From the IMG/VR virus record IMGVR_UViG_3300042691_037543, positions 1 to 64,000 of that record: a DNA stretch of 64,000 bases. One strand, 5' to 3'. The DNA is from a virus. Below, in pieces: positions 1 through 64,000 of this stretch. The notes under the pieces were generated by a model that was given only the letters and a program-made list of their open reading frames with translations, had not been told where the DNA came from and made no database searches. The position numbers and the translations under genes are program-made. Numbering within the stretch: position 1 is the first letter of the stretch; each line of letters starts with the position of its first letter.

Positions 1-20
1 GGGCGCTCTGAAACCCTGAA

Positions 21-132
21 CGAGCTAGTCATGTTTAAGAAAGGGCGACTGACTAGTGCGTACTGCGTTTCGATATCGTGCACGAGCTAGTCAGCGTTTC
101 GATATCGTGACTGACTAGTGCGTACTGCGTTT
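21..132. repeat. Interleaved direct repeats at left end
   Basis: Three short motifs each occur twice. A 24-base repeat beginning GACTGACTAGTGCG is at 47-70 and 109-132. GCGTTTCGATATCGTG is at 65-80 and 94-109. CGAGCTAGTCA is at 21-31 and 83-93. The motif TAGTCA in the last is the reverse complement of TGACTA in the first, so the block also contains inverted copies. No gene overlaps it. It may be an operator, promoter cluster or recombination site; the sequence does not decide which. Confidence 0.7.
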
Positions 133-417
133 GGGGTATGGGCTCGGCACGAAGGCTGCTCTGACAGGCTCCCTAGAGCTCTGAGCAGAAAACCCTCTGA
201 ACCCTCTTGCGTTCTCTTTAAGAATGGGTATTGTGTTGGGGCCTCGACGAACCGGCCCCCGCAAGGGGGCCCTGACGCGCCTAGGGCGCGAAACGCGAGG
301 CGCGACAGTCACAACATACTTCCCCCGCTGCGGCGGGGGCCTTTTCGCGTTCTAGGACTAGGCGCGAAACTGGGGAAGGGTGCGTCTTGTGTGCGCACCC
401 TGGAAAAGGATCGAACG
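133..417. other. Noncoding leader with hairpins
   Basis: No convincing gene is seen. The stretch holds a GGCCCCC/GGGGGCC stem-loop (254-271, loop GCAA), GC-rich inverted sequence around 271-303, and the terminator listed separately at 322-345. It ends in the ribosome-binding leader of the small membrane protein gene that starts at 418. Confidence 0.5.
322..345 (+). terminator. Rho-independent terminator
   Basis: A CCCCCGC/GCGGGGG-type stem with a very short loop is followed by CCTTTT. It lies before the first recognisable gene, so it would stop rightward transcripts entering from the left end. Confidence 0.55.
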
Positions 418-597
418 ATGAACGCCAAGGGTCTTATCAAGTCGGTTGCCCGCGTGTACGCCATCACGTCGCCGATCGCGGTCAGTTCGATGATCGTCGG
501 GTTTGGCGTAGGGTTCGTCGCGGGTACCCTCGCGAACCCTACGCACGGGTTCACCCGCGCCAACCCCTTCGCGAAGGGGGCCGGCGCCGCCAAGTAG
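418..597 (+). CDS. Small membrane protein, unknown function
   Basis: This is a 59-residue protein. Residues about 15-39 form one hydrophobic segment rich in Gly, Ala and Val (ITSPIAVSSMIVGFGVGFVA), and the tail is short and basic, so a single-pass inner-membrane protein is likely. The start is chosen because TGGAAAAGGATCG sits at the usual distance before ATG 418; the longer upstream reading frame has no such signal and crosses the terminator. It is the first gene of the left-end block. A holin-like or superinfection role is possible but nothing in the sequence shows it. Confidence 0.65.
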   Translation: MNAKGLIKSVARVYAITSPIAVSSMIVGFGVGFVAGTLANPTHGFTRANPFAKGAGAAK

Positions 598-781
598 CTC
601 CCTCGCGCCCCCTTCTCGAAGGGCCCCCTTCTCTACATCCTACGTCACCCCTAGCTAGGCATCGCGCCTAGCTTCTCTATACGCGTGCGATGCGTGTAGG
701 GTCGCCGGTACCCTCCCCCGGCAGAGCTCTTTTACAACTAGACGCGCGCGCCTACCCCTGGCGCCTCTCATGCTCGCGAGC

Positions 782-797
782 TGTTTCACGTGAAACA
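782..797. other. parS: parS site 1 (canonical ParB-binding palindrome)
   Basis: The 16-mer TGTTTCACGTGAAACA matches the bacterial chromosomal parS consensus TGTTNCACGTGAAACA exactly and is a perfect palindrome, extended by C/G to 781-798. It lies in a noncoding gap, which argues against chance coding composition. Known role of the family: ParB loads here as a CTP-dependent clamp and spreads. Confidence 0.85.
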
Positions 798-915
798 GAC
801 TCCCGCGGCAAGAGGGTATGCCCAGGATGCAAGGTACCCGCGTGCGTCGCCTCTGCCAATACCCCCACCGGGCCCATTGAACCCGGTGGGGTCGATACCG
901 CGATGCCTCGCAGTA

Positions 916-955
916 CCTACCGCCGTGTTTCACGTGAAACAGCTACGGCGGTAGG
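916..955. other. parS: parS site 2 inside a 40-base palindrome
   Basis: A second identical TGTTTCACGTGAAACA occupies 926-941. It is framed by ten-base inverted arms, CCTACCGCCG (916-925) and CGGCGGTAGG (946-955), so the whole segment can form a cruciform centred on the ParB site. It is 144 bases from site 1. Paired, closely spaced parS sites are typical of centromere regions. Confidence 0.85.
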
Positions 956-1027
956 TTCTACGGTGCACCGCACCGTGTCTCGAAACCCGCGCCGCGATTC
1001 ACCGCGGCACTTGAAAGGAATTGCATC

Positions 1028-1933
1028 ATGGCCAAGTCCAACCGCCGCGCCCCCCGTACCACCATCCTTGCCACCATCGCGGATAGCGACACCGCCCCGG
1101 CCGACGAGGCCACCGTGCTCGACACCGCCCACGAGATTGCCGCGGACGCCGCGCACGAGCTCGCGGCCGACACCGCCGCCGAGTACACCGACACCGCGCC
1201 CGCGGTCACCGACCCCCACGGCGCGGCCGTGGCCTTTCTGGCCGCGTTCGACCCGGCGCGGTTGCCGCCGGGTATGCACGCGAAGTTCCTGTCCAGAGGG
1301 AACGTGACCCGTATGGGTCGCGTGGCTCTCGCGGCGGCCGGGGTCGAGCTGGACGGCCCGACGCACCGGGCATACAACGAGCTCCGTTCGGGATTCTGGT
1401 CCCGAATGGGCGGAACCCTCCCGCGGCGCGAAGGGGGCACGCCCCGTGCGCCCCGCACGGCCGGCGGTGCCCGCGGCGGGAACCGCGCCGCGCGCATCGC
1501 GGTGTTCGCGGCGAAGATTGCCGCGGCGTCGAAGAAGCTGGCCGGCATCCTCGCCACGGTTCCCGCGGGCGCCGCGCCCTTGGGTGATGGGCCCGAGTCA
1601 CTGGCCGCGGTGGCCGACATCACGGCGGGTGCCTTCGCTACCGTGGCCGCCGCGGTTGCCGGCCGCGCAGGGACGAACCCGGCCGGGTTCGAGGCGCCGC
1701 GAGTCGCTACGCCGGCCGTGGCGCCGGTTCCCCTCACCGCGGGAGGGTTCGCGGTGCTTACGCCCGCCGGACGGCGGTCCGCCGTCGAAGGGGGGTTGAT
1801 TGACGAAAACGACGCAGGCGAAAAGCTCACCATCCTGGCGTTGCCGGATGGTGGCAAGGTAGCCACCGTTCGCACGGCGAGCGGTGACCGCACTCGCATC
1901 GCGACGCGGTTTCTCGTCGGTGTGGCTGTGTAG
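1028..1933 (+). CDS. Ala-rich protein of unknown function
   Basis: This 301-residue protein is dominated by Ala, Thr, Asp and Gly. An acidic Ala/Thr-rich N-terminal third (about 15-70) gives way to a middle with MHAKFLSRGNVTRMG, then a basic Arg/Gly linker (about 125-160), an Ala-rich helical stretch (160-215) and a C-terminal part with alternating strands (DGGKVATVRTASGDRTRIAT). I recognise no family. GAAAGGAATTG lies nine bases before ATG 1028. It is the gene directly downstream of the parS sites, so a DNA-organising role is conceivable but unproven. Confidence 0.6.
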   Translation: MAKSNRRAPRTTILATIADSDTAPADEATVLDTAHEIAADAAHELAADTAAEYTDTAPAVTDPHGAAVAFLAAFDPARLPPGMHAKFLSRGNVTRMGRVALAAAGVELDGPTHRAYNELRSGFWSRMGGTLPRREGGTPRAPRTAGGARGGNRAARIAVFAAKIAAASKKLAGILATVPAGAAPLGDGPESLAAVADITAGAFATVAAAVAGRAGTNPAGFEAPRVATPAVAPVPLTAGGFAVLTPAGRRSAVEGGLIDENDAGEKLTILALPDGGKVATVRTASGDRTRIATRFLVGVAV

Positions 1934-1945
1934 TTCCGTCACCTA

Positions 1946-1980
1946 GCACCGGGGCGCCTTACCGCGCGCCGCCCCGGTGC
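1946..1980 (+). terminator. Terminator-like hairpin without T-tract
   Basis: Perfect 11-base arms GCACCGGGGCG (1946-1956) and CGCCCCGGTGC (1970-1980) follow the 1028-1933 gene by a dozen bases. There is no run of T after the stem, so it may be a weak or Rho-assisted terminator or an mRNA-stabilising element. Confidence 0.5.
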
Positions 1981-2019
1981 ACACTCCCGCGCGGTCGTTT
2001 GTGCATATTCGTTTAATGT

Positions 2020-2075
2020 TTGGTTTTAGACCGTCTCGAACCCTCTAGACGGTTTGCATAAGAGATTATGCAAAC
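2020..2075. promoter_or_regulatory. Double inverted repeat, probable operator
   Basis: Two palindromes are adjacent. ACCGTCT/AGACGGT (2030-2036 and 2047-2053) overlaps a perfect ten-base pair GTTTGCATAA/TTATGCAAAC (2052-2061 and 2066-2075, loop GAGA). The surroundings (GTGCATATTCGTTTAATGTTTGG) are unusually AT-rich for this genome. The position 70 bases before the gene at 2145 suits a promoter with repressor or activator sites. Confidence 0.5.
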
Positions 2076-2144
2076 ATCGGCCGGCGCACGGTACCCACAC
2101 GGCCGTTACCTACCCCGCACCGGGTACCTGGAAAGGGAATTGTC

Positions 2145-2477
2145 ATGGATAAGAGCTTGAACCGACTTGCCCGCGAGAAGTTCGAGACTGCGCACGCGGC
2201 CGCGTGCGCCGCAGCGGCGGCCCGCGGGCCCGCACTCGCAGAGATGTCGGCAGTGTGCGGAGCTCCGGGTGACTACCCGGAGCTGCTCAATGGCCGTATC
2301 GCGGCCTACGCCGACGCGGCCCGCGCCGCCGCGGAAGCTGGCCTCGCGTTCGACGCGGTAGGGTCTACGCCGGGCGTAGACCCGGCGGCCTACTTCGCCG
2401 GGGCGCGGGCCCTCGCGGCGCCCGACGACCGCGAGCGACTCGAACGCGCGCAACGCGCGTTCGACGCGGTTTGCTAA
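2145..2477 (+). CDS. Small Ala-rich helical protein, unknown
   Basis: This 110-residue protein is strongly Ala-rich and predicted helical throughout (for example AAYADAARAAAEAGLAFDAV), with short proline/glycine breaks near residues 43 and 75-80. No family was recognised. The leader CTGGAAAGGGAATTG places the start firmly at ATG 2145. It follows the double inverted repeat and is closed by a ten-base-pair hairpin, so it looks like a monocistronic early gene. Confidence 0.6.
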   Translation: MDKSLNRLAREKFETAHAAACAAAAARGPALAEMSAVCGAPGDYPELLNGRIAAYADAARAAAEAGLAFDAVGSTPGVDPAAYFAGARALAAPDDRERLERAQRAFDAVC

Positions 2478-2480
2478 CCG

Positions 2481-2504
2481 GCCAGGGCCCTCGCGGGCCC
2501 TGGC
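2481..2504 (+). terminator. Terminator-like hairpin
   Basis: GCCAGGGCCC and GGGCCCTGGC pair perfectly over ten bases with a TCGC loop, four bases after the stop of the gene at 2145-2477. No T-tract follows. Confidence 0.5.
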
Positions 2505-2629
2505 ATCATGCGCCGCATATCGGTGCGTCCACCGTCCTAGCTAGACGGTACGCGCGGCGCGGGAAACCCGTACCCTCGTGCATGGTGCACGAGCAGCCGG
2601 GGAGCCAAACCAGGAAAAGGAATTGAGCC

Positions 2630-3025
2630 ATGAACAAGCACGAAGCCCGCGCCGTAGCTGAAACCGTTACGAGGGGGGTGTGCGTTCTGTTTGTAGGCTG
2701 GGATAGTGGTGGGCGGTACACCATCGGCGTCGAGCAGGGGGAGGAGTATTACGGCTTTAGCTGGGATGCTCCAAGTGCGAACATCCGTGGCGCTGCCACG
2801 GAAGCACTTTTCCGCAAGTGCCCGGGGGCCCGCCCCGTGGAAACGCTCAGTTTCACATCGGCGGCCCTGCGCGGCACCGTCACGCGCGGGGAAGCCAAGT
2901 ATATCCTGCGCGCCGAGTGCGGCGCGCTGCGAGCCTGGGAACGAACGGCACGGCTCGAAGTGCAGTGCCGGCGAGAGCGAAACGACGAAGTCACCGCGCG
3001 GGCGCGTGCGTTTCTCGCCGCGTAG
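2630..3025 (+). CDS. Hypothetical protein, left-end block
   Basis: This 131-residue protein has a mixed alpha/beta composition. It contains an aromatic stretch (VEQGEEYYGFSWDAPS, near 33-48), single scattered cysteines and a basic C-terminal helix (ERTARLEVQCRRERNDEVTA). No motif that I recognise is present. The leader CAGGAAAAGGAATTG lies nine bases before ATG 2630, which fixes the start. It shares that leader with its neighbours, which suggests coordinate translation of the left-end genes. Confidence 0.6.
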   Translation: MNKHEARAVAETVTRGVCVLFVGWDSGGRYTIGVEQGEEYYGFSWDAPSANIRGAATEALFRKCPGARPVETLSFTSAALRGTVTRGEAKYILRAECGALRAWERTARLEVQCRRERNDEVTARARAFLAA

Positions 3026-3143
3026 CACCGCGAACAGCCCCCGCGTGATGGGGCTGGCACTGCGCGCCCATAGTGGGCGCGTGGCCCGCGGCTGCACGGA
3101 TGCCGCAAGAGCGCAGGGAATGCGCCAGAAAGGGATGTCGATT

Positions 3144-3716
3144 GTGCTGATCCGTGTAAACACCGTGCCCGTGCTCGACGAAGACGGGGCAACCCGTCAC
3201 GTCCCGCACGGGACGATTGTAAGCTACCGGCGGCAGCCGGTAGCCATTGAGACGGTGCCGGTTGACGGCACCGTCTCGATCGACACGCCCACCGGGCGTG
3301 TTACCGCGTGGGTCGAGCCGGCCTACGCGGCGCGTCGCGGGCGCCCTTCCGTCGCGACGAGCGACGTGTCGGGCCCGCGTGCGGAGTACCGCACCGCGGC
3401 CCCCACGGTGGCGCACGCACGCACCATTGCGGCGTGCGACCGCACCCCAAACCGGGGCACCGCGCACATTGCGCTGGTGCCTGTTGCCCGCGGCAGCGCC
3501 GCGGGCACGGCTCGGGTCACCTTTTCATGGCTCGACCCGAGCCTGTCTCCCGCGCGCAGGTCTAAGCTGGCGCGCATGGTTTTCGAGCTCGCGGGGCTCG
3601 AAAACCCGTCGTCGGATGGTGCTTGGATCGTCCGTGACTTGGACACCGCACACCGCGAGCTTGTCGCGGTGTGCGCTCAGCTGGGGATCATGCCGGCGGT
3701 CAACCGCGTGGCGTGA
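3144..3716 (+). CDS. Hypothetical protein, left-end block
   Basis: This protein of about 190 residues has a beta-rich N-terminal half (short strands such as GTIVSYRRQPVAIETV) and a helical C-terminal half ending with HRELVAVCAQLGIMP. No family was recognised. Start choice: the AAAGG of the leader ends one base before ATG 3135 but ten bases before GTG 3144. The latter matches the spacing in the neighbouring genes, so GTG 3144 is preferred; ATG 3135 would add three residues. The gene ends where the long structured noncoding region begins. Confidence 0.55.
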   Translation: MLIRVNTVPVLDEDGATRHVPHGTIVSYRRQPVAIETVPVDGTVSIDTPTGRVTAWVEPAYAARRGRPSVATSDVSGPRAEYRTAAPTVAHARTIAACDRTPNRGTAHIALVPVARGSAAGTARVTFSWLDPSLSPARRSKLARMVFELAGLENPSSDGAWIVRDLDTAHRELVAVCAQLGIMPAVNRVA

Positions 3717-3971
3717 TTCACGGCATAGCCGAACCCGAGCGAAGCGAGGGTGAGGCAAGCACCCCCACCCGGAATTCATCTAAGACTTTCCGGCTGGGGG
3801 GAGCGGGGGGTTTCCAAAGGGGGGTATGCGGGGGGCGACGGCGAGCGAAGCGAGCCCGCCCCCCTATATCCCCCCTTTGGGCTGAGTGCGCGAAGCGCAC
3901 CATGCACGGGCACCGCGGCGAGCGAAGCGAGCCCGTGCCCGTGCATCCTCGGCGAAGCCGAGGGCTCGATT

Positions 3972-3998
3972 GTCATGGTTTGGTCATAGTTCAGTCAT
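3972..3998. repeat. Three GTCAT iterons at 11-base spacing
   Basis: GTCAT occurs at 3972-3976, 3983-3987 and 3994-3998, exactly one helical turn apart, in an AT-rich context. Such phased short repeats are typical of initiator or regulator binding sites. Five bases are short, so chance cannot be excluded without a genome-wide count. Confidence 0.45.
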
Positions 3999-4207
3999 TT
4001 CCTCACCATCGTTCACTTTTTCCCTTGGCAGATCGTGCGGTTTCTCTTAAAACGGGGGGTAGGGGGGAGCCGGACACCAGACCCCGGCTTCGCCGGGGGG
4101 TGAGAGGGCTTCGCCCTCTCACCGGGCGGCTTCGCCGCCCAATGCGAGGGGGGGCTGCTGCGCACCCCCCCTCCACCCCCCCGCTGTTCAGACTCCAGAT
4201 TCAGACC

Positions 4208-4238
4208 ATAGGGAATGTAGCTTCGCTACATTCCCTAT
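4208..4238. repeat. 14-base-pair perfect hairpin
   Basis: ATAGGGAATGTAGC pairs perfectly with GCTACATTCCCTAT around a TTC triloop. This is the longest of the triloop hairpins and lies 70 bases before the MoxR-like gene, so it could act as an attenuator or origin structure. It is not followed by a T-tract. Confidence 0.6.
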
Positions 4239-4307
4239 ACACGGAAGCCCGGGATGCGCTCAGGCTTCTTAAACGAACGGTATTAAACGAAAAGAATAGG
4301 TGGGTCA

Positions 4308-5492
4308 ATGGACGTGCTCGAAGTGCTCAAGGTTGCCTACTTCGCGCGGGGTGGGTCCTACGGTGACGGGCTGCCGTTGCTGTTTTGGGGCCTCCCCGGC
4401 CCCGGAAAGACCGCGATCATCGAGCAGTTCGCTCGGTCGCTCGGGGTGCACTGCGAGGTGCTCTCCCCCGGCGAGCGCGGGGAGGGTGCCTTTGGGTGCG
4501 TGCCCGTGCCCGTGGGGAAGGCGAAGGATACGCGCATCGCGTACCCGCCGCCTTGGTGGCTGGATGACTTCAACGACAGGCCGGGCTCCATCCTCTTCGT
4601 GGATGAGCTGTCGTCGGCGCCCCCCGCGTTGCACCCGCCGCTGCTCGGTCTGATTCAGGCCAAGCGCATCGGCGGGAGCGAGCTCCCGCGCACGACGAGG
4701 GTTTTCGCAGCTGCGAACCCCCCGGAGTGCGCGGCGGGGGGCTTCGACCTCGCGCCCCCGGTGGCGAACCGGCTCGGCCACATCCAGTGGCCGATGCCCA
4801 CTGCTGAGCAGTGGGCCGACTACATGATCGGCGGCGCTTCGGGCGTGCGCCGCCCCATCGACGTGGCAGCCGCCACGTCGCTCGTGGAATCGGGCTGGGA
4901 CGCCGCGTTCGCGGCGGCGTCCGCGCTAACCAGCGCGTTCGCCCGAGCGAACCCCGGCATCCTGCACAGGATGCCGACGGAAGGGAGTGCCGCGAAGGCG
5001 TGGCCCTCCCACCGAACCTGGGAGCTCGCCACGCGAGCTCTCGCATCGGCCCGGCTGCACCGGGCCAGCGAAGAGACGAGCATCACGCTCGTCTCGGCCT
5101 TCGTTGGCGATGGCGCCGCCAGCGAGTTCCTGACGTGGGCGGCGCGTCAAGACCTCCCCGACGCTGGGGAGTTGTTGGATGGTCGTGCGACGTTCAAGCA
5201 CGACCCGACACGGGCCGACCGCACGCATGTGGTCGCGTCGGCCCTCGCGGCGACGCTCATCAGTGAGCGCGCCGACAAGGCGCGCTTCTCCGCGCGCGCC
5301 GAAAAGATGTGGGCGATCTTCGACGGCTTGGCCGTCGAAGGTGTGGACTTGATCTACGGTGCCGCGCGAGCGGCGCTCCTGGCCGCCAAGAACGGCCACC
5401 CGCTCGCGCCCGCGCTTACGACGGGCACGGCTTGGATTCGGGTGATGACCCGAATCAAACCGGCCCTCGCGGCGGCGGGCATCACCCCGTAG
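4308..5492 (+). CDS. MoxR-type AAA+ ATPase
   Basis: This 394-residue AAA+ protein has Walker A GLPGPGKT at 28-35, Walker B ILFVDEL at 95-101 and a sensor-1 segment AAANP at about 134-138, followed by a helical lid region. MoxR ATPases remodel partner complexes and are normally encoded beside a von Willebrand A protein, exactly as here: the next gene has a VWA domain with a MIDAS motif. ATG 4308 follows GGTGGGTCA. It opens the rightward operon after the structured region. The substrate is unknown. The AAA assignment is secure; the MoxR subfamily rests on motif spacing and the partner. Confidence 0.85.
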   Translation: MDVLEVLKVAYFARGGSYGDGLPLLFWGLPGPGKTAIIEQFARSLGVHCEVLSPGERGEGAFGCVPVPVGKAKDTRIAYPPPWWLDDFNDRPGSILFVDELSSAPPALHPPLLGLIQAKRIGGSELPRTTRVFAAANPPECAAGGFDLAPPVANRLGHIQWPMPTAEQWADYMIGGASGVRRPIDVAAATSLVESGWDAAFAAASALTSAFARANPGILHRMPTEGSAAKAWPSHRTWELATRALASARLHRASEETSITLVSAFVGDGAASEFLTWAARQDLPDAGELLDGRATFKHDPTRADRTHVVASALAATLISERADKARFSARAEKMWAIFDGLAVEGVDLIYGAARAALLAAKNGHPLAPALTTGTAWIRVMTRIKPALAAAGITP

Positions 5493-5560
5493 CCTTCACG
5501 GTAGGGCATCGGCTTCGGTCGGTGCCTCTCCGCGAGCGCTGCGCTCGGGAAAGGAATCGA

Positions 5561-6889
5561 ATGGTCTGGAATGCGAAAAGCCCCAAGAACCTCGGGGCGA
5601 AGGAAAAGCTGACCGCAGCCAAGATCACGGTAGTTCACAAACTACCGTATCTGGCCCAGGCGGTCAGCGCACTCGTACTGCGCGAAGTGCCGCGCAGTAC
5701 GCTGAACACGATGGCCGTGTCTCCCAACGGAGTGCTCCGTTGGGATGCGGCCGATATTGACGAACTGACCGTCGAACAGACGGCAGCCTCGCTCGTTCAC
5801 GAGGTGTTTCACCTCTTGAACGAGCACCATCCCCGACGCCATGCGTCGGGGATTCTCGACAGCGACGCGGCGTTGTGGAACGTCGCGGCGGACTGCGAGA
5901 TCAACGACAATCTCGCGGCTACGGGGATCGACATGTTCAGCATGGTGACCCCGACGAGCATGGGTCAGCCCGATGGGTTGACCGCAGAAATGTACTACGC
6001 CGCTCTCAAAAAGAGCGGCCAGGGCACGCCGCAGCCCAAGCAAGGCGGCCAGAGCCAGGGCCAAGGCCAGAGTCAGCCGAAAGCCGGCAACGCCCCCAAC
6101 AAGTGCGGCGGCAAGTGCGGCAGCGGCAAGTGCGGGGGTGGGGCCGGTGGTGAGCCGGCCGACGGCGAAGCCGGCGACAAGCCGGGCAGTGGTAGCGGCG
6201 CCGAGGGGCGTTCTGCGGGCGACATGAAAGCCGTGGCCGTCGCCACGGCAGCCGCAATGCAGGAAGCCGCGGCCAAACAGAAGGGGAGCGTACCCGGCGG
6301 ATGGGCGCGCTGGGCGGGCGACATGCTCGCGCCCCCCAAAGTGCGATGGCAAGACAAGCTTCGCGCGAAGGTGCGCAGCGCGGTCAACCATGCGGCCGGC
6401 ATGGTTGATAAGACCTACAAACGTCCAAACCGCCGACAGGCGGGGCTCGGCTACGGGGCCGGCGCCCCCGTTCTCGCGGGCTGGCACGCGCCACAGCCCC
6501 GCGTGATGGTCGCACTGGACACGTCCGGGTCGATGGGCTCGGGCGACTTCGAGCTCGCCATGAACGAGCTCGAAGGCATCCTCAAGGCGATGCCTGGGCG
6601 CGTCGTAGACTTCGTGGCGTGCGACGCCCAGGTGCACGCTGCGGTGCCCGTTCGCTCGTGGCGTGAGGCGAAAGCCTCGCTCCGCGGCGGCGGGGGTACA
6701 TCCTTCGAGCCCGTGATGGAACACATCACGGGGCTACCGGCCGCAAAGCGGCCGCACGTTCTCGTCGTAGCCACCGATGGCTACGGCGACGACCCCCCGA
6801 TCCCCCGCGACGTGCGGGTGATCTGGCTCGTCACGAGAGGCAACTACTGCTCTGCGAAGAGCGGAGAGCATGTCTACCTCGACGGGTGA
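5561..6889 (+). CDS. VWA-domain protein with metallopeptidase-like N-terminus
   Basis: This 442-residue partner of the MoxR-like ATPase has HEVFH (80-84) with downstream NVAADCEIND in the N-terminal domain, resembling the putative metallopeptidase domain of DUF2201-type proteins. Residues 150-220 form a low-complexity Gln/Gly/Lys linker containing a KCGGKCGSGKCGGG cysteine cluster. The C-terminal VWA domain has the MIDAS signature DTSGSMG (320-326) and a later ATDGYGD. GGGAAAGGAATCGA before ATG 5561 sets the start; frames reaching further upstream overlap the ATPase gene. Cellular role unknown; the pair probably forms one chaperone-like complex. Confidence 0.8.
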   Translation: MVWNAKSPKNLGAKEKLTAAKITVVHKLPYLAQAVSALVLREVPRSTLNTMAVSPNGVLRWDAADIDELTVEQTAASLVHEVFHLLNEHHPRRHASGILDSDAALWNVAADCEINDNLAATGIDMFSMVTPTSMGQPDGLTAEMYYAALKKSGQGTPQPKQGGQSQGQGQSQPKAGNAPNKCGGKCGSGKCGGGAGGEPADGEAGDKPGSGSGAEGRSAGDMKAVAVATAAAMQEAAAKQKGSVPGGWARWAGDMLAPPKVRWQDKLRAKVRSAVNHAAGMVDKTYKRPNRRQAGLGYGAGAPVLAGWHAPQPRVMVALDTSGSMGSGDFELAMNELEGILKAMPGRVVDFVACDAQVHAAVPVRSWREAKASLRGGGGTSFEPVMEHITGLPAAKRPHVLVVATDGYGDDPPIPRDVRVIWLVTRGNYCSAKSGEHVYLDG

Positions 6890-7358
6890 CGCGATCATCG
6901 CGCGCGTGCACCTGCTCGGTGCGATGCACTCCGTGACGCACCGCACGCTCCCGTGCGCGTGCGTCGAAGAGTTCGCGTACACCGACAAGCAGATCGCAGC
7001 TCGGGTACCTGTGCGGTACACGAGCTTCAACGCTCAATGCCCGCTCGCGGGGCAAGACCACCGCAGCGGGTGGTTCGGCGTTGGCCACAGCGCGAACCGC
7101 TGGTCAGCGCGCCGTGTTCTGAACGACAACGTAGGCTCGCTCGCGGTGGTACTGACGCCTACGGATATCTTCGTAGGGTGGCCGCACGTCAAGAACACCA
7201 GCTCGCGTGACCCTGTCTTGTACAGGGTGTTCACCGACATGCTCCCCGGTGCGAGCAGATTTGGTGGATACGCGGACAACATCGAAGCACCGACGAAAAG
7301 ATTGCTGCGCGACGCGCTCGATGCGCGCATCGACGCGGCGTTAGTGGCTTGTCTGTAA
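6870..7358 (+). CDS. Hypothetical protein
   Basis: This 162-residue protein overlaps the end of the VWA gene by 20 bases, which suggests translational coupling. It has a Cys pair (PCACVEE, near 30) and beta-rich stretches (GSLAVVLTPTDIFVGW), followed by a helical C-terminus (TKRLLRDALDARIDAALVA). No family was recognised. A later ATG at 6921 is an alternative start that would remove the overlap. Confidence 0.6.
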   Translation: MSTSTGDAIIARVHLLGAMHSVTHRTLPCACVEEFAYTDKQIAARVPVRYTSFNAQCPLAGQDHRSGWFGVGHSANRWSARRVLNDNVGSLAVVLTPTDIFVGWPHVKNTSSRDPVLYRVFTDMLPGASRFGGYADNIEAPTKRLLRDALDARIDAALVACL

Positions 7359-7373
7359 GAAAAGAGGAATCAC

Positions 7374-8243
7374 ATGGAAAAGCTGACGATCGTAGACGGT
7401 GGGGCGACCACGGGCGTTGTGACCTACTGGCAGCTGGCGGGGCGCACGGAGCGCACACGCCTGGAAGCGGCCTGGATGAAGGCCGGCCTGGACATGGCGG
7501 CGCTGCCGCCCGTCACTACGCCCCGCACGGCGCTCCAACGCGCGCTCGCAGAGTTTGCGGACAAAGATACGCTGGTCCGGCCGTCCGAGGATCCACACAC
7601 CTTCGCGGTGCTCAAGCGGGAGAAGGACTCCCGAGGAAAGCCCGTCTTCGTCACGCAGTGGGAGGCGCGGCTGGCGTCTCCCGACACCGACGACCCCGTC
7701 TGCGTGCTCCCCGACGGGGCGGATGTCTCCGAGGAAACCGCGGAGACGGTCGTGCTCGCGTTCCGCCGCGAGCTGCGCACGATCCACCACCACGACATCT
7801 CGTCGTGGCTGGTGGAGTGGGCTCGCCGCTGCCACGCCGTTTCGCTCCGAGACTCGGGCGGCTTCTACTACATCCCCAACACGCACGCGGCGACATGGCG
7901 TGCTGTCGGCGACGCGCTGGGCAGCGCATCGCGATCGAAGGTCTACGAGATCGCTGCGATGGCTGGCGACAAGGCGGCGGAAGCCGTACTCGACGCGCTG
8001 ACGCGCGAAGTACGCACCGTCGTCGAGGGCATCGACGAGAAGCTGGGCGACGTAGGCGTCCGCGCCCTCAAGGGTCGCGAGCGAGAGCTCGCAGCCTACG
8101 AGGCCAAGGTTGCCTCGTTCGAGTCGGCCCTCGGGGTGAAGCTCGATGCGCTCCGCGGGCAGCTCACCGAGCTCGGTGGCCGTGTGGCTGTGGCGGTGAT
8201 GGCCGCCGAAGCCAACACCGGGTTCAGCGGCCTGGGTCTGTAG
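7374..8243 (+). CDS. Hypothetical protein with C-terminal coiled coil
   Basis: This 289-residue protein begins at ATG 7374, preceded by AAAGAGGAATCAC. The N-terminal 200 residues are mixed alpha/beta with conserved-looking aromatic and His patches (RTIHHHDISSWLVEW and GGFYYIPNTHAATW). The last 80 are helical with charged heptads (VRALKGRERELAAYEAKV), likely a coiled coil. It resembles large phage proteins of unknown function found beside MoxR/VWA pairs, but I cannot name a family with confidence. A clear terminator follows. Confidence 0.65.
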   Translation: MEKLTIVDGGATTGVVTYWQLAGRTERTRLEAAWMKAGLDMAALPPVTTPRTALQRALAEFADKDTLVRPSEDPHTFAVLKREKDSRGKPVFVTQWEARLASPDTDDPVCVLPDGADVSEETAETVVLAFRRELRTIHHHDISSWLVEWARRCHAVSLRDSGGFYYIPNTHAATWRAVGDALGSASRSKVYEIAAMAGDKAAEAVLDALTREVRTVVEGIDEKLGDVGVRALKGRERELAAYEAKVASFESALGVKLDALRGQLTELGGRVAVAVMAAEANTGFSGLGL

Positions 8244-8246
8244 CAT

Positions 8247-8279
8247 CGGGGTGCCCTATGGCACCCCGGCTTCTCTTTT
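8247..8279 (+). terminator. Rho-independent terminator
   Basis: CGGGGTGCC (8247-8255), loop CTAT and GGCACCCCG (8260-8268) form a perfect nine-base-pair stem followed by CTTCTCTTTT. It closes the operon containing the MoxR/VWA genes. Confidence 0.8.
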
Positions 8280-8306
8280 AGACTTCTGAATATCCAAGGA
8301 GATCAC

Positions 8307-8456
8307 ATGAAAGCGTGGACGTGGCGTGACTTAGAGAGCGGCGTGGTCTTCGACCCAACCGAGGCAGGATGGCTCCCCATGCATCTAGCCAAAAGATTTA
8401 CGGATGCCAAGTGGTGCGCCGTGCGCCGTGCGCCGCGCGTACGATTGCACAATTAA
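8307..8456 (+). CDS. Short hypothetical protein (49 aa)
   Basis: A small gene starts at ATG 8307 behind a good ribosome-binding site (CCAAGGAGATCAC) and stops at TAA 8454-8456. The product begins MKAWTWRDLESGVVFDPTEA and ends with a basic stretch (VRRAPRVRLHN). No family was recognised. It is the first gene after the terminator and only 22 bases before the next start, so it is probably the operon leader gene. Confidence 0.55.
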   Translation: MKAWTWRDLESGVVFDPTEAGWLPMHLAKRFTDAKWCAVRRAPRVRLHN

Positions 8457-8478
8457 CCCACCAGCCTGGAAAGGCTTG

Positions 8479-8910
8479 ATGTTCGTGCGAACCCGTGGGT
8501 TCGCGTGCACGCGGCTGATGACTGCGATGTACATGAACGAAGACGGCTGCAAGCGGGTTCTCAAGATGCAGCCCGACGACCTCGCGCGGTTTTATCAGAC
8601 AAAGCCGGCGTGGGCGCGAACCCGCACAATAGAGCCTTTGTGGACCCACATCGTCGGCACCCTGTACGGCGACGCCTATGCGGCTGCGGATGCGGTCATG
8701 CACCGCGTGCCGTGCATGGCGGGAATGTACCGATCGGTACTCCCTATCGCGCAGCATACAAGGCTAACTGAGCTCTACGCGCCTGATCGCACCACGCTCA
8801 GGGTGGTGTTCGCGTCGGTGTTTGGTCGAGCGAACCCGAGCCGCACACAGGTTGCGGAGTGGCTAGGCGCATCCTACGCCGCGTGGAGTATGACCCGTGA
8901 AATGGGATGA
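8479..8910 (+). CDS. Hypothetical protein
   Basis: This 143-residue, mostly helical protein starts at ATG 8479 behind CTGGAAAGG. It has several Met/Tyr-rich helices (TAMYMNEDGCKRVLKM and CMAGMYRSVLPIAQHT) and no recognisable motif. Its end overlaps the next gene by 14 bases, which indicates co-translation. Confidence 0.6.
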   Translation: MFVRTRGFACTRLMTAMYMNEDGCKRVLKMQPDDLARFYQTKPAWARTRTIEPLWTHIVGTLYGDAYAAADAVMHRVPCMAGMYRSVLPIAQHTRLTELYAPDRTTLRVVFASVFGRANPSRTQVAEWLGASYAAWSMTREMG

Positions 8911-9433
8911 GCTGAAAACCAACGGAGCAGTGGCACTCAGTAACGAGTACCTGAGCAGTGTATGCCCCGACCACTACGACTTTGGCTGGCGTCGGAACAA
9001 CCGAATCGTCAAACCAACCGTAGACTTCCGCGAAATCCAGATCATCACGGCGCTCGACTTCCCGCAAGAGCTGTCGGACGAAATCCTGCTGATGACGCCT
9101 GATGAGTTCGCGGAGTTTATCGTTGCCAAGCCGCGAATCAGGCTCCCCGATACAGATGAAGTGCTCGTCGATGGATTCCACGGAAGGTATGACATCTTCG
9201 CAGAGATCGTAACCTTCCGGCTACGCACCTCGGGGTATGTGCTGCGCGCGCTACACCCGCTTGGCGACCTTCCGCTGACAACCACCGGGGCGTCTGTTTG
9301 GCAGTACACGCCAGAGCAAGTGCGGGAGGCATGTTTGTTCTGGACGGGGAAGCCCGAACCGGGGCCGATGGAGCTGGAGAACGCCATGCGCGAGCGGTGG
9401 CACGTCGTGCGTGGCTTGCTGGTGGCGGAATGA
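8897..9433 (+). CDS. Hypothetical protein
   Basis: GTG 8897 opens a 178-residue protein. It is acidic in the middle (DFPQELSDEILLMTPDEFAEFI) with a probable C-terminal helix. Its stop overlaps the next start in an ATGA arrangement. No known family was recognised. Confidence 0.6.
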   Translation: MKWDELKTNGAVALSNEYLSSVCPDHYDFGWRRNNRIVKPTVDFREIQIITALDFPQELSDEILLMTPDEFAEFIVAKPRIRLPDTDEVLVDGFHGRYDIFAEIVTFRLRTSGYVLRALHPLGDLPLTTTGASVWQYTPEQVREACLFWTGKPEPGPMELENAMRERWHVVRGLLVAE

Positions 9434-9795
9434 AGAAACCGAGCCTTCACCTCCGTGCGTTCGCTGAGCTCAAGACAACAGACGGGGATGGGCTCGTCAA
9501 ATGCCTCGCGCCGTACATCAGCCCCCGCGGTTTGAGATGGTCGTGGGCTGGAATGGCCAACACCATCCGTGCCAACAGGTACATACATAACTTGGCTACC
9601 CCGAGCAACAGCGGGTTGGCCACATACCTCAGCATGTACGGGGCGCTTATCTACAAAATCGTAGACGAGCCGCTTGCCCGTCAATGGGTTGCTGAGTTTC
9701 ACAACATCGACAAGCAAGAGGTGGTAGACTCCTGGGAGTACCTGTACTGGTACTACGATGAAATCCTACCCGTGATCCAAGCAATCATACAGTGA
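9430..9795 (+). CDS. Hypothetical protein
   Basis: This 121-residue protein starts at ATG 9430 in ATGA overlap with the previous stop; the longer upstream frame would overlap the previous gene extensively and is rejected. The C-terminus is rich in Trp and Tyr (DSWEYLYWYYDEILPVIQ). No motif was recognised. Confidence 0.6.
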   Translation: MKKPSLHLRAFAELKTTDGDGLVKCLAPYISPRGLRWSWAGMANTIRANRYIHNLATPSNSGLATYLSMYGALIYKIVDEPLARQWVAEFHNIDKQEVVDSWEYLYWYYDEILPVIQAIIQ

Positions 9796-9802
9796 GCGTG
9801 AA

Positions 9803-10327
9803 GTGAACCAAACAATCGTGGACGTGCTCAACGAAGCCGCACGACGGTACAACCGCGTGTGGTGGGCAAACGCAATGGAGCTCACCCAGGCCGCGTGGCC
9901 CGACGTGCTCGTGGCCAGCCGTCGGTTCGACCCGGCTCGCGGCGACTACCGCGGTCTGCTGTACCACGTCGCCGTGCGGGCAATGGCGCGGTACCTGCGC
10001 TCGATGAGCGCCCCGGTGAGCGGGGACGTGTGGCGCAAGGGGAGGCTCGACGGGATTCTTAGAGAACCCGTCGAAGACGATTCTTTAACACTTGACGCCG
10101 CGCCCGAGCGGGTCGAATGTGTCGCGCGGGTTCGCGCCCGCGTCGAGGAAGTCCTCGGAGAAGAAGCGCCGTTCGCAGTGCGTTTGCTAACGCGCGAGAG
10201 CACGGCACAAGAGATTGCCGACGAGGCGGGTGTATCCACCAGTCTCGTATACAAGTGGACGATGGTGTGGCGTCGTGTTCTCAAGCACGACGCCGAGCTC
10301 CGTCTGCTGTGGGAGGAGTCCGACTGA
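9803..10327 (+). CDS. Sigma-70-like transcription factor (ECF type)
   Basis: This 174-residue protein has the shape of a short sigma factor. The region-2-like segment has FDPARGDYRGLLYHVAVRAM near residues 42-61, matching the helix of ECF sigma factors that contacts core polymerase and the -10 element. The C-terminal region-4-like HTH (TAQEIADEAGVSTSLVYKW) lies near residues 134-152. Start is GTG 9803. Its stop overlaps the ParB-domain gene by one base. It probably directs or modulates host RNA polymerase at phage promoters; DNA specificity is unknown. Confidence 0.65.
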   Translation: MNQTIVDVLNEAARRYNRVWWANAMELTQAAWPDVLVASRRFDPARGDYRGLLYHVAVRAMARYLRSMSAPVSGDVWRKGRLDGILREPVEDDSLTLDAAPERVECVARVRARVEEVLGEEAPFAVRLLTRESTAQEIADEAGVSTSLVYKWTMVWRRVLKHDAELRLLWEESD

Positions 10328-10953
10328 TGGACATGGAACTCAAGACGATTACGGCTGCCGAGCTCCGCAGGCAGCCGGTGAACCCGAACGAGATGTCGAG
10401 CGACGAGCTCGTCATGCTCCAGAAGTCGATCAAGCGCTTCGGCATGATCGACCCTGTCATCGTGCAGCCCAACGAAGACGGGCTGACGTATGACATTCTC
10501 GACGGGCACCACCGACTCGAAGCCGCCATCGCGAACGGCATCGTCGGGATTCCGTGTGTCGTCGTGGGCGGGTACATGCCCGACGAGATCAACGCGCTTC
10601 AACTCGCGTTGAACAAGAACCGCGGGCACATCCGACTCGACACTGCGGAGACGATCCTCCGCGAGCTGGCGAGTATGGGGTGGGAGCGCACGGAGCTCGC
10701 GGTGACGGGGTTCAGCGACGACGAGCTCTCGCGCCTGCTCGATGACGCCGTCGAGCAGACTGCGAAGGCGGCGAAGGCGGTGTCGGTCGAAGCTCCTGCG
10801 GCCGAAGACAGACCCTTCACCCTGGAGCTCAAGTTCCACACACAAGAGCAGCTCCGCGCGGTGCGCAAGGCGCTCAAGCGGTCGAGCGGAGAGCTCAAGG
10901 ACGAAAGCCTCGGCATGTTGAACATGCTCGGGCTTCTGGAGGATGGACGATGA
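10327..10953 (+). CDS. ParB/Srx N-domain protein
   Basis: This 208-residue protein has an N-terminal ParB-type domain: PVNPNEMSSDELVMLQKSIK, then FGMIDPVIVQ, and the hallmark DGHHRLEAA at about 58-66, which corresponds to the CTP-binding/nuclease-like fold. No central HTH of a chromosomal ParB is evident; the C-terminal 70 residues are different and charged. Such short ParB-domain proteins in phages act in DNA modification, nucleolytic processing or regulation rather than partition. It overlaps the sigma-like gene by one base and the HTH gene by four. Confidence 0.75.
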   Translation: MDMELKTITAAELRRQPVNPNEMSSDELVMLQKSIKRFGMIDPVIVQPNEDGLTYDILDGHHRLEAAIANGIVGIPCVVVGGYMPDEINALQLALNKNRGHIRLDTAETILRELASMGWERTELAVTGFSDDELSRLLDDAVEQTAKAAKAVSVEAPAAEDRPFTLELKFHTQEQLRAVRKALKRSSGELKDESLGMLNMLGLLEDGR

Positions 10954-11258
10954 CGACGGAAGTGGTGAAGACGCGGCACGCCCGCAAGTACAAGCGGCGC
11001 ACCTCGAAGGCCGACGACGCGTGGCTCTTGCGTGGGTACATCAACCCGTCGCGGGTGAGCGAGCTCCTCGGCCTGACGGCCCCGACGGTCTACCGCTGGG
11101 GGGCGCTCGGGTATGTGAAGGTCGTCGAAGACGGGCGACGCCGCTTCTTCGACGTGGCATCGCTGCGTGCATATCTGGCGGACGAGAGCCAGACCGCACT
11201 GATCGACGCCCACATCCGTGAACGCAAGGCCCAGCTCCTCGACGAGCTGGACACCTAG
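10950..11258 (+). CDS. MerR/excisionase-type HTH protein
   Basis: This 102-residue basic protein has a winged HTH. INPSRVSELLGLTAPTVYRW (about 31-50) is the helix-turn-helix, and VKVVEDGRRRFFDVASLRAY (55-74) is the wing and following helix typical of MerR/Xis folds. It is probably a transcriptional regulator, since no integrase is nearby to make it an excisionase. It has ATGA overlap with the ParB-domain gene and lies two bases before the helicase GTG. Confidence 0.7.
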   Translation: MTTEVVKTRHARKYKRRTSKADDAWLLRGYINPSRVSELLGLTAPTVYRWGALGYVKVVEDGRRRFFDVASLRAYLADESQTALIDAHIRERKAQLLDELDT

Positions 11259-11259
11259 C

Positions 11260-12705
11260 GTGTGGATCGAGGTGGACAACGTCGTCGCGCGGGTCAGCAA
11301 GATCAGCGACGACGAGGCGCACTGGCTGTACAACTTCCTCGTACTGCCAGTGAACGGCTTTCGTGCGCGGTACCTGGGCGGCCAGCAAGGCGAGCCCTTG
11401 TACAACGTGCGCGCGCAGTGCTTCCCGTCAGGGTTGCTCGGCGTGGTCATGCGCGGCGCGCGCGCCGAGAGCATCGAGGTGAACGTGCGCGACAAGCGCA
11501 AGCCGCCTGGGAAGCACGACCACAAGGCGGACCTGTCGTGGCTGCGCGACTACCAACATGAAGCCGTCGAGCGGTGCTTCGTCAAGCACCGCGGCATCAT
11601 CAAGGTAGGGACGGGCGGCGGCAAGACGGAGATCATCGCAGCGCTCGCAGCGCTCTACCCCGTCGAGTGGGATTTTCTCGTGCACCGCGCGAGCCTTCTC
11701 GACGAGATCGCCACGCGCATCGAGCGCCGTATCGGTGAGCCGGTAGGCCGCTTTGGTGACGGCCGGCGGACCTTCGAGCGCGTGAACGTCGTGATGTTTC
11801 AGTCGCTCCACAAGGCGCTCTGTCAGAAAGACAGCCGCGCCTTGGCGCACGTCAAGAGCGTACGCGGCATGGGCATCGACGAAGTGCACGTCGCCGCGAG
11901 CAAGACGTTCTTGCAGACCGCGCAGGCGTACAGCGGGGCGTACTACCGCTTCGGGTTCAGCGGCACGCCGCTCGACCGCAGCGATGAGCGCAACCTCGCA
12001 GTGATCGGCGCGACGGGCGACGTGATTTACCGCCTCGACTCCGCGCAGCTTGTCGAGCACGGCGCCATCGCCCGGCCGACCATTCACCTTGTGCGTATCC
12101 CGGTGCCGCGCATCGGCGGCTACAAGGCGATGAACATGATGCAGTTCTCGCGGCAGTGGGCGCAGTCGTACGACGCGGTCATGGCGTCGCAAGAACGGAT
12201 GAAGGTGCTCGTCAGCACGGTGCAGCAGGCGCCCAAGCCGTGCCTGACTTTCGTGAGGAGCATCGACCACGGGCGTGAGGTAGTGCGCGCGCTACGCAAG
12301 GCGGGGGTCGCGGCAGACTTCGTCTTCGGACAGCGCGACACGCACGCACGAGCCAGCGCGGTCAAGGCGCTCGTCAACGGCGACCTCGATGTGCTGGTCG
12401 CGAACATCGTGTTTCAAGAGGGCGTGGACATCCCGTCGCTCCAGTCCCTCGTCATGGCCGGTGCGAACAAGAGCACCATCGGCACCCTCCAGTCGCTCGG
12501 GCGCGCGCTGCGCCGAACCGACTCCAACAACGTAGTCGTGAAGGATGAAGTGCCGGTTTACGACATCGCGGACACGCACTGCGGGTGCAAGCGCACCGAG
12601 GGCGGGTACACGATGTACGACCACAACACTTGCAAGTGGTTCGACCAGCACACGTCTGCGCGTGTGAAGGACTACCGCAAGGCCGGGCATACTGTGAAGG
12701 AGTGA
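11260..12705 (+). CDS. Superfamily 2 DNA/RNA helicase
   Basis: This 481-residue helicase has motif I GTGGGKT (117-123), motif II DEVH (207-210) and motif III FSGTP (233-237). The second RecA-like domain has GVDIPSLQSLVMAGANKSTI and a motif VI QSLGRALRR. An N-terminal domain of about 90 residues precedes the first RecA fold. The DEVH box and layout resemble UvsW/XPB-like helicases that remodel branched DNA. GTG 11260 is preferred because it follows the previous stop at once; an ATG at 11218 lies within the previous gene. Likely roles are fork reversal, recombination or origin processing. Confidence 0.85.
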   Translation: MWIEVDNVVARVSKISDDEAHWLYNFLVLPVNGFRARYLGGQQGEPLYNVRAQCFPSGLLGVVMRGARAESIEVNVRDKRKPPGKHDHKADLSWLRDYQHEAVERCFVKHRGIIKVGTGGGKTEIIAALAALYPVEWDFLVHRASLLDEIATRIERRIGEPVGRFGDGRRTFERVNVVMFQSLHKALCQKDSRALAHVKSVRGMGIDEVHVAASKTFLQTAQAYSGAYYRFGFSGTPLDRSDERNLAVIGATGDVIYRLDSAQLVEHGAIARPTIHLVRIPVPRIGGYKAMNMMQFSRQWAQSYDAVMASQERMKVLVSTVQQAPKPCLTFVRSIDHGREVVRALRKAGVAADFVFGQRDTHARASAVKALVNGDLDVLVANIVFQEGVDIPSLQSLVMAGANKSTIGTLQSLGRALRRTDSNNVVVKDEVPVYDIADTHCGCKRTEGGYTMYDHNTCKWFDQHTSARVKDYRKAGHTVKE

Positions 12706-12706
12706 G

Positions 12707-13471
12707 ATGATTGACTTGAACCAGCCTTTGATTGGCGGCGCACCCGTCCGGCGGGTTATGCCGTGGGGGCTCATCACGGTGACGTGGCAGGGTGTGTTTC
12801 CACGAGAGCCGGGCCCGTGGCTCTACACGCAGCTCCCGCGTCCCCCGGTGCTCAAGGCAACCAACACCGACGAGCAGAACGCACAGCTCGTCGCGACTGC
12901 GCTCCGCACGACCTACGAGTATGTGCACCCAATTCGTGCACGCTCCGTGAAGGCGGAGCTGGGGTACAGCCGCAGGCGCGCGGTGGGGTCGCTCGACGTG
13001 TACCCGCAGCTCGTCGAGTTCGCACAGCACGCGCTACGGCGAACGTGCGCCCCGCACGAGTGGTTCTACTGGAGCCTCGCTGTGTGGAGCAACCACGTCC
13101 GCGCGAAGAGCAGCGAGGTGTCCATCTTCCCACGCATGGACTGGATGCTGCGCGCGTCGCGCATCGGCACCGACAAGACGTGGGCGTGGTTCAAGCACGA
13201 CCTGCGCAAGATGGGCGGCCAGATCGTGCTCGCCGCGGAGGCGCGGCTGTACGCCGAGCGCTTTCAGCAGATGCAGGCGCGCGTGCAGGCTGTCGCAGAC
13301 CACGGCGCTGCAAAGTCGGTTGTGGTCGCGGCGGCCAACGACGGGCCGTGCACGTTGGAGCAACTGCGCGCGATGGCCCCCAAGGCAGAGCGTGCCGCCA
13401 GGGAGCTCTCCGCAGACCTACAGGCGCGCTACGACGCGTTCGAGTTCTTGAAGGAGTGGGCAAGTGGCTGA
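12707..13471 (+). CDS. Hypothetical protein preceding DnaB-like helicase
   Basis: This 254-residue protein has an N-terminal beta/proline-rich part and a helical C-terminal half (for example ELSADLQARYDAFEFLKEWA). It has no Walker motif. Its place immediately before and overlapping the replicative helicase gene (GTG at 13464) is where many phages encode a helicase loader or co-factor, which is the only hint of function. No family was recognised. Confidence 0.6.
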   Translation: MIDLNQPLIGGAPVRRVMPWGLITVTWQGVFPREPGPWLYTQLPRPPVLKATNTDEQNAQLVATALRTTYEYVHPIRARSVKAELGYSRRRAVGSLDVYPQLVEFAQHALRRTCAPHEWFYWSLAVWSNHVRAKSSEVSIFPRMDWMLRASRIGTDKTWAWFKHDLRKMGGQIVLAAEARLYAERFQQMQARVQAVADHGAAKSVVVAAANDGPCTLEQLRAMAPKAERAARELSADLQARYDAFEFLKEWASG

Positions 13472-14765
13472 CAAAAAAGATTCCTACGGGATGACGATGT
13501 CCTTCGAGCGGCTGGTTGCATGTATGTGCGCCAGCCGCGCCTCGTTCATCGGCAAGATCATCACCATCGACCCGTCGCGTCTCGGTGACCCGGCCGCGCA
13601 GCTCGCCGTTCGCTGCGCGCTGGCGATCTTCAAAGACACGGGGCACGGCCCGAGCAGCACGGTCATCTGCGCGCAGCGCGCGCGAAGGTGGGTGCACGAG
13701 GGCTCCACCACCTACGAAGAGCTGAACATGATGCTCGACATGTTCATCGAGGCCCCGCACGAGAAGACTGGCGAGGCCGACGTGCTTGGGGAGCTCGTAC
13801 CCGTACTCAAGCGCGCGGCGCACCAAGAGATCGTCACGAGCACCATGACCGAGTTCGCGAACCGCGGTGACTTCACCAAGGTCCGCAAAAAGCTGGACGA
13901 GGTAGACCGGCTGGGCGTCGTGGATACGTCGCTCGGTACGATTCTCGGCACCGAAGACGTGTTCTCGGAGATCAACCGCTCCAACCTCGCAGACAGACGG
14001 AGCACGGGCATCTTCGAGCTCGACCTCGTGCTGCAAGGCGGCCTGCCTCGTGGGTGCTTGCTGATCGCCGTGGCCGGCACGAGCGGCGGCAAGAGCGTCT
14101 TTATGAATCACATGAGCGCCAAGGGTCTGCGCGACGGGTTGTTCGTCGGATACGCGACCCTGGAGCTGAACGTGGCCACGGTGAACGCGCGCCTGCTGGC
14201 CAACCTCACCGAAGTGCCGATCAACACGATCATGGGCGGCAACCACACGATCGCCCGTGAGAAGTACGAAGAGATGAAGCCCAACCTCGGGCAGTTCGTG
14301 AGCAAGTGGTTCCCCGCGAAGCTCACGACCATGACGGACATCAACGCGTGGGTGGCCGACGCCGAGCAGCGCATGGGTCGCAAGATGGATTTGCTGGCCG
14401 TGGACTACGGCGACAAGTTGGCTTCGACGAAGCAAGCCGACAACATGCAGTCGAGCAGCTACGCCGCGATGGACACGGTGTACGAGACGATGCGCATGTC
14501 GAGCGAGGTTGCGCAGCGCTTCACGATCACCGGGTCGCAGGCGCAGCGTCGCAAGACCAACGACCGCAACAAGCGCATCGAGTCGGAAGACATCGCGGAC
14601 TCGATGGCGAAAGCTCGCATCTGCGACCAGATGATCTCGATGGTCAAGAGCGACGACGGCATGATTACCTTCTTCGTCGCCAAGAACCGCTTTGGTGACG
14701 AGAACATGCTGGTCGGCCCCGTGGCTACCAACTTCGCGTGCGGGCGCATCGCGGGGGTGTACTGA
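13464..14765 (+). CDS. DnaB-like replicative DNA helicase
   Basis: This 433-residue protein has a helical N-terminal domain (1-170) and a RecA-type hexameric helicase core. Walker A AGTSGGKS is at 204-211, Walker B LLAVDYGD at about 310-317, and a downstream arginine-rich patch (GSQAQRRKTNDRNK) lies near 352-365. DnaB-family helicases unwind the fork ahead of the polymerase and bind primase. Start is GTG 13464 behind AAGGAG. The stop overlaps the primase ATG by one base, as expected for a helicase/primase pair. Confidence 0.85.
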   Translation: MADKKDSYGMTMSFERLVACMCASRASFIGKIITIDPSRLGDPAAQLAVRCALAIFKDTGHGPSSTVICAQRARRWVHEGSTTYEELNMMLDMFIEAPHEKTGEADVLGELVPVLKRAAHQEIVTSTMTEFANRGDFTKVRKKLDEVDRLGVVDTSLGTILGTEDVFSEINRSNLADRRSTGIFELDLVLQGGLPRGCLLIAVAGTSGGKSVFMNHMSAKGLRDGLFVGYATLELNVATVNARLLANLTEVPINTIMGGNHTIAREKYEEMKPNLGQFVSKWFPAKLTTMTDINAWVADAEQRMGRKMDLLAVDYGDKLASTKQADNMQSSSYAAMDTVYETMRMSSEVAQRFTITGSQAQRRKTNDRNKRIESEDIADSMAKARICDQMISMVKSDDGMITFFVAKNRFGDENMLVGPVATNFACGRIAGVY

Positions 14766-15652
14766 TGCGCTACCGCCAGCTCAAGGACGCGGTCGCCGCA
14801 GCACTAGAGAGCCCCGAGGCGCGCCGAGGCAACGGCCGCGCACGGGTGCTCTGCCCAAACTGCGTGAGCAGCAAGACCAACCGGCCTGACCACAGCATGT
14901 CCGTGCACCTTATCGCCGGGTGGTTCTACTGCCAGCGATGCAACGTGCGCGGCAAGCTGTGGGACAGCGTAGAAGAGACGGTGCGGGCGATAGGCGGCAA
15001 CGACACAGCACCGGCTTTCGAGTTCTCGTCGGCGGTGTCCGGCGGCCGCGCACTGCGTGACGTTTCCCGTGAATACACGCTCGGCAAAAAGCTCGCGCAG
15101 TTCATCGAGTATCGAAAGCTCCCTGAGCTGTGGCACGCGCCGTTCGTGACCGTGCGGTCGAGTTTGAACACGGACACCGACTTCTCGCTGACGGCGCTCA
15201 TGCACCGCGTGGATAAGCTCGACGAGGTAGCAGGCGCGCAGCGCTTGTACTGCTCAGAGCAATTCTCGCGGTGGACCGTCGAGAAGCGCACTTTGGGGGG
15301 GAGCGACCGAGCCCACGCGTTCTACAACGCACACCAGCTCATGCGCCCGTGCCGGCGCCCGGTGCTGGTGGTCGAGGGGCTGTTCGACGCGGTTGCGCAC
15401 CTACCTGACGCAGTCGCAGTGATGGGCACCCCCGCGGAGGGGCATCTCGAAGCGCTCGCCTTCGCGCCGCGCCCTGTCGTACTCGTGCTCGACGGCGACG
15501 CCTGGGAGCGTGGGTGGGCGAACTCCGAGTACCTACGCTTCATGGGGCAGTGGTCTGCGTCGGTTCGGCTGCCGCCCCGAAAAGACCCTGACGACTTCAC
15601 GCGAGCACAGTTGATGCGTGCAGCGATCGACGAGCTTCTCGAAACCGTATGA
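14765..15652 (+). CDS. DnaG-like DNA primase (zinc finger plus Toprim)
   Basis: This 295-residue protein has an N-terminal zinc ribbon with CPNC (30-33) and CQRC (56-59), and a C-terminal Toprim fold with VVEG (202-205), LDGD (242-245) and a later LPPRKDPDD. These are the metal-binding acidic motifs of DnaG-type primases. It is shorter than bacterial DnaG and lacks a helicase-binding domain, as is usual in phage primases. The helicase gene overlaps upstream, and ATGA coupling joins it to the next gene. Confidence 0.85.
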   Translation: MRYRQLKDAVAAALESPEARRGNGRARVLCPNCVSSKTNRPDHSMSVHLIAGWFYCQRCNVRGKLWDSVEETVRAIGGNDTAPAFEFSSAVSGGRALRDVSREYTLGKKLAQFIEYRKLPELWHAPFVTVRSSLNTDTDFSLTALMHRVDKLDEVAGAQRLYCSEQFSRWTVEKRTLGGSDRAHAFYNAHQLMRPCRRPVLVVEGLFDAVAHLPDAVAVMGTPAEGHLEALAFAPRPVVLVLDGDAWERGWANSEYLRFMGQWSASVRLPPRKDPDDFTRAQLMRAAIDELLETV

Positions 15653-16416
15653 GCTTCCGCACCGTCGGCAACACGAAGCGAAAACCTGCAACGGCTCGGC
15701 GCGCAGCGAAACAGGTTTCCATCTACCACCTGACCGGCGGCGACCCCGAGCTCTGCAAAACACTGTACGATCCTGTCCCGCGTATCCGCGTCGTAGCGCC
15801 ACCTCCCGAGCTCTACACGCCGAAGGCAAAGATGCGGTGGTCCCTTGACCTGCGCGGGCAGTGGGGGCTACTCAACGCACTCCGAGGGTATGCGCCCACC
15901 GACCGCGCAGCCCTCGGCACGCACTGGCACTGCGTATGCCGCTGCGGCGCGCAGGTTATGGTCATCGCCTCGAAGCTCACCCAAGGTGCCGTGTTCGCCT
16001 GCTCGTGGGCGTGTTGGAACCGTCACGTTGAAGCCGTCATGGAGCTCGACGGTGTGCCTCGCGAAACTGCGGTGCTCTCGCTGCTGGCCCTGACGCGCAC
16101 GAGAATTCGCCGCTTCCTCATCGGGCAGCTTGGGGGGATCGACCCACACGATCATAAACGAATTCTTACAACAACCCGTCTCGTGAAAGGTACGGAACGG
16201 GTTGCACAAGGCATTATGCGCGCATGGGCGCGCCTCGACGAGCGCGAGTGCCACGTCGAGCTGACCCGGCGGTTTCTTCCTGACGGTGTAGAAGCGAAAT
16301 GGGTGGCGCGTGTGACGCGCGCCACCGACGGCAAGACGAAAGCCGTGTCCGCCAACACAGCCATCGGCGCACTGCACAGGCTCGCCCGAGCGGTGAAAAG
16401 GGATCGTATTACATGA
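15649..16416 (+). CDS. Hypothetical protein with Cys cluster
   Basis: This 255-residue basic protein has a possible zinc-binding segment (HWHCVCRCGA followed by FACSWACW, about 92-122) in the middle and a helical C-terminus. Translational coupling to the primase (ATGA) and to the HIRAN gene places it in the replication operon. A DNA-binding role is plausible from charge and cysteines, but no family was recognised. Confidence 0.6.
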   Translation: MSFRTVGNTKRKPATARRAAKQVSIYHLTGGDPELCKTLYDPVPRIRVVAPPPELYTPKAKMRWSLDLRGQWGLLNALRGYAPTDRAALGTHWHCVCRCGAQVMVIASKLTQGAVFACSWACWNRHVEAVMELDGVPRETAVLSLLALTRTRIRRFLIGQLGGIDPHDHKRILTTTRLVKGTERVAQGIMRAWARLDERECHVELTRRFLPDGVEAKWVARVTRATDGKTKAVSANTAIGALHRLARAVKRDRIT

Positions 16417-16739
16417 AGACGTTTGTGCTGCTGCACACCACCCTCGCGGGTGCGAAGCACCACTTGAACCCCGCAACCTGGGCCAAGCTGTTGCCGCACG
16501 GCACGCCGCTCGATCTGGAGTTCGAGCCGGAAAACGAGTTCGACAAGAACGCGATCCGGCTCATGCTCGGATCGCGCATCAAGGCGGGGTACATTCCCGC
16601 CACGCTCGCACCGATGATCGGTGCGCTGCTCAAGAACGGTCACTGCGTCATGGCGGAAGTCGATGACGCCGATTCGAGTAGCCGCAACCCCACGGTGGGG
16701 ATTGCGCTGCTCATGTTCGTAGCGGAGAGCAAACAATGA
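16413..16739 (+). CDS. HIRAN-domain protein
   Basis: This 108-residue protein consists almost only of a HIRAN domain: LEFEPENEFDKNAIRLM (about 33-49) followed by KAGYIPATLAP and a further strand. HIRAN domains bind 3' ends of single-stranded DNA at stalled forks and are usually part of SF2 helicases such as HLTF. Here the domain is free-standing but sits in the helicase/primase operon, so it may target another replication protein to damaged ends. ATG 16413 overlaps the previous stop. Confidence 0.7.
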   Translation: MKTFVLLHTTLAGAKHHLNPATWAKLLPHGTPLDLEFEPENEFDKNAIRLMLGSRIKAGYIPATLAPMIGALLKNGHCVMAEVDDADSSSRNPTVGIALLMFVAESKQ

Positions 16740-17386
16740 AGAAGCTGGTTCGATTCTGGACGACCAACAACGGCGACGGTGGGTGCAGCGCGACGGTGGA
16801 GTTCGAGTGCTCGAACACCGAAGAGGCGCTCGCCGTGCTCGGTGAGCTCGGGTTCGTCAAGCGCCCCACGGTCGTGACGCTGCCGCCGGCTGCGCCCACG
16901 GTGCCGCCGCCCCCGAAGGCCAACCGCGTCGAGCCCGAGCCGACGCCGCCCCCCGCGGTCGCCGCGCCGGCCCCCGTCGCCCCGGCGCCCGCGGCCGAGG
17001 CCCCCGTGCGGCGCGGCCCCGGTCGCCCCCCGAAGAACCCGGCCCCCGTCGCCCCCGTGGCGCCCGCGCCTCAGCCGAAGCCGGCCCCGGCGCCCACCCC
17101 CGTCGAAGAGAGCGACGACCTCGACAGCCTCGACGAGCCGGAGCCCGAGCCGGTCGCGGTGCGGTCTGGCGAAGACGACAAGATCGTGGCCGACGCGGCG
17201 AACCTCGGCAAGATTCGCGACGTGGTGGAGCTCATCATCAAGCGCAAGGGCTTCACCAAGAGCGAGCAGATCGCGGACTGGGTCGCCAAGTACGGCGCCC
17301 GCATCGAGGCGGTTGCCCGGCTGGGTGACAAGGGTGTCGAGCGCGCCCGCACCGCGGCCGACTTGATGCTCCCCGACGAGGAGTAG
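16736..17386 (+). CDS. Pro/Ala-linker protein with AT-hook-like motif
   Basis: This 216-residue protein has a small N-terminal beta domain (1-45), a long Pro/Ala/Val linker (about 46-125) containing RRGPGRPPKN, which resembles an AT-hook or HMG-I DNA-binding motif, an acidic patch (EESDDLDSLDEPEPEPE-like) and a C-terminal helical domain (about 145-216, KSEQIADWVAKYG). It is the last gene of the operon before a strong terminator. A DNA-associated structural or regulatory role is inferred from the hook and acidic tail. Confidence 0.6.
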   Translation: MKKLVRFWTTNNGDGGCSATVEFECSNTEEALAVLGELGFVKRPTVVTLPPAAPTVPPPPKANRVEPEPTPPPAVAAPAPVAPAPAAEAPVRRGPGRPPKNPAPVAPVAPAPQPKPAPAPTPVEESDDLDSLDEPEPEPVAVRSGEDDKIVADAANLGKIRDVVELIIKRKGFTKSEQIADWVAKYGARIEAVARLGDKGVERARTAADLMLPDEE

Positions 17387-17395
17387 CCCGTACCG

Positions 17396-17436
17396 AGGCG
17401 CGGCTGGGTTTCTTCCCCAGCCGCGCCTTTCTTTTT
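17396..17436 (+). terminator. Strong rho-independent terminator
   Basis: AGGCGCGGCTGGG (17396-17408) and CCCAGCCGCGCCT (17416-17428) form a perfect 13-base-pair stem followed by TTTCTTTTT. It ends the helicase-primase operon. Confidence 0.9.
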
Positions 17437-17479
17437 AGACATGAGAACATTCATCCACCAGCGGTTTTCCATAATATGC

Positions 17480-17935
17480 ATGTCTGACGAAAGCCGATTC
17501 AACGCATCGCACGAGAACTCACTGTTGAGCACGGGATACCCTCTCGGATCGTGCCAAGTGTGCAACCGCTCGTACAACGTCATGCGCGTTATGTTCAGTG
17601 CGCGAGCTCGTGGTGCTGCGCGATGGTCGTTCGACTTGTGCCCGACTTGCGAACCGTCGGACGTGTGGGTTGACCGCGAGCAGTATTCTCGCTGCGAGAA
17701 AACGGTCCCGTTCAAGCGTGTGGAAACCTACAAGAGCGGGGGCATTCGCGTAGTGCTTTTCCACCGGCACTCCTCGTTCGTGATGGAGTCGATGCTCACG
17801 CACAACAGCTACATGAACCGTAATCTGACGATCCCGAAGGAAATGCAGGCTCCAACGATCCTGTACACCGGGGTCGCACGAAAAGCACACGAGTTCATCG
17901 AGGCGTTGTTCGTTATGACGGGAATGGCCCTGTGA
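17480..17935 (+). CDS. Small Cys-rich zinc-ribbon-like protein (group A)
   Basis: This 151-residue protein has an N-terminal CQVC pair and a second pair LCPTC about 35 residues later, consistent with a zinc ribbon, then beta strands and a C-terminal helix (ARKAHEFIEALFVMTGM). The same order (CxxC, CxxC, strands, final helix) recurs in the genes at 17932, 32721, 33193 and 33626. Start is ATG 17480, with ATG 17441 the alternative; neither has a clear ribosome-binding site. It is the first gene after the terminator. Function unknown. Confidence 0.55.
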   Translation: MSDESRFNASHENSLLSTGYPLGSCQVCNRSYNVMRVMFSARARGAARWSFDLCPTCEPSDVWVDREQYSRCEKTVPFKRVETYKSGGIRVVLFHRHSSFVMESMLTHNSYMNRNLTIPKEMQAPTILYTGVARKAHEFIEALFVMTGMAL

Positions 17936-18402
17936 GGTACGATGAATACGCGCCACGAATCGGCATAGCGCAAATGCTGGATAAGCGTTGCGCTAAGTGC
18001 GGTGCGGCGGACGCGTTGGAAATGTACCCTCTCAGCCAAAACTTGATGCCGCCGGCTTGCTGCTTGTGCTGGCTGAGCAGCATCGCACGGGTAGAATATA
18101 CCAAACAGACACCCGACCGCGTACACGGTGCTTGGTCACACACCCGTGAATCGTCTGGCTTTCTTTTCAAAGAGCCAGTGATCTACGCGAACTCGGCAAT
18201 ACCCGGCAAGATGCTGACGACGGTAGCAACACTGCGTGCGTCGTGCGTCTCGTTCGTCGAAATCCGTGTGAATCACGACAACGTGCGAGGGGAGAATGGG
18301 CGTGTGGGCTGGTTCCGCCGTACCGTCGTGTACTCACGGAGCACAAAAAACGCCTTGGCGTTCTACGATGCGCTCCAAACGTCCGAGATAATCAGCAGTT
18401 GA
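17932..18402 (+). CDS. Small Cys-rich zinc-ribbon-like protein (group A)
   Basis: This 156-residue protein starts at GTG 17932, overlapping the previous stop. CAKC and CCLC pairs (near 20 and 44) form a likely zinc-binding knuckle. Strands (SFVEIRVNHDN, GWFRRTVVYS) and a final helix (KNALAFYDALQTSEI) follow. It is a probable distant paralogue of the preceding gene by arrangement, not by clear sequence identity. Function unknown. Confidence 0.55.
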   Translation: MRYDEYAPRIGIAQMLDKRCAKCGAADALEMYPLSQNLMPPACCLCWLSSIARVEYTKQTPDRVHGAWSHTRESSGFLFKEPVIYANSAIPGKMLTTVATLRASCVSFVEIRVNHDNVRGENGRVGWFRRTVVYSRSTKNALAFYDALQTSEIISS

Positions 18403-18410
18403 GGGAAAAC

Positions 18411-18977
18411 ATGCTACAAGAATTGGTGAAGACGCTCGTAAACAACACCGCCACGCGCGACAACCCGCAGATTGTCATACTCCGCGGGCTGCCGGGGGCC
18501 GGCAAGACTGCGGTGGCCGACTACCTGCGCTCAGAGCTCCTCGCTCATGGTCGCGTTGCGTACGTCACGAGCCTTCTCAACGCGGCGGCGCGGCGTAATC
18601 GGTCGGTGCCGGGCAGAAAACTCCAGGCCGACGAGCTTTTGGAGCTCGACACATGGATGTTCGCAGACGCGGACAGTGTGATGCGTGAATCGCGTGGGTA
18701 CGCGACGCCAAACGTGCTGATCGTGGACTCGTCTTTGATCTTCAACGAAGACGTGTCGCCCTACATCATGCTCGCGCGGCTCGATGGGATGGTCCCCCAC
18801 ATCGTCGCGTGCATCGCAGACCCGTACGAGGCGTACAAGCGCTCGCGGAAGTTCTACTCCGAGGCGCAGCTCGTGCAGCTCGTGCCGAAGTTCATGGGGG
18901 AGATCATGCACCAGCCCCCCTTCTGGCCGAAGGCGTTGCACGTCTACCCGTCGAAGGAGCTCTCGCTGTGGGCGTAG
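18411..18977 (+). CDS. P-loop kinase-like NTPase
   Basis: This 188-residue protein has Walker A GLPGAGKT (about 26-33), a Walker-B-like NVLIVDSS and downstream basic residues (YKRSRKFYSEAQL), the size and arrangement of zeta-toxin or polynucleotide-kinase-like P-loop kinases. ATG 18411 follows GAGGGAAAAC. The likely substrate is a nucleotide or nucleic acid end; phage 5'-polynucleotide kinases have this architecture but no phosphatase domain is present here. Confidence 0.65.
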   Translation: MLQELVKTLVNNTATRDNPQIVILRGLPGAGKTAVADYLRSELLAHGRVAYVTSLLNAAARRNRSVPGRKLQADELLELDTWMFADADSVMRESRGYATPNVLIVDSSLIFNEDVSPYIMLARLDGMVPHIVACIADPYEAYKRSRKFYSEAQLVQLVPKFMGEIMHQPPFWPKALHVYPSKELSLWA

Positions 18978-19531
18978 CATACGCCGGCTACGGGGTGTGG
19001 CCGTTCAACCGCCCCGACCGCGAACCGATCGCCGTGTTTCACGGCGACAACGCCCAGGAGCTCGCACGGAACTACGCCAGCCTCGTCGGTGGGGCGCTGG
19101 TGAGCCCCGTGACCTGCATCACGTCGAACCGTAGTGACGACGTGTTGCGGAGCGTCTCCAACTACGAAGAAGTCATCGCGACCTTGGAGCGCAAGGTCGA
19201 AGACGCGGAGCACAGCCTGGAGCTAGAGCGCGCAGACCGCGAAGACACGCGTAGGCAGAATCTAGCGGCGCAGGTCACCTACACCAGACAAATTGCGGCG
19301 CTCTTGCGCGCGGTCAACGCTGTCCCTTCGCAGGGATTCTCGAACGGCCACATCGTAGACAGCGTGGCCGAGCGCACGTTCTACGACGAGAAGTACGTTC
19401 ACGAGCTGGAGGTCGCCCTGGGGCTGGAGGGATTCCCCGAAGTCGCCATCGAGCGTCTCCGCAGACGATGCATCGTCGCGGGAGGCAACTACGCAATTCG
19501 TCCGCACGATAGAAAGGTCGCGACACCGTGA
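18968..19531 (+). CDS. Coiled-coil protein, unknown
   Basis: This 187-residue protein starts at GTG 18968, overlapping the kinase gene by ten bases. After a short N-terminal domain (to about 60), residues about 62-105 are strongly heptad-like and acidic (EEVIATLERKVEDAEHSLEL), a probable coiled coil. The C-terminal part is helical. It overlaps the sigma-like gene that follows. No family was recognised. Confidence 0.6.
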   Translation: MGVAYAGYGVWPFNRPDREPIAVFHGDNAQELARNYASLVGGALVSPVTCITSNRSDDVLRSVSNYEEVIATLERKVEDAEHSLELERADREDTRRQNLAAQVTYTRQIAALLRAVNAVPSQGFSNGHIVDSVAERTFYDEKYVHELEVALGLEGFPEVAIERLRRRCIVAGGNYAIRPHDRKVATP

Positions 19532-20355
19532 GCAACAAGCTGCTGCCCCCGGAAAACCTGCTGCGCAACCGGCCGAAGAAGGGTACGACGAACATCAAGC
19601 GCATCGGTAAGCAGCGGTTGCGCCACGAGATGAACCTCGCGAACCTGCGCTTGATCGGCGTAGACAGGGCGCGCCCCAAGACGCGCGCCGACTGTCTGCA
19701 AGGGCCGAACGCGCAGCGCCCGTGCCCGTTCGTGTCGTGCAAGCACCACCTGTACCTCGACGTGAATCAGCGCGTGGGCTCCATCAAGCTGAATTTCAGC
19801 GACCTCGACGTAGGGATGCTGTGGGAGACATGCTCGCTCGACGTGGCCGACCGCAACGGCGCGTCGCTCGACGAGATCGCGAAGTACATGAACCTCGGGC
19901 GTGAGCGCGTCCGTCAGATCGAAGAGGCGGCGCTCGCGAAGCTGAAAGATGGTGTGGCCGCGTTGGGAATCAGCGCGAGCGATATCACGCACACGTTCAG
20001 CGCGTGGGATACCGCGACCTCGCCCGTCACCTCCGAGGTAGACGGCATCGACGACAGCGAATACAGGGCCATCTCGCGCCAAGTCATCCGAGACTCGGGC
20101 GACTTGCTCAAGGTGCCGGTGTTCATGCGCGGCGACATGGCGCTGCTGAGCAGTGAGAAGGGGCGCAAGTTCGTCTTGGCCCGTGCGACGAAGAAGCTCG
20201 ATCGGTACAAGCGGGGGCTGGCCACCGCGCAGGGGTATCTTGCGAAGTGCATCGCCAAGAACCGCAGCACGGTGATCGCGCAGCGCTCGATCCACCGATA
20301 CAAGCAGCTCATGGCCCTGACGGCGCGCCGGATCGAAGCGATCCAGAACTTGTAA
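19528..20355 (+). CDS. Sigma-70 region-4-like DNA-binding protein
   Basis: This 275-residue protein carries RPCPFVSCKHHLYLDVN (64-80), a Cys/His motif I associate with sigma-like HTH proteins of Myxococcota and related delta-lineage bacteria, then LDVADRNGASLDEIAKYMNL and RERVRQIEEAALAKL (about 104-139). That is a textbook sigma region 4 helix-turn-helix. It has no region 2, so it is not a complete sigma factor; it may be an anti-sigma, co-activator or appropriator of host polymerase. The C-terminal 120 residues are basic and helical. Start is GTG 19528 behind GAAAGG. It is also the best host clue in the window. Confidence 0.7.
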   Translation: MSNKLLPPENLLRNRPKKGTTNIKRIGKQRLRHEMNLANLRLIGVDRARPKTRADCLQGPNAQRPCPFVSCKHHLYLDVNQRVGSIKLNFSDLDVGMLWETCSLDVADRNGASLDEIAKYMNLGRERVRQIEEAALAKLKDGVAALGISASDITHTFSAWDTATSPVTSEVDGIDDSEYRAISRQVIRDSGDLLKVPVFMRGDMALLSSEKGRKFVLARATKKLDRYKRGLATAQGYLAKCIAKNRSTVIAQRSIHRYKQLMALTARRIEAIQNL

Positions 20356-20383
20356 GAACTTCGTGTAAGAACGAGGGTGGAAA

Positions 20384-20686
20384 ATGAATCTTTTTCAAAT
20401 CGCAGACCAGATCGCAACCGGCAAGCTGGTCGAACAAGACCACGTCGCTCGTGTACTCCGAGCCGCCGCGGACCTTGCCGCGGCTCGTAAGCTGGTTGTC
20501 GCGGCAGAGAACAACGCGTTGCAGGTACGCGAAGCCATGCGTGGTGCGAACGAGCTGCACACGTTCCGCGCACCGCAGTACCGCTCTGCACAAGCCAACG
20601 TGCGCGCGGCCGACGCGCGCATGACCCACGCCAAGCTGCGCTTCGCAGAAGCGCAGGCACACTTCGACAAGATCGTAGGAGGTTAA
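20384..20686 (+). CDS. Small helical protein, unknown
   Basis: This 100-residue protein is Ala-rich and helical throughout (for example RVLRAAADLAAARKLVVAAE), likely a coiled-coil hairpin. A ribosome-binding site (GAGGGTGG) precedes ATG 20384. It sits between the sigma-like gene and the gene at 20693 and is probably co-transcribed with them. No family was recognised. Confidence 0.6.
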   Translation: MNLFQIADQIATGKLVEQDHVARVLRAAADLAAARKLVVAAENNALQVREAMRGANELHTFRAPQYRSAQANVRAADARMTHAKLRFAEAQAHFDKIVGG

Positions 20687-20692
20687 AAAGAA

Positions 20693-21547
20693 ATGCTGTC
20701 TATTGCTCAGTACCTCGCCGGGATCAAGCGCTGCGGAAACACGCCCAAGTCGTTCCGCAACTGGCTGGACTACGCCACGCAGGAAGACGAAAGCGACGGT
20801 GTGCCAAAGCACAAGTTCGACGCGTGCGGTGGGGGGTTTCTCAACCCGCTGTCTCAGCAGCCCAGGGCAACCATTATCTCGGTGTACAAATACTGCCGAG
20901 CAACCCGCAACGGTGGGGTGCCTGCGGCTCCGCGCAACGACAACTTCGTGATCGGGTTCAGTGCGCTGGACGTGCCCCACTGGCCGCGCGGCTTGCTCAG
21001 CAAGTGGTTCGTTGGCATGGAGTGGATTAGCCAACGCGGCTTGAAACTGCGCGGGGTAGGTGCGTCCCCGATGCTGGCGGGGATGCTCAACACCATCCCG
21101 CAGGCGATTCCCGGTGCTTGGTGGGCGGCGCGCCCGCACGGGTTCACCGTGTCCACTCCCGGCAACAACGTGGTGGAGCTGCGCCCGTACCCCGCGGGCA
21201 GCGACGTGCACTTCCTCGCGTACTACGGCGACCAGACGGCCGACGTAGCGCCGGAGGCGGACCTCGGGCAGATCATCTTCGATCTCGTCACGAAGCCGCG
21301 TACGCAGAAGCCGGTGACCACGCCGCGAGAGCCCGAGCAGCCTACGGTTGCCACGGCGTCCCCGTCGGTGGCTTACGCGCGTTTCCGAGACATGGAGCGG
21401 GAGATGGACGAGCTTCGCTTGACCGTGAAGAAGCTCACGGGCGGCGCGGAGATCGCCAAGTACGTTCTGCAACAGATCAACAACGGGTCTGCCGTACCCC
21501 CGGCGCTCGTGAACTACGCCATCGCCCGTCTCGGGGGTGGTGAGTGA
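20693..21547 (+). CDS. Hypothetical protein
   Basis: This 284-residue protein starts at ATG 20693 behind TAGGAGG. It is aromatic-rich in the first 180 residues (YAGID-like NFVIGFSALDVPHWPRG and GAWWAARPHGF), then has a Pro-rich linker (about 200-225) and a C-terminal coiled helix (YARFRDMEREMDELRLTVKK). It ends in overlap with the transglycosylase-like gene. No family was recognised. Confidence 0.6.
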   Translation: MLSIAQYLAGIKRCGNTPKSFRNWLDYATQEDESDGVPKHKFDACGGGFLNPLSQQPRATIISVYKYCRATRNGGVPAAPRNDNFVIGFSALDVPHWPRGLLSKWFVGMEWISQRGLKLRGVGASPMLAGMLNTIPQAIPGAWWAARPHGFTVSTPGNNVVELRPYPAGSDVHFLAYYGDQTADVAPEADLGQIIFDLVTKPRTQKPVTTPREPEQPTVATASPSVAYARFRDMEREMDELRLTVKKLTGGAEIAKYVLQQINNGSAVPPALVNYAIARLGGGE

Positions 21548-21981
21548 ACGGGGCAGAGCTTCTCGTGGCGCTCTTGTCGCTGTGGCGGCACATGCGGTAC
21601 CGCGAGTGCATCGAAGCGCACCGCGCTCAGATCGTCGCCGTCGCAGAGGCGGGTGAACGTGAGTACGGCGTGCCCGCCGGCTTGTCGCTGGTGACGGGCT
21701 TCTTCGAGACGCACCTGGGCTGCGCGCACGGTGAGGGCGGCAATTGGGGTGCGCCCATCGACCGCTTTCACCGGCACACCGCAGGTACGCCCATGCACGC
21801 CGTGCGTGCGATGGCTGCAAGCTACCGAGTGTGCGGCACCTGGGTTGGTGCGGTGGGTCGCTTTCGTTCGGGCTTGTGCCACCCGACGAACCCCCTGCAT
21901 CGTGTGGCGGTCACCATGCGCGTGCGAACTACACGCATCATCTACCAGCAGGCGGGCCTACCCGTCCCCGAGGGCTTGTGA
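21544..21981 (+). CDS. Lytic transglycosylase-like protein
   Basis: This 145-residue protein has EYGVPAGLSLVTGFFETHLG (about 40-59), with Glu in the position of the catalytic glutamate of SLT/goose-lysozyme-type transglycosylases, followed by GGNWGAPIDRF and a later SYRVCGTWVGAVGRF that fit the substrate groove. It would cut peptidoglycan glycan strands. Its place between replication genes, overlapping the polymerase gene (GTG 21978), is unusual for an endolysin. No signal peptide is present. Confidence 0.6.
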   Translation: MNGAELLVALLSLWRHMRYRECIEAHRAQIVAVAEAGEREYGVPAGLSLVTGFFETHLGCAHGEGGNWGAPIDRFHRHTAGTPMHAVRAMAASYRVCGTWVGAVGRFRSGLCHPTNPLHRVAVTMRVRTTRIIYQQAGLPVPEGL

Positions 21982-24647
21982 AGCATCTCCCACTCTACCC
22001 AAACGGTACGCCCTCCCCAACGGACAACCGGGTGCCTGCACCGAGCTCGGGGCTCGGGTGTACCGCGTGCGAGCTCTCGTCGGGGGCCAAGTACGCACCT
22101 CTGGCCAACTACGTTCTCGGTCGGCGCATGAGCAGCGGAGCCGAGAAGGGCGCACCTTCCGTAGCTGTGGTGTTCGAGGCGCCGACTCGCGGTGAGGACG
22201 CAGGCGGTGACCCGTTTAGTAGCGCCACCTACCGTACGCTGGTGGAGATCATCCGTGCGTCGAGCACCCACCGTGTCGTGCCGATGTACGCCGTGCACTG
22301 CGCCCCTGGTAACGCCGAGGTAACTGCGGAGCACGTCACAGCTTGCCGAGGGCATATTCACGAGACGCTCGCCCAGGGTGCCGCCGCCGTGCATCTCATC
22401 ATCGCGGTTGGCCCTCTGGCGCACATCGCGGTGCTCGGTCGGAAAGTCGCGGCAGACCTCGTGCCAAACACGGTGAGCGTGATCGACGCGTTTTGGGCCA
22501 AGCGCGTTCCCGTCATCTGCCTGCCCGCGGCGAGCGTGCTGCGCAAAGACCCGGCACGGACGCGGTGGCGCATCGCGGACGCGATCGAAACGGCACAGAA
22601 CGTGGCTAGGTCAATCCATCACGGCCGGCTCGCGACAACCTTCGTCCAGTCGTACGAAGATCATCTACGCGTGCTCGGTGTTCTTAAAAAGGCGGACGCA
22701 CTCGTGCTCGACACGGAGACGGTCGGCCGGCTGCATACCCCGACGTTCTACGTCGAGGAGCTGTCGTTCGCTGTGAACGACAGTAACGCGGTCACCTACG
22801 GCCGCGATGTGCTGAGCGACCATCGCGTTCGTAGTGACTTGAAGGCGCTGTTGGAGAACCACGCCGTCTGCAAAGTCGGCCACAACATCAAGTACGACCT
22901 ACTCGCGCTGCGGACGTGGCTCAACGTGCACTGCTTCGGGCACCCGCTTCGCGACACGCGCCTCGACCACAAGCTGCTGCACGCAGACTCGGTGGGTGAC
23001 CTCGCGACCTGCGCAGAGATGGTCGGCTTCGGCGGCCACAAGGAAGAGGCGCGGGCGGCGATCGACGTGGTCAAGCACGACCTGAACGCGCTCGCTTCGG
23101 CGCCGAAGCGAGCTCTGACCAAGAGCGGCAAGCCGCGTAAGCCGCCCACGCTCAAGTACCTCGACGAGTCCGAGGTGGACCCCGAGCATCTCGAAGACAT
23201 CCAGCAGGGCGCCGACACCGAAGCGTACGCGCAGGCGTACATTCCGTGGCGTGTCCGTGCGCGGTACAACGCGCTCGACGCGATGAGCACCTACTGGCTC
23301 GACAAGCTCAACGCAGACCGCTTCGACATGTCCAACCGCGAGTTGTCGGAGGGGCGTATGGCGGTCGCGAACGAGATCGTGCGGCCTGCTATCTCCGCGC
23401 TGGTCGAGATGGAGGCGACGGGTATCCGTGTGGACACCGCGGCGCTAGACATCTTCACGCAGTTCTTGAAGTCCGAGATCGCCGTAGTGCAGTCTCGGCT
23501 CAACCACTACCCCGGCGTGAACTTCGCGAGTCCGAAGCAGCTCGCGGAGCTCCTCTACGACAAGCTCGGGCTGCCTGTGCTCGCAGAAACACCCTCGGGG
23601 GGCCGCGCGACCGGCGAAGAGGTGTTGCTCGAACTCGCGGAGAAGACCAAGCACCCGCTTCCCAAAGACGTGCTCGCTTTCCGCGAGCTCGAAAAGCTGC
23701 TCGGCACCTACGCCGAGGGCATGAAGAAGCACATCCGTGTGGGGCCCAACGGGCCGCGCATCCATCCGAGCACGCTGCTCGACGGGGCTGGTACCGGCAG
23801 GTTGTCCAGCCAGAACCCCAACATGCAGAACGTGCCGAGCCCCGACCGAGATACGCCTGGGCGGCCGGCGTTCGGCAAGATGGCTCGTGACATCTTCGTC
23901 GCAGACCCAGGCTGCGTACTCCTCGAAGTGGACATGAGCCAGCAAGAGCTGCGTATCGCTGGGATGCTCTCGGGCGACCCGGTGATCCTCGAATGTTATA
24001 AGAACAACGAGGATATTCACCGCGGCACGGCGGCGATTGTGTACGGCGTCCCGCTGGCCGCAGTAACGAAGGAGCAGCGGGCACGCTCGAAGACCGTGAC
24101 CTTCGGGCTGGTGTACGGCAAGACCGACCGCGGGCTCGCCAAGCAGCTCAACATCACCGTGGCGGAAGCCGCGCGCATCCGCAAAGCGGTGCTCGGGCGG
24201 TTCAAGAAACTCGCAGAGTTCTGCGAGCGGTGTCTGGCGTCGGCCCGCAGGGACGGTGGCGCGTATACATGGTGGAACGGTCACGAGCGGGCGCGGTGGC
24301 GCCCGCTGCCTGCGATCAACGACATGACCGACGAAGGCTTCGGCGCGCGCATCAACGCGGAGAACGCCGCGGTGAACACCCCGGTCCAGGGGCTCGCCGC
24401 GGACATCGTCACCGCCAGCTTGTTTCCGATCGTTGCCCGCTTCCGCAAGGACAACCTCGACGCGCAGCTGGTGAACACCGTGCATGACTCGGTGATGGTC
24501 AACGTGCGCGAAGACCAGCTACCGCTCGCCGCCAAGATCATGCGCGAAGTGATGCTCGGGCACAACACGAACGGGTTTCCGCTGGGCGTTGACATGAAGG
24601 TGGGCAAGAGCTGGGGCAGCATGACCGAGTACCACCTACCGGGGTGA
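21978..24647 (+). CDS. Family A DNA polymerase with N-terminal uracil-DNA-glycosylase-like domain
   Basis: This 889-residue fusion protein has three parts. Residues about 20-205 resemble family-4 UDG: a CTAC pair, FEAPTRGEDAGGDPF and later LIIAVGPLAHIAVLG. Residues about 235-450 are a 3'-5' exonuclease with DTE (245-247), GHNIKYD and a YNALD motif. The rest is the polymerase: motif A LLEVDMSQQELR (D652), motif B KTVTFGLVYG (K705) and motif C VHDSV (D837). Ser replaces the usual Glu after the motif C Asp. There is no 5'-3' exonuclease. Fusion of UDG-like and PolA domains is known in phages such as SPO1. This is the replicative polymerase. GTG 21978 overlaps the previous stop. Confidence 0.9.
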   Translation: MKHLPLYPNGTPSPTDNRVPAPSSGLGCTACELSSGAKYAPLANYVLGRRMSSGAEKGAPSVAVVFEAPTRGEDAGGDPFSSATYRTLVEIIRASSTHRVVPMYAVHCAPGNAEVTAEHVTACRGHIHETLAQGAAAVHLIIAVGPLAHIAVLGRKVAADLVPNTVSVIDAFWAKRVPVICLPAASVLRKDPARTRWRIADAIETAQNVARSIHHGRLATTFVQSYEDHLRVLGVLKKADALVLDTETVGRLHTPTFYVEELSFAVNDSNAVTYGRDVLSDHRVRSDLKALLENHAVCKVGHNIKYDLLALRTWLNVHCFGHPLRDTRLDHKLLHADSVGDLATCAEMVGFGGHKEEARAAIDVVKHDLNALASAPKRALTKSGKPRKPPTLKYLDESEVDPEHLEDIQQGADTEAYAQAYIPWRVRARYNALDAMSTYWLDKLNADRFDMSNRELSEGRMAVANEIVRPAISALVEMEATGIRVDTAALDIFTQFLKSEIAVVQSRLNHYPGVNFASPKQLAELLYDKLGLPVLAETPSGGRATGEEVLLELAEKTKHPLPKDVLAFRELEKLLGTYAEGMKKHIRVGPNGPRIHPSTLLDGAGTGRLSSQNPNMQNVPSPDRDTPGRPAFGKMARDIFVADPGCVLLEVDMSQQELRIAGMLSGDPVILECYKNNEDIHRGTAAIVYGVPLAAVTKEQRARSKTVTFGLVYGKTDRGLAKQLNITVAEAARIRKAVLGRFKKLAEFCERCLASARRDGGAYTWWNGHERARWRPLPAINDMTDEGFGARINAENAAVNTPVQGLAADIVTASLFPIVARFRKDNLDAQLVNTVHDSVMVNVREDQLPLAAKIMREVMLGHNTNGFPLGVDMKVGKSWGSMTEYHLPG

Positions 24648-24684
24648 AACCTTTTCAACGCGCCGCACAAGACACGAAACGCCT

Positions 24685-25131
24685 GTGAAGAAACCGCAGC
24701 ACAGCATCAACCCCGACCAGATCGACCTGGAGTTCATGCGGCTCCCTGGCGACTTGGCCTACTTCGGGCAAATCTTCGCAGAGGCGTGCGAAGCGCTCAA
24801 CGAGCTGGAGCTGAAACTGGAGGTGTACGAGGCTCGTACGAGCCTGACCATTCGTGAAGCAAGAAGCATGATGGGTGAACGTGTGACGAACGACACGGTT
24901 GCCGCTAGAATGCGTGGCAGCGCGGAGTGGCAAGCGCTGCGCGAAAAGGTCATCGAAGCGGAGGCCGACAAGCTCCGCGCGAAGATTGACCTCGACGCGG
25001 TCATCGCGAAGAAAGACATGCTCATCAGCCTGGGCGCGTACATGCGGGCCCAGGCAAACGGCGACCCGGCCATTCGGCTGCCGAGCGGCAAGCCGAGGCA
25101 GACTGACAAACACAACTGGAGTGGTGAGTGA
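24685..25131 (+). CDS. Helical protein between polymerase and SSB; possible recombination mediator
   Basis: This 148-residue protein is almost all helical and charged (LNELELKLEVYEARTSLTIR; EWQALREKVIEAEADKLRAK). Size, composition and position beside a gp32-like SSB and UvsX recall T4 UvsY, the mediator that loads recombinase onto SSB-coated DNA. That is a suggestion from context, not from sequence similarity I can prove. Start is GTG 24685; the stop overlaps the SSB start. Confidence 0.55.
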   Translation: MKKPQHSINPDQIDLEFMRLPGDLAYFGQIFAEACEALNELELKLEVYEARTSLTIREARSMMGERVTNDTVAARMRGSAEWQALREKVIEAEADKLRAKIDLDAVIAKKDMLISLGAYMRAQANGDPAIRLPSGKPRQTDKHNWSGE

Positions 25132-25889
25132 ACATGACGAACGCACTGGACGGGCTTTTCTCGGACTACGACGACGCGAGCGCTGCCAAGGACGTAGAGC
25201 TGGCGAAGAAGCCCTCGCAGTTCATCAGCAAGCTGCCGGTGGGCAAGACCGTGATGCGGTTCCTCCCGCCCGCGCCTGGGAAGAAGAGCCCGTTTCGGGT
25301 CTACTACCAGCACTTCGTGAAGGGCATCCCCGGCGTCGCGGACTGCGTGTTCGTGTGCCCGCGCATGGAGATGAAGCGGCCCTGCCCGCTCTGCACGCTC
25401 AAGGCGCGGTGGGAGGCGAGCGACGACTCGACCAAGATCAACGCGGCGAAGGACTTGGAGCCGCGCTCCACCACGTCGGCTCTCGTGATCGTGCGCGGCG
25501 AAGAGGAGCAGGGCGTGCGGGTGTTCCGCATGAGCTACTCCGTGCACCAAGCCCTGCTGGAGATTCGCAACGAGCTGGACATGAATTTCAGCCACCCGAT
25601 CGACGGGTGCGACATCGTCATCTCGCGCAAGGGCACGGGGCCCACCGACACCCGCTACCGCGTGATCCCCGACCCGAGGGGCAAGTCGCCGCTCGCGTCG
25701 AGCGAAGCCGAGATGGCTGAGCTGCTGGGTTCGATGCCCAACCTCGACAGCTTCGTCAAGGTTCACGACGCGCCCACCATCGAGGGGATGCTCCGCGGTG
25801 AGAAGCCGCAGAACCGCCAGCTCGGCGGCGGGGGTGGCGCGCAGCAGCTCCCCGGCAAGCGCGCCTCGTCGTACTTGAACGACGAGTGA
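25128..25889 (+). CDS. gp32-like single-stranded DNA-binding protein
   Basis: This 253-residue protein has a zinc site with H62, C77, C86 and C89 (HFVKG...CPRM...CPLC), matching the His-Cys-Cys-Cys spacing of T4 gp32 closely. An N-terminal acidic/Lys region, a beta-rich OB-type core and a Gly-rich linker before a short acidic end (SSYLNDE) also fit. It coats ssDNA and organises the replisome and recombinase. GTG 25128 is six bases after GGAG; ATG 25134 is the alternative. Confidence 0.8.
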   Translation: MNMTNALDGLFSDYDDASAAKDVELAKKPSQFISKLPVGKTVMRFLPPAPGKKSPFRVYYQHFVKGIPGVADCVFVCPRMEMKRPCPLCTLKARWEASDDSTKINAAKDLEPRSTTSALVIVRGEEEQGVRVFRMSYSVHQALLEIRNELDMNFSHPIDGCDIVISRKGTGPTDTRYRVIPDPRGKSPLASSEAEMAELLGSMPNLDSFVKVHDAPTIEGMLRGEKPQNRQLGGGGGAQQLPGKRASSYLNDE

Positions 25890-26041
25890 CCCATCAGACA
25901 CGGTCGCCTGCGGCCGTGTCTCCCGTAACGGTGTGCGGTCACCTGTACGCGCTTCCGCAAGCAGCGTGTACGGTGCGGGTTCGACTCCCGCGGCCGGTCC
26001 CACAGGGCGCCGCAAGGCGCTCTCTTCGTTTAGAGGTACCC
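25890..26041. other. Structured intergenic region ending in a tRNA-like T-arm
   Basis: This 152-base gap holds four consecutive stem-loops: AGACACGG/CCGTGTCT (25896-25921), GGTG/CACC (25930-25943), a long stem at 25944-25971, and GCGGG-TTCGACT-CCCGC (25975-25991). The last has a textbook T-loop and is followed by seven bases, one base and CCA (26000-26002). No matching 5' acceptor strand was found, so this is not a complete tRNA by eye. It is also the leader of the RecA-like gene. Confidence 0.5.
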
Positions 26042-27025
26042 ATGTCGGACGCAAACGCGCGCCTGCTGAAAGTGCAGAAGGCGCTCGCCAAGAAATTCGG
26101 TCAAGAGAGCGTATCGGTGGCGTCGCAAACCACCACGCGCTCGAAGATTACCACGGTGCTCCCCACGGGGCTGCCCGTACTGGACGAGTACGTCATCGGA
26201 TGCGGTGGCCTGCCGACACGACGCATCAGCGAAATCTACGGCGGCGAGGGCGACGGCAAGACTTCCTTCGCGTACGCGGTTGCCGCGAGCGCACAACGGG
26301 CCGGCGCAGTCGTCGGGTGGTGCGACAGCGAGCACGCGTTCGACAGCGCCCGCGCCAAGTCGTTCGGCGTGGACGAGAGCGCGATGCTGCTCATGGACCC
26401 GTACACTTTCGAGGAAGCGATCAACCAGCAGCTCGAATTCCTGCGGGCACTCGAAGACAACGGGGCCCCCGTGCTGCTCGTGTGGGACTCGCTCTCGGGG
26501 TCGCCTACGGCGTCGGCTCTCGACGGGCAAGCGGGCGACAAGGTGGTTGCCGACCGAGCCAGAATGCTCTCCCAAGGAGTGCCGGCGGCTCTGAGCCTGT
26601 GTGTGAAAAAGAACGCACACTGGATGGTGATTAACCAGCTGCGCGAAAAGATCGGCGTGATGTACGGCGACAACACCACCACGCCGGGTGGGCGCACGCT
26701 CAAGTATTTCGCGTCGATCCGACTGCGCCTGTACGGCGGAAAAGCCATCAAGGCCGGCGAGTCCGACAACGCCATCGGCAAGATGGTCACCATCTCGGGC
26801 GTGAAGTCGCGGTGGGCCCCCGCCTACCGCAAGACACGCGTGCGGTGGCTGTTCAAAAAGGGCTACGACCTCGATTGGTCGTTGGTCGATCACTTCAAGG
26901 CGCAAGGGCTGGTGAATGGGCGCGATAAGAACGCTCTGGAGAAGGCTCGTGGGTTTGCTGACCAAGAACGATGGGAAGGCGACGATGATGCTCAGAGCGC
27001 AGGTTCAGACGACGACGAAGACTGA
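26042..27025 (+). CDS. UvsX/RecA-like recombinase
   Basis: This 327-residue protein has Walker A GGEGDGKT (67-74) and a Walker-B-like VLLVWDSLSG (D149), then HWMVINQLREKIG, which fits the L2 and DNA-binding region, and a strongly acidic C-terminus (DDDAQSAGSDDDED). It would form ATP-dependent filaments for strand exchange and recombination-dependent replication. ATG 26042 follows TAGAGGTACCC. Downstream partners are the Mre11/Rad50-like genes. Confidence 0.85.
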   Translation: MSDANARLLKVQKALAKKFGQESVSVASQTTTRSKITTVLPTGLPVLDEYVIGCGGLPTRRISEIYGGEGDGKTSFAYAVAASAQRAGAVVGWCDSEHAFDSARAKSFGVDESAMLLMDPYTFEEAINQQLEFLRALEDNGAPVLLVWDSLSGSPTASALDGQAGDKVVADRARMLSQGVPAALSLCVKKNAHWMVINQLREKIGVMYGDNTTTPGGRTLKYFASIRLRLYGGKAIKAGESDNAIGKMVTISGVKSRWAPAYRKTRVRWLFKKGYDLDWSLVDHFKAQGLVNGRDKNALEKARGFADQERWEGDDDAQSAGSDDDED

Positions 27026-27176
27026 CCAACACCGGCACTACGCGCTGCTCAAGACGCGCGACGGCAACCTGCTGATCTACAGCGGGTGCACCGACACCAT
27101 GACGTACGAGCTGCTCGGAGCCACGCCCATGCCGGCGAAGTGCGTGCTCTTGCCCCCGGTGGAGACGCTCCAGTGA
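26985..27176 (+). CDS. Short hypothetical protein (63 aa)
   Basis: This gene starts at ATG 26985 behind GGGAAGG, inside the acidic tail region of the recombinase gene, and ends by overlapping the Mre11-like GTG. The product is beta-rich (HYALLKTRDGNLLIYSG) with two cysteines. The tight overlaps on both sides support it as a real gene. Function unknown. Confidence 0.55.
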   Translation: MMLRAQVQTTTKTDQHRHYALLKTRDGNLLIYSGCTDTMTYELLGATPMPAKCVLLPPVETLQ

Positions 27177-28330
27177 GAACTGCCTTCATCGCAGACGTGC
27201 ACATCGGCAACCACAGCGCACCGCAGCCTCCGCACAGTCTCGTCGCCCACACCAAGTCGCCGCTGTTGAACATGCGGGCGCAAGAGGTGTTGGGCGTGTT
27301 GAGTGCCGCGGTGGGGGTCGCGCAATACCACAAAGCCGCTGAGCTCGTCGTGTGCGGTGACCTGTTCGACGTGCCGTCGCCTTCTGCGCCGTTTTACATG
27401 GCCGCACGCGCGGCATTCAGCACGTTCATGGGCGACGTGGTCTTGTTGGCGGGCAACCACGAAATCGCGTCGTCGCAAGCAACCGACAGCCCGGCGGCGG
27501 TGCTCGCGAAGATGCTGCCTCGGTGTCGGTACGCCCCGCCTGGGCAGACGGTAGACACCCCGCGAGGTGTGCGGTGCCTCGGGTTCCCCGCGTTGGCAAC
27601 GCAGAGCGAAACCCTCGCCGCCGTGAGGGGCGCCGCGGCGGCCCGCGGGAACGCGTACATCCTGGCTACGCACTTGGGAGTCATCACCGACGGCACACCG
27701 CCGTGGAGCCGTGACTCTGCGGAGGCGCTCTCCGCGAGTGCGTTCCGCGAAGTGCTCAAGGGGTGGGGCGGCGTCGTGTTGGGAAACTGGCACGACGCCG
27801 AGAGCATCGAAGGCTCGCCGTGGGTCGAGCAGGTTGGCGCGCTGTGCCCAACGGGGTTCGACAACGCCAACGACCTGCTGAACTACGGCCAGTTGCTCGT
27901 CGTTGACCACGAAGAGGGTACGCGGTCGCGGCACTTCGTACCCGCGCCGCGGTTCGTCCGCGTGGACGTACCGAGCGGCGCACCTGTGCCCGACTTCGCG
28001 GCGGCGCTCGTCGGCGTACTCGCGCAGAAAGCCGGTCGGTACAACCTCGTGACCAACCTGTACGTCAGGCTGCGGTGTGTCGCTGGCGACCAACGCCGCG
28101 TACGGGACGAAGCAGAGAAGTACCGGCCGGCGCTCGAAGCACTCACCCGCGGTGTGGTGCTCGTCGTGGACCCAACCATGCCGAAAGACGTGAGCGTCAA
28201 GTCGGTGTCGGTCACGCAAGCGGAAGAAGACGACCACCTGTTTGACTACGTCGTGCAGACCGACATCCCGACGAACGTGCCGCGCAAGCGCTTGATGAAA
28301 ACCTTGAAAGAGTTGGTGAAGCGTGAGTAA
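27173..28330 (+). CDS. Mre11/SbcD/gp47-like nuclease subunit
   Basis: This 385-residue metallophosphoesterase has DVHIG (8-12), GDLFD (62-66), GNHE (94-97) and ATHLG near 165, the phosphoesterase metal-binding motifs. The final motif reads GNWHD instead of GHxH, a substitution that keeps the last His. With the gp46-like ATPase downstream it forms the complex that processes double-strand ends for UvsX. GTG 27173 overlaps the previous stop. Confidence 0.85.
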   Translation: MRTAFIADVHIGNHSAPQPPHSLVAHTKSPLLNMRAQEVLGVLSAAVGVAQYHKAAELVVCGDLFDVPSPSAPFYMAARAAFSTFMGDVVLLAGNHEIASSQATDSPAAVLAKMLPRCRYAPPGQTVDTPRGVRCLGFPALATQSETLAAVRGAAAARGNAYILATHLGVITDGTPPWSRDSAEALSASAFREVLKGWGGVVLGNWHDAESIEGSPWVEQVGALCPTGFDNANDLLNYGQLLVVDHEEGTRSRHFVPAPRFVRVDVPSGAPVPDFAAALVGVLAQKAGRYNLVTNLYVRLRCVAGDQRRVRDEAEKYRPALEALTRGVVLVVDPTMPKDVSVKSVSVTQAEEDDHLFDYVVQTDIPTNVPRKRLMKTLKELVKRE

Positions 28331-28721
28331 CGATCAGCGCTTCGCGCAGATGCGTGAAGCACTCGAAAAGCTGGCAGCGCACGACGCCAAATTGGCGAAG
28401 CCCGCAGCGACGTTCAAGCCACAGCGCGGGTCGGTGTTCACGCCGGGGTCGAACACTCCGACGGACCCGGCGTGGGCTGAGATGAACACAACCGAGGAGA
28501 TGATCGACTTCATGTTCGGGGCAGTCACCGCCAACCTCGCGGCGCTCTCCGAATGGGAGGTGACCTTCGTTGACTCAGCCAAGAACCAGCACAACCGCAA
28601 GATGGCGGCAGGGTTCAAGGCCACCAACACCCTGAGCGGGCGCCAGCTCGTCGTGCTGTACCGCATCGTGCAAAAGCTGGCGTCCACAACCGTGAAGGCG
28701 ATGACCAATGAAGATCAGTGA
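28323..28721 (+). CDS. Hypothetical protein between gp47- and gp46-like genes
   Basis: This 132-residue protein starts at GTG 28323, overlapping the nuclease stop by eight bases, and overlaps the ATPase start by 14. It has a flexible N-terminus and two C-terminal helices (MIDFMFGAVTANLAALSEW; LSGRQLVVLYRIVQKLAS). Its location suggests an accessory factor of the nuclease complex. No family was recognised. Confidence 0.6.
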   Translation: MSNDQRFAQMREALEKLAAHDAKLAKPAATFKPQRGSVFTPGSNTPTDPAWAEMNTTEEMIDFMFGAVTANLAALSEWEVTFVDSAKNQHNRKMAAGFKATNTLSGRQLVVLYRIVQKLASTTVKAMTNEDQ

Positions 28722-30333
28722 CCTGAGCATCGAAGGGTTCTGCGGCATCGGCTCGCGCGCCAACGTGGCGTTCCCACAAACGGGCCTCGTGCTCGTGACG
28801 GGCCGCAACGGGTACGGCAAGAGTACGTTGATCGAATCCGTCTCCCACGCCGTGTGGGGCGAGGGTGTGTTTCGCACCGGGTCGCTGTGGGCGGACAAGG
28901 GCACCATCGAGCTGCACACACACGACGGCTCGATGGTGCACAGACAACGCGCGGGCTCGCGTACGTCGGGGCAGTTGTACCGGCACGGCAGTACGTCGCT
29001 GTTCGACACCGCTACGAAGATGAACGAGGCGGCAGCGACGGCGTTCGGGTCACACGACGCGTGGCGCACGACGCACATCATCGAGCCCAGCGACGCGGCG
29101 ATGTTCACGCGCGCAAGCGACACGGTGCGAAAGCACGTCTTGGAGGGGCTTCTCGGGCTGAGCGTCTACGACGACGCCCTGGTGAAGTCCCGCACGTTCC
29201 GCAAGGCAGCAGACCGGGTACGCGAAGACACGGCGAACAAGATCGCCGAGATTCGCGGTCGCCTGGAGACGCTCAACAACGTGTACAGCGCGTCCAAGTC
29301 GGCCCGCTCGAAAGAGGAGCTCACCGCGATCATCGACGACGCCACCGCGCGCATAGACGCCCTGCAACAGCGCATCACGGAGTGCGACGACAAGGTGGGC
29401 GATCTGCGGTCGTCGGCCCAAAACCTACGCAGCTCCGAAGCGGTGCTGGTTGCGAAGCTGCACAACATCCACCGCGTAGCCGTGCACGGCGACCGGGTGT
29501 GTCCCCTGTGCGGCAGCACCGTCGGTGACGACGTGGCCAAGGGGATCAATGATGCCGCGACTGCCGAAGAACACGAAGTGAAAGCCCAACTTGCGGAGCT
29601 GCGAGAGAAAGCCCACCTGTGCGAAGCCGAGTTGAGCACGCAGTTGCTCGTGCAGGGCGACACGCGCCGGGATCAGGTGGCCCAGCAAGGCCGGCAAGAC
29701 GCGGCGCGCCGCGAGCTCGACATCGTTCAGAAGGCCGAGGGCATTCGCGAGCGCATGGAGGCCGAGCAGGCACAGCTCGACGTGCTGAACGACAAGCTCG
29801 CGAACTCCATGACCGACGTAGACCTGTACGCGACCGCCGAGAAGATTCTCGGGGTGCGTGGTGTGCGCGCGCACATCCTCGACAACGCGGTCAACGCGCT
29901 CGGGCACTTCGCGGCGCAATGGATGTCGCAGCTCTCCGACAACGAGATGAGCGTCTCCGTGCAGTCCTACACGGAGAACACCCGCGGCGACGCCCGCAAC
30001 GCTATCTCCATCTCGCTGCTGCGCGGTGACCGCACGACGCCGTACGCCGCCTGCTCTCGCGGTGAGCAGCGCCGCATCGACATCGCCGTGACGCTCGCGC
30101 TGGCCGACATTCAGTCGTCCGCGACGGCGCACCCGACGGGCACGCTGTTCGTAGACGAGATCATGGACGGGCTCGACTACGCCGGGGCTCTCGCAACGCT
30201 GAGCTGTCTCGCGAAGATGGCAGCCAAGCGTTGCGTAGTGGTAATTACTCACAAGGCGAGCGTGCAGCTCGCCGCGAAGGCTGCGGCGCACTTCATGTTC
30301 GTGGCGCCGGGGGTTATCGAAAGGGCGAAGTAA
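28708..30333 (+). CDS. Rad50/SbcC/gp46-like ATPase
   Basis: This 541-residue SMC-type protein has Walker A TGRNGYGKST (31-40), coiled-coil arms and a zinc hook CPLC (265-268), a signature-like SRGEQRR near 450 and Walker B LFVDEIMDGLD near 480. The arms are short compared with bacterial SbcC and close to T4 gp46 in total length. It clamps DNA ends and controls the gp47-like nuclease. The end overlaps the ParB-domain gene by one base. Confidence 0.9.
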   Translation: MKISDLSIEGFCGIGSRANVAFPQTGLVLVTGRNGYGKSTLIESVSHAVWGEGVFRTGSLWADKGTIELHTHDGSMVHRQRAGSRTSGQLYRHGSTSLFDTATKMNEAAATAFGSHDAWRTTHIIEPSDAAMFTRASDTVRKHVLEGLLGLSVYDDALVKSRTFRKAADRVREDTANKIAEIRGRLETLNNVYSASKSARSKEELTAIIDDATARIDALQQRITECDDKVGDLRSSAQNLRSSEAVLVAKLHNIHRVAVHGDRVCPLCGSTVGDDVAKGINDAATAEEHEVKAQLAELREKAHLCEAELSTQLLVQGDTRRDQVAQQGRQDAARRELDIVQKAEGIRERMEAEQAQLDVLNDKLANSMTDVDLYATAEKILGVRGVRAHILDNAVNALGHFAAQWMSQLSDNEMSVSVQSYTENTRGDARNAISISLLRGDRTTPYAACSRGEQRRIDIAVTLALADIQSSATAHPTGTLFVDEIMDGLDYAGALATLSCLAKMAAKRCVVVITHKASVQLAAKAAAHFMFVAPGVIERAK

Positions 30334-31010
30334 TGAGCGACCGCGTGGAGTTTCAGAAGGTAGGCAACCTGACGGTCGGGCTCGTCCCGCTCAGCCGGCT
30401 GGTGCAGCGTCGGACGAACTACCGACAGATGAGCGACCGCGACTACGCGGCGCTCAAGACGGCGATCTCCACGTTCGGGTTCAGCACGGTCATCGCCGTG
30501 CGGCTCGCTGCCGACGGTGAGCACTACGAAGTCATCGACGGCCACCACCGCTGGCGCGCGGCGAAGGAGCTGGAGATGGACAGCATCCCGGCGGCCCTGG
30601 TCAACACCGACGACGACATGGCCGACGTAGCCATGCTCTCTTTCAACGTCTCGGGCGACGTGTTGCCCGACGTGCTGATGGAGATGCTCCGCGAGATGAG
30701 CTCGCGCGTCGCGTCCTCCGTGGTGGAGGCGCACGCGGGGTTCAGCGATGGGTTCATCGAGGAAGCGATCCGCGCCGCCGAGGGCGCCGTGTCGGCCGTC
30801 GCCCCGCCGAAGGAACCCAAGGCACGCGCGACTCCGAAGGAGCCCACCGTCGATCGCATCGAGCCGGTGCCGACCATCACCGTGCTGCTCACGCGGCAGA
30901 TGGCCCGAGCCATCGAGGCGATTCGCAAGGACCGCAGCTACGACTCGTCGATGAGCGACGCCGACGTGCTCACGGCTGTGATGCTCGATACGGCGATGGG
31001 CGATGCCTAA
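30333..31010 (+). CDS. Second ParB/Srx N-domain protein
   Basis: This 225-residue protein contains LVPLSRLVQRRTNYRQMSDR, LKTAISTFGFSTVIAVRL and DGHHRWRAAKELEMDSIPA (about 69-87), the ParB-type N-domain order. A Pro/Lys-rich linker (about 155-175) and a C-terminal helical segment follow. As in the 10327 gene, no ParB HTH is seen. It is coupled to the gp46-like gene and overlaps the nuclease gene, so a role in DNA-end handling or modification is more likely than partition. Confidence 0.75.
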   Translation: MSDRVEFQKVGNLTVGLVPLSRLVQRRTNYRQMSDRDYAALKTAISTFGFSTVIAVRLAADGEHYEVIDGHHRWRAAKELEMDSIPAALVNTDDDMADVAMLSFNVSGDVLPDVLMEMLREMSSRVASSVVEAHAGFSDGFIEEAIRAAEGAVSAVAPPKEPKARATPKEPTVDRIEPVPTITVLLTRQMARAIEAIRKDRSYDSSMSDADVLTAVMLDTAMGDA

Positions 31011-31398
31011 GAAAGCCAAGCCCTCGGCCGAGGCAACGCGCCGGGCGAAAGGGTCGCGGCGTAAGGGGCAGACCTACGAGCGTGAAAACGCCAACCGGCT
31101 CAAGTCGGTGTGGCCAGATGCCAAGCGCGGCATCGGTCAGGCGCGGAGCGCGAAAGAGGTGGCCGACGTAGAGGGCACCCCCTACTGGATCGAAGCGAAG
31201 CATCACAAGCGCGTCAACATTCGGGCGGCCTTCAACCAGGGCACAGAGGCCACCGATGGGCGCCCGGTCGTCGTGGTGAGCCGCGACACGAACAAGCCGC
31301 CCGATCTTGTGACCATGAGCTTCGACGAGTGGCTCCGCTTGGTCGCAGAGTTGGCGAAGCTGCGGAAGGTCGTCGATGACTACTTGGACAAGGTGTAG
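31003..31398 (+). CDS. PD-(D/E)XK nuclease, possible Holliday-junction resolvase
   Basis: This 131-residue basic protein has KGQTYERENANRLK at the N-terminus (about 25-38, conserved Glu), then ADVEG (about 58-62) and YWIEAKHHKR (about 64-73), which fit the D...ExK active site of the PD-(D/E)XK fold. Size and lysine-rich start fit Hjc-like or phage resolvases that cut branched recombination intermediates. It overlaps the ParB-domain gene by eight bases. Confidence 0.7.
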   Translation: MPKKAKPSAEATRRAKGSRRKGQTYERENANRLKSVWPDAKRGIGQARSAKEVADVEGTPYWIEAKHHKRVNIRAAFNQGTEATDGRPVVVVSRDTNKPPDLVTMSFDEWLRLVAELAKLRKVVDDYLDKV

Positions 31399-31400
31399 CC

Positions 31401-31709
31401 GTGGCCTGCCGATGTGAGCACTGCGATGAGTTTCACCCGCGGGCCCACGACTTGTGTGAGTTCTGCGAGGAGCACTGCCCGCACATGATCGAACCGCAGG
31501 GAAACTTCGTCGAAGGCTTCCTCGGCATTCAGCGGTGGCACGCGCACCGGGCCAAGTCGTACCTCGACGATATGGCTGTAGACGGCTCCGTCCATGCCGG
31601 CACGCTGATGCGACACGGCATGGACGGAGTCTTGCGCGACCTACGCTTGCTGAAAGAGTCGCGTGAGCTCGACCGAGGCTTTCTTAGAAGTCTCGATCGA
31701 ACGCAGTAG
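31401..31709 (+). CDS. Small Cys/His-rich protein
   Basis: This 102-residue protein starts at GTG 31401, two bases after the nuclease stop. The first 35 residues hold a dense Cys/His set (CRCEHC, CEFCEEHCPHM), probably binding one or two zinc ions; the rest is helical (RHGMDGVLRDLRLLKES). It is the last gene of the long rightward operon. Function unknown. Confidence 0.6.
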   Translation: MACRCEHCDEFHPRAHDLCEFCEEHCPHMIEPQGNFVEGFLGIQRWHAHRAKSYLDDMAVDGSVHAGTLMRHGMDGVLRDLRLLKESRELDRGFLRSLDRTQ

Positions 31710-31714
31710 GCACG

Positions 31715-32695
31715 CTACTTGTTGAGCGCCAGGATGGCTTGCGTCGTGGCGGGGCCGACGATGCCGTCAACCTTGAGCCCCGCATCGCGCTGAAATGCCT
31801 GTATGGCGCCGGCACCGCCGTACCCGGCTCGTTGCAGCTTGCAGGCGAGCACGAAGGCGATCCGCCCTTCTTCGTCGGAGCGCGTGGGCAGCGCCCATCC
31901 GAAGCTGAGCGGGTGGCGGAGTGCGCCCGCGATGGTGTCCGTACGGCTGACATGGTGCAGCTGATAGTACGGCGCCCAATCCACGTCGGTTAGGTCCGCG
32001 GGCCCGTCGGGGGCGTCCGGGCGAATGCCCAGGTTCCGCACGCCGTCACGCCACGAGGCCAGGGCGCGCGCCTCGCGCCGCGGGAGGGCGCCCCGGTGCG
32101 CCATGCCGGCGTCACCCGCGGCGCCCGCGGCGTAGACCTGCGCGGCCGACAGACGCACGGGCGACCGCGCCCCCAACCACGCCGCCCACGGGTAGGTGGT
32201 GTGGAAGCTGGGGTGATCGTACGCGGTGTGCCACTGAAGAAGCTGCGGGTAGGCTGCCTCGACAGCCTTCAACGACTCTTCGATGGCTTCCTTGAGACGC
32301 GACCGCTGTGAAGCATCCGGCGGCGTCTTCCAGTCCGCCTCGGCGTTCCACATGGTCGCGTCGGCGCCCGCGTCGGCTGCGGCGCCGGCACAACGAAGAA
32401 ACTGCCCGATCGCCCACTTCGTGTTGCGCCCGCCTTTGGTGACGGACCGCGCCGTGCCATCGACGCCGCAGCCGATGACGAGTCGGTAGCCCTCGCCGCG
32501 AAGCAGCGACACGAGACGCTTCGGGGTCCAAGTGTGGAGCTGTACGGCTTCTGGTCGCGCCTCGGCAAGCAGCTTGGCGACTTCGACGGTGTAGGCGTTG
32601 TGAATCCCGCCGGAAGGACTCCAGAGGGTCGGCACAAGACCACGGAACGGCGCGCCGCCCACGGCGGCGTCGGGCACAGCAGGGTTGCTCGTCAT
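31715..32695 (-). CDS. Putative endolysin with C-terminal peptidoglycan-binding domain
   Basis: This 326-residue protein ends in a PG_binding_1-type repeat (AIQAFQRDAGLKVDGIVGPA, about 296-315). The N-terminal 250 residues look like a TIM-barrel-type glycoside hydrolase (LVPTLWSPSGGIHNAYTVEV; WNAEADW; QWHTAYDHPSFHT), with acidic and aromatic residues in the expected pattern, but I cannot name the GH family. It is the only leftward gene between two rightward blocks and starts just 25 bases from the divergent gene at 32721, so it has its own promoter. Likely role: host wall degradation at lysis. Confidence 0.7.
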   Translation of the reverse strand: MTSNPAVPDAAVGGAPFRGLVPTLWSPSGGIHNAYTVEVAKLLAEARPEAVQLHTWTPKRLVSLLRGEGYRLVIGCGVDGTARSVTKGGRNTKWAIGQFLRCAGAAADAGADATMWNAEADWKTPPDASQRSRLKEAIEESLKAVEAAYPQLLQWHTAYDHPSFHTTYPWAAWLGARSPVRLSAAQVYAAGAAGDAGMAHRGALPRREARALASWRDGVRNLGIRPDAPDGPADLTDVDWAPYYQLHHVSRTDTIAGALRHPLSFGWALPTRSDEEGRIAFVLACKLQRAGYGGAGAIQAFQRDAGLKVDGIVGPATTQAILALNK

Positions 32696-32720
32696 GGTGC
32701 GAGCCTAGCAGGAGCAAAGC

Positions 32721-33203
32721 ATGAGCGAGCTGGTCGTAGAACCGATCCCTGTCGTGAGCCTAGAGAGCTTGTCTCCCACATCCGTCAGCGTGGGCCCCAG
32801 CAGCTTCCTGTGCGCGGTGTGCAGGGTGACACAGCGTGAAATGTACAACAACGGGCTGTTCATTATCGCACCATGTATCGGGGACAACGGTGTGGTTCGG
32901 CGAGCGGTGAACCACCCGGTACTTTGGCTTTGTCACCAATGCGGGTCGTCGGCCCCGAGGATGGTCAGGGACGATTGCTGGTTTATAACAACCACGCCAC
33001 AAGCCCACCACCCTTTCATCGTGCGTGTGTCGATGCACCTCGCCAGTCAAAAGACCAAAGACGGGCGGGATATTGCCCTGCTGGCACGGCGTGCGATGGA
33101 CTTCGAGGGTCCGTTCACATGGCGGCTCGTTGGCCCGCACGAAGCGGCCATCGCCTACTACGAGGCTGTCGCGACGATGGTGGTGATGACACATGGAGAT
33201 TGA
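32721..33203 (+). CDS. Small Cys-rich zinc-ribbon-like protein (group A)
   Basis: This 160-residue protein starts at ATG 32721 behind AGGAGCAAAGC. CAVC (near 31) and CHQC (near 71) pairs frame a probable zinc site. Strands and a C-terminal helix (HEAAIAYYEAVATMVVM) complete the same plan as in 17480 and 17932. It starts the second rightward block and overlaps the next gene. Function unknown. Confidence 0.6.
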   Translation: MSELVVEPIPVVSLESLSPTSVSVGPSSFLCAVCRVTQREMYNNGLFIIAPCIGDNGVVRRAVNHPVLWLCHQCGSSAPRMVRDDCWFITTTPQAHHPFIVRVSMHLASQKTKDGRDIALLARRAMDFEGPFTWRLVGPHEAAIAYYEAVATMVVMTHGD

Positions 33204-33633
33204 ATACTTTAATGAAAGAGTGGTGATGAGCGGATTCGGCGACGCAGTCCGCTTTTACGAAGGTGAGTCGCGGAAAAGCTGCATGATCTGCCGCAAGAAC
33301 ACTGAGAATACATCGACAACAAGAATGCTGTTCCTGCGCCGCATCGGCTACGAAGTCGTGGACTTCGGCCCCCTGTGTGGAGCCTGCCTCTCAGGCACGA
33401 GAAGCGTGAACCTCCACTGCGGCGCGCGATCCGCACAAGTGCACTTCGTGCGCGGATTCCTCGCGGTGTGGCGAACCACACAGGAATCTTGGCGGCACGT
33501 CGTCGGTAGTTGGGACGCAATCGGCGGCGGGTGGCGCTGCGCCATCGTCGCGGGCTCTGTCGAAGAAGCTGACCAGTTCGCGTCCGCATCATTGACTGCC
33601 TTGATGATGTCGCTGGAAGACACGCGTGAATAA
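33193..33633 (+). CDS. Small Cys-rich zinc-ribbon-like protein (group A)
   Basis: This 146-residue protein has CMIC (near 30) and CGAC (near 62) pairs, then strands and a C-terminal helix (EEADQFASASLTALMM). ATG 33226, preceded by GAAAGAG, is a plausible shorter start. It overlaps both neighbours. It has the same layout as the genes either side of it. Function unknown. Confidence 0.55.
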   Translation: MEIEYFNERVVMSGFGDAVRFYEGESRKSCMICRKNTENTSTTRMLFLRRIGYEVVDFGPLCGACLSGTRSVNLHCGARSAQVHFVRGFLAVWRTTQESWRHVVGSWDAIGGGWRCAIVAGSVEEADQFASASLTALMMSLEDTRE

Positions 33634-34183
33634 CGACCCCGAGCACCTTCTGAACGTCGCGAACGTGCTGTTTTGCAACCGCCCGTGTGTACACTGCGGT
33701 ACCGCCTGCTTTCATATAAGCGTCCTGGGTGAGACGCCGCCGGCTCTCGTATGCGTGCGTATGCCCGACATGCCGTGGGTTGTGGACGAAGCCGATCCCC
33801 AAAAAGGGCCGTGCTCGTGGTGCCGAAGCTACGCGCGTGTACGGCGCAACGGCCGCAGCGTGCGGGCAGGCGCTTGGGGTATGCTTCCGACATGGAAGCT
33901 GTGTAAATTCCGCTTCGGTTGGGTGATGGGGCCACACCTCTACTTCGCGGTCGGTAGACCCGTGCCGGGTGACCCCGGCCGTGTCGCCGAAATTGCGCTG
34001 CGCGTGTTGACCATCCCCGGTCGAGTAAGAGGCGACTTCCACAACTTTCACTTGATAAATTTCAGCGGGACACGCGCAGTGGTGCAACCGATAAACAAGC
34101 GGTGGACGCACCCTAGTGTAGCTGCGTTCATAAAAGACACAGCGACGGCGCTCGCTGTTTCTCTAACACTGTCCACGGAGTAA
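33626..34183 (+). CDS. Small Cys-rich zinc-ribbon-like protein (group A)
   Basis: This 185-residue protein starts at GTG 33626. CVHC and CSWC pairs (near 21 and 63) frame the zinc-like region; strands (GPHLYFAVGRPV, FHLINFSGTRAVVQ) and a final helix (HPSVAAFIKDTATALAVSL) follow. It is the third tandem member. It ends four bases before the nucleotide-hydrolase fusion gene. Function unknown. Confidence 0.55.
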   Translation: MNNDPEHLLNVANVLFCNRPCVHCGTACFHISVLGETPPALVCVRMPDMPWVVDEADPQKGPCSWCRSYARVRRNGRSVRAGAWGMLPTWKLCKFRFGWVMGPHLYFAVGRPVPGDPGRVAEIALRVLTIPGRVRGDFHNFHLINFSGTRAVVQPINKRWTHPSVAAFIKDTATALAVSLTLSTE

Positions 34184-34187
34184 AAAG

Positions 34188-35360
34188 ATGGAGCTCTCAC
34201 TCGAAAAGCACTTCACGAAGCTCTACCGCACTATGCTCGACAAGCCCGCGGAGGTATTCGCGCTCCGCGGCGCGGTTGGGGTGGCCATCGTGCACTGGCT
34301 GGATTCCGGCTGGAACGTGTACCTGCCCGGTGAACCGTTGGTGCGGCGTCACTGGGCCGATTACCCCGAAGCTCGTCAGGCTATCGAGGCGTTGGTGGTC
34401 CGTGTTGGTGGGATGCTTTTCGCTGGGCGCCCGCTGACGCACCCGAATGTGTCGATGAGCTGTGGTGAGCGTGGTGGGCCGGGAAAAGGGCGCTTGGTGT
34501 ACCGCGTTCGCGTCGGCGCGGACCAGGAGGTATTCGACGACGCGAACGCGGCAGCGCTGCGATGGATGATCGCCGTTGCCGAGTACGCGGAGACGCCTGC
34601 GGAGACGCCGGCCGAGCCCTACGTCCGCCCGCTCAACAAGCAAGACTTCGACGTGCACGACGAGATGAACCCCGACGGCACCGTCAGGTGCACGGTGTAC
34701 GCGCTTCGGAACGGCCAGGGGCTCCGTATCGCGTACTGGCCCTCCGAGGGGATGTACGAAGCGTACGATGTTAACGAGACGTTGCAGTACACGGGCTACT
34801 TCTGCGCGGTAGAGTTCGATGCCGCAATCGACAAGCTGCGGCAGGTTGCTGTGCAGTCATTGGCTGCGTATCATCTGCCTTTCAAGCTAGACGGCGCGAC
34901 CCGCCGCGCCGTCGAGAGCCCTGACGGCAAGCGCTGGACGTTCGCGTCTGCGGAGAACGCGCAGCGCTATTGGTTGGCGAGCATCGCGGGGCACATACCG
35001 CCGGCCACCACCCCGGAGCCCGCCGAGCCTAGTGCGGTGCCGGTCGAGTCCACCGACGACGAAGGAGGGAAGAAGTACGACGGCGGCAAGCCCGACTACG
35101 CACTCCTTCCGCCGCTCGCGATCGATGCGATGGTGCGCGTGCTCACCTACGGGGCGAAGAAGTACGGCCCCGACAACTGGCGCAAGGTGCCCGACCTGCG
35201 GCGCCGGTACCTCTCCGCGCTGCTGCGGCATGTCTTCGCGCACATGCGGGGCGAGACGCGCGACCCCGAGACGGGGGAGAACCACCTCGCGCACGCGCTG
35301 TGCTGCGTGGCCTTCATTCTTGAGCTCGACGAGGAGAGCGCGACCTCTGGGAAGGCGTGA
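34188..35360 (+). CDS. Protein with C-terminal dATP/dGTP diphosphohydrolase-like domain
   Basis: This is a 390-residue protein. Residues about 292-385 match the dATP/dGTP diphosphohydrolase N-type domain (DUF5664-like): GGKKYDGGKPDYALLPPLAI, LTYGAKKYGPDNWRK and RHVFAHMRGETRDPETGENH with HxxH-type metal ligands. The N-terminal 280 residues are a separate unrecognised part with two similar alpha/beta segments. This family hydrolyses dGTP or dATP and occurs in phages that remodel nucleotide pools, including some 2-aminoadenine phages. A MazG-like gene follows at 35623. Confidence 0.75.
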   Translation: MELSLEKHFTKLYRTMLDKPAEVFALRGAVGVAIVHWLDSGWNVYLPGEPLVRRHWADYPEARQAIEALVVRVGGMLFAGRPLTHPNVSMSCGERGGPGKGRLVYRVRVGADQEVFDDANAAALRWMIAVAEYAETPAETPAEPYVRPLNKQDFDVHDEMNPDGTVRCTVYALRNGQGLRIAYWPSEGMYEAYDVNETLQYTGYFCAVEFDAAIDKLRQVAVQSLAAYHLPFKLDGATRRAVESPDGKRWTFASAENAQRYWLASIAGHIPPATTPEPAEPSAVPVESTDDEGGKKYDGGKPDYALLPPLAIDAMVRVLTYGAKKYGPDNWRKVPDLRRRYLSALLRHVFAHMRGETRDPETGENHLAHALCCVAFILELDEESATSGKA

Positions 35361-35569
35361 TGCGTGGCGTTGCCGAAGTGCTCAATGTGGTCGCGTATGT
35401 GACCATTCCTATGTTCGGCGTAGCGCTCTCGTTCTACGCACTCATCGCGGTAGGCCCGATGCCAACGCAGAAGGCTATCTGCGCCGTGGTGCTCCATACG
35501 GGCGCGTGGCTCAACATCCTGGTTGCGTACCTGCATGAGTATGCGAGCAGGCACTACGGCGAGGGCTGA
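35357..35569 (+). CDS. Small two-helix membrane protein
   Basis: This 70-residue protein starts at GTG 35357 overlapping the previous stop. Two hydrophobic segments (about 8-33, VVAYVTIPMFGVALSFYALI; and about 40-60, AICAVVLHTGAWLNILVAYL) are joined by a short Pro/Gln/Lys turn. Size and topology fit a class II holin, but it lies among metabolic genes 2.7 kb from the endolysin, so this is only a candidate. Confidence 0.6.
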   Translation: MMRGVAEVLNVVAYVTIPMFGVALSFYALIAVGPMPTQKAICAVVLHTGAWLNILVAYLHEYASRHYGEG

Positions 35570-35571
35570 CC

Positions 35572-35596
35572 CCCCACCGCGCTGTGCGGTGGGGTG
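35572..35596 (+). terminator. Hairpin after membrane-protein gene
   Basis: CCCCACCGC and GCGGTGGGG pair perfectly over nine bases just after the stop at 35569. No T-tract follows, so it may be an attenuator or mRNA-stability element before the MazG-like gene. Confidence 0.45.
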
Positions 35597-35622
35597 ACAA
35601 CGGATCGAAAGGAACACAGACG

Positions 35623-35958
35623 ATGAATACTCAACAATACGAAGAAGAAGTCCGTCGAACTACGCCCAGCACTACCAGCGACGCGCAGGGGTGGTCGCTC
35701 GTCGGGCTCGGGCTCGCGGGAGAAGCCGGCGAGGTGGTCGAGCTCATCAAGAAGCACGTTCACCACGGGCGCGGGCTCGACCGCGAGAATCTGCTGAAAG
35801 AGCTCGGGGACGTGCTCTGGTACCTCACGCTCGGGGCACATCTCGGCGGCTTCACGCTCGAAGAAGTGATGGACGCGAACATCGCGAAGTTGCGTGCGCG
35901 CTTCCCCCACGGCTGGAGCGCCGAGGCGGCGAACGCGAAGGCCGACGAGAAGCGCTGA
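35623..35958 (+). CDS. MazG-like nucleotide pyrophosphohydrolase
   Basis: This 111-residue protein has GLAGEAGEVVELIKKHVHHG (about 28-47) and LLKELGDVLWYL (about 53-64), the paired ExxE and ExxD metal-binding helices of the all-alpha MazG/NTP-PPase superfamily. It hydrolyses dNTPs or (p)ppGpp-type nucleotides to monophosphates. GAAAGGA precedes ATG 35623. With the dGTP-type hydrolase just upstream it forms a nucleotide-pool pair. Confidence 0.85.
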   Translation: MNTQQYEEEVRRTTPSTTSDAQGWSLVGLGLAGEAGEVVELIKKHVHHGRGLDRENLLKELGDVLWYLTLGAHLGGFTLEEVMDANIAKLRARFPHGWSAEAANAKADEKR

Positions 35959-36021
35959 CACACCCACGCGAGCGCGTACGCGCGGTGCGACTCCGCGCGG
36001 TGGGGCCAGGAGGGAGAGGCG

Positions 36022-36435
36022 ATGAATGACACCGACTTGCGCGCCGAGTTGGCTCGCGTGACCAAAGAGCGTGACGAACTCTTGCGCTGGAAGCGATGGA
36101 CCGTCGCACGCGAGATGGTGCTCGTGATGGGCAAGTCCATGAATCGCGAAGACCGCGAGCAGTCGGTCAGGTGGCACTTTGCGTTGACTCGCTACGGGGT
36201 CAGCCTGCGCTGCGAGCGCCAAGGGGCACGTCTGGTGATGTCCGTAGTACAAGACAAGCTCGGCATCCCCGCTGCCCGTCTGTCCGGCGTCGAATTGTCC
36301 CGAGAGCCCCCTCTCAGTAGCGCGATGACCCGGCGGTTGTGCAGACTCATCGGTGTGGACCCGAAACCGCTGCTTCGGGAGAGGGCGGACGCACTGCGCG
36401 CGATGATGAAGCTCGCGGGTAGTGTGCGGCCGTGA
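36022..36435 (+). CDS. Hypothetical protein with N-terminal coiled coil
   Basis: This 137-residue protein starts at ATG 36022 behind AGGAGGGAGAGG. Its first 25 residues are a charged coiled helix (LRAELARVTKERDELLRWKR), and the rest is basic alpha/beta (LIGVDPKPLLRERADALRAM). No family was recognised. Confidence 0.6.
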   Translation: MNDTDLRAELARVTKERDELLRWKRWTVAREMVLVMGKSMNREDREQSVRWHFALTRYGVSLRCERQGARLVMSVVQDKLGIPAARLSGVELSREPPLSSAMTRRLCRLIGVDPKPLLRERADALRAMMKLAGSVRP

Positions 36436-36465
36436 ATAGATCACTTAAAAAGAAACGAGGCTGCG

Positions 36466-37008
36466 GTGCCTGTTAAAAAGAAAAAGAGCGACGTGCAGCC
36501 GTGCCAGTCGTATCGCAACCAGTATCGGTTGCGGCGCTGGTGGAACCACGACGTACCGATGATCGACTCGGATCGGTGCGAAGCCGCTTGGCCGTGGGGC
36601 CTGCCGCGATCGGCCTACACCACGACGAACACCGCGTGCGCGCGACCGGCGAATACAGCTCTCACCGGCCCCACCGCGGTGCTCGAATTCACCGTGCGCA
36701 AAACATTCAGAGTCATTGCGCGCATCGAGTACATGGGGGTCTTCAATTCTTATAAGCAAGCGCTCGGAGTGCGGCACTACGGGAAGAAGCCGAACTCGAT
36801 GCTGATGGGCATGTGGGTTCTCACGGACCTCAAGGTGTACACGCGCGAGCCGGAAGGGCACCTTGCCTTCGTGCAGCAGGTTGACCTCTACCCGTACGGT
36901 ACCGTGGGGCGGCGAGGGGAAATGGAAACCCACGCGCGGAACATCGCTGAGGAGTTTGCCGATGAGTACGCGAAAGCCGTTGTCGATGACATCACCAGGA
37001 CCGATTAA
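36466..37008 (+). CDS. Small Cys-containing protein (group B)
   Basis: This 180-residue protein starts at GTG 36466. The basic N-terminus (VKKKKSDVQPC) and four scattered cysteines in the first 65 residues precede strands (TFRVIARIEYMGVFNSY, MGMWVLTDLKVYTRE) and an acidic C-terminal helix (ARNIAEEFADEYAKAVVDDI). The four genes that follow share this order: Cys-rich start, two or three strands ending in a Trp-containing one, C-terminal helix. Function unknown. Confidence 0.55.
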   Translation: MPVKKKKSDVQPCQSYRNQYRLRRWWNHDVPMIDSDRCEAAWPWGLPRSAYTTTNTACARPANTALTGPTAVLEFTVRKTFRVIARIEYMGVFNSYKQALGVRHYGKKPNSMLMGMWVLTDLKVYTREPEGHLAFVQQVDLYPYGTVGRRGEMETHARNIAEEFADEYAKAVVDDITRTD

Positions 37009-37444
37009 ATTTCTCGACTTCGCCGTGGACTGCCAGTCGGGCAGGCAGCACGCAGAAAGCCCCGATGGCCCACTCATGTCAGGGGCGCCGATCTGCGGCG
37101 AAGACGGGAAGCACACTTGCTACCTACCCTGTCTGCGGCGCACCGAGCTCTACTACCCCGCCTGCCGACGGCAGGGTGGGAAGTGCGGTGGGCCTGAGTA
37201 TCACGTCACCATTCGTATAAAAGTGGGCGCGCTATACGCGGTGTATCGCGTGACCAACACGATGCGCCGCCGCTGCTGGCACGTCTATGTGACCGTGCAC
37301 GTCGGGGGAAAGAGCAACAGTTGGGGGATCGTCGAAGACGCCCCCGTGCGCACGGCGCAGCAAATAAAAGACCTCGGGTTTCACGAAATTGTCGTGAGGA
37401 TGGTCAGCGAACCCGTGGTCGCAGCTATGACGAAGGAAAGCTAA
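36962..37444 (+). CDS. Small Cys-rich protein (group B)
   Basis: This 160-residue protein starts at ATG 36962 behind GAGGAG, overlapping the previous gene by 47 bases; ATG 36986 is an alternative. At least eight cysteines lie in residues about 24-75 (PICGEDGKHTCYLPC; GGKCGG), likely two zinc sites. Strands (YHVTIRIKVGALYAVYRV, CWHVYVTVHVGG) and a helix follow. Function unknown. Confidence 0.55.
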   Translation: MSTRKPLSMTSPGPIKFLDFAVDCQSGRQHAESPDGPLMSGAPICGEDGKHTCYLPCLRRTELYYPACRRQGGKCGGPEYHVTIRIKVGALYAVYRVTNTMRRRCWHVYVTVHVGGKSNSWGIVEDAPVRTAQQIKDLGFHEIVVRMVSEPVVAAMTKES

Positions 37445-37894
37445 ATGGACACGTGCGTAGACGAAGCGCTGAATCGCGGCGATCAGTGCACCCGCGAGCC
37501 GCGGATGCTGTTCCACAACCCGGTGGGGTTGTGCTCTACCGAACCCCTTGGGAACGAGCCGTGCCGTGCGGTTTCGTACATCGTCAGGATGTCGTACAAA
37601 GGCATTACGATCGTAGCCAAGCTCACGCTCAACGCGGCGGACAGGAACAACATGCTCGTACCGCGATGGCGCTGTCAGCAACCACACATGGGGTCCACGA
37701 AAGAGTTTAGCGACGCATGGTCGCGTCTGCATAGGAACGGCTACGACAAGAAAATGCAGTTGTACCCGCGGTGGCCTACGCGCGCGGCGTCGAAAGAGTT
37801 TCTTGAGCAGCGTCTCAGGGATAATTTGAAAGAGCACGTCGATCGTATCTTCGCGGCAGACACCGCGCTGCGAATGACGGAGCACACGCCGTGA
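37445..37894 (+). CDS. Small Cys-containing protein (group B)
   Basis: This 149-residue protein starts at ATG 37445 directly after the previous stop, behind GAAGGAAAGC. Cysteines at about 4, 15, 30 and 40 are followed by a strand pair (YIVRMSYKGITIVAKLTL) and a charged C-terminal helix (KEFLEQRLRDNLKEHVDRIF). Its arrangement matches its tandem neighbours. Function unknown. Confidence 0.55.
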   Translation: MDTCVDEALNRGDQCTREPRMLFHNPVGLCSTEPLGNEPCRAVSYIVRMSYKGITIVAKLTLNAADRNNMLVPRWRCQQPHMGSTKEFSDAWSRLHRNGYDKKMQLYPRWPTRAASKEFLEQRLRDNLKEHVDRIFAADTALRMTEHTP

Positions 37895-38280
37895 CACCCA
37901 CACCCGGTAATTCGGTCTGCGCGCGCATCGGTGCGTTCGGGTGGAGACGCAACGTGTGCCCCCCGCATTCACGGGGGCAATGCCGCCGCGCGTGTATAGA
38001 GGTGAGCACGCGAATGGGTGGCTTCCAAGCTACAGCATACTTCACGCGTGACGCGACTCGCGGCGTGTGGGTGTTCGCACGCGACCATTATGGGGACGCC
38101 CGCGTGTGGGGTGTATGGGTGCGCGATGAGCTTGCGGTCAAGTACCGCGATGCCACGACATTCACCGTGGACACCGCCCGCACATTCGTGGAGCTAGACA
38201 ATGCAAAAGAATACCTGCGAGAGCGCATCGACGCCGTGTGGGCCGGTATCACCGCGGCTGCTATGGCGTGCACCGACTGA
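37891..38280 (+). CDS. Small Cys-containing protein (group B)
   Basis: This 129-residue protein starts at GTG 37891, overlapping the previous stop. Four cysteines fall in residues 9-35 (CARIG...CPP...GQCRRAC). Strands (VWVFARDHYGD, RVWGVWVRDEL) and a helix (NAKEYLRERIDAVWAGI) follow. Function unknown. Confidence 0.55.
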   Translation: MTPTPGNSVCARIGAFGWRRNVCPPHSRGQCRRACIEVSTRMGGFQATAYFTRDATRGVWVFARDHYGDARVWGVWVRDELAVKYRDATTFTVDTARTFVELDNAKEYLRERIDAVWAGITAAAMACTD

Positions 38281-38656
38281 CAGCGCAAAGCCGCCAGAAG
38301 TCTGCAAGACCTGCGGGAGCGACCCCTGGTATCCGAATCTACCCACCGATCGGTGCGTATACCCGATGGTGTATCACATGACGATCCCCGTCCCCGGCTC
38401 TCATGTCGATGTGACTCTGCTCGATATGACTCTGCGCTTCGCTCGTGTGGGCGGTCGGTGGAGATGCGACCTCTGGGTTTCTTGGGACGCAGCGTTTCGC
38501 ACTACGCTGCACCGCGACACCATGCGGCAGATTGAAAAAGCCCGAGTGATCCCCGCGGAAACCACGACCGATAGCTGGTTGGAGGGGCTCGACTGGGCGC
38601 TCACCCACGCCGAGTGGGTAGAGGCTTGCTTCATAAGCAGCCTTTTGGCTAAATAA
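38201..38656 (+). CDS. Small Cys-containing protein (group B)
   Basis: This 151-residue frame opens at ATG 38201, 80 bases inside the previous gene; no good later start exists in frame before residue 56, so the overlap may be real or the true start may be non-standard. CKTCG with two further cysteines, strands (HVDVTLLDMTLRF, WRCDLWVSWDAAF) and a C-terminal helix follow the group plan. It ends in the A-run of the convergent terminator. Function unknown. Confidence 0.5.
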   Translation: MQKNTCESASTPCGPVSPRLLWRAPTDSAKPPEVCKTCGSDPWYPNLPTDRCVYPMVYHMTIPVPGSHVDVTLLDMTLRFARVGGRWRCDLWVSWDAAFRTTLHRDTMRQIEKARVIPAETTTDSWLEGLDWALTHAEWVEACFISSLLAK

Positions 38657-38688
38657 AAAGCCCACCCAAGCCGAATGCCTGGGTGGGC
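38655..38688 (-). terminator. Rho-independent terminator of the leftward tail/lysis operon
   Basis: Read leftward, GCCCACCCA and TGGGTGGGC (38680-38688 and 38660-38668) pair perfectly and are followed by TTTTT. It sits between convergent genes, its T-run overlapping the stop codon of the rightward gene. Confidence 0.8.
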
Positions 38689-38730
38689 TCGTTCGTGGGG
38701 GGTGAACGTGCTGCCGACTCTACAGCAGCG

Positions 38731-39357
38731 TTACCCGAGGAGCCACCGCGGGCCACCGCGGGCCGCGAGCAGTTCGTTCAGCCGAAGCACAGGCTTCGTG
38801 CGGAGCACCCCGTTGGCGATCGACGTGAGCGCAATCTCGCTCATGTCCCCAGCGAGCACCCGCCCCTTGGCACCGAGCTCGCCGTTGAGGTTGTAGCCCT
38901 GCGTCAGCCCCGCGCAGACCGACTCGGGGGTGTACGCGCTCGGGTCGCCTTCGAGCACCGCGTGCACCTCGGGGCCGGTGCGGTACGCCTGCGCCTCGTA
39001 CGCCGCGAGCGCTTCCATGACCGTGAGGTAGAGCCACATGAACTTGATGGGGTCCGCGAAGAACTGCTCGACGTGAACGAGCTCGTGCAGCAACACGAGG
39101 ATGCGCTGCTTACGGCTCCACTTGCGCGGGATGAAGATGAACATGCCGAGCGTGGTGGCGTAGTTCTCCAGAAACTCCTTCGGTGCGGGCACCCCCGGCA
39201 GAAGCCCGAGCTGGCGCCCGACCCCGAAGGCTTCTGCCACGCCGCGCATGACGAAGTTGTCTTCCTTGTCGAGCACGATGGCGCCCGTGCCCTTCACGAG
39301 CTCCGCTTCGAGCTCGGCGCACCGCTCGTCGTTCCACTCCCTGTCGATCAGTTGCAT
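38731..39357 (-). CDS. Putative zinc metallopeptidase-like protein
   Basis: This 208-residue protein has LLHELVHVEQF, a HExxH zinc-protease motif, at about 90-100, preceded by TTLGMFIFIPRKW and followed by an alpha-helical region with Glu (TVMEALAAYEAQA) that could supply the third ligand. No signal peptide is present. ATG 39357 is chosen because AAGGAGACGCC precedes it; the open frame extends further upstream without a site. It is the last gene of the leftward operon. Substrate unknown. Confidence 0.65.
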   Translation of the reverse strand: MQLIDREWNDERCAELEAELVKGTGAIVLDKEDNFVMRGVAEAFGVGRQLGLLPGVPAPKEFLENYATTLGMFIFIPRKWSRKQRILVLLHELVHVEQFFADPIKFMWLYLTVMEALAAYEAQAYRTGPEVHAVLEGDPSAYTPESVCAGLTQGYNLNGELGAKGRVLAGDMSEIALTSIANGVLRTKPVLRLNELLAARGGPRWLLG

Positions 39358-39671
39358 CGGGCGTCTCCTTCGGCTTCGTGGATCACCACGACGGTTGCGG
39401 TGTGCGTGTAGAGCTTGATGTGCTGATGGCACGGGCGTGGTGACACGCACCGCGGGCACTCGCTCGACGTGGCGAAGTCATCTTCGGCCCACTCATACAG
39501 CGCACCTACGTCGGGGGCGCGCAGCGGGCTCTTGGCGGCGTGCTCGGGTACTTCGACGCTGCCTTCGGCGTCGTTTTCCTCGACGATCCACCCGGCGCCG
39601 TGCCTACGAATATCCACCTCGCGGCGAACTTCGTAGGTCGGAAGGTCACTGTGCGTCGGTGGTTCCGGCAT
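39348..39671 (-). CDS. Hypothetical protein with Cys cluster
   Basis: This 107-residue protein starts at ATG 39671 within the end of the upstream gene and overlaps the metallopeptidase start by ten bases. The C-terminal half has CPRCVSPRPCHQH, a possible zinc knuckle, and the N-terminus is acidic (IVEENDAEGSVEVPEH). No family was recognised. Confidence 0.5.
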   Translation of the reverse strand: MPEPPTHSDLPTYEVRREVDIRRHGAGWIVEENDAEGSVEVPEHAAKSPLRAPDVGALYEWAEDDFATSSECPRCVSPRPCHQHIKLYTHTATVVVIHEAEGDARCN

Positions 39672-40218
39672 CGCCGCTGACCATGCACGCGAGGGCGGGC
39701 ACACACGCATGGACGAGCCGTCCCCGTGGGGATAGCGCCTCGCAGCACACCGCCCCCGGCGTCGTCGAGCAGGGCTCCCCGTTCACCTCCACGGGCGTCC
39801 ACCGCTGCGTCTGGCTGCACACCTCGGGGCTGTTGTTGTGGCAGCGGGTCGAGCTCGGGACACACCCCGAGGGGTTGGGTAGCCGGGGGCACGCCGCGAG
39901 CACGAGGGTCGCCAGGGTGAACACCCCGGCGAGCCAAACGAGCGACGCCCACCGAACGTGGCCCGACTGCCCCCGCGGGGGCTCCTCGGGCTTGGGCTCC
40001 GCGGGCTGAAACAGGCTGCGCCCGACGACGGGCCACGAGAGCTTGTTCTGCGCCCCGTTGCGGGTGACCGCCGAGAGCCGGTCGATCAGCAGCTCGACGA
40101 GCGCCTTCGGGCGGCCCTTGAGCATCGGGTTGACGAGGTTCACGAGCACGAACAGCGCGACGACGCACACCTCGAAGGGGTGCGCGAGAATCCACGTCCA
40201 GACTACCTGCATGTTCAC
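39646..40218 (-). CDS. Membrane protein with lipobox-like Cys; lysis candidate
   Basis: This 190-residue protein has a first hydrophobic segment at about 14-32 (PFEVCVVALFVLVNLVNPM), a basic/Pro-rich middle and a second segment at about 91-109 that ends LVLAAC, resembling a lipobox. The last 80 residues are Cys-rich (at least eight Cys, for example PSGCVPSSTRCHNN). Together with the coiled-coil neighbour it may form a spanin-like envelope pair, but the internal lipobox position is odd. ATG overlaps the upstream stop by four bases. Confidence 0.5.
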   Translation of the reverse strand: MNMQVVWTWILAHPFEVCVVALFVLVNLVNPMLKGRPKALVELLIDRLSAVTRNGAQNKLSWPVVGRSLFQPAEPKPEEPPRGQSGHVRWASLVWLAGVFTLATLVLAACPRLPNPSGCVPSSTRCHNNSPEVCSQTQRWTPVEVNGEPCSTTPGAVCCEALSPRGRLVHACVPALACMVSGDAGTTDAQ

Positions 40219-40754
40219 GGTGCCGTACCTTTCTCGGGAGCGTGGTGCCGCCGAATCTCAGCGATCAAGTCCTCGTAGCGCCGCTCTTGCTGCTCGCGGA
40301 GTGTGCGCTCGGAGCGTAGCTCTTGCGCCATCACTTCGACGCGCGCCGCTGCGTCTTGCGCGACAGCCATCGCGCCGACGAGCTCTCTGTGGCAGTCGTC
40401 GCGCTGCCGGACAAGCTCCTCTTTTGCGACGTTCGCCGCGGCTTCGACCATCGCGATGCGCGTGTGCAGGTCACGGTTCTGGTCGAACAGCCCGCGAATC
40501 ATCGCCTGCACGGTCATGTTCGACGCTTCGATCGCTGCGCGCTCCGCAATCACCTCTTGCGTGCGTACGGCGCTGACCGCCTCGAGCGTGGCTTGCTCGG
40601 TGCGCTCCTCCGCAACCCGTGCCGCGGTGAGGGACCGCACCTCGGAAGCGCGCCGCATCTCGCGTGAGCGAAAGTACCCGGCGGCGGCGCCGACGCCACC
40701 ACCCGCACCGAATACTGCGCTGAGCAGCGGGATCAGTAGTTCGCTCATCGCCAT
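40215..40754 (-). CDS. Single-pass coiled-coil membrane protein (Rz-like i-spanin candidate)
   Basis: This 179-residue protein has an N-terminal Gly/Ala hydrophobic segment at about 5-27 (LLIPLLSAVFGAGGGVGAAA) followed by a long charged helix to about 170 (TRIAMVEAAANVAKEELVRQ), the architecture of inner-membrane spanins. ATG 40754 lies one base after the previous stop; ATG 40748 is the alternative. It would span the periplasm during lysis. Function inferred from topology only. Confidence 0.55.
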   Translation of the reverse strand: MAMSELLIPLLSAVFGAGGGVGAAAGYFRSREMRRASEVRSLTAARVAEERTEQATLEAVSAVRTQEVIAERAAIEASNMTVQAMIRGLFDQNRDLHTRIAMVEAAANVAKEELVRQRDDCHRELVGAMAVAQDAAARVEVMAQELRSERTLREQQERRYEDLIAEIRRHHAPEKGTAP

Positions 40755-40755
40755 G

Positions 40756-41160
40756 TCACACCCCCGCGGAGGGCTGGAGGGAGTACACGGCAAGCGGAAC
40801 GACTACCGTACGGTCGCTCCCCTCGACCATCACCACGTCGTAGACGTAGCGGCCAGGGTCCATCGTATTGTTCGCCGCGGTGACGGGGAACGTCACGACA
40901 CCCCGAGCCGCGTCGGTCAGCACGCCGGCCACCGAGAACCCCGGCGGCACGGTGCGCTGGAGGGTGTTTCGCTTCACCGTGAGCGTGAGGGTTTTCCCCG
41001 TCAGGTTGTGCGGGGAGCCATCGGCGTTCACGACGTAGACCGTGACCGTGAGGTTCGACTTCGCTTGCGCGGTGAGCTGGTGCCCCGCGGGCTGCGTAAG
41101 CGCGGTGCTCAGCCGCGAGCCGTCGTAGACGATCCCGAGTAGAGTTTGTGCGTTCATCAC
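40756..41160 (-). CDS. Ig-like/BppU-N-like tail accessory protein
   Basis: This 134-residue all-beta protein has NLTVTVYVVNADGSPHNLTG and VVTFPVTAANNTMDPGRYVY, a pattern seen in BppU N-terminal-type domains of baseplate or fibre proteins. It is coupled to the next similar small gene at 41157-41495. It is probably a virion surface component. Confidence 0.55.
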   Translation of the reverse strand: MMNAQTLLGIVYDGSRLSTALTQPAGHQLTAQAKSNLTVTVYVVNADGSPHNLTGKTLTLTVKRNTLQRTVPPGFSVAGVLTDAARGVVTFPVTAANNTMDPGRYVYDVVMVEGSDRTVVVPLAVYSLQPSAGV

Positions 41161-41495
41161 AGCCTCGCGGTGACGACGATGGTGCCGTAGCTACCGTCGT
41201 CGGGTACGACCACGACGGTAGCGCCCACGGTAACGACGTACTGGTAGTCGTACGTCCCCGGCTGGAGGTCAGTAGTAGCGAACGTGGTGTCCACGTTGCC
41301 GTCGGTGGCGGGGGATACGACCGAAGGGGTTTTCGTGACGCGCACGCCGAGGTCGCGGTGCTTCGCAACGAGGCTCACGGTAGCCGCGGTCAGGTCGATC
41401 GGCTCCCCGCCCTGTGTCAGCGTGTCGCGCAGCACGGGGAGGGTGGCGCCCTCGCTGATATAGAACTCGCTCAGGCACCCGCAGCTCATGGTCAA
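41157..41495 (-). CDS. Ig-like/BppU-N-like tail accessory protein
   Basis: This 112-residue beta-rich protein (GEPIDLTAATVSLVAKHRDL; TTDLQPGTYDYQYVVTVG) has a layout very similar to the downstream 40756 gene, so the two may be paralogues. It starts at GTG/ATG 41495 and overlaps both neighbours by four bases. Confidence 0.55.
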   Translation of the reverse strand: MTMSCGCLSEFYISEGATLPVLRDTLTQGGEPIDLTAATVSLVAKHRDLGVRVTKTPSVVSPATDGNVDTTFATTDLQPGTYDYQYVVTVGATVVVVPDDGSYGTIVVTARL

Positions 41496-42511
41496 CGCCT
41501 CCGTCGGAAGGACGATACCGCGCGAAGGCGCCCCACGGCAGTCGTGGTCGTGCGCTCCGCGGCGAGGGCTTCCGTCGTCTCTCGGCCAACGCCGACGGCG
41601 GCTGTGCTCGGGCGCTGCTGTGGGGTGAGCGCGGTCGTCGTACGCGGGGCGAGGCGGAACACGCGCAGCGCCCCGACGACGTATCCGACTCCGGCGGCCT
41701 GCGCGGAGAGGCCCGCGCGGTTTACGAGTGTGCCGGCGGCGCTGGACGTACCCGTGGAGACGGCCGCGAGTGCGCGCAGTGCGCTGAGAGCCCCTGCAAC
41801 GGTGGCCGCACCGTCGGCGTGCGCCGAGAGGTAGACCGCGCGGGATAGACTGCCGCTGACGACAGCGCTTCCGGCAGCACTGCCGGCGAGGATGCGCGTC
41901 GCGACGAGGCGCCCTTCTGCGGTGGCGTCGCCGTCCGAAGAGCCGGCGAGTAGGCGCGCGACGCCGAGGGTTCCGCCGGCCGTGGCGGCGCCGTTGGCCG
42001 CGCCAGCCAGGGTTCGCGTCGCCGCGAGCGCGCCGGAGACAGTGGCTACGCCGTCCGCGCGTCCTGTGAGGAGGCGCAGGATGGCGAGGGTTCCGGCCGC
42101 AGTCGCTTCACCCGCACTCGCCGCAGCAAGACCACGGGTCGCGGCCAAGGCGCCGGCAACGGTCGCCACGCCGTCGGACTGGCCGGCGAGAGACTTTGCC
42201 GTAGCGAGGGTTCCGCTGGCGGTCGCGGCACCATCGGCGCTCGCGGAGAGATCGCGGAGAGCTCCGAGGGTCGCACTGGCTGTCGCTACACCGTCTGCGC
42301 GGCCCGCGAGTTGAGCGAGTACGCCGAGTGCTCCTCCCGCGGTGGCTACACCCGCAGAGCTCCCCGCCAGGGTGCGCGTAACGGCGAGCGCCCCGCCGGC
42401 CGTAGCAACGCCTGCGGAGGAGCCCGCGAGATCGACCGTCGCGCCCGCGTTCGAGAGGGCAACGTCGAAACCGCCGGCCCCGTTGTCGCGTAGCGAAACG
42501 TCGAAACTCAC
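41492..42511 (-). CDS. Fibre-like protein with thirteen 20-residue repeats
   Basis: This 339-residue protein has thirteen consecutive 20-residue repeats at residues 28-287, with no gaps, of the form L-A-G-x-A-D-G-V-A-T-A-x-G-x-L-x-x-x-R-x. The fixed period and the invariant Leu at position 1 and near-invariant Leu at 15 indicate a solenoid or fibrous shaft. A basic Thr/Arg-rich tail follows (residues 288-339). It sits among fibre genes, so it is likely a tail fibre or decoration protein. Confidence 0.6.
   Translation of the reverse strand: MSFDVSLRDNGAGGFDVALSNAGATVDLAGSSAGVATAGGALAVTRTLAGSSAGVATAGGALGVLAQLAGRADGVATASATLGALRDLSASADGAATASGTLATAKSLAGQSDGVATVAGALAATRGLAAASAGEATAAGTLAILRLLTGRADGVATVSGALAATRTLAGAANGAATAGGTLGVARLLAGSSDGDATAEGRLVATRILAGSAAGSAVVSGSLSRAVYLSAHADGAATVAGALSALRALAAVSTGTSSAAGTLVNRAGLSAQAAGVGYVVGALRVFRLAPRTTTALTPQQRPSTAAVGVGRETTEALAAERTTTTAVGRLRAVSSFRRRR
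41651..42430 (-). repeat. Thirteen degenerate 60-base coding repeats
   Basis: The DNA behind the 20-residue protein repeats shows a 60-base period with diverged copies (for example GTGGCTACACC and GTCGCCACGCC at equivalent positions). Such arrays expand and contract by recombination, so copy number may differ between related phages. Confidence 0.75.
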
Positions 42512-42522
42512 GGCGCGCCTCC

Positions 42523-44505
42523 CTAGGTCAGCGTAGCCGTTGCGTTGTCGCTCCGACCGAGGTGGGTGGAGTCCTCGCGGGCTGAAACGAACGTGGGGTT
42601 GACGTTCGTATCGACGAGCGCGGTGTACGAGCCGTCACCGCTGCGGTTCGTCTCGCCCGTGAGTTCGTTGAGTACCGCGTCGTACGCGAGCAGGGTCACC
42701 GTACCGCCCGAGCTCCCCGTGACGTTGCCAGTCGCGGCATAGCGGTAGGCGTGCCACGTCACCCACACGCCCGTTCCCATTCGGTACGTCGCGGTGACCG
42801 TGCGCAGCCGGTAGTTGCGCGCCGTCTCGATGTTCGCGCGCCCGGTGATCGTCGGGCGGTAGTTGAAGAATTCCGTGACAACGTGCGTCGCGCCGTACGT
42901 CCCGAGCTCGGCGTCGAGCACGACGTACACGGTTGGGATCGCGTGCGTCCACCCGTAGGAGTTGAACTCCCCCGACTGGTTTGCGAACTGGAGAACGAGC
43001 GCGTTCGTGGCGCCGACGCGCCCCTCGAACTGGTAGCCCACGTTCAGCAGCCGGTAGCTGCTCTCGGGAATGACCGGCGTGCGCATCCCCGAGCTGATCG
43101 TAGTGATCGTCGGCTGCGCGCCGCTCGTCGGAGCGGCCTGCTCCAGCAGCCAGTAGGTCGAGTGCGAGCCGCGGAACGCCGCCGGGGAGCCTCCCTCCGT
43201 CGCGATGTCCGACTCGTAGTTGAGGTAGATCACCCCGTACTGCACCGAAAACGTCGTGGCAGCCGTCGTGTACTGCCGCGCGGAGCAGTTGTTGTTGCCG
43301 CGCACGAGAGTGATCGACGAGTTGTGGTCGATCCGGTGGATGACCGACGAGCCGCCCGAGTTCGTCAGGTTCGCGAGAGTGTAGCTTCGCTCGGCCTGCG
43401 CACCGGCCCACATGCGGAACGTGGCGCCCGCGGGCGCGTTCCCGCGAATCTGCACGCCGCTCTGTTTCAGCGTGATCGTGCCCGCGTCCTCGATCCAGAG
43501 CGCTTGCCCAACGTCCTCGGCGTCCGCGGTGGTCGTGGCCTGGACGTAGATGTTCTCGTCGCCAAGGCTACACGGCAGCACGAGCGAGTTGAGCACCCTC
43601 GTCGTGGTCGTCGGGTTGTACTCGTAGGTGACGACGAGCAGCGCGCCGCAGCACTCGAAGCGCCCGGTGAGCCCGCCGCGGGCCTTTGCCGCGTGCGCGC
43701 TCGCGGTGCTGTAGGTCGCCGTGTCATAGGGGATCAGATCGCGGTAGTAGGCGCCGCCGTTGAGCGCGCCCTCGCGAAACCCGCGAACCAGCTCAGGGTC
43801 GCTGTCGATGGCGAAGTAGAAGATGAAGTCCGTCGTTGCGGCTGCGGCGTCGTTGCACTCGACGATGAAGTACGCCTGCCGGATCACCTTGCTGGCTTCG
43901 GGAAGGAAGGTGTCGAGGGCCGGAATCTGGTTCGCCGGGGCGTTGTTCGTGCCGCCCGTCGTGCCGAACTCTTGCAACACCGCCGTGAGCGTCGTGTGGT
44001 GCGACTGCAGCGGGATCACCACGGTCTTGAGCTCCGCGGTGATGCCCGCGTCGTCGTACTCGTAGGTGATGAACAACTCACACGTCAGCAGCCCGACGAA
44101 CACTGCGGCGCTCGCCTGCGCGACGAACGACCACTCGCAGGTCTGCGAAGCGCCCGCGCCGAAATTCGTGACGAAGTAACTCGTCACGTCGCGCGTGAAC
44201 CCAATCACGCTCTCGGGGTCGCCTGTGTTGGTTTGCGCCGTCGGCGTCCAATCTTGGTCGCTCACCGCGACGGCGCCGAGCTTGATGCCCAGGCGCACGC
44301 CGGTCAGGTTCGACGCAATCGCCGCTTCCCAGTTGAAAGAAACGACCATCGCCACGCTGCGGATAGTGCGCGAGGTCGTCTCGGGGAGATGGATTGTCGT
44401 CGCCGCGCTGTTGAACCGCGTGCTCGCCGCGAACGTGGTGTCCGCGGTGATCGACAAGACGCGGGTTTCGAGCGCGTAGCGGACCGTCTTGGTGCGCAGC
44501 GCCAC
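42523..44505 (-). CDS. Large beta-rich virion surface protein
   Basis: This 660-residue protein is rich in Thr, Ala, Ser, Asn and Gly, with repeated strand pairs (for example AYFIVECNDAAAATTDFIFY, ALLVVTYEYNPTTTTRVLNS, GVIYLNYESDIATEGG) that suggest three or more similar jelly-roll-like domains. No catalytic motif was seen. Its position between the small fibre protein (44509) and the repeat fibre suggests a tail fibre or receptor-binding component. Confidence 0.6.
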   Translation of the reverse strand: MALRTKTVRYALETRVLSITADTTFAASTRFNSAATTIHLPETTSRTIRSVAMVVSFNWEAAIASNLTGVRLGIKLGAVAVSDQDWTPTAQTNTGDPESVIGFTRDVTSYFVTNFGAGASQTCEWSFVAQASAAVFVGLLTCELFITYEYDDAGITAELKTVVIPLQSHHTTLTAVLQEFGTTGGTNNAPANQIPALDTFLPEASKVIRQAYFIVECNDAAAATTDFIFYFAIDSDPELVRGFREGALNGGAYYRDLIPYDTATYSTASAHAAKARGGLTGRFECCGALLVVTYEYNPTTTTRVLNSLVLPCSLGDENIYVQATTTADAEDVGQALWIEDAGTITLKQSGVQIRGNAPAGATFRMWAGAQAERSYTLANLTNSGGSSVIHRIDHNSSITLVRGNNNCSARQYTTAATTFSVQYGVIYLNYESDIATEGGSPAAFRGSHSTYWLLEQAAPTSGAQPTITTISSGMRTPVIPESSYRLLNVGYQFEGRVGATNALVLQFANQSGEFNSYGWTHAIPTVYVVLDAELGTYGATHVVTEFFNYRPTITGRANIETARNYRLRTVTATYRMGTGVWVTWHAYRYAATGNVTGSSGGTVTLLAYDAVLNELTGETNRSGDGSYTALVDTNVNPTFVSAREDSTHLGRSDNATATLT

Positions 44506-44508
44506 GGA

Positions 44509-44913
44509 TCACGTCTCCGTGATGTCGAGCTCACCCGCGGCGAACTGCGCCGTGTCGCCGCTGCCGATCGCCTTCGGCGTCGTCAGGTCGCCCCAGTAGA
44601 GCATGTTGCCGCCGCTGCTCGCGTCCATGATCGCGAACGCAACGACGGTGCCCCACGAAGCGGATGCCGTGGTGAACGAGATCGTCGAGGTGTTCGCGGT
44701 GGCGCCGCCCGACGCGGCGTCCCACGTCCCACCCGCGCGGGAGACGGCGGCGCGGGCGTAGCTCCCGCCCGTCACCTCGGTCCCGCCCCCGGCGTCCGTC
44801 GGGGCGACGGTGAACAGCGCGACGTACAGCGTGCCGGGGAGGCTCAGCGCTACGCCGCGCAGGAGGTCGTTGAGCAGGTTGTTCGAGAAAGCGGTGGTCT
44901 TGCTACCGGCCAT
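44509..44913 (-). CDS. Phage tail fibre-type protein
   Basis: This 134-residue protein has SNNLLNDLLRGVALSLPGTL, YVALFTVAPTDAGGGTEVTG and SWGTVVAFAIMDASSGGNML. This pattern (start helix, 'YVALFT.P.D.G.GTE', 'GYARAAV') is common to small putative tail fibre or adsorption proteins of many phages. It overlaps the lipoprotein gene by 11 bases. Confidence 0.65.
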   Translation of the reverse strand: MAGSKTTAFSNNLLNDLLRGVALSLPGTLYVALFTVAPTDAGGGTEVTGGSYARAAVSRAGGTWDAASGGATANTSTISFTTASASWGTVVAFAIMDASSGGNMLYWGDLTTPKAIGSGDTAQFAAGELDITET

Positions 44914-45532
44914 GCGCGGACGATAGCACGGTCAGTAGCCGCACATCCGCGTGGCGCAGGTACACGTCGAGGCTCAGTCCGTCGCCGAGGTCAGGGATAC
45001 GCGGAGCGAGGATCGCGGGGCCGAACACCTCCTCATGGCAGTCGGCTACCTCGCTGGGGAACGCACAGACATGGCCGAGCCAGCGGTGACGGTCCCAGGT
45101 CAGCCAGTGGAGCAGCTCGTGGGTCGCCACCCACGCGAGCACGTCCTCACTCGGCGTACACGCCGGGTCGATCTCGACGTACCGCGCCCCCGCGACGTAC
45201 CGCCCCGAGCCCTCCACCGCGCAGCTCGACGCCGGGTAGGCGTAGATCACCACGTCCGCGCTCCCGGTGCCGCTCGCGACCCAGGTATCGCCCGTCGCAG
45301 CGAGCACGCGGAGCACGCGACCGAGGAGCACTTCGCGCTGCTCGGGTCGCCATCCCGTCGTGCCGTCGAGACTGTCCTCCGCTGCGACGCGGATTGTGCG
45401 CCCGGTGAGTCGCGCGTGAAACTCCTCCGCGGGGCACGCGAGGAGTAGCGCGCTGAGGAGAATCGCGACGGCTACGCGCAGGGCGGTCGCCAAGGAGTGC
45501 GTCACGGCCGAGGCCCACGCCCCGGGGGCCAT
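44903..45532 (-). CDS. Lipoprotein with HExxH metalloprotease motif
   Basis: This 209-residue protein has an N-terminal hydrophobic signal with lipobox ILLSALLLAC (Cys near 33), then an extracytoplasmic domain with THELLHWLTW (HExxH, about 138-147) and nearby His residues (WDRHRWLGH). It looks like a secreted zinc peptidase anchored in the membrane. A possible role is surface modification or superinfection exclusion; a virion-associated role is less likely because of the signal. Basis: signal and zinc motif seen, role inferred. Confidence 0.6.
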   Translation of the reverse strand: MAPGAWASAVTHSLATALRVAVAILLSALLLACPAEEFHARLTGRTIRVAAEDSLDGTTGWRPEQREVLLGRVLRVLAATGDTWVASGTGSADVVIYAYPASSCAVEGSGRYVAGARYVEIDPACTPSEDVLAWVATHELLHWLTWDRHRWLGHVCAFPSEVADCHEEVFGPAILAPRIPDLGDGLSLDVYLRHADVRLLTVLSSAHGR

Positions 45533-45834
45533 CCGAAGGGGGGCTCTTTCGAGTCCGCGGGAGCCTTGAATGCGGTTGGCTCCGCGTTCTCTGCTACACG
45601 AAGCACGGCACGCTCCTCACCGCGCAGGCGCGCTTCAAACTCGGGCGGGATGATCGCCTCACCGGCTGCGTCTACCTCGACCGCCTCGGTCGTAGCGCAG
45701 AGGTGCAACGGGACGTGGTGGCCACCGCCCGCACGATCCGCCTCCGTAGCCTGCTTCGGGTAGCCGAGCTCCGTGCGCAGTCGCGCGCGCAGTCCGTCCA
45801 CTACTTCCTTCGGTGGAGGAACTCGCTTTGCCAT
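45502..45834 (-). CDS. Hypothetical protein
   Basis: This 110-residue protein starts at ATG 45834 just after the stop of the lectin-like gene; the longer upstream frame runs inside that gene and is rejected. It has a charged helical start (PPPKEVVDGLRARLRTELGY) and an acidic/Pro-rich C-terminus. It overlaps the lipoprotein gene by 31 bases. No family was recognised. Confidence 0.5.
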   Translation of the reverse strand: MAKRVPPPKEVVDGLRARLRTELGYPKQATEADRAGGGHHVPLHLCATTEAVEVDAAGEAIIPPEFEARLRGEERAVLRVAENAEPTAFKAPADSKEPPFGWPPGRGPRP

Positions 45835-45835
45835 C

Positions 45836-46645
45836 TCAGTACCCCAGGTCGTAGATGAGGATTCCGTACCGAGCGCCGATATACGCGCGAACACGGCGCC
45901 GCTCCGCGAGGGTGAGCTCTCGGCTGAAACCGATGATCTCGCAGTAGGAGTTTTCAACGCCGACGGCGACACCCGGTTGCTCTCGCCCGAGGAACGCCGG
46001 GAACGACGGGTCCGCGGTATCCACAGCCGCCGCGAGCACGCCGTCCGCTCGGTACAGCCACCCGTCGGAGAGGGTGAGTAGCTTCGTCGTGGCGCCGGGG
46101 GTCCACAGCCACTCGTCTACGCGCCAGCCCGAGCCGTACACGCTCCCGGTGGTCGTGGCATTCATCGGGTAAGGCGCACCGGCCGCGCGAACATTCACGA
46201 ATTGCTGGTAATCCGCGATGCGCCTGTACAGGTTACCGACGCGCCCAATCCCACCGTCGCACGTCGCGAGGTGCGTGCTGAACGACGTGAACGACGGCGC
46301 GCTCGTCACGACGAAGACGTGCGAGTTCGGCGTGTGGAGCCACTTCCAGTCGCTCGCCGCAGTCACCGCTTGCATGAAGCGCGTGTTGCCGATGGAGAGC
46401 GACGGAAGGCCACGACCACCACCCGCCGCACTGTACGGAGGCTGCGCGCCCGCGGTGTTCTGCACGAAGTCCCGCCCGTTGCCGCTCTGGTCCGCCCACG
46501 CAACGACGTTCGCGCCATTGAAAGTCAAGCCCAAGTCAGAGCGCAGCCAAAGTGCGGGGGCGAGCGAGAGCATGGAGAACGACGCCCCAGCGAGGACGCC
46601 CTCGACGTTGAGTAGTCGGCCGCCGCTACTAAGGAGCTCGGGCAC
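45836..46645 (-). CDS. LamG/concanavalin-A-like fibre protein
   Basis: This 269-residue protein has LWLRSDLGLTFNGANVVAWA then DQSGNGRDFVQNT (about 32-64) and the terminal EIIGFSRELTLAERRRVRAY, the classic beginning and end of LamG/ConA-like lectin domains in phage and bacterial surface proteins. It is probably a carbohydrate-binding adsorption protein of the tail. It is adjacent to a 94-residue beta protein and the giant fibre. Confidence 0.7.
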   Translation of the reverse strand: MPELLSSGGRLLNVEGVLAGASFSMLSLAPALWLRSDLGLTFNGANVVAWADQSGNGRDFVQNTAGAQPPYSAAGGGRGLPSLSIGNTRFMQAVTAASDWKWLHTPNSHVFVVTSAPSFTSFSTHLATCDGGIGRVGNLYRRIADYQQFVNVRAAGAPYPMNATTTGSVYGSGWRVDEWLWTPGATTKLLTLSDGWLYRADGVLAAAVDTADPSFPAFLGREQPGVAVGVENSYCEIIGFSRELTLAERRRVRAYIGARYGILIYDLGY

Positions 46646-46648
46646 GGC

Positions 46649-46933
46649 TCAGCTCTCCGCGATGATCTGGACGACGAGCCCCGTGGCAGAGGCCGCGCGC
46701 TTGAACCAGAGCTTCGTCACGCCCTGCTTGAAAACCATGCCGGCGCTCGGCGTCCCCGGTGTGAACTGCGCATGGTCCGTCACGCCGTCGTAGCTCATCA
46801 GCGCCGCCACGCTCGGGTGCTCGTTGATGACGGCGAGCGACTTGGGGACGAAGGGAATCGTCACCGAGGGCGAGCCGGCCGCGGGGTACGCGGAGACGGC
46901 ATCGAGGGTCACGGTCGTGCGGTACTGAGCCAT
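46649..46933 (-). CDS. Small beta-rich virion-associated protein
   Basis: This 94-residue protein has VTLDAVSAYPAAGSPSVTIP and KSLAVINEHPSVAALMSYDG then KQGVTKLWFKRAASATGLVV. It lacks Cys and catalytic motifs. It lies between the lectin-like protein and the giant fibre, which suggests a fibre accessory or trimer protein. No family was recognised. Confidence 0.55.
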   Translation of the reverse strand: MAQYRTTVTLDAVSAYPAAGSPSVTIPFVPKSLAVINEHPSVAALMSYDGVTDHAQFTPGTPSAGMVFKQGVTKLWFKRAASATGLVVQIIAES

Positions 46934-46951
46934 GCCGGCGAGCGTAGCGCG

Positions 46952-49900
46952 CTACGGCTCGAACACCAATTCCGCACTGTAGAGGGCTTTCGGCGAGGTG
47001 TTCCCGCCGTTATCACCGTCCACCGTGACCGTGAAAATGTCGCCGTCGGCCGGCGGCCAGTTCGACCCGCCAAGGGTGTTGAGGTTCGGCGACACGAGCT
47101 CGACGAGCGCTAGGGAACTCGACTCCAAGTAGAACTGCCCCACGTCGAGCTCCACGGCGCCGACTGTGCTGTTGTACAGCCGCACGCGGACGTTCTCGGT
47201 GATGTCGGTCGTCGCGACGACGCATCGGAAGTAGGCCGCGCCGCTGTTGTCGTGCTCGGCGGTACGAAACACGTCGCCACCGCCGGTTACCTCCGCGTTG
47301 ATCGCTTCGAGATACGCCTTGTGCAGCGTCAGAATCGTCCTCGTCGCCGCGGGAGAGCTGCCCGCCCCGAGGTGCGACGCGAGGATCAGCCATCCGCTCG
47401 ACGGGGTGCCGTCGGTGTACGCGCCGAGCTCGTACGAGTCGTTCCACTTGAGCGTGATGTTGCTGCTCTTGTAGTCGATGGTCGTGCCGCTGAATCGCGC
47501 GAGCGTCAGGTCGGTCTTGTAGGTCGGCCCGGTGTACTTCACCCGCAGCTTGCGCCCGTGCGAGAGCTCGGTCGGGTTCGGCAGCGTCACCGTGAACGTG
47601 GTCGCGCCCGCGGGGATGATGAGCGCGTACGTCGTGCTCGGCGCGATGCTCGCCGTGCCCGTGATTACTTGGAGTACCTCGTCGTGCACCGACGTGTACC
47701 CGTTGATTGAGATGCCGGCCTTCGTCTTGTAGGGGATCGTCGAGCTGGCGCCGATGACCGAGTAGTGCCCGCCCACTTGCACGCTGCCCGAAGCGTCGCT
47801 GGTGTTGAACAGATACGAAGTGCTGTTGCCGCTCGCGAAGACGTGGTTGCCGAGGAGCTTCACCACGGAGCTGCCCGACAGCATGAACATGCTGTTTTCG
47901 GTCGCGGTAAGCGCCGCCGTGATCGCGTTCACGCCTGGGAACAACACGAGCTCGGATGCGCCCGCGAGCTTGAACTGCCCGTTCGTCGTCGTGATCTCGG
48001 GATGGAGAATCCCGAGGTACGTCAGACCGCCCGCGGAGGAGTCGAGCACCGGGGGCTGCGCGCTCGACGAGTTCGTAGTCGTCGCCGAGCGCACGCGGAC
48101 GTTGATCTGCCCACCGATGTTTTCAAACGCACCGACGCTGCTCGACGACGTGCACGCGACGCGCTCGAACGTCCCAACAAGCGCCGCCACAACCGCATCG
48201 GTCTTGACGCGGATCGCGCCGACGGAGCCAGACCCGTTGGCCTGCACGCTCACGTCGTCCACGAACATGATCGCGGCAGCCTTGTCACCCGCGGGGTTAA
48301 CAAGGATGCCTTCGTTCGTCCCGGTGTTTTCGACCGTGAGGTGCGCCGCGCCGCAGTAGTCGATATCCGTCGGGCCGTACGAACTGTCTGTCGTGAACGT
48401 CGCGGTGATGCGCGTAACGACGGTCACATCGCGGCAGCCCGCGAGCCCTGTGACGAACCACCCCGGTTCAAGCACCACGGTTTCCGCGTACGTTCCCGGC
48501 AGGAACACGAACACGCACGGGTTGTCGGCGTTCGTGTGACCGTCGGTCTGCGCCTGCGCCTTCGCCGCCGCGTACGTCGCGAACTGCGGGCTCGCGCCGT
48601 AAGGGCCGACGCCCGCAGCGCCGATGATGTACTCCGGCAACACTCCGCGGCTGCCGATGGGTACCCACGCCGAGCCCGTGTAGAACTCGAACTGCCCCGT
48701 CGTGGTGTTGTAGATGAGCAGCGACGTAGCGGGCGACGCGATGGCGTTGCGCTGCGTCGTCGTCATGCGCGGGATGAGCAGACCCTTCGTGGTCGAGTTC
48801 ATCTCCAGCATCGCCGTCGTAACAGGCGTCGTGCCGAGGCCGAGCGACGTTTCGATGCGCGCGGAGCCCGCGCCGGGGTCCGTCGTCGTGCCCACCATCA
48901 AGCCCTGCACCACACGCACGCGGTCGGTCGCGTTCGTGCGCAGGATGATCGGGTTCGCTCCGGTGGCTTCGAGCGTCAGCTCCGCGTTGCCGAGGAGCGT
49001 TCTCCCCGTAGCCATTTGCAGGTTGGCGTCGAAGGTCTTGACGCCCGTGATGGTCTGCGCGCCCGCGAGCTTGACGTAGAGCGCGTCGTTATTTCCTTCG
49101 AGGATTGTCCCGGCCGTCGTGCCGAATGTAACCCCAAGGGTGAACGAGGCCCCGGTGCCTCCTCCCGTGAGCGGCGCGCTGGTGTTGATCGTGATGGAGC
49201 TCGCCGGGGGCGCGGCCCAGGTAGGCGCCGAGCCGGCGCCGTTCGTCTGGAGGAGGTAGCCCGCGGTGCCGGGGGCGAGGCGCACCCACCCAGAGGCGTT
49301 CCGGTAGAGCAAGTCGCCGTGCGCTTCGCTCGCGACGCTGAACGAGAGGTTGAAGGTCGAGCCGGTGGCGCCACCTTGCAGCGGCGACGCGGTGTTGATG
49401 GTGACGGAGCTCGACGCGGGGGTAGCCCACGCCGGCACACCGCCGGAGACGGTGAGCACCTGCCCCGCGCTCCCGATCCCGAGGCGCTGCCACGTCCCAC
49501 CTGCGCGGCGAACAATGTCGCCGTCCGCCTGCCCGGTGAACTGGAACGAGAGCGTGCGGTTGGCGCTCAGGTCTACCGCGGAGTGAACGCCCGCGACGGC
49601 GATGGGCTCGGCGCCCGTGAGCGTGCGAGTGAGCGGAACGAACGCACCGTCGAAGTCGGGGAACGCACCGTCCCACCACAGCGAGTACGGGCCGGAGCCT
49701 GCGGCGACGTGGCCGACGATCCGGCGAACCGTACCCTGCGTCGCCGAGAGCGTGCCCGAGTCGTCGAGGTAGACGAGGGCGCCCACCGCGGGGCTGCCGG
49801 CGACGCTGAGCCCTTGCGCGAGGCCCACCGTGCGAACCTGAAAGAGCTTGCCGGCGGTGATCGCGCCGCCGTCTACCGACTGCACGACCACGCCGAGCAT

Positions 49901-50443
49901 CCCGCGGCAATTCGCCGCCGTCGTGGCGTTCGCCGAGCCCCAGCGCGAGAGCACTTCCTGACCGGGGAGTGTCGCTTTGATCGTCGTCGTGCTGACGACG
50001 CGCACCACCTGCCCTACCGAGAGCGATCCATCTGCGACGCCGATGAACACGCCGGGGTCGGTTTTCGCCGTCTCGGCGAGTTGGAGGACGAGGTTCGCCG
50101 CGAGCGCCCAGCCCTTCGTGGAGTTCACCTCGGAGGTTTCACTCGCCGCCGGGACGCGCATCCGCGTCTTGAGCTGGCGCACGGCGCACACCACCTTGTT
50201 CTCCAAGGTGCCGTTCACCGTGAGCTTGATGAGGTAGCTCCCCTCCTTCTTCGGCGTGAAGGTAACGGAGGGCGCACTCGACGAGCTCAGCGTGTCCGCG
50301 GTGCCGACGGGCTGATCGACGATCTCCCACAGGTACGTTGTCTCGCCGCCCACGTTGTCGTTGGCGAGCGTAACCAGCGTGTCGATGGGGAGATCGTCGT
50401 TCGAGCCGACGACCGCGTTGACGGTGATGAGGGCTTGCGGCAT
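46952..50443 (-). CDS. Giant tail fibre protein
   Basis: This 1163-residue protein opens with a PKD/Ig-like domain (about 1-95, VAVTLANDN-type; TYLWEIVDQPVGTADTLSSS). A middle follows with repeated 'TINTASPLQGGATGSTFNLS'-type segments (about 340-450). A pectin-lyase-like beta-helix is likely at about 600-900 (CVFVFLPGTYAETVVLEPGW; many NxT/GxI repeats). Three further beta domains close it. No depolymerase active site can be assigned. It is the largest gene of the window and the main candidate receptor-binding or shaft protein. Confidence 0.7.
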   Translation of the reverse strand: MPQALITVNAVVGSNDDLPIDTLVTLANDNVGGETTYLWEIVDQPVGTADTLSSSSAPSVTFTPKKEGSYLIKLTVNGTLENKVVCAVRQLKTRMRVPAASETSEVNSTKGWALAANLVLQLAETAKTDPGVFIGVADGSLSVGQVVRVVSTTTIKATLPGQEVLSRWGSANATTAANCRGMLGVVVQSVDGGAITAGKLFQVRTVGLAQGLSVAGSPAVGALVYLDDSGTLSATQGTVRRIVGHVAAGSGPYSLWWDGAFPDFDGAFVPLTRTLTGAEPIAVAGVHSAVDLSANRTLSFQFTGQADGDIVRRAGGTWQRLGIGSAGQVLTVSGGVPAWATPASSSVTINTASPLQGGATGSTFNLSFSVASEAHGDLLYRNASGWVRLAPGTAGYLLQTNGAGSAPTWAAPPASSITINTSAPLTGGGTGASFTLGVTFGTTAGTILEGNNDALYVKLAGAQTITGVKTFDANLQMATGRTLLGNAELTLEATGANPIILRTNATDRVRVVQGLMVGTTTDPGAGSARIETSLGLGTTPVTTAMLEMNSTTKGLLIPRMTTTQRNAIASPATSLLIYNTTTGQFEFYTGSAWVPIGSRGVLPEYIIGAAGVGPYGASPQFATYAAAKAQAQTDGHTNADNPCVFVFLPGTYAETVVLEPGWFVTGLAGCRDVTVVTRITATFTTDSSYGPTDIDYCGAAHLTVENTGTNEGILVNPAGDKAAAIMFVDDVSVQANGSGSVGAIRVKTDAVVAALVGTFERVACTSSSSVGAFENIGGQINVRVRSATTTNSSSAQPPVLDSSAGGLTYLGILHPEITTTNGQFKLAGASELVLFPGVNAITAALTATENSMFMLSGSSVVKLLGNHVFASGNSTSYLFNTSDASGSVQVGGHYSVIGASSTIPYKTKAGISINGYTSVHDEVLQVITGTASIAPSTTYALIIPAGATTFTVTLPNPTELSHGRKLRVKYTGPTYKTDLTLARFSGTTIDYKSSNITLKWNDSYELGAYTDGTPSSGWLILASHLGAGSSPAATRTILTLHKAYLEAINAEVTGGGDVFRTAEHDNSGAAYFRCVVATTDITENVRVRLYNSTVGAVELDVGQFYLESSSLALVELVSPNLNTLGGSNWPPADGDIFTVTVDGDNGGNTSPKALYSAELVFEP

Positions 50444-50477
50444 GGCGCGGGTAGCGTACCGCGCGCGCAGCCCTCAG

Positions 50478-50759
50478 TCAGACGGGCTCGAAAATCCGCG
50501 TGTCGTTGAGCATGAGCGTGCTCGTGTCGATCATCTCGTTCGGGTCATCGACGCTGACGAGCGTGCACGGGCCGTTTGGTATACGCGCGCACGCCGCGAG
50601 CTCGTAGACGCGCCCCTTGTATCGGTACCGTGGCAGGCCGCTATGGGCGGCCTTCACCTGCGGGGTGCGAGCAGGCTTGTACCGCGCGCACGCCGTCTTG
50701 TGGCCGAACACCCCGTCGCAGAGATCGCACTGCGACTGCGAGCCTTCCCATGCGCTCAC
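50478..50759 (-). CDS. Small Cys-rich protein
   Basis: This 93-residue protein starts at GTG 50759, sharing the GTGA overlap with the Acb2/Tad1-like stop. The N-terminus holds CDLCDGVFGHKTACARY (about 11-27), a Cys/Cys/His/Cys zinc-like knuckle; the C-terminus is acidic. No family was recognised. Translational coupling suggests it works with the anti-defence candidate. Confidence 0.55.
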   Translation of the reverse strand: MSAWEGSQSQCDLCDGVFGHKTACARYKPARTPQVKAAHSGLPRYRYKGRVYELAACARIPNGPCTLVSVDDPNEMIDTSTLMLNDTRIFEPV

Positions 50760-50959
50760 TTGGCGAGCACCGCGCGCACGGCGGCGTCTTTCGACTCCAG
50801 CAGCTTGCGCAGCGCGACGGAGCGTTCGGCGTTCCGCGGAGTCGCCGCGACGATGTTGTGGGCGAGGTCGCTGAACGGCTTGCTGGCCGCTTGGAGTTGC
50901 ACGGGCAAGTGCGCATACGAGAAGAATTGCAGGATGGGCTCGGGTTGCTCGGTGTGCAT
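50756..50959 (-). CDS. Acb2/Tad1-like hairpin-domain protein (putative anti-CBASS/anti-Thoeris sponge)
   Basis: This 67-residue protein contains FFSYAHLPVQLQAASKPFSD, then LAHNIVAATPRNAERSVALR and KLLESKDAAVRAVL. The order 'PF.DLA..IV...PRN.ERSVALRKLLE.KDAAVRA' is the hairpin domain I associate with the Acb2/Tad1 family, whose members bind cyclic nucleotides or gcADPR signals of the CBASS and Thoeris defences and so block them. The assignment is from memory of the family, not a search. It lies between baseplate and fibre genes and is coupled to a Cys-rich partner. Confidence 0.65.
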   Translation of the reverse strand: MHTEQPEPILQFFSYAHLPVQLQAASKPFSDLAHNIVAATPRNAERSVALRKLLESKDAAVRAVLAK

Positions 50960-50968
50960 GCGGCGAGG

Positions 50969-51154
50969 CTAGTGCGCCATGCCCGAGCGCACAACCCACC
51001 GCGGCCAGAACGGGTCGCTGTCGGTGAGGAACCGCAGGAGCTGCTCGTGAACCTGCTCGCGCAAGCGGAGGTTCCACGGCAGCGCAGCGAGGTCACCCTT
51101 GATCCACTGTTCGGCGTAGGCCACCGCCTCGTCGCGATTCTTCGGTACGCGCAT
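50969..51154 (-). CDS. Short hypothetical protein (61 aa)
   Basis: The product is rich in Trp and Arg (AEQWIKGDLAALPWNLRLRE, DPFWPRWVVRSGMAH). It starts at ATG 51154, overlapping the last base of the preceding tail gene stop, and ends ten bases before the Acb2/Tad1-like start. No family was recognised. Confidence 0.5.
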   Translation of the reverse strand: MRVPKNRDEAVAYAEQWIKGDLAALPWNLRLREQVHEQLLRFLTDSDPFWPRWVVRSGMAH

Positions 51155-52290
51155 CAGTACGACCAGAACACCGTGAAGTGGTACGTCGCCGGGTCGGGCG
51201 TCACCGGGCTCGGGTCCGTCACGGCGTCGTTCTGGTCGATCTGCCGCACGCGGAAGCGAAAGATCGGCTGCCCCTCGGCCACCTGCGTGACCGGCGCGCT
51301 CACCGCAGCGTCGGCGTACGCGGCCACGTCGCCGCTCGTCGCCACCGCGGAGCTCGTCACGGTGATGCTCGCGTGTCGAAACTCACTCCCCGTGACGAGG
51401 TAGAGCAAGCTCGCCTGCGGCGTGAACCCCGCCACCTGCGCGCCGGCCCGTACCGCGATCTCCACCTGCGAGCCGGACACCGACACGCCGCGGGCGATCA
51501 CGTCTACACCCGGCGGGGCTTGGAGGTTCGACAGCGTGGGCAAGAGCGAAACGCCCGTCGCCGGCATCGTCACTCGCCCGCTCGCCATGCCGATGCCGTT
51601 CGGGAACAGCAGCTTGCGAAGGTCGGTGATCTTGTTCTCGGCGATGCTCGTCGCCGCAGCATCGACGAGCACCTCGGCGATCTTGATGTAGCCGGCCGTC
51701 GTGCTCGGCGCCGCGGGGGAACCCGCGGGCGTGCCCGTCTTGTAGTTGATCTTCGCCGCGCCGTTGACGCTCGTGCGCCCGTCTTGGAGGAACGCCAGCG
51801 TCTTGTTCACCAGCGTGGCGACGAACTGCCCCGTGCCGGTGTCGAGCACATCGCGCGAGCTCGAATCGGTGGTGTATCGGTCGTACGCCACTTCGACGAT
51901 GTCGATGCGGGGGTTCGTAGGGTCGGCGGCGGGGACTGCGATGGTCTGCGCGGCGTTGAGAACCAACGGCTTGTACGAACTACGGTCGTCGAGCCCGGTG
52001 ACGCTCCCGATGGCCACGGGTACGTCAGCACCGTTGTTCTGAAAGCCGTACCCAGCGCGCACGACGATGTTCATGCTCGCCGGCGACTCGGGGCCAACAC
52101 GGAACGAATCGCCGAGAAACCCCTCGCCCGCCGCGAGCGTGGGGTTGGCTACCGCCGTACGCACACCGAGGAGGTACTTGAGCATCTCGCGCAGCGACCG
52201 GGCGCTCTGCGACCACTGCTGGTTCATGTCCGTGCTGAGCGGGCGCTCGCGGACGTTGAGAATGACTTGATCCCAGGGGTTGTTCGCCAT
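51154..52290 (-). CDS. Baseplate-proximal fibre or tail-collar protein
   Basis: This 378-residue protein starts at ATG 52290, preceded by GGAGAG. The N-terminal helix (NQQWSQSARSLREMLKYLLG) and a middle (AYDRYTTDSSSRDVLDTGTG and FLQDGRTSVNG) resemble proteins that attach fibres to the baseplate. A C-terminal beta domain follows. It is coupled to the 540-residue baseplate protein by a two-base gap. The longer frame upstream (into that gene) is rejected. Confidence 0.6.
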   Translation of the reverse strand: MANNPWDQVILNVRERPLSTDMNQQWSQSARSLREMLKYLLGVRTAVANPTLAAGEGFLGDSFRVGPESPASMNIVVRAGYGFQNNGADVPVAIGSVTGLDDRSSYKPLVLNAAQTIAVPAADPTNPRIDIVEVAYDRYTTDSSSRDVLDTGTGQFVATLVNKTLAFLQDGRTSVNGAAKINYKTGTPAGSPAAPSTTAGYIKIAEVLVDAAATSIAENKITDLRKLLFPNGIGMASGRVTMPATGVSLLPTLSNLQAPPGVDVIARGVSVSGSQVEIAVRAGAQVAGFTPQASLLYLVTGSEFRHASITVTSSAVATSGDVAAYADAAVSAPVTQVAEGQPIFRFRVRQIDQNDAVTDPSPVTPDPATYHFTVFWSY

Positions 52291-52292
52291 CG

Positions 52293-53915
52293 CTACTCTC
52301 CTCGGAGCTCCATCACCGACGCGACACCGGCAGCGCGGATGGCCGCGATGTTGTCGAACAGTGTCTTGTAAAACTGCTGCTTGGGAAGGTCGAACCCGTC
52401 GTACCCGCCCTGCACGCCGAAGCTGAACGTGGCCGGCACGTCGAACGCAGCGTATGCGCGGCGCCCGACAACCTCGCCCTGTGTATAGCTGTGGCCGGCA
52501 GCGTTCATCGCGGTGTCGTCGTACGCCATCCCCACGTCTTCGAGGTGGGCGAGGTTCGGGACACCCACAATGAACGCGGCGCGGTACTCCACGTCGTCGA
52601 GCCACCGATTCCGCATCGGGACCGTCGGCGCGGGCCAGTCGTAGCAGAAGATCGACTCGTACGGCGAGAGCCACGCAGGGAGTGCCCCACCGTAGTACGT
52701 CGGCGTGCCAGCTTGATCCGACGGGTAGTCCCAGCACGTCTGGTACGCCGGCTCGAACGTCTCGATGAAGTCGTACGTCAGCCCGTACAGGTCGAACACC
52801 GTCTCCAGAAACCGCTCGATGGCGTCCGGCGAGATGGTGTCCGGCAGCGTGCGGACACGATAGCGGTACTGGTTGTCTGGCTCGTTTCGAGCGCGGGTAA
52901 TTCCTCGGTCGAACCCCACCGCGTCGAGCATGGCCGCCTTGCCGTTCGTAAACGGCAAGATGTTCGTGACCGTGATCGTGTTATCGATGAACGTGCGCGC
53001 GCCGGACGTGTCGAGCTGCACCATCTTCTCGACGGTGTCCACGTCCCCTTCGAGCGTGATCGCCGAAACAGGTGTGATGACGCGGCCGAGCGCGTTGTAC
53101 TGGTAGCTTTTATGAAGCGACCGGGCGCTTGCGGCGATGGGGCCGAGGTCAGATGCACCGAACACAGCGTCCGTCGTCGTGACGAAGCGCCTGCCCGACT
53201 TGCTGCATCGCAGAATGGTGCCAGCACCAACAGTCACCGCGCCGGCCGCGTCGGTTGGGCGCTGAAACTCGACGGTCCCCGTCGCGAATGCGCCGCTGTC
53301 GGCGTACATCGCGAGGTTGCCGCACTCGAATCGCTCGATGGCGAGAGAGATGCGCTCGGCTACGGCGGCGACCGCGCGGAACACCTCGTAGCCGCTGTCC
53401 GTGTAGAGCTTGAGCGGGTCGAGGTACCAGCTCGGTAGGATGTTATCGATCAGCCGCAAGTAGTACGCGGCATCGTGCGCGACGCCGTCGCACTCTGTCG
53501 GCCCAGGCCCCGCCGTGGCAGAGAACGTCGGCACGACGGTTGGCTCGGGCGCAGGCGCCCCGGCTTCCAGCGAGTAAACCGCGGTGTTGTCCGCGAGCTC
53601 ACCGCCGGTGCCGATCGCGAACGTGTGCAGCGTAGGCCCGTCGGGCCAGATGGGTGCCCGCCGGAGCGTGTACCCAAACCCGTTGCCGTAGGTTCCGTGT
53701 ACGACAGCGATGCGTGTCGAGAGCCCGCGGTACGACTCCGTGAACGCCGAGCCATCCCAGGCAACTTCTGTAAGAAGCATCCCAGGAAACTCGACGGAGA
53801 GGATATCCCGCGCGATGGCGGTGCCGTTCTCGTACACCTCGACGTAGATGCCGTCGTCGGTGGCGATCTCGGAGCCCGATGCCGGGCTGTTCGCGGTGAT
53901 GACGGGTGGTGCCAT
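52293..53915 (-). CDS. Baseplate protein (J-like C-terminal features)
   Basis: This 540-residue protein starts at ATG 53915, one base after the baseplate J stop. The N-terminal part is Ig-like (about 1-115). The middle has 'GTVEFQRPTDAAGAVTVGAG' and 'QYRYRVRTLPDTISPDAIERFLETVFDLYG', which resemble baseplate wedge J/tail protein I folds, and a C-terminal domain with many aromatic residues. It is probably a wedge or fibre-connector component. Confidence 0.6.
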   Translation of the reverse strand: MAPPVITANSPASGSEIATDDGIYVEVYENGTAIARDILSVEFPGMLLTEVAWDGSAFTESYRGLSTRIAVVHGTYGNGFGYTLRRAPIWPDGPTLHTFAIGTGGELADNTAVYSLEAGAPAPEPTVVPTFSATAGPGPTECDGVAHDAAYYLRLIDNILPSWYLDPLKLYTDSGYEVFRAVAAVAERISLAIERFECGNLAMYADSGAFATGTVEFQRPTDAAGAVTVGAGTILRCSKSGRRFVTTTDAVFGASDLGPIAASARSLHKSYQYNALGRVITPVSAITLEGDVDTVEKMVQLDTSGARTFIDNTITVTNILPFTNGKAAMLDAVGFDRGITRARNEPDNQYRYRVRTLPDTISPDAIERFLETVFDLYGLTYDFIETFEPAYQTCWDYPSDQAGTPTYYGGALPAWLSPYESIFCYDWPAPTVPMRNRWLDDVEYRAAFIVGVPNLAHLEDVGMAYDDTAMNAAGHSYTQGEVVGRRAYAAFDVPATFSFGVQGGYDGFDLPKQQFYKTLFDNIAAIRAAGVASVMELRGE

Positions 53916-53916
53916 G

Positions 53917-55125
53917 CTAGTACGCGGGCGCGTCGGGGTTGTTGCTGCCCTGGAGCGTGCGGTCTGGTTGCACGCTGGTGGCGACGACGATGGCGGACGA
54001 GCTGCGGAGCACTTGGAGTGGGGCCACGTTCACGTCACCCACTGGTGAAAGAATCTCCTGCCCCGTTACGTCCAGACCGTTCACCGCGCGGAGTCGTTGA
54101 ATCATGCTGGCGATGGTCAGGTCTTGCCCGGGTGCGAGCGAGTTGATGTACGCCGCGATCACTCCGCGGGCGTTCATCGCCACCGTGTCGGCGTCGCTGC
54201 CGGCGTAGAAGCGCAGACCGAGCGTGACAGCCTGCATCACGACCGATGCGACCTGCACCTGCACGAAGATGCCGGCGGCGCGGGTGTCGGAGAGCGCGTT
54301 GAACACTTGGTTCGCGAGCGTCTGGCTCTGCGACTGATACGACGCGGGCGTCGGGTCCAAGTCCATCAGCGCCTCGGTGAACGCATCGGTTACGATGAGA
54401 TTCACGAAGCGCGCGGGCCGCCCGAGCTGATCCTGCCCCTCGAACGCAGTAGCGGTGCGGACACCCGGGACACCACGCGCCGCAAACTCGATGGCGGGCA
54501 GGGTGCCTCGGCGGGCCGTTGTAAAGAACAACCGCGCCCGCGCGCGCAGCTGGTCGTCTGTCTCTTCGTCGTCGGCGCCCGTCGTCGCGACGGTATTCGT
54601 CACGCGAAGGTCCGCCGGCGCACCGACGATGGGCGTAACGATAGATGTGATCGTGCCGACGCGCGCTTGGTTCTCCAAGCCAGGAAACACGGATCGAACT
54701 TCGACGGCGACCGGCCCCGTGCTACCTGCGTTGAACGTCGCATCGACCCAGGTGATGAACTCCTTACCGTCGGAGGTCTGTAGCTTCACACCCTTGGGGA
54801 TCGAGAACGTGCCGGGCGACGGCGCCGTCGTGCTGAACAGCACCGTACCGAGCGCCTGCGACGCCGGCTTGCGGGTCATGCCGCTGCATCGGTCGAACAC
54901 GAGCCGGTCGAGGTCTTTCTTCTTCGCGACGCTCAGCAACAACGCACCCTGCGCGCGCACCAGCTGCGCGCTCAGGTCATCCCCCACCGAGGCGATGGCC
55001 GCCACGATGGAGTTGGTGTCCGTACCCTCGCGCTCGATCACCTCGCGAGTGAGCTTCGAGTTACGCGACAGCATGGCGTCGCGGGCGATGCGGAAGTAGT
55101 CCTCGAACGAAGGTGCGTCAGCCAT
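53917..55125 (-). CDS. Baseplate J-like protein
   Basis: This 402-residue protein matches phage baseplate J. The N-terminal helix (EDYFRIARDAMLSRNSKLTR) and 'GTVLFSTTAPSPGTFSIPKG' lead to 'ADDEETDDQLRARARLFF' and 'GTLPAIEFAARGVPGVRTA', with 'GRPARFVNLIVTDAF' beyond. These are the conserved segments of gpJ/gp6 wedge proteins. It forms the outer wedge ring that triggers sheath contraction. It is flanked by the gp25-like and 52293 genes, as in other myoviruses. Confidence 0.8.
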   Translation of the reverse strand: MADAPSFEDYFRIARDAMLSRNSKLTREVIEREGTDTNSIVAAIASVGDDLSAQLVRAQGALLLSVAKKKDLDRLVFDRCSGMTRKPASQALGTVLFSTTAPSPGTFSIPKGVKLQTSDGKEFITWVDATFNAGSTGPVAVEVRSVFPGLENQARVGTITSIVTPIVGAPADLRVTNTVATTGADDEETDDQLRARARLFFTTARRGTLPAIEFAARGVPGVRTATAFEGQDQLGRPARFVNLIVTDAFTEALMDLDPTPASYQSQSQTLANQVFNALSDTRAAGIFVQVQVASVVMQAVTLGLRFYAGSDADTVAMNARGVIAAYINSLAPGQDLTIASMIQRLRAVNGLDVTGQEILSPVGDVNVAPLQVLRSSSAIVVATSVQPDRTLQGSNNPDAPAY

Positions 55126-55133
55126 GTTCGCCT

Positions 55134-55973
55134 CTACAGGGAGACAACCGCATCGGGGATGCGCGAGCGTACTTGAATCTGGTTGCCCGTGCTGATGCGG
55201 CGGGCGGAAACCGTGACGTAGACGATGCCGTCAGGGTCGATGTCTACCCGTGCTGACACCGTGTCCACGTCCGGCTCCTGGCGAATCTGCCGCTCGATTT
55301 CTGCAACGAGCGCAGGTACGTCGGAGAGTGGTGTCGGCTCCTGCACGCGAAACCCGACGCCGAACCTGTCGCGTGGGATGTGCGTGAACTCACCGGGCCG
55401 CGCGATCAGCCGGCGAACGATCATCTTGTAAAGAAGGTCGTCACCAGAGTCGCTCGCGTAATCGCCGCCAGCCTGCACGGCTAGAATGCCCGACACGTCG
55501 TCTGGCGCAGCCTGCCGGTTACGGATATCGACGAAGTTGACTCGGTTGATTTGCTTGGATGCTGCGGGAACCTGCGCCGCGGCGCAGGACGCGGTGGTCG
55601 GCGCCACCATCGAAGCCCCCGCTGCGGACACAATATTCGGACAGGCCACCTGCAACGTGTGAAACACGTCAGGAAACTTCTCCAAGCAGTACAGCTCGAA
55701 CTGCCGGCCGCCGCTGCCCTCGACCTCGCGCACGGCGATCAGCCGCAGGTTCGTGGTGGCGCCCACAACGCTGATCGACCAGTTGCTCAGGTTGAGCGCA
55801 GCACCCGTGCGGAACGCGGTGCCAACGCGAGCCGGCTCGGTAAAGGTGACACGCACCGTGCGCTCGCTGTTGGCGAACACGTCCTCGATGGAGAACACCC
55901 CCGTGGTCGGCTCGATGCCCCACGGACCTACGCCCCAGTAATCCGTACCGTAGCCGGAACCGTTGCTCGGCAT
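55134..55973 (-). CDS. Baseplate wedge protein (gp25/W-like C-terminal domain)
   Basis: This 279-residue protein overlaps the gpV stop by one base and ends eight bases before J. The C-terminal 110 residues contain 'RPGEFTHIPRDRFGVGFRVQ', 'SDVPALVAEIERQIRQEPDV' and 'IVYVTVSARRISTGNQIQV', in line with gpW/gp25-type wedge proteins. The N-terminal 150 residues are an extra, unrecognised beta domain. Position V-W-J follows the usual gene order. Confidence 0.65.
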   Translation of the reverse strand: MPSNGSGYGTDYWGVGPWGIEPTTGVFSIEDVFANSERTVRVTFTEPARVGTAFRTGAALNLSNWSISVVGATTNLRLIAVREVEGSGGRQFELYCLEKFPDVFHTLQVACPNIVSAAGASMVAPTTASCAAAQVPAASKQINRVNFVDIRNRQAAPDDVSGILAVQAGGDYASDSGDDLLYKMIVRRLIARPGEFTHIPRDRFGVGFRVQEPTPLSDVPALVAEIERQIRQEPDVDTVSARVDIDPDGIVYVTVSARRISTGNQIQVRSRIPDAVVSL

Positions 55974-56707
55974 TACTTCACCTCCGTATCGGTAGCACGG
56001 GGGTCAGGCGGGATCGGTGGCGTCGGCGGGCTCGGGCTCGCGGGCGGGATCGGCGTGGCCGTCGTACCGGGCGCCGCAGCGACGGTGTGCGTGTGCGCGT
56101 TATACGCGGCGAGGAGCGTCGAAGCCTGCGCTCCTAGCGTGGTGAAGCGGTTTTCGACCGTCTGCATCCAGTCGTACAGGGTGTTTCCGAGCACCGCGGG
56201 CTGGAGTGCGGTGTCGCCGAGCTTCACCTTGCCGCCGCCCTTGGCCTGCAAGCGAATGTCACCGTCGCCTTCGGTGGTCATGGTGATGCCGCCACCACCC
56301 GTGGCGCGGACGCGCAGGTTCTTGCCCGGCTCGACATACAGCAGCACGTCCTCCGTGGCCTCGTTCCCGGTGCCGCCGTCCGACATGGGCTTGTCGGCAC
56401 CCGTCCACACCCGCGAGATGATGACCGGGCCGCTGTCTTGGTCACCGTACGGCACGGCAACCACGACGATGTCGTCGGGCTTCGGCGGCATGAAGAACCC
56501 GAAACCGTCGCCTGCGTAGGCCGCCCCGATCAAGCACGTCTGCTCCTCACCCGTGGGCTCGAACTCCACGTCCGCGAAGAACCCGTGGTCGGGGTCGAAG
56601 CCGGTCTGTACGACACGCGCGAGCGTGATCCACGTCCGTGGGTCCACGCCGGGGCGCGAGACGAGCCGCGAGATTTTGCCTGCGTCTACGCTGCGTCGCC
56701 GCGGCAT
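55973..56707 (-). CDS. Baseplate assembly protein V / spike (gp45-like)
   Basis: This 244-residue protein has an OB-like N-domain (ITLARVVQTGFDPDHGFFAD; 'PKPDDIVVVAVPYGDQDSGP'), then 'GNEATEDVLLYVEPGKNLRV' and short beta repeats of the spike ('GDIRLQAKGGGKVKLGD'). NAHTHTV and a Pro-rich end (about 208-244) follow. HTH-type His pairs near the tip often bind a metal ion in phage spikes. It is the cell-puncturing spike of the baseplate. Confidence 0.75.
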   Translation of the reverse strand: MPRRRSVDAGKISRLVSRPGVDPRTWITLARVVQTGFDPDHGFFADVEFEPTGEEQTCLIGAAYAGDGFGFFMPPKPDDIVVVAVPYGDQDSGPVIISRVWTGADKPMSDGGTGNEATEDVLLYVEPGKNLRVRATGGGGITMTTEGDGDIRLQAKGGGKVKLGDTALQPAVLGNTLYDWMQTVENRFTTLGAQASTLLAAYNAHTHTVAAAPGTTATPIPPASPSPPTPPIPPDPRATDTEVK

Positions 56708-58560
56708 TACGATCTCCGTCTAGACCGCGCGGGGACGGTCGTGCGCGTCGGTGGTGTAAGCGCCTGCTGGATATCCGCGCCGCCGATGTCGTTGCGGATG
56801 ACGAAGTAGTTTTGAAACTCGAAGCTCGCGCTGATCCCGCCCGTACCCGTCGCGTCCCAACTCAGACTGACGCTGCTGACGCGAAAGAAGTTCTGGATGC
56901 GGTTTACCGAGCCGCGGCTTGTCGCCATGATCGCCCGCGCAAGCTGCTCGTTACCCAGGCGCTCGGTGATCTCGCGAAGCTGGTCCGCGAACGGCGCGCG
57001 GAAGTGGTCTACGGCTGTGGACGTGATGGACTCGCGCCCACCGCGCACCACAGAGCCGTCGAAGAAGAACTCGACGGCGTCTCCAGGCCGCACGCGGAGA
57101 ATGTCGGGGTCGTCGTTTCCGCCGCCGTAGCTCGCGAGGTCTTTCGTCTCGCACGAGCCGGTCATCTCGTTGCGGCTGATCTCCTCGAACAACATCCGCG
57201 CGATGGACTGCAACCGCGCCTGACTACGCACGCCGTACACCGGCACGTTGACCATGTCCGTCTGCGACTGTTGCCCGGACGGAGCTACGCGGTTTCTCGC
57301 GGCGTCTTGAACAGCCTGAGAAGCGGCCTCTACGGCGGCGTTCGGCGCCCGGCGAAGACGCGCAGCGAGCGCCGCGGCATTCGGCTCCGTGCGCTGCCGC
57401 GGCGGGGTCAGCGGCCACCGCGCTTCGAGCCGTCGTGCGTTACGCGCCGTGCGGTCGTAGTCCACGGAGATCACGCGCACGACCTTCGGCTTCTGGTTGC
57501 CGCCGAACTTGCGGTTGAACTTCACCGAGGTCGCGTTGCGCCCGTAGATGATGCGCCGGACGCTCCACGGCGCCATCACGCCATCGCCGCGAGGCTGATC
57601 GGGGCGGAACGGCGTACGGATCGTCGCGTCGAAGCCGGCGTTTACCTGCTGGAAGTACCCACGGGCGGGGCGGATGAACAGCGAGCGGTTGTTGAAGTAC
57701 GGGATGGCGCCGACGAGGTAGCAAAGGCGCACGATCACGTCCCAATAGGTCATCTCCGTGCCGCCTTGCTGGCTGGCTACGGGCGCCGTGCGCTGCCCGC
57801 GTGCGCCACGGCGGTGGCGCGGAATGATGTCGTCGGGCAGGGCGCTCGGGATACCGTCAGGCCACTCCCGCTCGTTGACGACCACCTGAAAGTGGTCCGA
57901 GCCGGGGTGCATGGCGAGCACGTCGCGCACGACCCGGTCGATACGCTGGTTCACGTTCAGGTTGGCGAGCGCCCGTGACGTGATCGGCGAGTCGAGCAGC
58001 AGCCCGCGGAGGTCGCGGCCAGAGATGTTGATTTCCGCGCCCTCGGACGTGTACTCGACGTTCCATTCATCGGCGATGCCAGCGAACACGATGGTGGAGT
58101 TGTTGGGGTTGTTCTTGTCGTCGCGTGTGCGGAGCTGGGACGCACGCGGGCGGTTGCCACCCACCTGACGAACACCATCGGCGAAGTCCGCGGCAGACAC
58201 GGTGCCCATGTGAATCTCGACGCCAAGCGCGCGCACGGTGCGCGGATCGATAGGCAGCTCGCGGAAGTCGAACGTCAGGTCGAACGTCGATGCCTGCCGG
58301 ACACTCGGCATCTCGACAGAGCACGACTTCGGTACACGCCCCATGATGAACGTCGGGATGCCACCAACCTTGTCCTGTCGAGCAACACGGTTCGGCGTGA
58401 GGATATCGGGGCTTGACCGCGCGTTGCCGTCGCCCGACGCAGGCGCATCCGATGTGTCGTCCGTCGAGAGCGGCACCGGCGGCGTGACCGAGGCAAGCAG
58501 CGCTTCGTCGAAGACGATGCTCAAGTTCACGACGCAACTTGGGTAGTAAGTGCCGCTCAT
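56707..58560 (-). CDS. Tail hub protein (gpD/gp27-like)
   Basis: This 617-residue protein starts at ATG 58560; the open frame upstream lies in the LysM gene and is rejected. The beta-rich N-half has 'FDEALLASVTPPVPLSTDDT' and 'EYTSEGAEINISGRDLRGLL', typical of hub proteins that carry the spike. The long middle contains 'TYWDVIVRLCYLVGAIPYFN' and many basic residues, and a C-terminal domain is beta-rich. It sits between the spike and the LysM protein, as gpD does. Confidence 0.65.
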   Translation of the reverse strand: MSGTYYPSCVVNLSIVFDEALLASVTPPVPLSTDDTSDAPASGDGNARSSPDILTPNRVARQDKVGGIPTFIMGRVPKSCSVEMPSVRQASTFDLTFDFRELPIDPRTVRALGVEIHMGTVSAADFADGVRQVGGNRPRASQLRTRDDKNNPNNSTIVFAGIADEWNVEYTSEGAEINISGRDLRGLLLDSPITSRALANLNVNQRIDRVVRDVLAMHPGSDHFQVVVNEREWPDGIPSALPDDIIPRHRRGARGQRTAPVASQQGGTEMTYWDVIVRLCYLVGAIPYFNNRSLFIRPARGYFQQVNAGFDATIRTPFRPDQPRGDGVMAPWSVRRIIYGRNATSVKFNRKFGGNQKPKVVRVISVDYDRTARNARRLEARWPLTPPRQRTEPNAAALAARLRRAPNAAVEAASQAVQDAARNRVAPSGQQSQTDMVNVPVYGVRSQARLQSIARMLFEEISRNEMTGSCETKDLASYGGGNDDPDILRVRPGDAVEFFFDGSVVRGGRESITSTAVDHFRAPFADQLREITERLGNEQLARAIMATSRGSVNRIQNFFRVSSVSLSWDATGTGGISASFEFQNYFVIRNDIGGADIQQALTPPTRTTVPARSRRRS

Positions 58561-59702
58561 CCGACGACTCCGCTGGTGAGCACGGGGATCATCACGAGGT
58601 CGCCGACGGAGAGCTCCGGCTCGCGGAACCCGTTGTAGACCATGAGCGCCCGCCACTGGTCCGGCGTGTCGTAGAACTGGCGCGACACGTCGCGGAGCGT
58701 CTCGCCGGCCCGCGCGAAGTGTACCGCCTGCACCTCGGCTTCGAGCACTTGGAGCTGAATCTGTTTCTCGATGGCCGCCTCGCGCTTCAAGTCCTTCGCA
58801 GCGACCAGCACCTCGGTCGTATACGCGAGGTTCTCGAAGTATTTGATGTACGCCTCTCCGTCATCCACGAACGGGTTGAGGAACACGTCCTCGGGCGCTG
58901 CGAACTGCGAGTAGGTGTCGATCACCTCGGTGCAACCGTTGATGACACCGTTGAGCAGGCCGAGCGCGTTACGCGCCGTCCCGACAGGACCGAGCACGTT
59001 GTCAGCGAAGCTCACTGCTGTGGACGTGTACTCGTCCATCGCGGATCGCGCGCGGGACAGCCCGCGGTTGATCTCGTTGAGCATCCCCGAGATGGAGTTG
59101 GTGTCCGGTGCGTCGTTGATGATGTCTTCGAGGTCCGCGAGCGACCCGCGCATCACTTGAAGGTTGCGTACCGGGGATGGCCCGTCCGCGACCACGGGCG
59201 GCGTGACGCGCTGACCCTGGCTCGTCCACTTGAACGCGAGCGACCACTCGCAGTCGTTCAGGTTGTCCCAAGTGTGTGAAAACGACGTGATGTGCCCGCG
59301 GCGCGTGATGTGCCCCCAGCTCACTTCGACGAGCTGGCCGGCCATGCGCATGTCATCGACGAGGTTCACTAGCGCAGCGACGGAGTCCACGCGCGTGTTG
59401 CTCACGGTGGCGGGGCCGCCACGGGTTGTGGTGGGGGCCGTCGCCGTCGCGGCAGAGCGGATGTACTTGTCCTTCCACTTGCCCTGGATCGTCGTGTCGC
59501 CCTCTTCGGTACCCGTGACGGTGCTCGTCGCGACCGGGTTGCCGGCGTAGTAGGTGACCTCGACGCGCTGTGTGCCGCTGAACTGGAGTGGGCGGTAGGG
59601 CAGCGCACGGCCCGTCAGTCGAAGCTCACGGCGCGGGCCGGTGAGCTCTTTAATGACGAACGGCGGGACGATGTCATTCGCTTCTGCGCTGATGGTCGCC
59701 AC
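58557..59702 (-). CDS. LysM-domain tail/baseplate protein
   Basis: This 381-residue protein ends with a LysM-like module, 'GETLRDVSRQFYDTPDQWRA' then 'NGFREPELSVGDLVMIP' (about 330-372). The central region (about 190-320) is helical with acidic stretches. It corresponds to XkdP/gp53-type baseplate proteins that join hub to tube. It overlaps the hub start by four bases and is preceded by the tape measure. Confidence 0.7.
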   Translation of the reverse strand: MATISAEANDIVPPFVIKELTGPRRELRLTGRALPYRPLQFSGTQRVEVTYYAGNPVATSTVTGTEEGDTTIQGKWKDKYIRSAATATAPTTTRGGPATVSNTRVDSVAALVNLVDDMRMAGQLVEVSWGHITRRGHITSFSHTWDNLNDCEWSLAFKWTSQGQRVTPPVVADGPSPVRNLQVMRGSLADLEDIINDAPDTNSISGMLNEINRGLSRARSAMDEYTSTAVSFADNVLGPVGTARNALGLLNGVINGCTEVIDTYSQFAAPEDVFLNPFVDDGEAYIKYFENLAYTTEVLVAAKDLKREAAIEKQIQLQVLEAEVQAVHFARAGETLRDVSRQFYDTPDQWRALMVYNGFREPELSVGDLVMIPVLTSGVVG

Positions 59703-59705
59703 GGC

Positions 59706-61742
59706 TCACCGAATGGAGAAGATGGGCTCGAAGCCGCCTTGCAGCCGGTTATCGGCCGCGGCTTCGAGGTCCGTGATGAAGCCTGCCGCGATGCGGTCGG
59801 GGTCGAAGCCCTCTGCGAACTTCTGCGTGATATCGAAGTGACTGTTGCGGAAGTCGTTGTGCGTGCGGTTGCCGCCACGGGCGCCCGGTGTGCGTGTGCG
59901 GTTGGTCGCGATGGCCGTCTCCGCGTTTACGGCTGCGGTGTTTTCGTCGGTCGCCGCAGCGAGACGGGCGAGGCCGCGGCTGATCGGGTCATCCGCCGTG
60001 GCATTCGCGTGCTGCGTCATGTTGCTTAGCTCGGCGCCGGCCTCCCGAAACATGCGTGCGATGAAGTTGATGACCGACGCAATCGCGTTCGCGAACTGCG
60101 TGACGATGGGGATGACGTGGTCGCGGACGCGCTCCCACACCCACGCGAGTCCGATGGCGAGCGCGCGGAGCGCTGGCATAAGAAACGAGCCGATCGAGGT
60201 GAACAAGTTACCGATGGCCCCGGCAACGAGGAGCACCGCTGGGCGCACACGGTCGATCAAGTCGCTGATGACCGGGCTCATGTACATGAAGAACTGGCGC
60301 AGCCCCTCGGCAGCCCCAGCGATCATGTTCGCAAATCCAGGCAGCACCTCGATCATGATGTCGCCGACGACTTCGCTCACCTGCCCGAAGATGTTGGCGA
60401 TGTAGTAGACCATCGGCATCAACGAGTTGAATGCGTTGACGAGCTGGGTTGTCACCAGCGCCACCTCGTCTTCGGCCTCCATGAAGTGCGCGAATCCGCC
60501 GGTAATCAGACCGGCCATTGGGCCGCCGAGCAGCGCCCCCGCGGCCATCGCGCCGCCACCTGCCTGCACACGCCCCGCGTTGTCGCCATGCTGGAGCTCG
60601 TTGAACAACCCGCCTGCGCGCCGCTGCACGTTCTCGATGTACGGCAGCACCATCATCCGCACGCGGCTGTCCACCGCCGTGAACATGTGCTCCACACGCT
60701 CGGTGAACCGACCAGTCATCCCCACGAGCGCCTGCGAGATACTGGCACCAACTGTCTTGATGCGGTCTTCGTACCGAGACAGCAGCCCGTTCATGGCGCG
60801 AAGCGAGTCCTTCACACCTTCAAACAGCGGCGCCGTGATGGCACGCTGGATACCCGTGATGTGAGACTGGAACTCGCCCTGTAGCGCAGAGTAGGTATTG
60901 CCCGCGCGAGAGATCATGTCTGAGAGGCCACCGAACGAGCCTTCCAGCAACCGGAGGCGCTCCGGCTGCTGCATTCGGTTGAACGTCTCGGCAGTGACCG
61001 CCGCCTGCCCCATCGACCGGCGGTAGTTGTTGATGAAGGGCAAGAGGCGTTGGAAGGTCGCCACGTCGGCGCCGGCACCCGCTTGTCCCTCGCGGATCAT
61101 CAGCGACATGTCGCGGCCGATCTGCTCGGCGTCGACCCCGAGGGACCGCCCGATGGCCGCGAAGTTGTTGCTGAACGAGAGCATCTGATCGAGGTTGTTG
61201 TTGAACCCCGCCGCGAGCCCGGAGATGCCTGCCTGGAAGACGGTGATGTACTCACTCGTCTCGCCGGGTAGCCGCGCTGCTGCCTCGTTGATGCGGTTGA
61301 GCGCCGTCTCGGCGATGTTCACACCGCCAGTGATATCGCTGGCAAACCCGAGGGCTTGGAACGTACCCGCCATCGTGTTGACCATGTCTTCTTGACTCTG
61401 GTGCAACCCGACGACGGTGTTGGATAGGAAGGCGTACGCGCGCTGCGCAGTCCCGACCGCGATGCCGAGCGCGTTGAAGTTGCCGACGAGCGACATGATG
61501 CCGCCCCCGCCACCTCCACCGCCAGCAGCACCGCCGCCAGAGACGATGTTGCTAGTGGCGGCCATGATGCCGCCGGCCGACTGCGAAGTGCTCTTCTCCG
61601 TAGAGGCAAAGAGCTTCTTCACACGCTCCATCACACCGACGACGCGCTCGGCGGTCTTGGTGGCGCGGTCGATGGCGCCCAGCGTGACGCCTACGTTGTA
61701 GACAATACGCTGGGCGCCCGAAGTCGGCTCGTCGTCTGCCAT
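59706..61742 (-). CDS. Tail tape measure protein
   Basis: This 678-residue protein is Gly/Ala-rich with a long Gly run (GGGAAGGGGGGGG, near 69-81), long amphipathic and hydrophobic helices (for example GAAEGLRQFFMYMSPVISDL) and many Met. Its position directly after the tail-assembly chaperones and before the LysM baseplate gene is the standard place of the tape measure, whose length sets tail length. It is short for the family, suggesting a fairly short tail. Confidence 0.8.
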   Translation of the reverse strand: MADDEPTSGAQRIVYNVGVTLGAIDRATKTAERVVGVMERVKKLFASTEKSTSQSAGGIMAATSNIVSGGGAAGGGGGGGGIMSLVGNFNALGIAVGTAQRAYAFLSNTVVGLHQSQEDMVNTMAGTFQALGFASDITGGVNIAETALNRINEAAARLPGETSEYITVFQAGISGLAAGFNNNLDQMLSFSNNFAAIGRSLGVDAEQIGRDMSLMIREGQAGAGADVATFQRLLPFINNYRRSMGQAAVTAETFNRMQQPERLRLLEGSFGGLSDMISRAGNTYSALQGEFQSHITGIQRAITAPLFEGVKDSLRAMNGLLSRYEDRIKTVGASISQALVGMTGRFTERVEHMFTAVDSRVRMMVLPYIENVQRRAGGLFNELQHGDNAGRVQAGGGAMAAGALLGGPMAGLITGGFAHFMEAEDEVALVTTQLVNAFNSLMPMVYYIANIFGQVSEVVGDIMIEVLPGFANMIAGAAEGLRQFFMYMSPVISDLIDRVRPAVLLVAGAIGNLFTSIGSFLMPALRALAIGLAWVWERVRDHVIPIVTQFANAIASVINFIARMFREAGAELSNMTQHANATADDPISRGLARLAAATDENTAAVNAETAIATNRTRTPGARGGNRTHNDFRNSHFDITQKFAEGFDPDRIAAGFITDLEAAADNRLQGGFEPIFSIR

Positions 61743-62074
61743 CAGTCGTCCTTCTCGGCCTCGGCTGCTTCCTCTTTAAGAAGCTCAGAGATCGCGTTCG
61801 AGAACACTCTGATCGTAGGCATGGGCAGCGAGAGCAGCGTTCCCAAGTCGGCCCGCCCGTACCGCGCGCAGAACGCGAGCAGCTTCCAGAGCTTTCTCGC
61901 GTAGCTGCCGTCTCCGTACGCCTTGTAAAAAGCCAGGGCGTACCGCGGCGGGGTTACGCTACCGTAACCCGCCGACTCTTGAGAAAATCCTCGGACACCT
62001 CGCGATCCGCGTTGTTGATCTCGCTGTAGGCGGCCATCACGAGGTTGCGCAGCTTCGGGCCCATCTCCGACCAC
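61742..62074 (-). CDS. Tail assembly chaperone, frameshift extension (-1 frame)
   Basis: This frame has no start codon of its own with a ribosome-binding site, and its real part begins after the stop of the upstream chaperone (VTPPRYALAFYKAYGDGSYA onward, then a helical charged C-terminus). It lies in the -1 frame relative to the 61954-62322 gene, so it is most likely expressed as a fusion by programmed frameshifting (see the finding). Such G/GT pairs guide tape-measure assembly. The stop at 61742 abuts the tape measure start. Confidence 0.7.
   Translation of the reverse strand: MVGDGPEAAQPRDGRLQRDQQRGSRGVRGFSQESAGYGSVTPPRYALAFYKAYGDGSYARKLWKLLAFCARYGRADLGTLLSLPMPTIRVFSNAISELLKEEAAEAEKDD
61946..61974 (-). 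promoter_or_regulatory. Stem-loop stimulating -1 frameshift
   Basis: Read leftward, a stable stem (CGGCGGGTTACG with CGTAACCCCGCCG, one bulge, loop GTAG) contains the stop codon of the chaperone gene. It starts nine bases after GGATTTT (61984-61990 on this strand as AAAATCC), which is the usual spacing from slippery sequence to stimulatory structure. Confidence 0.6.
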
Positions 62075-62322
62075 GCCTGCTCTTGCGTGCCGTTGGCCGG
62101 CGAAACCGGCTTGTCGTTGATCGCGCGCAAGCTCGCCATCGCAAGCTGGAAAGCGAGCACCGTGGCGTCGCCGCGTGCGGCCTGCGCGCAGCGGAGCTCG
62201 TCCATCGCGGAGAGCTCGCCCACCGTGATGCTCGTGACTTCCATGTTGAGCACCTTCCTACGCAGCTTGTCGGGCACGGCGTAGGTGAAGGTGGCGGTCG
62301 GGGTCGGCGTGATGTTGCTCAT
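61954..62322 (-). CDS. Tail assembly chaperone (gpG-like)
   Basis: This 122-residue mostly helical protein ends 'EDFLKSRRVTVA' with TAA at 61954-61956. It has 'LSAMDELRCAQAARGDATVL' and 'MGPKLRNLVMAAYSEINNAD', typical of small tail chaperones. It sits between the tube gene and the tape measure. Most ribosomes should stop here, and a minority shift -1 to make the longer fusion. Confidence 0.75.
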   Translation of the reverse strand: MSNITPTPTATFTYAVPDKLRRKVLNMEVTSITVGELSAMDELRCAQAARGDATVLAFQLAMASLRAINDKPVSPANGTQEQAWSEMGPKLRNLVMAAYSEINNADREVSEDFLKSRRVTVA

Positions 62323-62365
62323 GGAAAAACCTGTGCCTGTTGGTTGTTAGAACTCGGCTGTGCTC

Positions 62366-62803
62366 TCAGCCGATGATGGCGCGCGCGTCGCTCGCCTCGA
62401 AGTCGAGCGACGTGGTGCCGTAGTCCGAACGCGAGCCGAAGTTCACGGGCAGCTCACCGAACTCCACGTCGGGAACGATGATCCGCACGCGGCGGCCGTC
62501 GGGGAAGTTCAGCGTCATCTTGACGTTGACGGTCACCCCCGGCAGGCGGCGCTTCGACTTGTCGTTCATCTGGATGAAGAAGTTGAAGGCGTTGGGGTCG
62601 TCGAGGTGCACCTCCATCGACCCGCTCACGCCCTTGAAGATCGAGTCCTTCCGCTCGGTCTTCTCGCCGATGTAGCCCTCGGAGAGAATCTCGCGGTTGT
62701 ACTTGAACTCGCAGCTCCGCACGGCCGTCATGGACGACACGATCTGGTTGTCTGCGACGATCTCGACGGACACTTCCTGACCCTTGATACGATTGCTAGC
62801 CAT
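62366..62803 (-). CDS. Major tail tube protein
   Basis: This 145-residue protein starts at ATG 62803 behind GAGGGCAGTG. It has 'QEVSVEIVADNQIVSSMTAV', 'YNREILSEGYIGEKTERKDS' and 'GVSGSMEVHLDDPNAFNFFI', the beta-rich fold of tail tube monomers of contractile phages. It polymerises around the tape measure inside the sheath. It lies downstream of the sheath gene, separated by a terminator. Confidence 0.75.
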   Translation of the reverse strand: MASNRIKGQEVSVEIVADNQIVSSMTAVRSCEFKYNREILSEGYIGEKTERKDSIFKGVSGSMEVHLDDPNAFNFFIQMNDKSKRRLPGVTVNVKMTLNFPDGRRVRIIVPDVEFGELPVNFGSRSDYGTTSLDFEASDARAIIG

Positions 62804-62826
62804 CACTGCCCTCGCGTTTTTGAAAC

Positions 62827-62860
62827 GAACAAGGCCCGGAGGCTTTCACCATCCGAGCCC
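62827..62860 (-). terminator. Rho-independent terminator after tail sheath
   Basis: Read leftward, GGCTCGGA and TCCGGGCC pair (one G-U) and are followed by TTGTTCGTTT. It ends the sheath message, or reduces read-through to the tube gene. A second hairpin, CCCCGC/GCGGGG, and a GGTACC pair lie just upstream (62865-62925). Confidence 0.6.
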
Positions 62861-62925
62861 TATCCCCCGCAAGCGCGGGGTGCGGCACGCACGCTTGTGG
62901 TACCCGACAGGTACCTGTGCGTCAA

Positions 62926-64000
62926 CTAGGTGAGGGTCCGCGTGATGACCACGCCCTCACCGATGTTGGTCTGGAAGACCAGCACGTCGCCCGTGGCGAG
63001 CAACCGCACGTCACCGATGATGACGTGCACACCCGCCGCTTCGAGGTCTGCGGTGTTGCCGCTCTTGTCGTCCACGGAGTAGCCAGAGATGCGCTGCGCC
63101 GCGGGGTTGTTCTCCGAGAGCAGCCCGTCGAGGAACGAGATCACCTCCGACAGCGCCGCATCCTTCCAGGCGTCGGTCATCGGCTGCTTGGCGAGCTGGT
63201 TCAGCCGGTTGGTGACCGAGTCTTGGATGAAGTCGGCCATGCGACGACGGCTGATGTTCTTCTGGCCGCTCGTGAGCGACGTGGTGACGCCGCTCTGGTA
63301 GATCGGCCCCGCGATGCGGTCGAAGCGCATGGCCACGATGCCGGCAGCGCGCAGGGCGATGTACTCGGCCATCGACAGATCGGGCGTGCCGCGCGCGAAG
63401 GCGAGCACGCTCGACATGATCGTCGGAATGGGCTCGCTCGCCTGACCGGGGTTGCGCTCCGGCGGCAGGTTGGCCTCCACGCTGGCGAGCAGTACGTCGT
63501 TGGTGTCGTCGAGCACGCCATCGCTCGTCGTGCTGCCGTCGCTCGTGGCCACTGAGAACCCGACAGCTTCGGGCACCGAATGGCGGTAGCCAGGCCATGC
63601 GTAGTCCACACGATCCGTGCGGAAACCGCCGACACCCGGGGCAGAGCTCGCCAACACGTTGTTGAGCGTGAGCTGGTTGACGGCGGGGGCCGTAATCACA
63701 CGGCGCGTCAGCCCACGCTCGCTCGCCGTGAGCGCATGGGCGCGCAGCTTCGCGGCGATGGTGTTGTCCTTGCGGGCCGACACCACGATGTTCACGTCGC
63801 GCATCGGCTCTGCATCCGATAGCAGCGCGTCCACCGCGCGGTCGTACCGGGCGCGGATGGTCGCGTTCGTCGCGGCGTTCGGCGCGTGCACGTTGGCGTC
63901 GTAGGTGAGCGCCGTGCCGGGGCTGACCCGCATCCCGAGGCCCGAGAGTACGTCCCACGAGCTCGCGGTGCCCGCGTCGGGGACAACCGTGGGCGTGCAC
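62926..64000 (-). CDS. Tail sheath protein, 5' end beyond window
   Basis: About 358 residues of the C-terminal part are visible; the frame stays open to the window edge at 64000 and the codons upstream of an internal ATG (63933) continue sensibly (WDVLSGLGMRV), so the start lies outside. The C-terminal segment has 'RRMADFIQDSVTNRLNQLAK' and 'GYSVDDKSGNTADLEAAGVH' then 'DVLVFQTNIGEGVVI', which match the polymerisation domain of contractile sheaths. This is the main evidence for a myovirus-type tail. Confidence 0.75.
   Translation of the reverse strand, partial: CTPTVVPDAGTASSWDVLSGLGMRVSPGTALTYDANVHAPNAATNATIRARYDRAVDALLSDAEPMRDVNIVVSARKDNTIAAKLRAHALTASERGLTRRVITAPAVNQLTLNNVLASSAPGVGGFRTDRVDYAWPGYRHSVPEAVGFSVATSDGSTTSDGVLDDTNDVLLASVEANLPPERNPGQASEPIPTIMSSVLAFARGTPDLSMAEYIALRAAGIVAMRFDRIAGPIYQSGVTTSLTSGQKNISRRRMADFIQDSVTNRLNQLAKQPMTDAWKDAALSEVISFLDGLLSENNPAAQRISGYSVDDKSGNTADLEAAGVHVIIGDVRLLATGDVLVFQTNIGEGVVITRTLT

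Follow-up and report, generated by a model that had tools for sequence, protein, structure and literature searches.

Two exact chromosomal-type parS sites in a phage genome that encodes neither ParA nor a full ParB

The phage of IMG/VR record IMGVR_UViG_3300042691_037543 carries two exact copies of the bacterial chromosomal parS consensus in a noncoding region near its putative replication origin, and its 84,736-base record encodes neither ParA nor a full ParB. Positions 1 to 64,000 of the record, the whole stretch of DNA considered here, are referred to as the window; position numbers are those of the window unless the record is named. Judging by their sequence, the two sites are very probably bound by the chromosomal ParB of the host. 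It is rather probable that they are working parS sites which load host ParB and that this serves a positional use near the origin. Recruitment of host ParB is known for phage phi29, and phages of this kind seem to be far more widespread than has been recognised.

parS sites and their surroundings

The left end of the window holds the following features, of which only the two genes are assigned to a strand.

1-390, half of the putative replication-origin region (the other half is record bases 84333-84736)
391-597, plus strand, small predicted gene upstream of the parS sites, 68 aa, no family
598-1027, noncoding region of 430 bp with both parS sites, as delimited by codon-based gene calling
782-797, parS site 1, TGTTTCACGTGAAACA, the exact chromosomal consensus (PMC7022226, PMC7383237)
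863-891, strong hairpin between the parS sites, 10-bp stem and 9-nt loop, no function assigned
916-955, inverted repeat of 40 nt around parS site 2, with perfect 11-bp arms at 916-926 and 945-955
926-941, parS site 2, TGTTTCACGTGAAACA, an exact match
1028-1933, plus strand, first gene downstream of the parS sites, 301 aa, no Pfam or PHROG match

Both sites conform to the 16-bp palindrome TGTTNCACGTGAAACA of chromosomal-type parS (PMC7022226). The identical 16-mer is the consensus parS of a study in which 17 ParBs and 4 Noc proteins were specific in their preference for parS versus NBS, the site of Noc (PMC7383237). The two sites start 144 bases apart and have the 19-mer TGTTTCACGTGAAACAGCT in common in inverted orientation, and site 1 is enclosed by the 18-bp palindrome CTGTTTCACGTGAAACAG (781-798). 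Other open reading frames overlap the sites, and these were not picked by the codon-based gene calling. A sequence-only reading of this DNA had described two perfect sites of the chromosomal consensus, 144 bases apart in a noncoding gap, and the present coordinates and the published consensus bear it out. It had also put site 2 at the centre of a 40-base palindrome; the inverted repeat is real, but "at the centre" is only approximate, because the centre of the repeat lies 2 bp from that of the site.

The 64-kb window has no further parS match with up to 3 mismatches, and the record of 84,736 bases has none with up to 2. The base composition leads to an expectation of 2.5e-6 exact sites per record, and two were observed. 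Dinucleotide shuffles gave a mean of 0.11 matches with up to 3 mismatches, and two matches were reached in 1 of 100 shuffles. The two exact sites are not due to chance.

The noncoding region is far more foldable than its shuffles (z -7.65 as single-stranded DNA), and site 1 folds into a long imperfect hairpin. No T-run was seen 3' of the site 2 hairpin, an Rfam search gave no match, and the surroundings of the sites showed no sigma-70-type promoter. The hairpin context could reflect a role as RNA or single-stranded DNA instead of a role in ParB binding.

Partition genes, phage genome and relatives

The whole record was searched for the ParA family without a match at E<=10; all 14 control genomes gave matches in the same search. 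Pfam scans covering almost every predicted protein likewise showed no ParA, and none is present in the 20.7 kb beyond the window. Exactly two ParB_N proteins were found in the window, both with the N-terminal domain only and below the TIGR00180 cut-off.

10327-10953, plus strand, ParB_N-domain protein (PHROG 620), GHHR in place of GERR, without HTH and without ParA-binding motif
30333-31010, plus strand, second ParB_N-domain protein, GHHR in place of GERR, without HTH and without ParA-binding motif

The ParA-binding motif is defined as in PMC12704722. The matches of the two proteins are PHROG ParB-like and methyltransferase-associated families, and on its domain content the protein at 10327-10953 is not a partition ParB. 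The profile scans agree with the earlier observation that the window has two ParB_N proteins without the ParB HTH and no ParA. The remainder of the genome adds no ParA and no full ParB, so there is no ordinary partition cassette; a ParABS system of the phage's own elsewhere in the genome was considered and is ruled out for the whole record. Phage and plasmid ParABS cassettes have a ParA ATPase and a full ParB with a parS-binding HTH, and both are missing here. The genome corresponds to the orphan type of phi29, in which host-type parS is present and a phage ParA and full ParB are absent.

The ends of the record have 69 identical bases in common, so that it probably represents a whole circular genome of 84,667 bp; IMG/VR carries no such flag. 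The phage is also present in another record, as a second contig that is 99.99% identical over 12.4 kb. The repeats GAGCTAGTCA and CTAGTCACGTTT are confined to record bases 84333-84736 and window positions 1-130, occur nowhere else in the genome, and adjoin its most AT-rich 120-bp stretch (record position 84371). We infer that the noncoding stretch across the record join is the replication origin, about 1 kb from the parS sites. Gene products recognised in the genome are a DNA polymerase of family A, helicases (one of DnaB type), a RecA-like protein, an SPP1-type portal, a baseplate J protein and an endolysin-like protein. No integrase and no known repressor family turned up when nearly the whole proteome was scanned with Pfam, a method that novel repressors would escape. 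The gene for the terminase large subunit (record 80943-83603) has a Hint/intein domain inside it. A protein with sigma-70 region 4 is encoded at 19528-20355 and sigma-70 region 2 is found in a separate protein; the phage may have one split sigma-like factor or two.

The phage has no nucleotide match to known phages, and its tblastn matches for host assignment were remote. Naming a host from the genome scan was given up, as the scan returned only distant relatives of a MoxR-like ATPase, mostly on actinobacterial contigs, which is too weak. Exact parS is absent from all 28 relatives recognised through a shared ATPase or DNA polymerase (25-43% identity). The best match among them, TGTTTCACGTGAAAAG, has 2 mismatches and one perfect half; it is located at 12532-12547 of locus L147 (G055:31216-31231), between homologues of the genes at 5561-6889 and 7374-8243. 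The closest relative, G054, shows mostly 40-60% amino-acid identity over the virion genes and is a fragment without the region homologous to that of the parS sites. Conservation of parS within the phage's own clade was therefore set aside as a line of evidence, the 28 relatives being distant and the closest one lacking the region. The relatives are without parS, which means that the sites were not inherited from the ancestor of the clade. This absence would suit sites that arose by chance or came with functionless chromosomal DNA taken up passively. Such an origin is very improbable in view of the two exact inverted copies in noncoding DNA, where the expectation per record is in the order of one in several hundred thousand, and no recognisably chromosomal gene lies beside them.

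Orphan parS sites in other phages

The present phage is not an isolated case, since exact parS is found in at least 198 phage records. Searched with one version of the flanks, it was detected in 198 of 50,697 records, compared with 0 for a matched control palindrome, which was run for one flank version. The four flank versions gave 34, 198, 50 and 117 records out of 50,697, counts that were not summed because they overlap; a site needs 17 or more matching bases to be detected by such queries. The hosts of the carriers include Listeria, Gordonia, Arthrobacter, Rhodococcus, Ruegeria, Lactobacillus, Enterococcus and Vibrio; phages named for Escherichia, Salmonella or Klebsiella are not among the carrier genera listed. 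Named carriers are the Arthrobacter phages Joann and Atuin, Rhodococcus phage Finch, Ruegeria phages RpAliso and DSS3P8, Gordonia phage Woes (Woesvirus), Listeria phage P100 (Pecentumvirus), Lactobacillus phage Iacchus, Bacillus phage vB_BcoS-136, Butyrivibrio phage Arian, phi29-like phages of Enterococcus, Vibrio phage phi 3 and Korravirus phages. Most carriers have one to three sites each, mostly intergenic (this applies to Korravirus, Woesvirus, P100, RpAliso, phi 3, Finch and Atuin) and in a minority inside annotated genes. Neither ParA nor a full ParB is present in Joann, Finch, RpAliso, Atuin, the Enterococcus phage or phi29. The named carriers differ from the present phage in that their hosts are known, and they have no nucleotide match to it. 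The open-access literature searched contained neither a survey of parS sites in phages nor papers describing the parS of these carriers.

The viral contigs of IMG/VR, a collection that may include some bacterial DNA, contain exact parS in at least 120 stretches, versus 7 for a composition-matched palindrome, and for the TGTTCCACGTGAAACA variant, too, the matches listed are a lower bound. Of the 48 viral records that are largest among the parS carriers, 47 lack ParA and none has a full ParB. The one record with ParA (IMGVR_UViG_3300037518_000322, or G036/L090) has 24 parS-like sites; it is likely a chromosome origin region, possibly in a misclassified contig, and was left out of account as chromosome-like. 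With genes called by ourselves, 99 of the 146 sites fall entirely in noncoding DNA, which makes up 12.7% of positions. When one site is taken per protein-similarity cluster, 40 of 56 are noncoding and 8.0 are expected (p=6e-22). All second sites with one mismatch (16/16) differ at the symmetric positions 1, 5 or 8, and 20 shuffled palindromes gave a single such site in total. Published chromosomal parS consensus sequences differ from one another at positions such as 1 and 5 (PMC7022226).

The eight Korravirus genomes have their site between the polymerase and PurA-like genes. The flanks there have diverged (22% and 34% invariant), the 14-bp core GTTTCACGTGAAAC is unchanged and forms the longest invariant run of the alignment, coding DNA included, and the T..A of the outer base pair has become C..G, with both sides changing together. 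This is the pattern predicted for selection on a protein-binding dyad; the evidence for selection on parS comes from these other phages and would extend to the present one by analogy. Taken together, the surveys suggest that many unrelated phages use orphan host-type parS.

The two sites of Gordonia phage Woes (2081 and 2502) are the centres of perfect palindromes of 36 and 30 bp, whose arms differ between the sites; site 2 of the present phage is nearly so placed, and the arrangements resemble each other. A viral record with a GC content of 72% (L066) also has two palindrome-flanked sites resembling the arrangement of site 2, one of them with the same geometry of arm, parS, 4 nt and arm. Long palindromes around parS were rejected as a general rule, as they surround only about 3% of sites. 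In bajarodino virus 3 (PQ006097), an inovirus of 6.2 kb from rodent faeces, six exact parS are found (704, 740, 3041, 3583, 4380 and 5921), and its sister records have 10-12 parS places with both strands counted. Inoviruses are phages of a type that persists without killing the host, and the six sites therefore fit a role in inheritance.

These data also bear on the possibility that a phage protein reads the palindromes (for instance a ParB_N protein together with a small HTH protein), or that the hairpins act as a terminator or as a signal for replication or packaging, the likeness to parS being incidental. Both sites of the present phage lie in strong hairpins, and an HTH_17 protein (10950-11258) is encoded beside the ParB_N protein at 10327-10953. 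Yet phages unrelated in sequence to the present one have the exact 16-mer as well, and it varies at particular base positions instead of at any position that would preserve pairing. The rarity of long palindromes around parS, the missing T-run after the site 2 hairpin and the lack of an Rfam match also count against such a signal, which is considered improbable.

Possible uses of host ParB by the phage

The sequence-only reading had proposed recruitment of host ParB, and this stands as the best explanation, strengthened by the signs of selection on identical orphan sites in other phages. Its remark that no lytic phage strategy of this kind is well established needs to be corrected. The virulent phi29 (Salasmaviridae) has four near-consensus TGTTCCACGTGAAACA sites and no ParA or ParB, and its genome is directed into spores by Spo0J, the ParB of the host (Meijer et al. 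2005, cited in PMC9437464). The present phage resembles phi29 in having host-type parS without a ParA or ParB of its own. It differs in that phi29 is linear, 19 kb in size, has a terminal protein and infects a sporulating host, whereas here two perfect consensus sites are clustered near the putative origin. A further parallel is the mobile element SGI1, whose parS mimics bind the ParB of the helper IncC plasmid and stabilise SGI1 (PMC10954446). SGI1 also has two parS copies and uses the ParABS of another replicon; unlike the present phage, it is an integrative element and the system it exploits is that of a plasmid. The parABS cassettes of actinobacteriophages and of P1 type also place parS in phage genomes, but they come with their own ParA and ParB. 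The actinobacteriophage cassettes were reportedly described by Dedrick et al. in 2016.

ParB with CTP loads at parS, then spreads and engages ParA (PMC12704722). In the proposed mechanism, the chromosomal ParB of the host, a CTP-dependent clamp, would be loaded onto the phage genome at the two parS sites. The phage would thus exploit the ParABS of the host, because it encodes neither ParA nor a parS-binding ParB. ParB loaded about 1 kb from the putative origin would tie the phage genome to host ParA and possibly to SMC. The infecting or replicating genome could in this way be kept in place and inherited, especially in a slow or starved host in which the lytic cycle is delayed. We infer all three steps, namely the binding of ParB to this phage, the attachment to ParA and the benefit; binding could also be harmful or neutral to the phage. 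That segregation or positioning is the main role of ParB binding is given an even chance. Position and inheritance are preferred over silencing of early genes and over titration of ParB or SMC, and the data do not separate them.

Silencing would mean that host ParB spreads from the sites over the genes at 391-597 and 1028-1933 and the early operon, as a switch that responds to the state of the host. The sites stand at the start of the rightward block of early genes and 87 bp ahead of the gene at 1028-1933. The lytic cycle of phi29 is suspended through the host regulator Spo0A (PMC9437464), and in Pseudomonas aeruginosa ParB is reported to repress promoters adjoining parS3 and parS4 (PMC5521831). 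The lack of a detectable sigma-70-type promoter near the sites speaks against such control, and other phages have their sites between many different kinds of gene or, as in the 6.2-kb inovirus, scattered over the genome. Transcription control is regarded as unlikely.

Somewhat less credence is given to a decoy or to SMC loading. Here the phage copies would titrate ParB or SMC away from the host origin and disturb segregation of the host, or would load SMC on phage DNA. Replication of the phage would multiply the sites, and ParB loads SMC in several bacteria (PMC7022226, PMC10197239). However, the one to three sites of most phages are few next to the chromosomal 10 of Bacillus subtilis and about 20 of Streptomyces (PMC7022226).

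Beyond positioning and inheritance of the present genome, we lean slightly towards a broader interpretation. Unrelated phages, both lytic double-stranded DNA phages and filamentous ones, would have independently taken up the centromere sequence of their hosts in order to use host ParB, and the present phage would exemplify a general and mostly overlooked way of placing or carrying genomes in slow-growing hosts. Bacteria that lack chromosomal parABS, among them the Enterobacteriaceae (PMC7022226), should then have phages with no such sites. Arthrobacter phage Joann, Gordonia phage Woes and Bacillus phage phi29 offer test cases with cultured hosts. If this is true, targeting of the host ParABS would be common among phages instead of peculiar to phi29, and a single 16-bp site would provide a cheap route to carrier states and to inheritance without lysogeny.

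Follow-up and report, generated by a model that had tools for sequence, protein, structure and literature searches.

A divergent relative of the Acb2/Tad1 hairpin domain in a phage tail gene cluster, and its candidate role as a nucleotide sponge

A 67-residue protein encoded in the tail gene cluster of a virus contig is a distant homologue of the hairpin domain shared by Acb2 and Tad1. This assignment is well supported, because profile–profile alignment with controls, reciprocal detection tests, a score like that of T4 Acb2, sub-threshold matches to PF24729 (Acb2_Tad1_hairpin), an intermediate protein and a predicted hairpin structure all point to it. The characterised hairpin members, Acb2 and Tad1, sequester nucleotide messengers, and we favour, with some reserve, the reading that the 67-residue protein is a divergent hairpin of the sponge type, which as an oligomer would sequester an anionic nucleotide second messenger and probably differs from Acb2 and Tad1 in the ligands it accepts. 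The window analysed is a stretch of 64,000 nucleotides (GC 65%) from an 84,736-base virus contig, IMG/VR record IMGVR_UViG_3300042691_037543, and the features discussed below are:

50756–50959, minus strand: 67-residue two-helix hairpin protein (P0003), divergent relative of the Acb2/Tad1 hairpin, assigned from the ORF, profiles and a structural model
50771–50839, minus strand: conserved core PRNAERSVALRKLLESKDAAVRA, residues 41–63, comprising the turn and second helix, the most invariant stretch of the family
50478–50759, minus strand: Cys-rich 93-residue orphan ORF with a GTG start, downstream, overlapping the hairpin stop codon by 4 nt (GTGA)
50969–51154, minus strand: 61-residue orphan ORF directly upstream of the hairpin gene, across a 9-nt gap
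53917–55125, minus strand: baseplate wedge subunit (phrog_6, E 2.8e-42), which marks the tail module
46952–50443, minus strand: 1163-residue fibre-like ORF, downstream of the hairpin gene

The hairpin ORF runs from an ATG start to a TGA stop and contains exactly PRNAERSVALRKLLESKDAAVRA. Its GC content by codon position (0.69/0.42/0.88) resembles that of neighbouring genes such as the baseplate gene (0.65/0.49/0.84), and the overlapping frames carry no such pattern; protein-level relatives are numerous, at 50–75% identity. Given this neighbour-like composition and the many relatives, the ORF is real and coding. The first-pass annotation had placed a 67-residue protein with the quoted pattern at these coordinates, which we confirm, adding that the gene lies on the minus strand; the pattern is no chance match, since it forms the core that stays invariant throughout a large family. 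The tail-cluster setting that it described is likewise borne out by the baseplate wedge subunit and virion-structural matches upstream of the hairpin gene and by the fibre-like ORF downstream. Still further upstream lie a baseplate-hub match and weak tape-measure matches. A search for relatives of the 61-residue upstream ORF found none, and no tRNA genes were found in the window.

Two other ORFs in the window deserve mention. A small ORF in the tail region (44903–45532, minus strand) combines a lipobox-like N-terminus, LLSALLLACPAEE, with a metzincin-like HELLHWLTWDRHRWLGH; it has no Pfam or PHROG match and is possibly a tail-associated metalloprotease. The second ORF (34188–35360, plus strand) encodes 390 residues and carries PF18909 (dATP/dGTP diphosphohydrolase N-terminal domain, 2e-31) C-terminally, preceded by about 280 residues without assignment.

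The protein belongs to PHROG 1761 (E 8.1e-27, residues 4–66) and PHROG 5120 (6e-14), a family whose function was previously unassigned. By tblastn, relatives occur in 320 GenBank phage records, where almost all of the matches listed are named 'hypothetical protein', in at least some 550 IMG/VR stretches (>550), and at 57 loci on bacterial and metagenome-assembled contigs from Alphaproteobacteria, Myxococcota, Actinobacteria, Planctomycetes and others. Across 70 distinct sequences F13, H17, L18, S26, E45, L50–E55 and K57 are invariant, and the core is retained in distant members, as LRKLLEAKDCFVR in Vibrio and Gordonia phages and as EKSAGLRKLLEAQDCMMR in Dickeya phage JA13. The core is thus conserved in phages with very different hosts, as would be expected of a protein that binds an unchanging small molecule rather than a protein of the host. 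The genes next to the relatives vary by phage (terminase, portal, capsid, tail, lysis, topoisomerase or methyltransferase genes), and the relatives themselves lie in early, packaging, head, tail and lysis regions; this lack of a conserved position fits an accessory gene. When the ORFs at 160 loci were clustered in search of a conserved operon partner, only terminase-like ORFs recurred (10–13 loci), besides frames overlapping the hairpin gene itself.

Some relatives are longer. In Ochrobactrum phage OH p62 (L087 765–1133) a zinc-finger-like CxxCxGxG domain precedes the hairpin in the same chain, and the GenBank name 'anti-TRAP' covers just this N-terminal part. One ORF in L016 (4947–5522) encodes a hairpin followed by a crAss001_48-related domain (PF21825, E 7e-16). 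Two further hairpins (L006 4716–5204 and L009 4746–5192) are preceded by related extensions of about 85 residues (MGNFKI..IEAVGGHG...HWPD..PIVD) that have no Pfam or PHROG match.

The first-pass annotation had proposed a PF24729 profile search as a check on its assignment; the 67-residue protein does not reach the 27-bit cut-off and has no match to any Pfam family, and PF24729 has no match anywhere in the parent virus record. Single-sequence searches of Pfam, NCBIfam and PDB sequences were also negative, and no close solved structure was found by sequence, the best Acb2 entry being 9ptq (E 1.1). Among 70 relatives, however, 14 match PF24729 below threshold (best E 0.0068), and in whole-record searches of Brevibacterium phage AGM1 and Vibrio phage martha the sole PF24729 signal is the gene of the present family. 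Weak matches of some relatives to TetR_C_11 and Occludin_ELL were taken as chance matches to helical stretches. The protein also matches phrog_1454 weakly (E 0.007). This is the PHROG of mycobacteriophage StellaBean gp101 (8e-30), annotated 'cyclic nucleotide sequestering protein', and T4 Acb2 matches it weakly as well (1.8e-4). The recognised Acb2 proteins have diverged very far even from one another: T4 Acb2 compared with PaP2 Acb2 gives E 0.03.

We compared an alignment of the family (A1) with an alignment of 66 annotated-type hairpins gathered from StellaBean gp101 (A2). Using hhalign, the two align in one register through helix 1 and the turn into helix 2, with a probability of 89.7 and E 1.8e-6; the score is 34.4, whereas 100 column shuffles of A2 peaked at 16.1 and reversal of the profile gave 11.7. 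When the loci are scanned with the A2 HMM, the 160 ORFs of the family stand apart from the 8064 other ORFs present there (AUC 0.9989), and the reverse test with the A1 profile gives 0.9988. Four of the other ORFs outscore family ORFs, and three of these match PF24729 and PHROG 1454, two of them being identical in sequence, with that sequence over the Pfam cut-off; some phages thus carry both kinds of hairpin. Where annotated-type records give any match to the A1 profile, it is in most cases the annotated hairpin gene. The A2 HMM scores the 67-residue protein at 10.7 bits and T4 Acb2 at 11.0 bits, and an intermediate protein in L323 scores with both profiles (17.8 and 24.3 bits).

In a replacement test, the family and the annotated hairpin co-occurred in 1 of 50 and 1 of 36 records; since these records are incomplete and chosen, this is suggestive at most of the two replacing each other. 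In L050, an over-cut-off PF24729 hairpin (1538–1762) and a divergent hairpin (4992–5192) lie about 3 kb apart on opposite strands. In L216, the ORF at 2720–2989 directly adjoins the divergent hairpin gene upstream. Its product scores 18.8 bits with the annotated-hairpin HMM and has no Pfam or PHROG match, and the pair is possibly a tandem of two hairpins.

The AlphaFold2 model of the monomer (70-sequence alignment, pLDDT 93.4) contains helices at residues 8–13, 20–39 and 44–66, a short N-terminal helix followed by two long antiparallel helices joined by a short turn (cf. PMC10419184). The same layout is described for Acb2 (PMC12043709). A control model of an annotated hairpin has helices at 13–36 and 41–64, and the P-x-x-x-E-[KR] turn is present in both, with P41, E45 and R46 matching P38, E42 and K43. 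Searching a viral structure library with Foldseek, the next named matches past members of the family itself are Acb2/Tad1 hairpin proteins (probability 0.99, TM 0.66–0.70). Foldseek against the PDB returned nothing significant and no Acb2, a search that is insensitive for such small folds, as the annotated-hairpin control reaches T4 Acb2 just at E 1.0.

In the profile register, the scaffold is shared at V25, L32, A33, P41, E45, A49, K52, L53, E55, A56 and A60, with L40 in most members and R46 standing for K. At eight positions each family has its own fixed residue. Helix 1 has S26 for R23, the invariant Arg of annotated hairpins; up to residue 57 the family has R51 for T48, L54 for E51 and K57 for M54; and beyond it D58 for F55, A59 for W56, V61 for N58 and R62, an extra Arg, for A59, in a gap-free extension of the register outside hhalign's own alignment. 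K57-D58-A59 is near-invariant in the family. The helix 2 signature T-K-L-E-E-A-M-F-W-A-N is thus absent from the 67-residue protein, which has R-K-L-L-E-A-K-D-A-A-V in its place and retains just the K, the L, the second E and the alanines. This pattern suggests that a binding surface may have been re-specified on a retained scaffold. The published Acb2 pocket residues were not found in open papers, and for this reason no pocket residue is mapped here.

Among named systems, the StellaBean gp101 family (phrog_1454) is near-equal in size (65 residues) and also a stand-alone hairpin, with the turn and helix boundaries in register; it differs in carrying R23, T48, E51, M54-F55-W56 and N58 where the 67-residue protein has S26, R51, L54, K57-D58-A59 and V61, and a further difference between the two is a shorter link from the N-terminal His to helix 1. 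The anti-CBASS sponge Acb2 (T4 Vs.4, PDB 7uq2; PaP2 p26, PDB 8h2j) has the helix layout of the 67-residue protein in common, and the T4 protein, whose function is proven (PMC11722364, PMC12657218), equals it in score against the annotated-hairpin model. Acb2 is longer, however (88–94 versus 67 residues), and T4 Acb2 retains a TKLxEAxxWA core where the present family has RKLLExKDAA. Tad1, an anti-Thoeris and anti-CBASS sponge and the other namesake of PF24729, resembles the protein in its C-terminal helix hairpin; the N-terminal beta-sheet domain of Tad1 (PMC12043709) is absent from the 67-residue protein, the model of which consists of helices only. A functional Acb2 or Tad1 sponge is characterised by a hexamer with nucleotide pockets between its subunits, which holds cyclic di-/trinucleotides or gcADPR uncleaved and thereby blocks CBASS or Thoeris.

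Based on these observations, the earlier reading of the protein as Acb2/Tad1-like holds in part: the hhalign and reciprocal AUC results establish remote homology, whereas the PF24729 match, the M-F-W-x-N patch and the invariant Arg are absent. Because of these absences we state the functional part conditionally: the protein may sequester a nucleotide and may antagonise CBASS or Thoeris. The range of ligands is probably not the one that Acb2 and Tad1 bind, since the invariant Arg, Thr, Met-Phe-Trp and Asn are replaced by Ser, Arg, Lys-Asp-Ala and Val and an extra Arg is present. We envisage that (i) the protein is a stand-alone two-helix hairpin which shares a common ancestor with the Acb2 and Tad1 hairpin domain; (ii) these small hairpins would assemble into an oligomer with pockets between subunits; (iii) the pockets would tightly bind, and not cleave, an anionic nucleotide that a defence system of the host produces as its second messenger; and (iv) the defence effector would stay off, so that infection could be completed. 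More boldly, and as a tentative proposal that we regard as rather doubtful, the family may be a branch of hairpin sponges that is very widespread yet unrecognised, with an altered pocket for a signalling nucleotide not known as an Acb2 or Tad1 ligand, which would imply a defence signal encountered by phages with hosts in many phyla.

Sequestration is the likeliest function because of the domain homology to Acb2 and Tad1, the strong cross-host conservation and the accessory-gene distribution, and two other readings have to be set against it. The hairpin may be homologous and yet do another job, having been re-purposed to bind another metabolite, a protein or a nucleic acid, for example as a late-infection regulator. 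The differences at all eight doubly fixed positions, the whole M-F-W-x-N patch included, would accord with this, as would the fusions to the crAss001_48-related and CxxCxGxG domains and the position of several relatives next to lysis genes. We nevertheless consider it the less probable course: with relatives spread from early to lysis regions no single structural or lysis role fits, and Acb2 proteins as divergent as those of T4 and PaP2 have a common function. It is unlikely that the protein is an unrelated small helical virion or tail component with a motif that came to resemble the hairpin by convergence. Its place in a tail module is what such a protein would show, the PDB fold search was not significant, and helical hairpins are common and easily predicted; but the controlled profile–profile and reciprocal ranking tests and the intermediate sequence speak for descent, and in many phages the relatives adjoin genes other than tail genes.

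A final proposal, made in the first-pass annotation, was that the hairpin and the adjacent Cys-rich protein form a two-part anti-defence unit. The 4-nt GTGA overlap would suit such a pairing, and one relative, the Ochrobactrum phage OH protein, has a Cys-rich domain in the same chain, so that elsewhere in the family a metal-binding companion may exist, although nothing points to one in this window. Short overlaps are, however, routine in phage operons, and the Cys-rich ORF is an orphan: tblastn found no relatives in GenBank phages or IMG/VR, it has no PHROG or Pfam match, and no similar ORF flanks any of the 160 hairpin relatives. The proposal is thus unsupported, and we consider it very improbable.

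Among the papers searched, none mentions PHROG 1761, PHROG 5120 or PF24729 by identifier. The title of PDB entry 9ptq, 'Acb2 homolog 43', indicates that others are surveying divergent Acb2 homologues. If the family members are sponges, a 'hypothetical' gene in hundreds of phages, including those of Vibrio, Erwinia, Acinetobacter, Gordonia, Brevibacterium, Alphaproteobacteria and Myxococcota, would become a testable anti-defence gene that a PF24729 search misses. The exchange of invariant residues on a common scaffold would, in turn, make the ligand specificity of hairpin sponges testable by mutagenesis and ligand panels.
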